Shown: positions 1-28,945 of the stretch, in pieces
Numbering within the stretch: the first letter of the stretch is position 1
Layout: each line of letters opens with the position of its first letter
From: Ochromonas danica
Taxonomy: Eukaryota > Sar > Chrysophyceae > Chromulinales > Chromulinaceae
Direction: 5' to 3'
Length of the DNA stretch: 28,945 nt
Assembly (NCBI GenBank): GCA_015146655.1
Contig: VKHL01000240.1
Coordinates: 1-28,945 of the forward strand
Notes under the pieces: model-generated
What the model saw: the letters and a program-made list of their open reading frames with translations, nothing else
Database searches by the model: none
Told to the model about the DNA's origin: nothing
Position numbers and translations under genes: made by a program

Positions 1-2549
1 CTACTTCCTCTTCCTCCTCTCTATCGAACCCGCGCGTTGCCTTGAAGACAGCCGAGCAGCGCGCACATCAGCTGCTGTGGCTGAACAGACACAATCTGCC
101 CAAGCCCCACTTCCTCTCCCTCGAGACGCAGTCCTCCGTCATTGAGAGAGTCAGCGCTAAGGATATGAGGGAGGAGCGCATGCAGCTGGTGAGGTCGACC
201 AAGAAGACTCTTCCTCCTGCTACCACCACGCCTCCCTCCACAGCCACTGGAGCAGGAGGAGGAGGAGGGCTGGTAGCAGGAGGAGGGGGAGGGATTGCCT
301 CTGAGAGCTCTATGGTCTTGGACAGCCTGGCCATGCAGAACCCTGGCTCTACCTCCTCCTGCTCCTCCTCCCCCATCGCAGTGATCAACCAACAGCAGAA
401 GTTGCGCAAGAAAAGCAAAAGCAACGGCGGCAAAGCCATTTACTGCCAGCTCATCAAAGAAGAGAGACAGTAAGCCTTCCTCCTCCTCCTCCTCCTCCTC
501 CTCCCCCTCCCTTACCTTGTCTACTATTGTACCAGGAGAAAACTCGCTCGCTGGAAAGAAGAAGTTCTTCGCTTTCGTAAAGAAGTGGCAGCACAGAAGC
601 GCTTGGAGCAGCTCTCCCTGCAGAAGAGGATGGAAGTGAAGAAGAAACTCTCCGCCCTGAGGCAGCAGATCAAAGACTACCTCGCCAAGAAGAGAGACCC
701 GCTGCGAGGAGAGATCCTGCGGTGCATTGACGACTCCCTCATCTACCACTTCATCGAGAAGTATGACGGACTCTCCATGTCAGCCGAGGCGATCCTCGCC
801 TTGTTAGGCAATGCCTTGGGCTGTGCTATCCTCACACCACAGCCTGAGGGACCTCTTCGAGAAGGAGGAGGTGTAGGCTCTTCCTCCTTAGCCTCCTCCT
901 CCTCCACCTCTACCTTGGCCTCTTTGGACGTGCTGCAGCATCCAGCTACTGCTACTGCTACCTTATCATCAATGCCTTCGATCTTTTGCTCTCATTCCAT
1001 GGAACTGAGTCACGATTCCATGATCAACAACTACCGCGCCTTTGGCAGAAGAGAGCCTTCGCCTAAGGCTGCGATGAGTGGCTATGACATGAACATGTCC
1101 GATTCTCATCCTGCAGCCACAGCCCCTGAAGCAGACTATCTCAACCTTATGGACCCTTCAGTAGCAGGAGGCGGTGGTGGAGGAGGAGGAGGTAGTAGGT
1201 GGGGGACGGGGCAGTTGGATATGGTGCATGGCTTCGAACCTCGCCATTACTCTTCTCCTCCCAAGAGACCTTTCTCAACAGGAGGAGTAGCCTACCACCA
1301 CTCTCCCCCTCACTCTCCCCCTCCTCCTCGCTCTCCCTCTCCTCCTCCTGCTATCACTGCTCCCGTCACTCCTACCTTAGAGAAGACCATGGCTGCAGGA
1401 TTTCGTGTGCTTTCCCGTCCCACTTCCCCCGAGCACTCCACCATATCGATAGAGGGCAGCATGGCGACTAGTCATCGGTCAGCATCAGCGGCGATGCCCT
1501 CCATGGCGGTGATGTCCTCACAGCATCTGCACCGCGTGGCCAAGGAGATGGGACTGCTACCTCCTCCTCCTACTGCTGCTGCTGCTGCCTCCTCCTCTCT
1601 CGCTTCTTCCTCTACCTCTATTGCAATCATTACCATCACCACCCTCGCTGACCATCCCGTGACAACAGAGGAGGTGTTGGAGAAGGAAGCTGAGCTATGC
1701 AGTCGCCCTCAGTCAGCGATGCAGGAGCTAGAGGAGCAGGAGGAGGAGGAGCGTATCAACCAACAAGCCATTGCTGTTATGCAAGAGCAATTACTAGAAG
1801 AAGAATTGCTGCCATCACTGCGGCCAGAAGAAGTGCTAACCAAGGAGCAGATGCTATCGCTGGGTGAGAAGAAGAAGAGCTGGGATGACATCTTCAACGA
1901 GATAACCGCTACCTCTCCTATTCTTGATGTTGTTCTTGCTAATGGAGGTAGTTTGACACCATCGTCAACAAACAACAAGAAGGGGGACAAAGGGGGAGGA
2001 CGTCATGTTAACTTCGGAGGTGCTGCTAGCCTTCACCCTCCGCGCCTCTCTAGTAGACCTCCTCCTCCTTCACTCTCTGCGATGCCCAGTCGTCCTTTGC
2101 ATCTCTTTGGATCTCTTTCCTTGCGGGAAGGTGAAAAGGCGCGAGCAAGCGAGCTGACGCGGTCTGAGCGAGAGATGGCCAAGAGTCGCTTGCTCGTCTT
2201 GCCGCCATTGACTCAAGCCAACCAGCCCAAGCCTCACGAATTGCTCACCATGTCACCGGAGGAATTCGTGGCGGTCAACGAGTCTCTTCTAGCCAAAGGT
2301 CCTCGTGTTTTGAAGAGTCGGGAGAGCAGTCTGAAGGAAGGGCCCAAGTCTCCCTTTGCCTCGTGGATGGAGGAGATGGTTGATGATGTGCTCACCCATG
2401 GCATCCCCTCGGGTGCTGGCTTGAGACTGTATCGACCTCATGGACAGTCGAATCAACAAGGAAGATGTCGTGCTAGCCATGGACAGAATACTTTGAAAAG
2501 ACCCGCGGCTTCTACTGCCGCTGCCAAACCCTTTGTCTCGGCCACTTGA
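1..2549 (+). CDS. Unknown coiled-coil and low-complexity protein, 5' partial, two visible exons
   Basis: I do not recognise a family. The first visible exon runs from the window edge to 469 with no stop in its frame, so the true start may lie upstream. A GT-AG intron at 470-535 (66 nt, with a TCC-rich pyrimidine tract) joins in phase to 536-2549 and replaces the stop at 471. Around the junction the protein is basic and helical (CQLIKEERQ, then RKLARWKEEVLRFRKEV and AAQKRLEQLSLQKRMEVKKKL), which suggests a coiled coil. A moderately conserved-looking stretch follows (LRGEILRCIDDSLIYHFIEKYDG begins near 700). The remaining ~500 residues are Ser/Pro/Gly/Glu-rich with runs from GGA and TCC triplets. 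The C-terminal part (WDDIFNEITATSPILDVV; ASWMEEMVDDVLTHG) looks less repetitive. No signal peptide or membrane segment is seen. The reading frame and splice are well supported; the function is unknown. Confidence 0.7.
470..535 (+). other. Intron, 66 nt, GT-AG
   Basis: The donor is ACA|GTAAG and the acceptor TACCAG|GAG, with a run of TCC triplets between them. Splicing joins the frame that stops at 471 to the frame open from 536, giving Gln-Arg-Lys across the junction. It sets the scale for other short introns in this window (70, 79 and 87 nt). Confidence 0.8.
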
Positions 2550-3120
2550 GACTGCCAACCTCTATCCTAAACCTACAGTTGAGTTAAGGCTTTAGTTGTT
2601 GATGTTGATAGTAACCTTTCTCTGACTACAAGTATTGTGCAATCACTGTTGTTAGTGCTACTGCTTTAACCTTAACACTTCATGCATACACTGTAACACT
2701 ATAGATTCCATTACAGTTGAAATCTAACACAAAGCACACCTACATCTACTGTAACAACACAGCTTAGCAACAAGTTACCAAGACTTTTAACATAATCTAC
2801 ATTACTATTATGAGACATTTCCTTATTAGTCTTCATGACTCTGTGCTGTGTGAAGATCTGATTCTGGACCCTATCCTTAATGCACATGTAGACTGTAGTT
2901 GTTCCAAATCATAGTTTGCTTTGCTTACCGAACCATCCTTTCCCTAGGCATAGCATGCCAAAGAAAACCTGTAGCCATCTAATCCTTTGTGTGTAGAGTT
3001 TGGATAAGTGGAACAAGTAAAGATTATCTTAAGTTAAGAGAGGCCGACAGGGTGACTGCCAGGACAGGTTGTGTTATGACTGACTAACTGACACTGCTAC
3101 CTCCTCCTCCTCCTCCTCCT
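2550..3120. other. Convergent intergenic region
   Basis: This is the tail-to-tail spacer between the unknown gene on + and the DUF2470-like gene on -. It holds AT-rich sequence with scattered short repeats (for example TAACACT) and a (CTC)n run at about 3098-3120. I see no ORF or RNA gene. It presumably contains both 3' UTRs. Confidence 0.6.
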
Positions 3121-3777
3121 TCAAGAGCTCTTCTTCAAGGTAGAAGGCGAAGAAGAGATTTGACTAGAGAGACTGAGTGCTCGTGTAGTAAGAGGGTAAC
3201 CAAAGACAAACGCTGCAGCACCCCATGACAACCAGGCAGTGGTAGAAGAGAAGACCTTCCCACCTCTCAATAGGACTAGCACATAGACTGCTTCCAGGAT
3301 ATGCAAAGTCAACGTGATCAGCAGCAAAGTCAAGCTAATGGACTCATTCTGAGTGACATAGTAGACTAGAGCTTGAAGAGAGTGCAGGAAGAAAGGTAGT
3401 CGATCTCGAGGGATAGAAGAGAGAATCAACAGCAGCCACAAGTTAATTGAATGACTACCCTGTGGGGGGAATCTCGCATTTTCGTATTTCAGGAAGAGGG
3501 CATGAAGACGATCTTCCAATGACAATGAAGAAGAAGAAGTGGGGGGCAAGGGACTAGTTGGACTCTTCTTCCCTCCATGGAATAGATGGACGCGTTCCAC
3601 GGAATGCTGGGAAGAAGAAGAAGAAGAAGTGCGAATAGAGAGGCGGAAGCCTTCATTGTCGAGATGAGTCAGTTGAGCAGCTTGAGCTGTGGGCACATTC
3701 AAAGCATGCCAAGCAAACAAGAGTAGAGCACCTTTCTTCTCTTCATTATATCGAGCTAGAAGAATATCCGCTGACAT
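3121..3777 (-). CDS. DUF2470-like domain plus C-terminal membrane segments
   Basis: This is a single-exon protein of 218 aa from a true ATG. The N-terminal ~105 residues (LLARYNEEKKGALLLFAWHA, then AQLTHLDNEGFRLSIRT, an acidic/Ser insert, and SLEDRLHALFLKYENAR) match the pattern of the DUF2470 fold, which is found beside pyridoxamine-oxidase-like haem-binding domains. The C-terminal ~100 residues have about three hydrophobic segments, with a conserved-looking LTLHILEAVYVLVLLRGG then WLSWGAAAFVFGYP. This resembles the TMEM254/DUF4499-type membrane region that follows DUF2470 in fungal integral membrane proteins. The family call comes from recalled pattern only. The molecular role is unknown; a small endomembrane or organelle protein is likely. 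The gene is divergent from the ankyrin gene, with a ~390-bp shared upstream region. Confidence 0.6.
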   Translation of the reverse strand: MSADILLARYNEEKKGALLLFAWHALNVPTAQAAQLTHLDNEGFRLSIRTSSSSSSQHSVERVHLFHGGKKSPTSPLPPTSSSSLSLEDRLHALFLKYENARFPPQGSHSINLWLLLILSSIPRDRLPFFLHSLQALVYYVTQNESISLTLLLITLTLHILEAVYVLVLLRGGKVFSSTTAWLSWGAAAFVFGYPLTTRALSLSSQISSSPSTLKKSS

Positions 3778-4170
3778 CGTTCACACACAAGAAGAAGAAG
3801 AAGAATCAAAAATGAACAAAGAAAATCAAAAAATCAAATATACAAAAATCAACAATAATTCAATGATGATGATGATGAATCTAATCGAATCAAATCAAAT
3901 CAATGACTCCTTCCTTCTTTCTTGTTTTGTTTTGTTCTACAGTACTCAAAAGCACTTTCTGAGAAAATGGTACACAGTGGTGCTGCAGTATGGCAGAGGG
4001 TGAGTGTCAGTTAGTCTTAGTGTGCGTGAGGCAGGAGAGTGTTAACTTAACTATTATGGTCATCAGCTACTATTATTGTGTTGCGTGGTAGCTATTATTG
4101 GTTTAGTTATAGTTGTGTTGCGCGGGATAGTCGTTATCCTCTTCTCATTTCATCATCACACTGAGAGAAA
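3778..4170. promoter_or_regulatory. Shared upstream region of two divergent genes
   Basis: This is the only spacer between the ATG of the DUF2470-like gene (-) and the ATG of the ankyrin gene (+), so both promoters must lie here or overlap the genes. It holds (GAA)n, (ATG)n and AATC-type short repeats, and a paired GTTGCG..GGTAG(C)TATTAT(T)G motif around 4078-4105. There is no clear TATA box. Confidence 0.45.
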
Positions 4171-6819
4171 ATGAATGACAAGGACATTCAATCCCTTCTC
4201 AAATTACTCAATATTGACAACCTTCCTGATGTCTCTGTTTACCTTTCTACCTCTTCTACCTCCGCCTCCTCCACCTCCTCCTCCTCCTCCTCCCCCTTCT
4301 CTCCAATCTTCAAGCACTACCAGGCAGTGATGACACGACTCATGAACATTGTGCTACACAGCTTAGGAGCACTGCGCAAACTAGTCATCGAATATGAGAA
4401 GCTCAGACAGGCGGAGGCGTGCACCTCTTTGCGTAGTGACTATGACTCTCCTCCTCCTCCTCCTGCTACTACTACCACCGAGGCAGGGGTGGGAGGAGGA
4501 GGAGGAGGAGGAGGGGTGATACCCGATCGTGGCCTTCGCTTCCAACGTGAACTCTTCACTCACGCTGCTAAAGCTCTGTTAGATCGTCTGCTAACGGCAC
4601 AGGATCTGGGAGAGAAAGATCCGTTGAGAGATCTGTTGGAGTCCTTTCCATGGAAACATTCCATGGCAAGCTCTCACTGGCTAATGGTCGCCTGGACACT
4701 CATGCTACCTCATCTACATGGTAATGAGAAGGAGGAGGAGGAGGGGGAGGGGGAGGAGGAGGAGGAGGAGGGAAGGGGTAGTGTGCATGAGAGAGGTAGT
4801 GCTATCCATGTTGAACAAGTGCGTGAAGTGTTGAAGTTCTACCCTACTAGCATGGCTGAGTTAGACAAGGTAGGTCAACACTACCTCGCCTATGCACTCC
4901 GTTGTCCCTACCTTGAGGTAGTGGAGGAGGTGCTGCGCTACCACCCCGCAGGAGTGACTCTGGTAGACCCTAAAGGTAGACAAGCTATCCACTATGCTGG
5001 CCACTATTGCCAGTCAGTTGAGGCGCTCTACCTCCTCGCCAAGTATAACAACAACAACAACAACAGCAACACTACCTCAACACTACCTCAACTATTATTA
5101 CATGCGCGGGATGACTATGGTAACACTGCGTTACACTATGCTAGTCGTGGTCGATGTAGTCTAGAAGTGTTGAAAGAGATTGTCTTCACTTGTCCCGAAC
5201 TAGCTCGACTAGCTAACAATGACGGAGAGCTACCTATCCATGTCGCTACCGGACAAGGTAGTGTCGAGGTAGTGCAGACTTTAGCGATGACCTACCCACA
5301 AGGTCTACAACTAACAGATCGATTAGGATGGTTACCTATACATCATGCAGCCTATCATAACAAGTCAGTGGAGGTAGTGAAGTACCTGGTATCATGTGAT
5401 AGTCAAGCACTGCTTAGACGACATGTTAACAGTCAACGGCTAGCTCTACACTATGCAGTGGTACACTGTCCCTCTGTAGAGACCGTTAGCTACCTCTTAG
5501 AAGGCTATCCTGAAGGAGTGAAGACCTTTGATTGTCATCGACGACTACCTCTTCACTATTGTCTAGCAAGGTGTACTACATGGACAAGAGCTAGATTACG
5601 TATCCTCCTCCTCCTCCTAACCGCCTATCCATATGGTGTCGGTATGAAAGATGAAGAAGGATATCGACCTATTGATCTTGTTCGTCGTGATCTACCTCGT
5701 CTTCATGGTGATCGTATTGAGAGGTTGCTACTTCGAGCTGACCCTTCACTAGACCCCGCAGGGCTAGCAGCTCTCACCTACACCGCAGCCAGACAAGGTC
5801 ATCATCAAGACTGGGACCAGACTAGAAGACGTGCTAGTGAGGATGGTAGTGAGAGTAGAGAGACAGGTCGTTCTACTAGCTATGGAAGGAGGAGCAGGAG
5901 GAGGGGGAGGGGGAGCAGGAGGAGGAGGAGGAGGGAAGGTGAGGAAGAGGATGATGATAGAACCAGAGAGACAGAAGAAAGTGGTTCTTCCTACTCCTTC
6001 ACTCCTCGTGATGAAGGAGGAGGAGGAGGAGGAGACTATGAGGAGGACGATGATTGGGTAGAGGAGGAGGAGGAGGAGGGGACAGCGGGTAGTCAAAGTA
6101 GTCGACGAAGCTACTCAGTGAGTGAAAGTGCTCGCACATATGATAGTGCTAGTCGCTTTGGCTATCCTGAGCAAGAAGAAGGTGGAGGTGGAGGAGGTGG
6201 AGGAGGAGGTGATGAAAGAAGCTATGAGAGTCAAAGTGCTAGTTGGAGGTCTGGAAGAAGTGAAGAAGGTGGAGAAGAAGAAGATAGCTTTGTTAGTGGT
6301 AGTGCTAGCTGGCGATCAGGTAGAAGTGAAGGAGGAGGAGGAGGAGGGTGGGACAGTGCTAGTGCTAGTAGCTACCAGCGGTCAGAGACCTCATCTCACA
6401 TGTATGCTACCAGCATTCGTAGTGAGGATGATGATGACTACTATGACTATGATGACATAGGTAGTGGTCGCAGTGGCGGTAGCAATCGAAGTGGTACAAG
6501 AAGTAGAGAAAGAGGTAGAGAAAGAGGTAGTGCTAGTGTAACTAGCGAGCATAACTCAGTGGCTAGTCAGAGGAAACCTCTTCCTTCTGCTGCTGCTACC
6601 ACCACTGCTCTACTGAAGACAGCAGGAGCAGGAGCAGGAGGAGGAGGAGGAGGTAGTAGACCATCAATATCCTCCTCCAATGACCACAGGTCACGAAGTA
6701 TTTTGCCAACTATTCATAGCGGAAAGAGTTCATCTCGTGAATATGATGGCGACGGTAGCACCACTGGAGGAGGAGGAGGAGGAGGAAGTAGTAAGGTGAG
6801 TAGTAGTCGAAGATCATAG
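4171..6819 (+). CDS. Ankyrin-repeat protein with long Gly/Glu/Ser/Arg-rich tail
   Basis: This is a single-exon ORF of 882 aa from ATG. Residues ~1-50 are a short helical start followed by a Ser/Thr run. Residues ~210-510 carry at least six ankyrin repeats (GRQAIHYAGHY; GNTALHYASRGR; GELPIHVATGQG; GWLPIHHAAYHN; QRLALHYAVVHC; RRLPLHYCLARC), with the spacer 'YP.GV...D' typical of heterokont ankyrin families. Residues ~540-882 are low complexity: Arg/Ser, poly-Glu and poly-Gly, with the unit SASWRSGRSE occurring twice. This tail is probably disordered. The repeats predict a protein-binding scaffold; partner and location cannot be read from the sequence. The coding frame is certain, and intron-free structure is likely although the tail could hide unrecognised splicing. 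Confidence 0.85.
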   Translation: MNDKDIQSLLKLLNIDNLPDVSVYLSTSSTSASSTSSSSSSPFSPIFKHYQAVMTRLMNIVLHSLGALRKLVIEYEKLRQAEACTSLRSDYDSPPPPPATTTTEAGVGGGGGGGGVIPDRGLRFQRELFTHAAKALLDRLLTAQDLGEKDPLRDLLESFPWKHSMASSHWLMVAWTLMLPHLHGNEKEEEEGEGEEEEEEGRGSVHERGSAIHVEQVREVLKFYPTSMAELDKVGQHYLAYALRCPYLEVVEEVLRYHPAGVTLVDPKGRQAIHYAGHYCQSVEALYLLAKYNNNNNNSNTTSTLPQLLLHARDDYGNTALHYASRGRCSLEVLKEIVFTCPELARLANNDGELPIHVATGQGSVEVVQTLAMTYPQGLQLTDRLGWLPIHHAAYHNKSVEVVKYLVSCDSQALLRRHVNSQRLALHYAVVHCPSVETVSYLLEGYPEGVKTFDCHRRLPLHYCLARCTTWTRARLRILLLLLTAYPYGVGMKDEEGYRPIDLVRRDLPRLHGDRIERLLLRADPSLDPAGLAALTYTAARQGHHQDWDQTRRRASEDGSESRETGRSTSYGRRSRRRGRGSRRRRRREGEEEDDDRTRETEESGSSYSFTPRDEGGGGGGDYEEDDDWVEEEEEEGTAGSQSSRRSYSVSESARTYDSASRFGYPEQEEGGGGGGGGGGDERSYESQSASWRSGRSEEGGEEEDSFVSGSASWRSGRSEGGGGGGWDSASASSYQRSETSSHMYATSIRSEDDDDYYDYDDIGSGRSGGSNRSGTRSRERGRERGSASVTSEHNSVASQRKPLPSAAATTTALLKTAGAGAGGGGGGSRPSISSSNDHRSRSILPTIHSGKSSSREYDGDGSTTGGGGGGGSSKVSSSRRS

Positions 6820-7320
6820 TAGATGTAGTTGTAGTAGAGGTAGTGGTGGTAGAGGTAGTGGTTGGAGAGGTAGAGGTAGTTGAAAGAGTATTAACAACAA
6901 CACTACTACTACTACTACTTCTGTCATGTAAAGAGTAATAAAAGAGTATTATTGATAACAATAGTAGTAATAGCAATAGTAATGTAATGTTGTTTAACTT
7001 GTCATAGTCTAATGCACTATAGCTACTAGTTAACATTGTTAACATGTCATATTGTTAACATGTCATATTGTTAACATGTCATATTGTCATAGTGAGTGGA
7101 CCTTACCTCTGCTGGGTAAGGCTACTAGACCACCAGACTAACTTTAACTGTCTTCTATGACTCACTCACTCACTCTCAGTGAGTCAGACATACAGTACAG
7201 TGCAGTACAGAACTGTATACCCTACCCTTCCGCTACTGCTGTGCCGACATGTTAACAATGTGATAGCTAGTCTATGACATGCTAACATAGCAATGTTCTA
7301 GTACTACAGTATGCTATTAT
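6820..7320. other. Convergent intergenic region with short tandem repeats
   Basis: This is the tail-to-tail spacer between the ankyrin gene and the RS/poly-Q gene. It holds GTAGTAG/GGTAGTGG-type simple repeats (6820-6900), a 16-bp tandem repeat at 7038-7085 and many GTTAAC/TGTTAACAT palindromic words. No ORF of interest was found. Confidence 0.55.
7038..7085. repeat. 16-bp tandem repeat, 3 copies
   Basis: Three perfect copies of GTTAACATGTCATATT lie head to tail, preceded by a partial GTTAACATT unit. Each unit contains the palindromic words GTTAAC and ACATGT. The array sits between two convergent genes. Confidence 0.9.
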
Positions 7321-8072
7321 CTAGCTCAGCTGTTGTTGTTGTTGTTGTTGTTTGTTCTTGTTCTTCTTCATGATAGCAACTCCACCAGCTTTGCTCACCC
7401 ATTCTGGTGAAGGAGGACGATAGTCAGCAGGCACTGCTCGCTCTTCACCACTACACACAGTAACACACACAGTAACATAACACACATATAGTGACACACA
7501 TAGTAACACGTATGACATGGAGTCAGTCAGTCAGTCAGTCGGGTGTGAGATAGAAGGGGGAGGGGGGAGGGGGTATGTTAGAAAAGAAAACACTGTGGAA
7601 TGAATTCCATGTAATTCCATATGGAATCCAACAAGGTACCGTATTACCTCTGGTCTATAGCATAGGGGTCGAACTTGTCATGTCTCCATCTCTCTTCCTT
7701 GCTTAGAGACTGAGAGAAGTAGTAGTGCAAGTCATCACCTTCATGATTCTCTCTTGATCTTCTCGAAGGAGGTGGCGAGGGACTAAGAGAGTGTGTGGTG
7801 GCCACTGTCTTCTTCTTCTTCTTCAGTCCTCTTCTACCTGCTGGGAGGACTCTTCCAAACTCATCCTCCTCCTCCTCCTCCTCCTCCTCCTCCTTCCTTT
7901 TAGACTGACTGTGACTGTGAAGTGTGTGGTGGATGTCGTCATCATCATGTCTTCTTCTTCTTCTTCTTCTCTCATAGTCATAGTCATAGTCATAGTCTCT
8001 ATTAGACCTAGACCTGGACCTAGATCTAGATCTAGACCTTCTCTCTCTTCTTGCTTCTGTACGAGAAGATCG

Positions 8073-8137
<65 letters not shown>

Positions 8138-8318
8138 GCTGACTGTCATCCCTCCTCTCCATGTAGTAGGAAGAGGAAGAAGAAGAAGAGGTAGTTTGAT
8201 AGTAGTGATGGCCATCTCTCCTAGTAGTGTTAGTGACTTTCTCTTTGGTTAGTTTGTGTTGTCTTCGCCACTCAGCAGCTGCTCGTTCGAACTCAGTGTA
8301 ACCCTCGCTACCCTTCAT
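7321..8318 (-). CDS. RS-rich, poly-Gln nuclear-type protein, two exons
   Basis: Exon 1 is 8318-7648 and exon 2 is 7450-7321, separated by a 197-nt GT-AG intron (donor CAGAG|GTAATA, acceptor GTGTGTAG|TGG). Together they encode ~266 aa and the junction reads AIDQ-SGEERAV. Order: an N-terminal charged helix (GYTEFERAAAEWRRQHKL), a Ser run, about 23 Gln all from CAA codons (8072-8140), an Arg-Ser dipeptide stretch, an Asp-Tyr stretch, Arg, Asp, Glu and Lys runs, then the better-ordered end (DPYAIDQ, DYRPPSPEWVSKAGG) and a second short Gln run. RS dipeptides suggest a role in pre-mRNA splicing or RNA binding, but no RRM or other domain is visible, so this is only a suggestion. The second exon is inferred from splice signals and frame. 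Confidence 0.7.
8072..8140 (-). repeat. (CAA)n trinucleotide repeat coding for poly-Gln
   Basis: This is an almost pure run of CAA on the - strand (about 23 codons, the first being CAG) inside the RS/poly-Q gene. The near absence of CAG interruption is what replication slippage would produce, and length polymorphism is expected. Confidence 0.95.
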
Positions 8319-8962
8319 CTTCTCTTTGACTGTGATTGACTGACTGTCATCGACAGGCTAACCACCCAGATCTGAACATCTGGGAACAGATGAAAAGCTG
8401 GTTTGTGTACAAAACGCGTTTTTAGTATTTCTATGGGGGGGGAGGGCAAAACGCAAAATAATAATAATTAGCAATTGGCAATTAGCAATTAGCAATAGTG
8501 TATGTGTTACAATGATTCTTCTCGTAACATAACGTCTCTTCCATCCTACCTTACTCCAAGCTAGTGATTACTGTGCTAGATGTAGATTCCACAGCATGAT
8601 AATAATAATAACAGTGTACAGTGCGGGGCAATCACACATTATATATATTACATTCTTTATTTTCTTTTTTTCTCGATTATTCCCACGTATAGTAAGTATA
8701 TTATACTAGTCAGCATATCATATTCCTCTATTCCCCCTCCCCCCTTCTACCTCTACCTCTGTCATAATAGCAGCACGACACTTCGTCACCATACAGCTAA
8801 TGCATGCTACCTCTGACAAACTTAGAGAGAAAGAGAGTGAATGAAGGAGGACTAGTAGGCTGGTTAAGGTAGTGGTAACAGACAGCACAGCACAGACAGT
8901 GTCTCATCAACACAGTACAGCAATGGGCAGGTAACAACAACACTACCTCACCACTACCTCGT
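8319..8962. other. Upstream region of RS gene and 3' flank of eIF4E gene
   Basis: About 640 bp without a recognisable gene. It holds an ACGCGT box at 8414-8419, a run of nine G (about 8434), short AATTAGCAATT repeats (about 8465-8495), AT-rich sequence near 8640-8720 and the presumed 3' UTR of the eIF4E gene. Confidence 0.5.
8411..8422. promoter_or_regulatory. ACGCGT palindromic box upstream of RS gene
   Basis: The perfect palindrome AAAACGCGTTTT lies ~95 bp upstream of the RS gene ATG. A very similar word lies ~80 bp upstream of the eIF4E ATG (9795-9806). ACGCGT is the MluI-box core used by cell-cycle factors in fungi; its use here is inferred only from position and recurrence. Confidence 0.4.
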
Positions 8963-9718
8963 CTACTTAGTAGCAGGAGCAGGTTCAGCGGCAGCAGCGA
9001 AGACATAAGGCTTAGCATTACGGAAAGTAGAACGATCTTGCATAGATTCCGAATGATTCTTGTATTCGATGATAGTCGCAGGTTCAAGGTCCAAGATTCT
9101 CTTCAACTTCTCACCAATATTAAAGCGAATTTCGGGATTTCGATTATCCGCATTCCAGACTGACAACAAATCTTCATTTCTTCGGATACAGACAGAGATA
9201 CCCACGACATCAGGTTCTTCAAAGGCTTCACCCACAGCCGCAATGACTAAATCCTGCCACATCTTACCTAAGACACTCACTTGACCATCTTTTCTCTTCT
9301 TCACTTTCAAGATCCAACAACCACCATGAGGATAAGCTTCCCACATAGGGATATTACTAGGACCATCACGAAAGAAGTACATGTTGACATTGAGGTCAAG
9401 AGCGGAAGGTCTCTTCAGATGACAGTACAGCTTCCATAATCCCTCCACAGAGTCGAAGACACACAGCTTGTGTAAGTTACTACGATACTCTGTGACTGCA
9501 TCAGAACCTCCTGCTGGGACTTTTGGACGAAGTTTTTGATCATACCAGAAGGCCCAGGCAGTCTCAAGAGGATGGTCTCCTTCTTGACGCTCTATACGAG
9601 GACAATTGTCCGTTAGGACAGCAGAGTGAGGGTTAGTGTGACTATTGGCTGTAGTAGTAGTAGACTGTGTCATGGAGGGAGCAGCAGCAGGAGCTGTAGC
9701 AGTGCCTTGAGAAGTCAT
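8963..9718 (-). CDS. eIF4E family cap-binding protein, class II (4EHP-like)
   Basis: This is a 251-aa single-exon protein. The frame is open further upstream to a TTG at 9781, but the first ATG is at 9718, so I use that. After ~35 Ala/Thr/Ser-rich residues the eIF4E core follows: HPLETAWAFWYDQK, TEYRSNLHKL, VEGLWKLYCHLKRP, YFFRDGPSNIPMWEAY, GGCWILKV, then IISVCIRR-like and FNIGEKLKRIL segments. The cap-stacking residue equivalent to human W102 is kept (PMWEA), while the W56 position is Tyr (TEYRSN). This, with the YxHLxRP motif, is the hallmark of class II eIF4E/4EHP/nCBP proteins. It should bind m7G-capped mRNA in the cytoplasm, and class II members often act as translational repressors. An ACGCGT box lies ~80 bp upstream. 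Confidence 0.88.
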   Translation of the reverse strand: MTSQGTATAPAAAPSMTQSTTTTANSHTNPHSAVLTDNCPRIERQEGDHPLETAWAFWYDQKLRPKVPAGGSDAVTEYRSNLHKLCVFDSVEGLWKLYCHLKRPSALDLNVNMYFFRDGPSNIPMWEAYPHGGCWILKVKKRKDGQVSVLGKMWQDLVIAAVGEAFEEPDVVGISVCIRRNEDLLSVWNADNRNPEIRFNIGEKLKRILDLEPATIIEYKNHSESMQDRSTFRNAKPYVFAAAAEPAPATK

Positions 9719-10185
9719 AGCTAGACAGCTCAGCGATGAGAACAGTCCGGTCCGCCTTGGGTGATGAGTGGTTGGAAGCAAGAAACTACATGATAAAACG
9801 CGTTTCCAGTCTTTTTGTGGTCTCCCACTTGGTGGTTGCGTGGGAAATGGGCAGAGCTATTCCATGGAATTCAACATACTTTCCATCATTGGCTGATATG
9901 AGATTTACCCGCCTAACTCAGAACGAGTATATATAGTAACCAATGTGTCATAAAGAAACGGTTCTCAGAAGTTAGTATTAAGTTGTATTAAGTTGGTATT
10001 AAGTTAGTATGTAGATACTGACAACGTGTACCAGTGGTTAGACCAGAAATTGTATGTAGTATATACACACAGAGGAGGAGGAGGAAAACATAGATGAAGA
10101 ATAGCATAAGGAGAAGGAAATCGTCGACCCTCTCATCTCAGAGAGAGTCCCTCCCTCAACAGGTGAGCAAGGGTTATGTTAGCAT
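9719..10185. other. Upstream region of eIF4E gene and 3' flank of cystatin gene
   Basis: It holds the ACGCGT box at 9798-9803, a TATATATA run near 9930-9936 that could serve the - strand eIF4E gene, and an imperfect ~10-bp tandem repeat of GTATTAAGTT at 9971-10011. I see no further gene. Confidence 0.5.
9795..9806. promoter_or_regulatory. ACGCGT box upstream of eIF4E gene
   Basis: AAAACGCGTTTC lies about 80 bp before the eIF4E ATG on the - strand. It matches the palindrome before the RS gene in 11 of 12 positions. Confidence 0.4.
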
Positions 10186-10682
10186 TTACTTCTGTTCAGA
10201 TGCTAGAGCATCAGGTCCACGCAGGTGTAAGCTACCACAGCTATCCAACAATGTGTCGCTCTGAGTGAGAGTGAGGGAGCCAAAGCGATCATAGACCTGA
10301 TAGTGGTCCACACGGCAGGGGTTCTCGGAAGATACCTCAACAGTTAGGTCATAATTGAGACCTGCCACCACCTAATATAAAGGACAGGAATGCATAGGAA
10401 AGGACAGGAAAGAAGACAAAACAAACAAGTTAGTGATGTCAACACCACTAGGGGGGGGGGGGACATGTCTAGGAGAGCATCCGCGCCTACCTGTCTCTTC
10501 GCCAAAACAACCCAGAATTGAGGAGCCTGGCCATGATATTTGGTACGAACAGCAAATGCAGCGGCTTTTTGTACTCCTTCGTCACGAGGGTCAACATAGC
10601 TCCATCCACCAGGAAGACTAGCAAAAGCCATAACAGTGGCAGATAGGAAGAAGACAAGAGCAAGGAATAAAATAGCGTTCAT
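10186..10682 (-). CDS. Secreted cystatin (cysteine-protease inhibitor), two exons
   Basis: Exon 1 is 10682-10491 (64 codons, phase 0) and exon 2 is 10371-10186, with a 119-nt intron (CAG|GTAGGC to TTATATTAG|GTG). The mature frame is 125 aa. A signal peptide is clear (MNAILFLALVFFLSATVMAFA). The conserved N-terminal Gly region (LPGGWSYVD) is followed by a helix with an AFAV motif as in plant-type cystatins. The splice junction itself creates the signature QxVxG loop (Q-VVAG). The chain ends after DTLLDSCGSLHLRG without a clear C-terminal PW hairpin. The protein should inhibit papain-like proteases outside the cell or in the secretory/lysosomal route. The intron contains a run of 12 G. The gene is divergent from the glycosyltransferase gene. 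Confidence 0.88.
10372..10490 (-). other. Intron in cystatin gene, 119 nt
   Basis: GT-AG intron placed exactly between Gln64 and Val65, splitting the QVVAG protease-binding loop. It holds a homopolymer of 12 G (12 C on the sense strand). Confidence 0.85.
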
Positions 10683-10826
10683 TTTATAGGATCAATTATT
10701 ATAAATGATGATAGATTTTATTGTTGTTTGAATGTGGACAAGGAAGATGATAATATTATAATAATAGTAACAATAGTGACAGTGACAGTGATGCAGTCTT
10801 CTGTTGTTGTCTCTCCTTCACTTGGG

Positions 10827-10906
<80 letters not shown>

Positions 10907-11057
10907 CGGCCAGCGACTTAGTGTATTTCCTCTATTATCTAATTAGTCATATTCATAATTCTCTGTCCTACCCGTATCCCCTTCACTCTATCCTCTCTTG
11001 TTACTGTAACGTTATTAGCTGTTAGTCTAACTGTTATAGCAGTAGTAGAAGAAGAGT
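10683..11057. promoter_or_regulatory. Shared upstream region with long CA repeat
   Basis: Head-to-head spacer between the cystatin gene (-) and the glycosyltransferase gene (+). It is dominated by a 77-nt pure (AC)n repeat at 10829-10905. Such repeats can adopt Z-DNA and vary in length, so spacing of any promoter elements may vary between strains. A further upstream exon of the glycosyltransferase could also lie here. Confidence 0.5.
10829..10905. repeat. (AC)n microsatellite, ~38 units
   Basis: Uninterrupted dinucleotide repeat of 77 nt between two divergent gene starts. Confidence 0.97.
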
Positions 11058-13064
11058 ATGCCAATGCTGCTTGATCCAGATAAGATAGCCTTCTTTCTCT
11101 TATCCACCACAAGTCTCAATGTCCCAGGGACTAGTCAACCTTATCGAAGCTATTTTGAAAGTCGCACTATTCCTATCATAGAGACTTGGGGGTCTTACTT
11201 CCCTCACCTCACCTTTGTCTTTGGCAATAACAAACTAGACTATCACTTCCTTCAGACCAGATGTTCTCTTAGGAACAATCACAACACTACCACTTCATCA
11301 GCTGGTGGTGGTGGAGGAGGAGGAGGTAGAGGGAGAGTGAGAAATGTCACAGAGGTGTACTCCTGCCCTATTCCTACAGAGAACTGGCACTGGTCTGCTA
11401 CCTCTCCTCCTCCTCCTCCTCCTCCTCCTCCTACCTCTACCCTCCCCATCACTCTACAATACTACTACCATCACAGAAGAAGAATAAGAAGACATCATCA
11501 TCATCACCATCACCTATCAACAACAACAGAACCTCCTCCTCCTCCTCCTCCACCACCTCCTCCTCCGTCTTCAGTTCAAGTCCTCTATCATGGTAATTGT
11601 AGTGGAAACTATTTTGGTCATGGACCAACTTGTCGATGTCAAGAAACTATACGATACTATCTCACAGAAACACAATACTATGATAAGACAGAATGGTTTG
11701 TGTTCATGGATGATGACCTCTACTTCAGACCTTTCTCCTTCCTCTCCTTCCTCTACCATATGGGAGGAGGAGGAGGAGGAGGTAGTGGTAGAGGAGGTAG
11801 CGGTAGAGGTAGAGGTAGAGGTAGTGAGGCTATGGCTATAATAGGAGGTGAACTACCACGAGGATTTGACAAGTTAAAGAACAAGAAGTCTCTCACCAGT
11901 AGTGCTAGTACTAGTAATAGTGCTAGTACTAATAGTAATGGTAGTAGTCTAGCAGCAGGGGAACATGATTGTCATCATAAAGAGATTCATCAATTCTATT
12001 ATGCTCAACCTGCTATATTCAATAGGTATGTACCATAACATACTATACCATATCATACTGTACTATATCATATCATACTATACTATACCATAGCATATGC
12101 TAACTGCTGTGTTAATGTTATGTTAATGTTATGTTATGTTAAACTATGCTATACTGCGTCATGTTAATGTTATGCTATGCTATACTATGTTATACTGTAC
12201 TGTGTTATGTTAATGTTATGTTAATGTTATGACTACTAGGGCGGTGGTGAAGAAGCTCAGTAATGCTATTCATCATAATGCTATGACTAATCTACAAGGA
12301 TGGTGGGGTGGCTCTCATGATGTCATTCTGGGCATGTTACTATGGATGTATCAGATCCCTTCCTTTGCTCTTGGCAGGTTAGTAACACACACACACACAT
12401 ACACACTTATATACACTTATATATACACAAATATAAAAATATATACATTTATATACATGCACTTACATATTGTACACGCACATATATTTATATACATACA
12501 GATAGATAGATACACCACACACACACACACACCACATACACACACATGCATATACACACTCTCCCCCTACACCTTGTATTACAACACTACGTTTGTCTCA
12601 TACTGTGTTGGTATGATGGATGGTCTATCCGCTATCTACTATCTACTACTAGTGCTTATTATGGTACACCTATTAAGATACTACCTGGAAAACACAATCT
12701 TGTCTTATTACAAGATCGTCTAAGAAACTCTTCTTTCTTTATCTTTCATCGTGTTATGAGTCGTAAACTATATCGATGGCATCAGAAGAAGCCTATCTTA
12801 TATGATATGGTATCTAGTCAATATGACATTAGCCATCTATTAGGAGATGATCTCCTCTATAACAATGATAGTCTACATGAGGTTAACTTCTATGAGATAG
12901 TTTATCATCAGGTTAGACTAGGTGAGATAGCAGCAGTAAGTCATATTAAGAGACTTCCTGCTAGTGGTGTTATGAACACTAACTTTGCTCATCTAGCTCA
13001 ACGATTAAATGAAAGCTATCATGACTTCACTCCTGCTTATTGCTCTCTCTTAATACCTTCTTAA
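11058..13064 (+). CDS. GT31/Fringe-like glycosyltransferase, three exons
   Basis: Exons are 11058-12025, 12240-12377 and 12653-13064 (~505 aa); all junctions keep frame (AAT AG|GTATGT ... CTAG|G; GGC AG|GTTAGT ... CTAG|T). Family signs: LLSTTSLN, then RTIPIIETWGSYFPHLTFVFG (the '.TWG' motif), a Cys-rich middle (CSGNYFGHGPTCRC), the metal-binding WFVFMDDDLYFRP (DxD), GGELPRGF, then GWWGGSHDVILGMLLW (glycine motif plus acidic DVxLG-type region). This is the order seen in beta-1,3-glycosyltransferases of the Fringe/C1GalT kind, so transfer of a hexose to a glycan in the Golgi is likely. No N-terminal anchor is visible, so an upstream exon may be missing. Poly-Pro, poly-His and poly-Gly inserts from triplet repeats interrupt the catalytic domain. 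The C-terminal ~135 residues are not recognised. Confidence 0.75.
12026..12239 (+). other. Intron 1 of glycosyltransferase, repeat-rich
   Basis: 214-nt GT-AG intron made largely of CATACTATACCATA- and TTAATGTTATG-type short repeats. Confidence 0.8.
12378..12652 (+). other. Intron 2 of glycosyltransferase, CA/TA-rich
   Basis: 275-nt intron with CACACA, TATATACA and GATA simple repeats. The acceptor at 12651-12652 was chosen because it keeps phase and yields GSAYYGTP; another AG nearer 12510 would not. Confidence 0.7.
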
Positions 13065-13683
13065 TGCCTTATTGATACCTTGTTAATACCTTGTTGTTAT
13101 TGCACATCCACTGATATAATGTACCCCTTGTTCTCTACTTGACTACTCTACTCTATACCACATGACCTCGACACATTACTTGTAGTGTTGGTAAGATATC
13201 AATCAATCATCCTCTTCTTCTATGTTAGAGGAGCAACACTGGCTGATGTAATGTATGTCTGCTGGGTCATGTGCTGGGTCTAGGAGAGAGATGGAATGTT
13301 ATCCAATGTGCTGCCACCCATCACATCACACCATATCATACTATATCATACCACACTATATCATACTATACTACACTACACTATACTACACTATACTCTA
13401 CCATGTAGTCTACCATAGTATCTATTACTGTATCATGTGCACTATAATAACCATAATCATAATCACTATTTCTAAAGTAGTTAAAGTGTATAAGAAATGA
13501 AACTTGTTAGTTGTTTGTCTAGCCATTCATAGATTAGGTTAGAACACACCCACTACCCCTCACACTACCTACATACACTACACTCATTGTACAGTGCCTC
13601 AGATGTGAGAAGGAAAAAGAATCCCCGAATGGCGAACCAATGCTGAGAAAGTCAAAGCAGGCCAAGAGAGAAAGAGAACTGAT
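13065..13683. other. Convergent intergenic region
   Basis: Tail-to-tail spacer between the glycosyltransferase and P0 genes. It contains ATACTACACTATA-type imperfect tandem repeats at ~13330-13400. The small ORFs here consist of that repeat and are not credible genes. Confidence 0.6.
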
Positions 13684-14664
13684 TTAGTAGTCTCCTCCTC
13701 CTCCTCCACCACCACCGAACATGTCCATGCCACCATCAAGGGCATCAACCTCCTCTTCCTTAGGCTTCTCAGGAGCAGCGGCGGCAGCAGGAGCGGCACC
13801 AGCAGCACCACCAGCGGCAGGAGCAGCAGCAACAGCGAAGGCAGCAGGGTTCTTGAGGAAGGCCTTGAAAGGCTCAGCCTTGTCGAAGGTGTAGTTCTCC
13901 AAGTTGACAGTGACAGCCACCAGAGAGCGGAAGGCATTGCCAACAGAGTGAGGGAGAGAAGCCTGAGTAGGATAGCCGATCTGGAGAGAGATAGCAGCAA
14001 TCTTAGAGAGAGCAGCAGAGAACTTCTCGACGAGGTAAGACTCATCAATATCAAGCACATCCACAGAGAAGATAGAGCCATGATCGAAGACACAGTCAAT
14101 CACCAAACCATAAGAGAAAGGCTTAATGTTCAACTTAGACAACAAGGAAGCCTCAGAAGAGCCAACCTTGTCACCCTTCTTGATGAGGTTGACAGGGTTG
14201 GTGATCTCAATTTGACCCTTCACGATCTTAGTAGGGATCTGTAAGACCTGGAAGAAAGAGGTCTGTCCAGGATCACATCCAGTAGGACCAGCAGGCACGA
14301 CGACATCGACAGGAGAGACGGCACCGACACGAGCAGGAGCAGGCACACGATTGGCTAAAATCATGTCACGCACCTTAGGCAGGTCACTGTTGGTGAAGAC
14401 AAAGCCAACGTTGCCAGCCATCTTCTCTTGGATGTGAGTATAGAAGTGACCAGGATTCTGATCCAAGAACTCCTTCATGACCTTTCTCATGAGAGTATTC
14501 TTTCCCATGAGGATCTCAGCAGTACCACGCATCATCTTTCTAGTAGCGTTTAACTGTTGAGAACCAACGTTATCAACAGAGACAACGAAGACCTTGCCAT
14601 AGGTCTCAAGCATGGTAGTCATGCGGGCGAAGTATTCCTTCTTCTTTTCCTTGCTCAGAGGCAT
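13684..14664 (-). CDS. RPLP0: 60S acidic ribosomal protein P0 (uL10)
   Basis: This is a 326-aa intron-free gene. I choose the ATG at 14664 (MPLSKEKKKEYFARM), although the frame is open to a TTG at 14733. The uL10 core is clear: KVFVVSVDNVGSQQLNATRK, RGTAEILMGKNTLMRKV, MAGNVGFVFTN, then the P0-specific insertion with GPTGCDPGQTSFFQVL, IPTKIVKGQIEI, and the Ala-rich hinge. P0 forms the base of the ribosomal stalk that recruits elongation factors. The C-terminus is unusual against animals and plants: in place of the SDDDMGFGLFD-type tail it ends DALDGGMDMFGG, a Gly run and DY. Codon use is strongly biased to C/G-ending codons, as expected for a highly expressed gene. It is divergent from the first secreted-protein gene. 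Confidence 0.97.
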   Translation of the reverse strand: MPLSKEKKKEYFARMTTMLETYGKVFVVSVDNVGSQQLNATRKMMRGTAEILMGKNTLMRKVMKEFLDQNPGHFYTHIQEKMAGNVGFVFTNSDLPKVRDMILANRVPAPARVGAVSPVDVVVPAGPTGCDPGQTSFFQVLQIPTKIVKGQIEITNPVNLIKKGDKVGSSEASLLSKLNIKPFSYGLVIDCVFDHGSIFSVDVLDIDESYLVEKFSAALSKIAAISLQIGYPTQASLPHSVGNAFRSLVAVTVNLENYTFDKAEPFKAFLKNPAAFAVAAAPAAGGAAGAAPAAAAAPEKPKEEEVDALDGGMDMFGGGGGGGGDY

Positions 14665-15106
14665 CTTGATTGATTTTTGTTTTTGTAGTAGTGGACCTGT
14701 AGCAGCAGCAGCAATAGGAGTAGGAAAAAACAAAGATGAGAATTTTTTCAGAATAGGGCTAGTAAATAGAGGTCATACCTAAATCGAAGTGGGAGCTTGA
14801 GCTTCTATTATCTCAAACTAGCGTTTAACCACAGGGATGGTAGCTAAGGCTATGAATGGCTTGCTTGGTTTGTGTGGAAGGCGAAGAACCACCCCAAGCA
14901 ACAACAACAGTGGAAGAGTGCATGGCTGCATGGCTGTCACAGTGTGTCACAGTGTGTCTGTGCACGACTTGGGAAGAATAGAGAGGAACCCTGGGAAGAA
15001 TGAACCACCATCAACAGATTGAAAAACGCGCTTCTATACAATCGTTAACTTAACAAGAACCATACACCAACAACAATGATGTCAGATTTCTTGTTGGTTG
15101 TTCAGG
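14665..15106. promoter_or_regulatory. Shared upstream region of P0 and secreted-protein copy 1
   Basis: Head-to-head spacer of ~440 bp. An AAAAACGCGCTT word at 15022-15033 lies ~77 bp before the secreted-protein ATG. The duplicated block begins near 15054-15062 inside this region. No clear TATA box is seen. Confidence 0.45.
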
Positions 15107-16111
15107 ATGAAATTTCTTGTATTTCTTTTATTAATTTGGTATAAACATGGTGTTTTATCATCGACTAAACCATTAGATTTGATTAAAATCCGTGGACATG
15201 CAAGAGTACATAAATTACCCATCTCATTAACAAAATCTTGGTCTATATGGACTTGGGAGGGGGAATCCCTATTTTCAGTTCCTATTGATTCCCATGAAAC
15301 TGAAGATTGGGTGTATCCAACCTCCTATGACTCTCTCTACTTGCCTGCTGACCTTCCATCTCTCTCCTATCAGCCAGCACTGGGTATTGCTATTGCCAAT
15401 GGCTTGCCAAGATATCTCATGCCTTCCATCATCCTCACAGCTCAGACTACTAAAGGTAGTAAGAGGATATGGAGAAATCGAGGGATGAATTCTCTTCCAC
15501 GTGCTCATGTGTGGATTGATGTCTTTTCTGAGAATGCACCCATGTTGACATCTCTTCAGTACTATCTCTTAGGAACTTCTCCCCACTGTAGTACAATATC
15601 CGCTGCAGTGGATAAAGAGAGAAAGTGGAGGTCTCTCTTAGTGGACTCCTCTGTCCCTGCCAAGCAGTCTGCTGTCATTGAGAGACTGCCTATCCAATCT
15701 TACTTCCAAGCCTTCCAGGCCTTCTTTACAACAGAGAATGCTGCTTCTCTCCATGAAGGCTATCATTTTGTAGACATTCCTCTAATTAACACTCCTCAAC
15801 TCTTCCCTCCGTCAGGAAGTGTCCCAAAGCAGATTGTGGGGATGCTAACAGATATCTCAGAACCACAACGCCTGCTTAGCGAAGAAGAAAATCTGAGAAG
15901 TGACAGTGAAGACTCAGTGAAGGAGAATAGCAGAAGTGGCGACCGACAGGTTACTTCAAGGGGGACGGGACAAGGTCTGGGAGATGAATGGCTGGATGGA
16001 GAGCCTCTGGGTGTGTTGCAGATCGAGACAGTAGAAGCAGCTGCAGGTGGGCAATCACCCTACTTGCCTAAGGTAAAACCACTCTATCTATCCAAAGCAT
16101 TTGATCATTAA
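15107..16111 (+). CDS. Putative secreted protein of unknown family, copy 1
   Basis: I do not recognise this 334-aa protein. The ATG at 15107 starts a typical signal peptide (MKFLVFLLLIWYKHGVLSS). The mature part is mixed alpha/beta in composition with few low-complexity tracts until the acidic/Ser-rich end (LLSEEENLRSDSEDS). Notable stretches: TKSWSIWTWEGESLFSVPID, PALGIAIANGLPRYLMPSIIL, ERLPIQSYFQAFQAFF. The C-terminus is uncertain. A GT-AG intron at 16073-16142 (AAG|GTAAAA, pyrimidine tract, ATTAG) would replace the last 13 residues with IYHDLFASAR. Alternatively an intron at 16073-16231 would add the 62-residue ORF that ends at 16420. A second, protein-identical copy lies at 21097-22101. 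Location outside the cell or in the secretory system is inferred from the leader only. Confidence 0.7.
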   Translation: MKFLVFLLLIWYKHGVLSSTKPLDLIKIRGHARVHKLPISLTKSWSIWTWEGESLFSVPIDSHETEDWVYPTSYDSLYLPADLPSLSYQPALGIAIANGLPRYLMPSIILTAQTTKGSKRIWRNRGMNSLPRAHVWIDVFSENAPMLTSLQYYLLGTSPHCSTISAAVDKERKWRSLLVDSSVPAKQSAVIERLPIQSYFQAFQAFFTTENAASLHEGYHFVDIPLINTPQLFPPSGSVPKQIVGMLTDISEPQRLLSEEENLRSDSEDSVKENSRSGDRQVTSRGTGQGLGDEWLDGEPLGVLQIETVEAAAGGQSPYLPKVKPLYLSKAFDH

Positions 16112-16225
16112 CAATTTTGTGGTTGTTTTTCTATTCCATTAGATTTATCACGACCTATTCGCCTCGGCAAGATAACTAACAACTGTACACACTGTCGATA
16201 ACTGTTCAATTAAATTCTCTCATCA

Positions 16226-16420
16226 ATGCAGCTCAACTTGGCAAAGTGTATTGATCGCTGTGTTATTTGTCATATAATTAGAAACATTCTTAAGATCTTA
16301 GGCTTTGGTATTAGTGAAGTGATTGACGAGGTTTATGAAACGTTAGCAGATATATTCCAGTTTTCGTTTCCAGCAGTTACTGTGGGAAGGAACACATTCA
16401 TTGGTGGTTTCTCTATCTAA
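16226..16420 (+). CDS. Small ORF or 3' exon in the duplicated block, copy 1
   Basis: 64-aa ORF starting ATG-CAG-CTC. The CAATGCAG| before CTC also reads as a splice acceptor in phase 0 with the donor at 16073, so this may be the last exon of the secreted-protein gene rather than a gene of its own. The content is hydrophobic and helical (CVICHIIRNILKILGFGISEVI). It is identical in both copies of the block. Family unknown. Confidence 0.35.
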   Translation: MQLNLAKCIDRCVICHIIRNILKILGFGISEVIDEVYETLADIFQFSFPAVTVGRNTFIGGFSI

Positions 16421-17635
16421 GGTGAAATCAATTGAGTTTGTTAGACTGAGCAACCGCCATCGATGATCAATGGATGCTGTCTTTGTTTTATCTAACGAAT
16501 TTCCTCTTCTATCAACAACACACCTTTTCAAAACCAGAATGAACTTCGAAATGCTTTTAGAGCATGAAAACGCTTGGGAAAGAAGATGTTAGCAAGTTTT
16601 ATAGCTGTTCAGAAGGTTGATGATGCTAGGGTGGGCGAAAAGTTGGAACTAAAAGAGAATGAAGTCAATGAAGAAGCATCGACGCAAAGGCTGCTGCTGA
16701 GTATGATCAACAATCAGAACAACAAGGCTTTTCCTCAACGAAACCCGCACAAGAACATCTATTGGTCATCGAAATGAATGTTTATCAGAATACTGACGAG
16801 GAGGAGAGTCCTTTTTATTCTGTGTCATTGAGAGATGTCTTGGTAGCAGCAGTTCAGACAGTATGAAAGTAAGCGCTACTTTATGACCTCGATGCAGACA
16901 AGTCATTGTAAAATAGTGATGTGAAAAGTCGTGGCCAAGAAGGCGTTGCAGGAAGAACTCTTTCGTTTTGATACGTGTAAGACGGAGTTGCTCAAGATGT
17001 TCAATCTTACTTCAAAGTTACAAACGTCAATCAGCTGATAGATACCTTAGCAAGTGGATTCGCTTGTGGCAAGCTACAGTCTTTATTATTTGGCGATAAG
17101 AAGGCCAAGGGGGAAGGTCTGAAGTGGTACCATCTCGCTCCTTATACTCAGCCATGATCGTGATGAAGTGTTGCACCTGTTGAAGCCAAGAATGAATGCT
17201 ATTGGACGCATTAGTATGGCCGTATCTCATATACCGTACATTATCACAGACCTTACCCCCACAATTATTGGAATGAAGTGCTTCTTAGAAGAATCAATGA
17301 CACAGCATGATGCAGGTAAAAGATAGGTCTATCGATGGCGAAGCTTAAGAAACTGACTTAGCGGTTATTGCAGAATCGAGCATTGAAGCAGGTTTGCGAT
17401 TTATTCTGCAGGCTGAAATATTTGTTGGCTATGAAGGTATTCACGCATTCGTTCTATATACACCAGCTTAATATTACGTTGATGTGCGCACTACTTGCTA
17501 CATGTTAATCTTATCATCTTTTCCCCTCATTTATCAAATGTACAATTCCCAATGAAAACACTTCTCATAGTTAATTGCCATTTGTTATGCCATTCATATT
17601 TAGCTCTGCTTCACAATTGCAGAAGCAGCACACTA

Positions 17636-17830
17636 CTAGGTTGGATCAAAATTTGCAATCTGTAATAAGTTGATGAAACAGTTTTCAATTGGATTTTGGT
17701 CGTAGCTATAAGTGGGGAGATAATAGAAGAACACAGAATAGTTATCACATAGTTGATTCACTCGTATCAGATCAACCATTCCTGCGTTGTCCAGGACACC
17801 CAGCCGATCCAATCCCCAAATCCACTCCAT
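17636..17830 (-). pseudogene. Tc1/IS630-like DDE transposase fragment
   Basis: A 64-codon open stretch contains the second half of a DDE_3-type catalytic domain: VLDNAG (second acidic residue), VNQLCDNYSVFFYYLPTYSYDQNPIENCF (where families read LPPYSPDLNPIENxF), followed by an early stop. The third acidic residue region is kept as IEN. The N-terminal HTH and the first Asp motif are not recognisable upstream on the - strand, so this is a relic. It is too short to assign to a subfamily. Confidence 0.6.
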
Positions 17831-19029
17831 CGCCTAGTTGGATGAAGTTGCCTCGTCAAAGAGATTCAAGCTGAACAAGGCCTTGGTGGCACCTGAAAAA
17901 AGAGCAGATTACTTCTCAAATGGATGGTATTCTTTGCGCTACTGCAGACGCGATCATGGATGATATGAATGAAGCACACCACTTGGGCCTGGGAAAGGAT
18001 TTATCTCAAACGAAAACTAGTTGGGCATCGCTAATAATCCAATACATGCTTTCTAAGATGAGTGCCATGTGTCATGGCTTGAAGAATTTGATTTGGAAGG
18101 TCAAACCTACTCAATTCAAGAATTGAACAAAGAAGATGAAGAAGAAGATGATGATGACCAAGGAGATGGAAGCAATGAGGAAGATGAAAGAGATAATAGT
18201 GGAGGAGAAGGAAAGGAAGAGGTCGTGGTACAACCTTCATCATCTTCTTCTTCTTCACCTCTCTGGCAGCACTTCCCCAACCTCTGGTCACTTAGATCTG
18301 AATGAGAAGTTTGGACTCCAAAAGTCGAGAATTGGAAGTTTTCAATTCTCATTGGAAATTCGCGCATTTACGCAAAGGCAGAAAAACGGGTTTTCCACGC
18401 AAATAGGAAACGCAATTTGCTTCCAGAAATTCGTGCATCAGCATTCCCTATTTGCCACACAAACAAACTTCCAGTGCCTTTATTCCAAAATGAGGGCAAG
18501 AAAAGCAAGGCTGGGGGCTCGAAGAACTATAATAGAGCCTTCCTTCACTACCCCTTCATTTTCTTCCAGCAAGAAAGCTCGACGAGACGAAGAATAAGGG
18601 GAAGGGCCAGAAGAAGGGAGAGCATAAGCAGAAGGAGAAGAGAAGTCAAGCGATGAAGAGTCCATTAAGGGCAACAAACCGAAGAATGTCTGCAACAGTC
18701 CTCATTCTGGCGAAGTTACTGCTATCATGATGAAGATGGCCGAAGTTATGTGCCCTGAGGTCACGTTGAAAACCATGGAGAGCAGCACCGGCAGGGTATG
18801 GTCATGCACAAAAAGGAAATGACGAGGATAAATATGCAGTTGTAGCTTATTTTGTCTGGAAATGCGAACGGCGTGGTGCTACCTGGTATTGGAGCCAGCT
18901 GCAGTAGGGGCAAGCAAGTAGCACTTCCTCGCTGCAGGTGTCCGATGCTTGAATGGGCTTTAGAAGTAGTACGCAATAATGTAACTATAATAATAACAAC
19001 CTGAATGGTCAAATTCTATCATATTATTA

Positions 19030-19305
19030 TTACAATCCAAAGTATTGCACTGTACTGTGCTGCTCATAGTGGGTTGAAAACAGCAATTTGGTTGAGGCAC
19101 AAAGGCACCCACAAAGCGAGACAGACACCCCAAACATCAACGCCAACTCACTAAGAGTCATTTTATACTCAAGATAACACAGGACTAACCCAAGCTTGTC
19201 CACGTTTGTGACGATGGAAGGGCGACCAACCTTGAGAGCAATATCTTCACGGTCCCATAAAAAGCTGCACAAGAGCTTAAATGCTTGCCTGGCGACGCCA
19301 GTCAT
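19030..19305 (-). pseudogene. Harbinger/DDE_4-type transposase N-terminal fragment
   Basis: 91 codons with the typical pattern MTGVARQAFKLL, then GRPSIVTNVDKLGLVLCYLE, then KMTLSELALMFGVSVSLC. This matches the recalled 'TGM....F..L ... GRP ... LGL.L.YL...M.L..L..IFGVS.S' N-terminal helix-turn-helix of Harbinger-like (DDE_4) transposases. The ORF ends before the catalytic domain. A weak continuation (APIPGSTTPFAFPDKI) may lie at 18761-19012 in another frame. No catalytic triad could be seen. Confidence 0.5.
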
Positions 19306-19606
19306 TGTAAGAATGACCTTTCTTCGCCGTCAGTATAAAGCTTTCTCCAAAGAGAAGAAGTAGGTGGCAATATGACCGATCTACTCAGCGTCGACAAGTT
19401 CCTGAGACCGTTTAGTACAATAACTCAGGCAAAAAGAACCGCTCCTTTTCTCACAACGCTGGAGCAAGGACTAGGAATCTCATCTTCAGAAGAAACTCCG
19501 CTCAATGAATCAAAGATTACACTGAAAACCCTCTTATTTGCGAATGCGTAAAAATTCACGCATTCGTGCATTTTGCACGGGGTGTTTTTCGTGATTTTAC
19601 GCAAAA

Positions 19607-20869
19607 ATGCGCGTAAATTTCTCTCTCAATTCGAATTCGACACTCCCTGCTCTACCTGCTGCGCTTTGGAATGGGCATCGATTGAACGAAAGCACATTCG
19701 ATATCCAGGTATCGCTTCGGAGAAAAAAATCTAAGGAAACTAAAAAAGGAATTATGAATCGTATAGTATTCTATTTTGGCGATGGCCAGCTCGACCGTGT
19801 CGTGGTGGAAGGCGATGTGGATTCCTCAAAGATAGAGATCAACCCCACAATTGCTCCCATCCCGAGTTCTCCTTCTCCAATCCCCTCCGCTACTCCAATC
19901 CCTCAAGAAGGAATTATGAACAGGACCGTTTTCTGTGTTGGCAATGGCCAGCAGCACCGTGTCGTGGTGGAAGGCGATGTGGATTCCTCAAAGATAGAGA
20001 ACAACCCCACAATTGCTCCCATCCCGAGTTCTCCTTCTCCAATCCCCTCATTGAATTCGTTAGACGACCAAAGTACTGGAGAGCAAGAAACTGAAAACTG
20101 TAGGAATACCGACCTGAGGCATTTCAGCGTCTTGAGTATTGGAAAGATGGGCTCGGGTAAGACCTCTACTGTCCATTGTCTCGTGGGACATAATGACCAA
20201 GGTCAAGCAGGTTGGCTGCTTGGAAATGACTTCCGTTGCAAAAGTTTCAAACACAGCAATGGTACTACGATCACTATTAATGATGCCCAAGGCTTTCTAG
20301 GCGATCTCAAATATGACTGGCCCCTCTTGAGACAGACCATCTCAAAGCTCTCCTCTGAACAACCCATTGATATGGTCTTCCTCTGCCTCTCCTTCGATCG
20401 CTTCAGCCAAGACGATGAGAATACCCTCCACCTCGTCAGAAAGTTCACTACACCAGCCTTCCATCGCCTCATCCACGTGGTCATCACTCATGCTCCAAAT
20501 GGAGTGGTGAGTGAAGAGGCAAAGGCTATGATAGCCGAAAAGCTATCGTTCTTGGGCAATAGTCCAGAGGAGGTGTTGTCAGAGAAGGTAACATTTGTGG
20601 ACTTAATCAGTCCTTCAAGCATTCCAAGCGATCTCGTGGAGATACAAGAAGCGATCAATAGCAAGTGGAATAAAGCTCAAGAACGTCTCGTCCAACAGCT
20701 GTTGGCAACGAATCCAGAGGAGAGTATCAAGCCCAAAGAAATAATGGCAAAGAGTTACACGCACCAGCTCTATCTGGTCTACAAGCGGGATTTGGATGTT
20801 TTCATTGTTTTTATGTTATTAGTTAAACTTCTCACAATGAATTTTGAAATTCAAGTAAAAAGCGCTTGA
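19607..20869 (+). CDS. AIG1/IMAP-like P-loop GTPase with duplicated N-terminal segment
   Basis: 420-aa ORF. The GTPase domain spans residues ~165-350: HFSVLSIGKMGSGKTST (Walker A/G1), TITINDAQGF (G3, with DAQG in place of the usual DTPG), DMVFLCLSFDRFSQDDENTL, then HVVITHAPNGVV (G4 position, where THAP replaces T[KH].D). The changes at G3 and G4 could weaken guanine specificity. The N-terminal part has two tandem copies of a 54-residue unit (GIMNR.VF...GNGQ...RVVVEGDVDSSKIE.NPTIAPIPSS), encoded by a 162-bp repeat. The protein ends in a hydrophobic stretch (VFIVFMLLVKLL) that might be a membrane anchor. The first ATG at 19607 lies inside a repeat-like inverted motif; the Met at 19754 is a plausible alternative start. 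Role unknown; relatives act in membrane or defence-related processes. Confidence 0.65.
   Translation: MRVNFSLNSNSTLPALPAALWNGHRLNESTFDIQVSLRRKKSKETKKGIMNRIVFYFGDGQLDRVVVEGDVDSSKIEINPTIAPIPSSPSPIPSATPIPQEGIMNRTVFCVGNGQQHRVVVEGDVDSSKIENNPTIAPIPSSPSPIPSLNSLDDQSTGEQETENCRNTDLRHFSVLSIGKMGSGKTSTVHCLVGHNDQGQAGWLLGNDFRCKSFKHSNGTTITINDAQGFLGDLKYDWPLLRQTISKLSSEQPIDMVFLCLSFDRFSQDDENTLHLVRKFTTPAFHRLIHVVITHAPNGVVSEEAKAMIAEKLSFLGNSPEEVLSEKVTFVDLISPSSIPSDLVEIQEAINSKWNKAQERLVQQLLATNPEESIKPKEIMAKSYTHQLYLVYKRDLDVFIVFMLLVKLLTMNFEIQVKSA
19748..20055 (+). repeat. 162-bp tandem duplication inside the GTPase ORF
   Basis: Unit 1 is 19748-19909 and unit 2 starts at 19910. The central ~90 bp (from GTGTCGTGG to CCAATCCCCTC) are nearly identical, while the first ~45 bp differ at several sites. 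The period is a multiple of three, so the frame is kept. Confidence 0.93.
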
Positions 20870-20933
20870 TAAAATTCATGAGATATGGGAAAGCAGCCAC
20901 GAGAAATGAATGGATGAGAAAGAAGAAGTGGAT

Positions 20934-20991
20934 AAGCTATGGTTCTTGGGTAATAGTCCAGATGAGGTGTTGTCAGAGAAGGTAACATTTG
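20934..20991 (+). pseudogene. Remnant of a second GTPase copy
   Basis: This stretch matches 20540-20600 of the GTPase ORF (from AAGCTAT through CTTGGG.AATAGTCCAGA.GAGG to GGTAACATTTGT) with only about three differences, then diverges. It sits ~60 bp upstream of duplication copy 2. No other part of the GTPase is recognisable nearby. Confidence 0.85.
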
Positions 20992-21096
20992 TAAGTTCCC
21001 CAAGGAAACAAGAGACGCGATAAAGAACTAGTCGAGTGCAATTCAAGAACAATACACCAACAACAATGATGTCAGATTTCTTGTTGGTTGTTCAGG

Positions 21097-22101
21097 ATGA
21101 AATTTCTTGTATTTCTTTTATTAATTTGGTATAAACATGGTGTTTTATCATCGACTAAACCATTAGATTTGATTAAAATCCGTGGACATGCAAGAGTACA
21201 TAAATTACCCATCTCATTAACAAAATCTTGGTCTATATGGACTTGGGAGGGGGAATCCCTATTTTCAGTTCCTATTGATTCCCATGAAACTGAAGATTGG
21301 GTGTATCCAACCTCCTATGACTCTCTCTACTTGCCTGCTGACCTTCCATCTCTCTCCTATCAGCCAGCACTGGGTATTGCTATTGCCAATGGCTTGCCAA
21401 GATATCTCATGCCTTCCATCATCCTCACAGCTCAGACTACTAAAGGTAGTAAGAGGATATGGAGAAATCGAGGGATGAATTCTCTTCCACGTGCTCATGT
21501 GTGGATTGATGTCTTTTCTGAGAATGCACCCATGTTGACATCTCTTCAGTACTATCTCTTAGGAACTTCTCCCCACTGTAGTACAATATCCGCTGCAGTG
21601 GATAAAGAGAGAAAGTGGAGGTCTCTCTTAGTGGACTCCTCTGTCCCTGCCAAGCAGTCTGCTGTCATTGAGAGACTGCCTATCCAATCTTACTTCCAAG
21701 CCTTCCAGGCCTTCTTTACAACAGAGAATGCTGCTTCTCTCCATGAAGGCTATCATTTTGTAGACATTCCTCTAATTAACACTCCTCAACTCTTCCCTCC
21801 GTCAGGAAGTGTCCCAAAGCAGATTGTGGGGATGCTAACAGATATCTCAGAACCACAACGCCTGCTTAGCGAAGAAGAAAATCTGAGAAGTGACAGTGAA
21901 GACTCAGTGAAGGAGAATAGCAGAAGTGGCGACCGACAGGTTACTTCAAGGGGGACGGGACAAGGTCTGGGAGATGAATGGCTGGATGGAGAGCCTCTGG
22001 GTGTGTTGCAGATCGAGACAGTAGAAGCAGCTGCAGGTGGGCAATCACCCTACTTGCCTAAGGTAAAACCACTCTATCTATCCAAAGCATTTGATCATTA
22101 A
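21097..22101 (+). CDS. Putative secreted protein of unknown family, copy 2
   Basis: The protein sequence is identical over all 334 residues to the copy at 15107-16111, including the signal peptide and the uncertain C-terminus (possible intron at 22063-22132 or 22063-22221). The 5' flank differs beyond ~45 bp before the ATG, so the two copies may be regulated differently. However an ACGCG word lies ~80 bp before the ATG in both (21015-21019 here, 15026-15030 in copy 1). The complete lack of silent differences means a very recent duplication, gene conversion, or an assembly duplicate. Confidence 0.7.
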   Translation: MKFLVFLLLIWYKHGVLSSTKPLDLIKIRGHARVHKLPISLTKSWSIWTWEGESLFSVPIDSHETEDWVYPTSYDSLYLPADLPSLSYQPALGIAIANGLPRYLMPSIILTAQTTKGSKRIWRNRGMNSLPRAHVWIDVFSENAPMLTSLQYYLLGTSPHCSTISAAVDKERKWRSLLVDSSVPAKQSAVIERLPIQSYFQAFQAFFTTENAASLHEGYHFVDIPLINTPQLFPPSGSVPKQIVGMLTDISEPQRLLSEEENLRSDSEDSVKENSRSGDRQVTSRGTGQGLGDEWLDGEPLGVLQIETVEAAAGGQSPYLPKVKPLYLSKAFDH

Positions 22102-22215
22102 CAATTTTGTGGTTGTTTTTCTATTCCATTAGATTTATCACGACCTATTCGCCTCGGCAAGATAACTAACAACTGTACACACTGTCGATAACTGTTCAAT
22201 TAAATTCTCTCATCA

Positions 22216-22410
22216 ATGCAGCTCAACTTGGCAAAGTGTATTGATCGCTGTGTTATTTGTCATATAATTAGAAACATTCTTAAGATCTTAGGCTTTGGTA
22301 TTAGTGAAGTGATTGACGAGGTTTATGAAACGTTAGCAGATATATTCCAGTTTTCGTTTCCAGCAGTTACTGTGGGAAGGAACACATTCATTGGTGGTTT
22401 CTCTATCTAA
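22216..22410 (+). CDS. Small ORF or 3' exon in the duplicated block, copy 2
   Basis: Identical to the 64-aa ORF at 16226-16420. As there, a phase-0 splice acceptor ends at 22221, so it may be a terminal exon of the secreted-protein gene. Confidence 0.35.
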   Translation: MQLNLAKCIDRCVICHIIRNILKILGFGISEVIDEVYETLADIFQFSFPAVTVGRNTFIGGFSI

Positions 22411-22505
22411 GGTGAAATCAATTGAGTTTGTTAGACTGAGCAACCGCCATCAATGATCAATGGATGCTGTCTTTGTTTCATCTAACGAATTTCCTCTTCT
22501 ATCAA

Positions 22506-23265
22506 ATGTTCTTGTTTAGTTCAAATTGGTGACAGACAGAAACTCGCTACATTGGAAGAAAACAACAAGACATAATCATTGCCAAAAAGTTGGTGTTTGC
22601 GTTACCACTGGATCAAAAAGTGTTGACTGAAGTGGGGTTCGAACCCACGCCTCCGTAGAGATTCGAACTTGAGTCGAACGCCTTGGACCGCTCGGCCATT
22701 CAGCCACACCAACCTTTGGTGTTGTTGCGCGTGTTGAACAAGCCAATATTAAACAAGAATAACTACCTTGGTGGTCAGTGACTTCCTTTCTCAATGAAGC
22801 GTAGCTGAATGAGATGCAGTCTATCTAGGTTGTTACCCATGCATTGTATATGTTATACTTAACAAGAGAGATTAATGAGATTGTGAAATGAAATCCTTGA
22901 GCCATTAACAATAGCAATCTCAAAGGTATGATCAATGGCAGTAATAAGATGTCTATCCAGTCCTTGAGATGATCTGAGGCAAGTGATCAATGGGTGGGAT
23001 TGTTAGTGAATTTAATCAATACATGATTCCTTGGTAGAAATGGTATGCTTGCTGTCTTTTGGCTGACGGCTTTAGGTCCACCGTATACCATCCCAGTCCT
23101 AGCTTTAGAGCTACTTAGCGCCAGGTTATACTACAGATGCAAATAGTCATGGGATGTGCTGTGATCAATTTGCCAAGGTGTGCAAGATTGTAAAAACAAC
23201 AACAATCATAACAAAGTCATCACTGAGACTCTATGACTAGTATAGTGATGACCTTATACTATTTG
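22506..23265. other. Region around tRNA-Leu, otherwise non-coding
   Basis: Apart from the tRNA at 22624-22705 I see no gene. The ORF overlapping the tRNA is a shadow. The stretch 22800-23260 is AT-rich and contains no recognised element. Confidence 0.5.
22624..22705 (-). tRNA. tRNA-Leu (anticodon CAA)
   Basis: 82 nt, class II tRNA. The acceptor stem GGCTGAA pairs with TTCAGTC (one G-U), discriminator A. The A box is TGGCCGAGCGG and the B box GGTTCGAACCC. The anticodon stem TTCGA/TCGAA closes the loop CTCAAGT, giving anticodon CAA at 22669-22671, which reads UUG. A long variable arm (TCTCTACGGAGGC) is present and no intron is seen. A run of five T on the transcribed sense strand (22615-22619 on +) follows within a few bases and fits a Pol III terminator. 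CCA is not encoded, as in eukaryotic nuclear genes. Confidence 0.95.
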
Positions 23266-23559
23266 GATCACAGACTTCGGTCTGTCCGCTGTGTTGCCAG
23301 GGTGGTTGTCAGGCAGTGACAAGCCCAGCAAGCAGTTTCGCGGGTTGAAGGAGATGTGGGGAACGACGGAATACTTCGCTCCTGAGGTGTATGAGAGAGC
23401 GTATGGTTTCCAGGCAGATGTGTGGTCATTGGGATGTATCTTGTATGAGATGTTGACTGGTGAAGTGGCCTTTCGTAGTCGTGAGAACACTATGTTATGG
23501 ATCGATCGCATGTTATTGAAGAGTCTTGGTGTTCGTAAGCCAAAGCGATGCTTCGAGGA
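23266..23559 (+). pseudogene. Inverted 294-bp copy of a kinase activation-segment region
   Basis: This is a copy, in opposite orientation, of 24465-24758 of the kinase gene. It encodes from ITDFGLS through the APE motif and WSLGCILYEMLTG to RKPKRCFE, then runs into unrelated sequence and a stop. I saw only about two base differences (one silent in the DFG region, one changing Val to Leu after LPGW). There is no N-lobe and no ATG of its own, so it is a fragment and not a working kinase. The ends are abrupt with no obvious flanking target duplication. Confidence 0.93.
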
Positions 23560-24052
23560 TTACAGTGGTTGACTGGTTAGTGGTGAGTCTGTTATGGTCT
23601 GGTAGTAGACTATTCCGGTGTTGTAGTGCTAGTCAAAGGTTGTGATGCTCACCATAAAACAAAACAATAGAATAGAATAGAATGCACGGTGTTATTCATT
23701 ATAGTTTACTTTACTTGTGTAAACGATACATACAAGATTTGCGAAGACAAATTATTATCTCACCACCTCGAGTAAGATATCTCGCTACAGTAGCTCTACA
23801 GTATATACAACAACTACAACTACCCGCTAGGCTAGGCTATGCTCTGCTATCCTATCCTATCCCTCCTATACTACACACTAATAAATAAACTTGCTGACTG
23901 TGGCATAAATGAAACCTGCTGCCACAATATACACCTTACGATGATGATGCAATGCACAAACACACACACAGATGCACACACTGCTGTACAATATAGACAA
24001 TAATCTGTCTCAACGTGGCTGTCCAATCTACTGTATCTCTCTTGTTGGCCTC
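23560..24052. other. 3' flank of kinase gene, no gene seen
   Basis: It contains short AATAG and TATCC repeats (23667-23680; 23848-23866), a CACACA run near 23957 and the presumed 3' UTR of the kinase gene. The short + ORF at 23682-23888 has no recognisable features. Confidence 0.5.
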
Positions 24053-25577
24053 CTACTCACTGCCAAGATCATCCACCATCACCATCGCCTCGCGCTTTGC
24101 ATTGCGTCTGACCATATGCTCTGATCTCTTCACATACGAGGCTTGCACTTCATCAGGGAGAGCCTCGTCATAGATGGTAGGCTTCCTCACCATCATCATC
24201 TTCATTCTCCTGCTCTCCTCTTCAGGCACCACCACCTTCTTCTTCATCTCCTCCTCCTCACTCTTCTCAGAGTCACAAGACATTGTGCGACACATCAATG
24301 CCACCTCTTTCTCGTCTCCTAATACCATCTTACCCTCCTCAGCCAACTTCAGCCAAGGATGAGACAGACATTCTTCGATGTCCAAGCGCTTGACAGGATT
24401 ACGCTTCAACATGCCCTTGATCAAAGAGCGAGCCCCACGAGAAAGCTTACGCCAGCCTGGAAGCTCCTCGAAGCATCGCTTTGGCTTACGAACACCAAGA
24501 CTCTTCAATAACATGCGATCGATCCATAACATAGTGTTCTCACGACTACGAAAGGCCACTTCACCAGTCAACATCTCATACAAGATACATCCCAATGACC
24601 ACACATCTGCCTGGAAACCATACGCTCTCTCATACACCTCAGGAGCGAAGTATTCCGTCGTTCCCCACATCTCCTTCAACCCGCGAAACTGCTTGCTGGG
24701 CTTGTCACTGCCTGACACCCACCCTGGCAACACAGCGGACAGACCGAAGTCCGTGATCTTCACCGTCAGATCATCCACGGACTGGATAGGCATCTTACTG
24801 CCATTGCTGCTGCTGTTGCTATTACTTCGACTGCGGGATGAAGAGGAAGGAGAACGAGCACATAACATGTTCTCCAGCTTCAGATCGCGATGAACGATGC
24901 CGTGCTCATGCAGATGCTGCACACCCAATAACATCTGCTTGAATAACTTCGCGATCGTGCGCTCACTATACACAGGAAGCTCACCCAGAGCTGACACCAA
25001 GTCTCCACCTTCCACCAACTCCATCACCATCCAAGCCTTGTGCTCGGTGTGGAAGGCGTGGTGCATGCGAACAATATTGACATGGTTGGTTCGGCGGTAG
25101 GCTTCGATCTCCGTCTTGATGGTTCGAGCATCATTAATCACGCCATCAGCTCGCACATACTAATAGTAGTATCATAGACATACAGCACATGGTAAGAGGA
25201 TGGAAAGTGAGGGTTGGAAGCACGAAGAGGTTGCTCACCTTGCAAGCATAGAGCTTTCCACTTTGCTTATGATGAGCAGCTACGACATTGGCTGACGACC
25301 CATAGCCCAGCAGCTTGTCTGGGGCATACGTGGCATAGAAGGCGTCGTCGATGTCTGCTTGAGAGAAGTTGGAGCTGATATCTGTCCTGAAGGATTCTCT
25401 CACTTCATGATGATCTTTCATCTATTGGGACACCATACATTCAATGGATGAGATCTCGTTGTTCAAGTCAAGTTGAAGTGTTGAGAGAGAGTGGCAGTTA
25501 CCACCTACCTGTTGTTGGATCTCATGTTGTCTAGGATCTTGACAATGAACCTTGTTCGTTGAGATAGGTTGTCCCAT
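24053..25577 (-). CDS. Ser/Thr protein kinase (CAMK-like), probable N-myristoylated form, three exons
   Basis: Exons are 25577-25509, 25421-25239 and 25159-24053 (~452 aa), with introns of 87 and 79 nt and phase-0 junctions. The inferred first exon starts MGQPIS, which fits the N-myristoylation rule (Gly2, Ser6). If it is not used, the ATG at 25421 (MKDHHEVRESF) is the start. Kinase motifs in order: LGYGSSANV (Gly loop), LYACK (ATP Lys), TEIEAYRR (helix-C Glu), MELVEGGDL, HRDLKLENML, DFGLS, TEYFAPEVY, DVWSLGCILYEMLTG and the closing RLDIEECLSHPWL. All catalytic residues are present. A ~30-residue Ser/Asn/Arg insert separates the HRD and DFG motifs. The charged tail (SEKSEEEEMKKK) may be regulatory. 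No EF hands are seen. Membrane-linked signalling is inferred from the putative lipid site; substrate unknown. Confidence 0.85.
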
Positions 25578-25919
25578 TCTATTGACGAATGTATGTATAA
25601 CTAGTTTGTTAATAATAGTAACTGACAATGGAGTTCAATTCTGGAAGAAGAAGAAGGAATGGAAGAAGATGGCGTGGTCAAAGGTTGGGAAAGGTCAGCA
25701 GCCTGTGGCAAACAGAGAGGTGATGAGCTGGGACTGGGAGGAGGTGCGCTGCACTACTTGTACAGCACAGCGGCACAGCAAGAGGAACAGCCGGACGAGG
25801 GGCGATGTGGTGCTGGCTGGGGGGTGGCATCTTTCCATCTTCACCCGAAACCTGCAAGTGCTGTAGAGGAAACTCTGGAAAGTGCAGTTATAAGTCCACT
25901 ATTCTGGTGGCGGAAGAAC
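25578..25919. other. Upstream region of kinase gene
   Basis: Spacer between the kinase start and the 3' end of the P-loop gene, both on -. GAAGAA- and GGAGG-rich on the + strand. The + strand ORFs at 25552-25866 and 25659-25997 have composition typical of chance ORFs. Confidence 0.45.
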
Positions 25920-26170
25920 TCACCTCTCACCCAGCAGACACACTGTGATTTGTTGACATGGATTTATGATGCCATCATTCTGACAAATAGTAGTTAAGCA
26001 ATTACATAGGCACTGACGTTGTAGGTGTAAATTCTGGCGTTCCGATGGCGTTGGGGGTTGCACAGCGTTTGCACAACGTTCGCACTGCGTTCCTATTTTC
26101 CCAGTGAGAGAGAGACACAGACAGAGAGAGGGAGAGAGCGAGAGAGAGAGAGAGACAGAGAGAGAGAGAG

Positions 26171-26212
<42 letters not shown>

Positions 26213-27058
26213 GACAGTTAGTGAAGTTACATGATGCGTATAATCCAACAACTCCTCTCACCAAGGCGAATGTTGCAACACTTGTTTTCATCCCTCATGA
26301 TCGTCAAAAACTGCTGTTCTCTTGGTGACGCAGCGTCGAAGTAATCCTGATTTAATGTCTTGATGTGCTCAGACACGCCTTTTCTGGTCAATTCCGATTT
26401 CCCAATACCAGCAATTCCCATCGACACAGGAATGTCAAACCGCTTGTATGTGTCCCAGTTGGTGCTTTTATTCACGGGATCAAGCACTATTGACGCATGT
26501 GCGTTACTGCGAACCTCATCTTGCTTATAGATGAAAGCATAAATGTCTGCGGACTCTTGACGACGGCCTTGAAACGAGAAGGTCTTTCCAATCGTGTCTT
26601 TAGTAAAGCTGTAATCCGCGTTGATAGGGGCCGGATCCACACTTAGGCGTTTGTTCTTATCAATAGTTAGACCCTTGCAAAACCCTGCGATTGCCTCAAA
26701 AACTGCTTGTTTATCAATCAATTGCACCTGAACCGTTCCTAGGTAAGATAACAGTGAAACATCAGAAGCCAATGAAGAAAAGAAGTAATAAAATCAAAAT
26801 AAGAAAAAGCAGAAGAGCATCTCATCAAAATAAAATCACAGCATGAAACCACCAAGAAGGACAAGGAAAGGTTCAGCAACATGAAATAAAATTTAACTTA
26901 CCGTGCTGTCTGGAAGGATGATTTGAGACACGACAAAGAACATTCCAATCTTCTTTGCAGTTGGGACAGTCATCAGTCTCATCAAACTTATGTTTACTTT
27001 CCATAAGGCCTTCCTTTGTGGCTTTGCAACCATCAGCAGGCGAAGCTTGTCTCGACAT
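25920..27058 (-). CDS. P-loop NTPase-like protein of unknown family, multi-exon
   Basis: Proposed exons are 27058-26902, 26738-26262 and 26092-25920, all joined in phase 1 (donors CACG|GTAAGT and CTTG|GTGAGA; acceptors CTAG|GA and ATAG|GA). The protein starts MSRQASPADGCKATKEG and has a CPNCKEDWNVLC motif that could bind zinc. Exon 2 carries RFDIPVSMGIAGIGKSELTRKG, a strand-loop-helix with a Walker A motif GIAGIGKS, as in STAND-like or Crinkler-like ATPases. The rest of an NTPase domain (Walker B) is not found, so the protein is truncated or more exons are missing. Exon 3 is doubtful: it begins with an 11-bp tandem repeat, and the intron before it is made of GA/GATA microsatellite. Another donor-like GGTGAGAGG precedes its stop. 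Family call tentative; function unknown. Confidence 0.5.
26060..26092 (-). repeat. 11-bp imperfect tandem repeat, 3 copies
   Basis: On the - strand GAACGCAGTGC, GAACGTTGTGC and AAACGCTGTGC follow one another without gaps. The period is not a multiple of three although it lies in a putative exon, which argues against long coding history there. Confidence 0.85.
26105..26213. repeat. (GA)n and (GATA)n compound microsatellite
   Basis: A GA-rich imperfect repeat (26105-26172) passes directly into ~10 units of GATA ending at about 26213. It lies in the proposed intron between exons 2 and 3 of the P-loop gene. Confidence 0.95.
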
Positions 27059-27624
27059 GGTGAAAAATAAATACTGCTTGAAATGAAACAATCAAGTAGA
27101 CCAATAGTAGAACAATATTTGTGCTAATAAAAAGTGGCGCACGGCGAACACCGTAAAATCGGTACCTGCAAAGAGAAACCGTTGCGTTTTCAACCATCTT
27201 GTAACGATAATATCAAATAGCTCCATCCTTTTTACTTCCCATGGGATTCTAGGACAAACGGGTATACTCATTTTACTTTATAGTTATTATTTTTTACACT
27301 ATACAATATATTCTATCCCTAACATCCCTTAATCCCTATTAAAATTTTATATATATTCTTATATTCTTATTTACAACTACTTTTTCACTCTATTAATATT
27401 ACACTATATATAACACACTATACACCGAAGCTACCTCCAGACTAACGTCTTCCTCCTTCAACGCCACTTACGTGGGACGTCTTCTTTCCTTCGGTATATT
27501 TATGATATATTTATTTTGATAATAACATCTTTTTCCAGACACTATAAATATTTTCCACAATACTGGACAACAAATATAAAAAAGGTTGGCGATAGCAAAC
27601 CGCAATGAACAAATTTGTTTGTAG
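27059..27624. other. AT-rich intergenic region
   Basis: Upstream region of the P-loop gene and flank of the truncated transposon. It is very AT-rich from 27270 to 27420. CCGAAG at 27425 and CTTCGG at 27497 can pair, enclosing direct repeats of ACGTCTTC. No gene is seen. Confidence 0.5.
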
Positions 27625-28539
27625 TTATTGACATTTTTTTTCTTTAATGCCGAAAAGGTCGGAAGCGCTGGTGAGCATGGGCTCCTCGAGCACTTCGAGG
27701 TAAATATCGCTGACCATATTGCCTATTATGAGCACCATTTGCCCCACACCCGAAGCACTGAAGTATCCCCACACATTGATCTTAGTTTGGTGCTTGACGG
27801 AAGCAGTCACGCACGACAGGCTGTGCCTTTCTTTTTTTCTTCGCCAGACCCATTTTCGGCTTTTATGACGAATCTCGAAAGAAGACTCATCAGGCCACAA
27901 AACTTCTCGCCATTGAGCAGTAGTCCAGTGGGCATGAACCTTAGCCCATTCCAATCTTTTTTTTTGGTTGGCCTCACTAATGAAAGGCTTTCTGATGGTT
28001 TAACGGGATTCGAATTCTCCACTCTCGCTAATGCGTCTACGAATCAGCCTCTCACTCAGCCCAGCGAAGGATGGGAGGTCTGCGATTTGCTTCGATGTGA
28101 TGAATCGGTTCTGCCGCACATAATTCAATATGGCCCGGTGTGTCCGTTCATCAGTCTTTCGGGGCCTACCTCGACCAGAAGCAGAGTTCAGAGTTTTGTC
28201 CTTTTCCCACTTCTGATAAAATCTCGCGATTGTCGAGTGGTGTCGACGCAGCAACTGACCAATTTCGCAAAAGGACATCCCTTCTCCATATTTCTGAAGG
28301 ATAGTAGCCTTTTCGATCAATGACAGGTGTGAAACCCCTCGATTCGCGGCCGGAACAGGCTCATCCACTATATCTTCACACAGCACCATCAATTCTGCTT
28401 CTTTGACAGGATCATCCACTACAATAGTGTCCGTGGAAGATGTCTCACCGTCACTAGCAGAAGAGGAAGCAAGAAAATCCATCATTTGGCCGTGAACTTC
28501 TTCTTCATTGGCCGAGCAATTTTTTACGCACGCTTCCAT
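27625..28539 (-). pseudogene. Tc1-like transposase, interrupted and 3'-truncated
   Basis: From the ATG at 28539: an acidic N-terminal extension (~70 aa), a helix-turn-helix (LSLIEKATILQKYGEGMSFC, then IGQLLRRHHSTIARFYQKW), the GRGRPRKTDERTHRAI linker and a second HTH (SKQIADLPSFAGLSERLIRRR). An in-frame TAA (28000-28002) interrupts the frame, after which the same frame continues with KPFISEANQKKRLEWAKVH, HWTTAQWREVLWPDES (first catalytic Asp), YVWRR-like VWRRKKERH and VWGYFSASGVG. The chain ends just before the expected QQDNAPxH motif, so the second and third acidic residues are absent. The product cannot be an active transposase. The length is ~304 codons against ~340 for complete Tc1 transposases. 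Confidence 0.88.
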
Positions 28540-28663
28540 TAAATTCTTTTACAGGTGATATCTCTATGAAATTTGTGATTCAATCGGCTCCAAGCACAGA
28601 TTTAGAAAGAGAATGAAATATTCTATTTGAAATCAATGTTATTTTCTTAAAAATACACACACT

Positions 28664-28731
28664 ACAGTACGAGAAAAAAATGCGAAAAACCTGGTTTTTG
28701 ACCGTTCGCGCGCTTTTTTTGGCCGACACTG
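28664..28731 (-). repeat. Terminal sequence of the Tc1-like element
   Basis: Outer end of the transposon as read on -: CAGTGTCGGCC, then A-rich, GCGCGCGAACGG, and an internal CTGTAG at ~28664. Only one terminus is present in the window, so inverted-repeat status is inferred from the CAGTG start and the preceding TA. Confidence 0.55.
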
Positions 28732-28733
28732 TA

Positions 28734-28945
28734 GCTCTGGGGTGGCTTGTTTCCATGGAACGCAATCGCTTGTCCATTATTGGTTCCATGGAAAAACAAT
28801 ATTGAACTTTCTAATAAAGCAAATTGCTTTTCAACTCGATTAATGCGAGTTTGAATCCATCTCGCAATCCAGGTCGCAATCCATCTTGAATGGAAACACA
28901 ATTCAAGCTGGATTGCGACCTGGTGGTGGTCTCGTGGCTTTGTCT
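28734..28945. repeat. Cluster of hairpin-forming inverted repeats
   Basis: Five palindromic structures follow one another: TTCCATGGAA near 28750 and again near 28786 (their extended arms TTGTTT.CCATGGAAC also pair with each other); AAAGCAA-A-TTGCTTT at 28816-28830; AACTCG/CGAGTT at 28833-28851 with a 7-nt loop; and a long hairpin at 28869-28923 whose outer arms CCAGGTCGCAATCCA / TGGATTGCGACCTGG pair perfectly over 15 bp, then after one mismatch over 7 more, around a 9-nt loop. No ORF is credible here. The cluster continues toward the window edge. Confidence 0.85.

What the first reader, a model, noticed from the sequence alone, without database searches (positions are those of the whole stretch)
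15062..22505. Two near-identical 1.45-kb direct copies of an unknown secreted-protein gene, 5,990 bp apart
The blocks 15062-16515 and 21052-22505 differ at only two positions that I could see, both outside the ORFs, although the DNA between them is full of old, decayed elements. Zero silent changes in 334 codons means very recent duplication, ongoing gene conversion, or an assembly duplication. If real, two identical copies of a signal-peptide protein with different 5' flanks suggest dosage or expression selection.
Basis: partly seen in the sequence, partly recalled or inferred. Interest (0 to 1): 0.75.

Follow-up and report, generated by a model that had tools for sequence, protein, structure and literature searches.

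The report
Duplicated algal gene; identity likely assembly-made
An alga's genome draft carries two almost identical copies of an uncharacterised gene 6 kb apart; the two copies are probably real, but their perfect sameness is most likely a by-product of how the draft was assembled, so it says little about age or selection.

Summary
15054-16515 and 21044-22505 (offset 5,990; 1,462 nt) differ at three sites (15061, 16462, 16489), no indel; these are the only two copies found in the 31.2 Mb assembly. Each copy has its own left and right flank, so two loci are likely. The inference from "zero silent changes" is weak: all three differences lie within 54 nt of a block end and the 1,400-nt core has none (P about 0.00025 if placed at random). 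Unrelated near-identical pairs of this assembly look alike. In 29 pairs, 2 mismatch events (one site, seen in two pairs) have 77 or more exact nt on both sides; 30.65 are expected. E. coli rrn operons keep 76 of 209.5 expected. Best reading: an ordinary local duplication in TE-rich DNA whose interior was written twice from one merged path of a de Bruijn-type assembly, perhaps hiding about 1% divergence. Real gene conversion or recent duplication are the main rivals. The gene has a hydrophobic N-terminus and no family in the libraries searched. Nothing supports dosage selection. Low interest; mainly a caution for this assembly.

The parts
15054..16515 (+). Copy 1 of the duplicated block (1,462 nt)
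21044..22505 (+). Copy 2 of the duplicated block; differs only at the equivalents of 15061, 16462, 16489
15107..16111 (+). ORF of copy 1, 334 aa from ATG, hydrophobic N-terminus (MKFLVFLLLIW...), no match in Pfam, NCBIfam or PDB sequences; open frame 343 codons against at most 219 in 1,000 shuffles of the block
21097..22101 (+). Identical ORF of copy 2
16214..16420 (+). Open frame in copy 1 that could hold a second exon (GT at 16073, AG before 16232; the protein would then be about 384 aa); inferred, no transcript evidence
16515..18353 (+). Mobile element A, its left end cut off at the right junction of copy 1 (the copies on C175 twice, C106 and C149 carry a 41-nt terminal inverted repeat shortly before the equivalent of 16515); right terminal repeat 18313-18353
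18355..19594 (.). Mobile element B (96-98% copies on C81 and C129)
19607..20869 (+). AIG1/GIMAP-type GTPase ORF (PF04548, 27.1 bits against a cut-off of 27), relatives on C55, C231, C50, C232
20931..20992 (+). 62-nt fragment of the AIG1 gene left of copy 2 (94% to 20537-20598)
22622..22706 (-). tRNA-Leu(caa), right of copy 2

Best explanation
Two real loci formed by an ordinary local duplication of one gene into transposon-rich DNA. Shown: distinct left and right flanks at both copies, and copy 1's right end joined to a mobile element that lacks its own left end. The near-perfect identity of the 1,400-nt core is most likely produced by the assembly. In a de Bruijn-type assembler, differences between two repeat copies that lie far from unique flanks form bubbles that are collapsed, and the single merged path is written into both places; differences chained to the unique flanks by exact stretches shorter than about k survive. 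True divergence would be of the order of 1%, roughly 15-20 hidden differences. Shown: the mismatch pattern across pairs. Inferred: the assembler, k near 77, and the hidden divergence.
For: The 3 differences lie 8, 54 and 27 nt from a block end; a core of 1,400 nt or more has probability about 0.00025 under random placement. Similar pattern in C209 (825 nt, mismatches at 800, 803, 822), C240/C209 (2,079 nt, at 17, 50 and from 2006 on) and C175 (1,889 nt, at 5, 75, 121). Mismatch events with 77 or more exact nt on both sides: 0 against 24.5 expected in 17 pairs from 158 kb (0 of 2,000 simulations); 2 against 30.65 in 29 pairs from 200 kb, all loci held (0 of 1,000 simulations as low); 0 against 19.1 in 8 pairs picked by hand. 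Control: E. coli K-12 rrn operons keep 76 against 209.5 expected, with some in 30 of 33 alignments. The terminal 77 nt of contigs C209 and C175 recur elsewhere for exactly 77 nt. A 10-N run in C55 suggests scaffolding. Collapse with 1-1.4% divergence predicts 2.4-4.0 surviving differences. SPAdes collapses bulges and repeats the graph with rising k (passages of PMC6736328).
Against: No reads or assembly record were seen. One site breaks the rule: a C172 mismatch with 97 and 82 exact nt beside it, seen in two pairs. Only two of ten readable contig ends recur for exactly 77 nt among the sequence held, and the C175 end also lies in a 3,719-nt perfect inverted repeat. Of six ends searched genome-wide, three matched exactly over 90, 92 and 111 nt, one over 151 nt at 99%, one at 92%, one had no near-exact match; the window's own ends show no such overlap. 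A cluster of four mismatches inside the element B pair C240/C81 (exact runs of 428 and 567 around it) and a 37-column patch in C175 were not collapsed. In one search the count is zero already from k = 60. The pairs come from few contigs and are not all independent. Diverged kinase paralogs share a 780-nt exact stretch, which may be real conversion.
Confidence: 0.55

Rival explanations
1. Real homogenisation: an older duplication whose core is kept identical by ectopic gene conversion, while the last ~50 nt at the ends escape because conversion tracts seldom reach them.
For: Diverged ends with an identical core fit conversion. The inverted kinase copy on C209 is identical to the window over 780 nt (24334-25113) although the rest of that alignment is strongly diverged. 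Equal-spaced, equal-scoring LHC copies on C224.
Against: E. coli rrn operons, whose homogenisation by conversion is recalled knowledge, keep 76 isolated mismatches of 209.5 expected; here 2 of 30.65, with pairs on different contigs included.
Confidence: 0.22
2. A genuinely recent duplication (too young for silent changes) made by error-prone replicative repair, which put point changes near the junctions.
For: Non-homologous junctions, one of them in a truncated element; identical core. That such repair can put point mutations near junctions is recalled; only a search listing was seen.
Against: The same accident must be assumed for the other near-identical pairs of the sample.
Confidence: 0.18
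3. False duplication: only one locus exists and the second was created by mis-joining.
For: The contig is short (28,945 nt) and repeat-rich, and a repeat of this layout is a loop in an assembly graph.
Against: Distinct left and right flanks at both copies and three differences near the ends.
Confidence: 0.05

Closest known systems
Collapsed (over-merged) near-identical repeats in short-read de Bruijn assemblies
   Same: Interior identical, differences near unique flanks, some contigs ending inside repeats
   Different: Assembler and k not documented here; contig-end overlaps are not constant; some clustered and one isolated difference survive
Gene-converted paralog pairs
   Same: Identical core, more diverged ends
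   Different: Isolated mismatches far rarer than in the rrn control, and so across unrelated pairs
Ordinary dispersed segmental gene duplication next to transposons
   Same: Breakpoints in mobile-element and gene debris
   Different: Nothing distinctive seen

Membership tests
Collapsed repeat in a de Bruijn assembly | No mismatch isolated by 77 or more exact nt on both sides | tested here: inconclusive
   0 against 24.5 expected in 17 pairs; 2 (one site) against 30.65 in 29 pairs: strong depletion, one exception
Collapsed repeat in a de Bruijn assembly | Contig ends overlap repeats by a constant k | tested here: inconclusive
   Exactly 77 at 2 of 10 readable ends, 12 examined, two read N; 90, 92, 111 exact and 151 at 99% at four of six ends searched genome-wide; none at the window's ends
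Collapsed repeat in a de Bruijn assembly | Doubled read depth and mixed bases in the core | not testable with these tools
   no reads available
Gene-converted paralogs | Mosaic of identical tracts with residual isolated differences, as in rrn operons | tested here: inconclusive
   Isolated differences at 2 of 30.65 expected against 76 of 209.5 in the control; none in the block itself
Very recent duplication | Differences spread evenly along the copy | tested here: not met
   P about 0.00025 for the block
Transposable element | Terminal inverted repeats, target-site duplication, further copies | tested here: not met
   Only two copies in the assembly. An inverted 14-mer lies at the two outer ends (15047-15060 and 22508-22521), but that motif is near background in the genome (9 against 6 in the reversed control); no target-site duplication seen by eye
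Known protein family | Match to a family model or solved structure | tested here: not met
   none in Pfam, NCBIfam, PDB sequences or, for close relatives, viral contigs; PHROGs and PADLOC not scanned

The most novel reading that the evidence does not exclude
The identity is real: this alga homogenises dispersed duplicate genes by unusually thorough conversion that leaves almost no isolated mismatch over kilobases, stopping only some 50-120 nt from the ends of homology, and this orphan gene pair is one example.
Probability: 0.12. Interest if true: 0.55.

Novelty: already known. Interest (0 to 1): 0.17.

Why it matters
It warns that sequence identity between paralogs in this assembly should not, without reads, be used to date duplications or to argue for conversion or selection. 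The simple count of isolated mismatches, with rrn operons as a control, can be applied to other assemblies before such claims are made.

Tried and rejected
Transposon reading of the block: the end motif AACTWAACAAGAAC occurs 9 times genome-wide against 6 for the reversed control, so it is no repeat family. Viral origin: no close relative in viral contigs (six pattern matches, none confirmed). Organism: a search for SSU rRNA failed three times; 47 matches to the chlorophyll-binding family point to a photosynthetic alga, species not identified; a paper search for the assembly size found nothing. Papers: searches gave listings; passages were seen of PMC6736328, PMC8021871 and PMC12135590 (nothing of use); no paper was read whole.

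The sample is 158 kb or 200 kb, nearly all chosen by similarity to the window or its motif, not at random. Searches left out 13 short loci that adds; adding them brought the one exception. Alignments under 200 nt were dropped in all three.

Full report
Observation. The window is a whole contig, C240, of a 31.2 Mb, 337-contig genome. The two blocks are real in the sequence: 15054-16515 and 21044-22505, 1,462 nt, three substitutions, no gaps. No further copy was found in the assembly by DNA or by protein. The genome gives 47 matches to the chlorophyll a/b-binding family, so the host is taken to be a photosynthetic alga; the species was not identified.

The gene. The block carries a 334-codon frame from ATG 15107. 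Its open frame of 343 codons exceeds the longest in 1,000 shuffles of the block, 219. The N-terminus is hydrophobic (mean hydropathy 2.1 over the first 12 residues), which fits a signal peptide, though no predictor was run. No match was found in Pfam, NCBIfam or PDB sequences, and no close relative in viral contigs. A GT at 16073 and an AG before 16232 would add a 62-codon second exon that ends within the block; this is inferred. With or without it, all three differences lie outside the coding frame. The block holds only 53 nt upstream of the ATG, so each copy would probably rely on its own flank for a promoter; copy 1 faces away from the gene for ribosomal protein P0, whose own start lies near 14664 by my reading of the frame.

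Surroundings. Right of copy 1 lies mobile element A. Its relatives on C175 (twice), C106 and C149 have a 41-nt terminal inverted repeat shortly before the base equal to 16515; in the window that end is missing and the block is joined there instead, and the missing end was not found in 14734-15053 (local score 9; shuffled mean 7.9, maximum 15). Element B follows, then an AIG1-type gene and a 62-nt fragment of it left of copy 2. Right of copy 2 are a tRNA-Leu gene and a kinase gene, whose region 23603-25681 is 99.5% identical to C209. The junctions look non-homologous, as in ordinary dispersed duplication.

Pattern of differences. The three differences lie 8 nt from the left end and 54 and 27 nt from the right end; the core of 1,400 nt has none. 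With three differences placed at random this has probability about 0.00025. The two copies therefore do not look uniformly young. I compared near-identical pairs in the stretches held, which were nearly all chosen by similarity to the window. The C209 inverted pair (825 nt), the C240/C209 pair (2,079 nt) and a C175 pair (1,889 nt) again have mismatches only near an end. Two C175 alignments have none at all, one of them cut by the stretch held and the other by the contig end. In 17 pairs of at least 94% identity and 200 nt from 158 kb, no mismatch event has 77 exact nt on both sides; 24.5 are expected under random placement, and none of 2,000 simulations gave zero. With 13 shorter loci added (200 kb, 29 pairs) there are 2 such events against 30.65, with none of 1,000 simulations as low. 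Both are one site, a mismatch of the C172 copy of element B with 97 and 82 exact nt beside it. In 8 pairs picked by hand the figures are 0 and 19.1. Scanning k over 24 pairs of at least 90% in the 158 kb, the count is 6 against 37.4 at k = 50 and zero from k = 60.

Control. The seven rrn operons of E. coli K-12 MG1655 are homogenised by conversion (recalled) and come from a finished genome. One stretch (L057) was cut inside its 16S gene. In their 33 alignments of 1,000 nt or more, 76 isolated events remain against 209.5 expected, with at least one in 30 of 33. Real homogenised copies thus also fall below the random expectation, to 36%, against about 7% here. The control is bacterial RNA genes, so it is a rough yardstick only.

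Assembly reading. The terminal 77 nt of contig C209 recur for exactly 77 nt in three places, and those of C175 in one. Overlaps of exactly k are what a de Bruijn assembler leaves at a branching point, and 77 is a usual largest k of SPAdes (recalled). Against this, only 10 of the 12 ends examined were readable, the comparison was with held sequence only, and the C175 end also lies in a 3,719-nt perfect inverted repeat. Of six ends searched genome-wide, three matched exactly over 90, 92 and 111 nt, one over 151 nt at 99%, one at 92%, and one had no near-exact match; the window's own ends show no such overlap. A run of 10 N in C55 suggests scaffolding. Passages of the rnaSPAdes paper say that SPAdes collapses bulges and repeats the graph with rising k (PMC6736328); passages of a review say that metaSPAdes collapses strain differences with similar procedures (PMC8021871). 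A simple model in which only differences chained to an end by exact stretches under 77 nt survive gives 2.4 surviving differences at 1% and 4.0 at 1.4% true divergence, with an apparent core of 1,400 nt or more in 50% and 35% of runs. The observed three fit. By this model about 15-20 differences may be hidden; that number is an inference.

What does not fit. The C172 site above survives although it should have been merged. A cluster of four mismatches in the element B pair C240/C81 and a 37-column patch in C175 were not collapsed. The inverted kinase copy on C209 is identical to the window over 780 nt, 24334-25113, while the rest of that alignment to 25425 is strongly diverged, which may be real conversion. 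Two diverged paralogs, that copy and the one at the C209 end, switch to identity within about 3 nt of each other, and the contig ends 77 nt later, which also fits a graph vertex, though the point is near the end of the kinase domain as well (by eye). I therefore hold the assembly reading at 0.55, with real conversion and recency together at 0.40.

Verdict. The duplication is likely real and ordinary; its perfect identity is probably made or exaggerated by the assembly; nothing supports selection for dosage.

Noticed in passing
23266-23559 and 24465-24758: Inverted partial duplicate of a kinase exon, 294 nt, two mismatches both near one end; the kinase region 23603-25681 is 99.5% identical to C209:24513-26585.
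   Followed up: partly
19740-20049: Two 148-nt copies (90%), 162 nt apart start to start, inside the N-terminal part of the AIG1-type gene.
   Followed up: no
15047-15060 (+) and 22508-22521 (-): Inverted 14-mer AACTWAACAAGAAC at the two outer ends of the pair of copies; genome-wide 9 sites against 6 in the reversed control.
   Followed up: yes
27628-28539: Remains of a transposase: helix-turn-helix matches (PF13936 and others) at 28003-28539; the Tc1-like assignment of the rest is by eye.
   Followed up: no
G000 contig C224, 8673-16382: Four LHC matches with equal scores at exactly 2,407-nt spacing; the same caution about identity applies.
   Followed up: no
L036 and L037 (contig C175): Inverted copies of 3,719 nt without a single difference, reaching the contig end.
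   Followed up: partly
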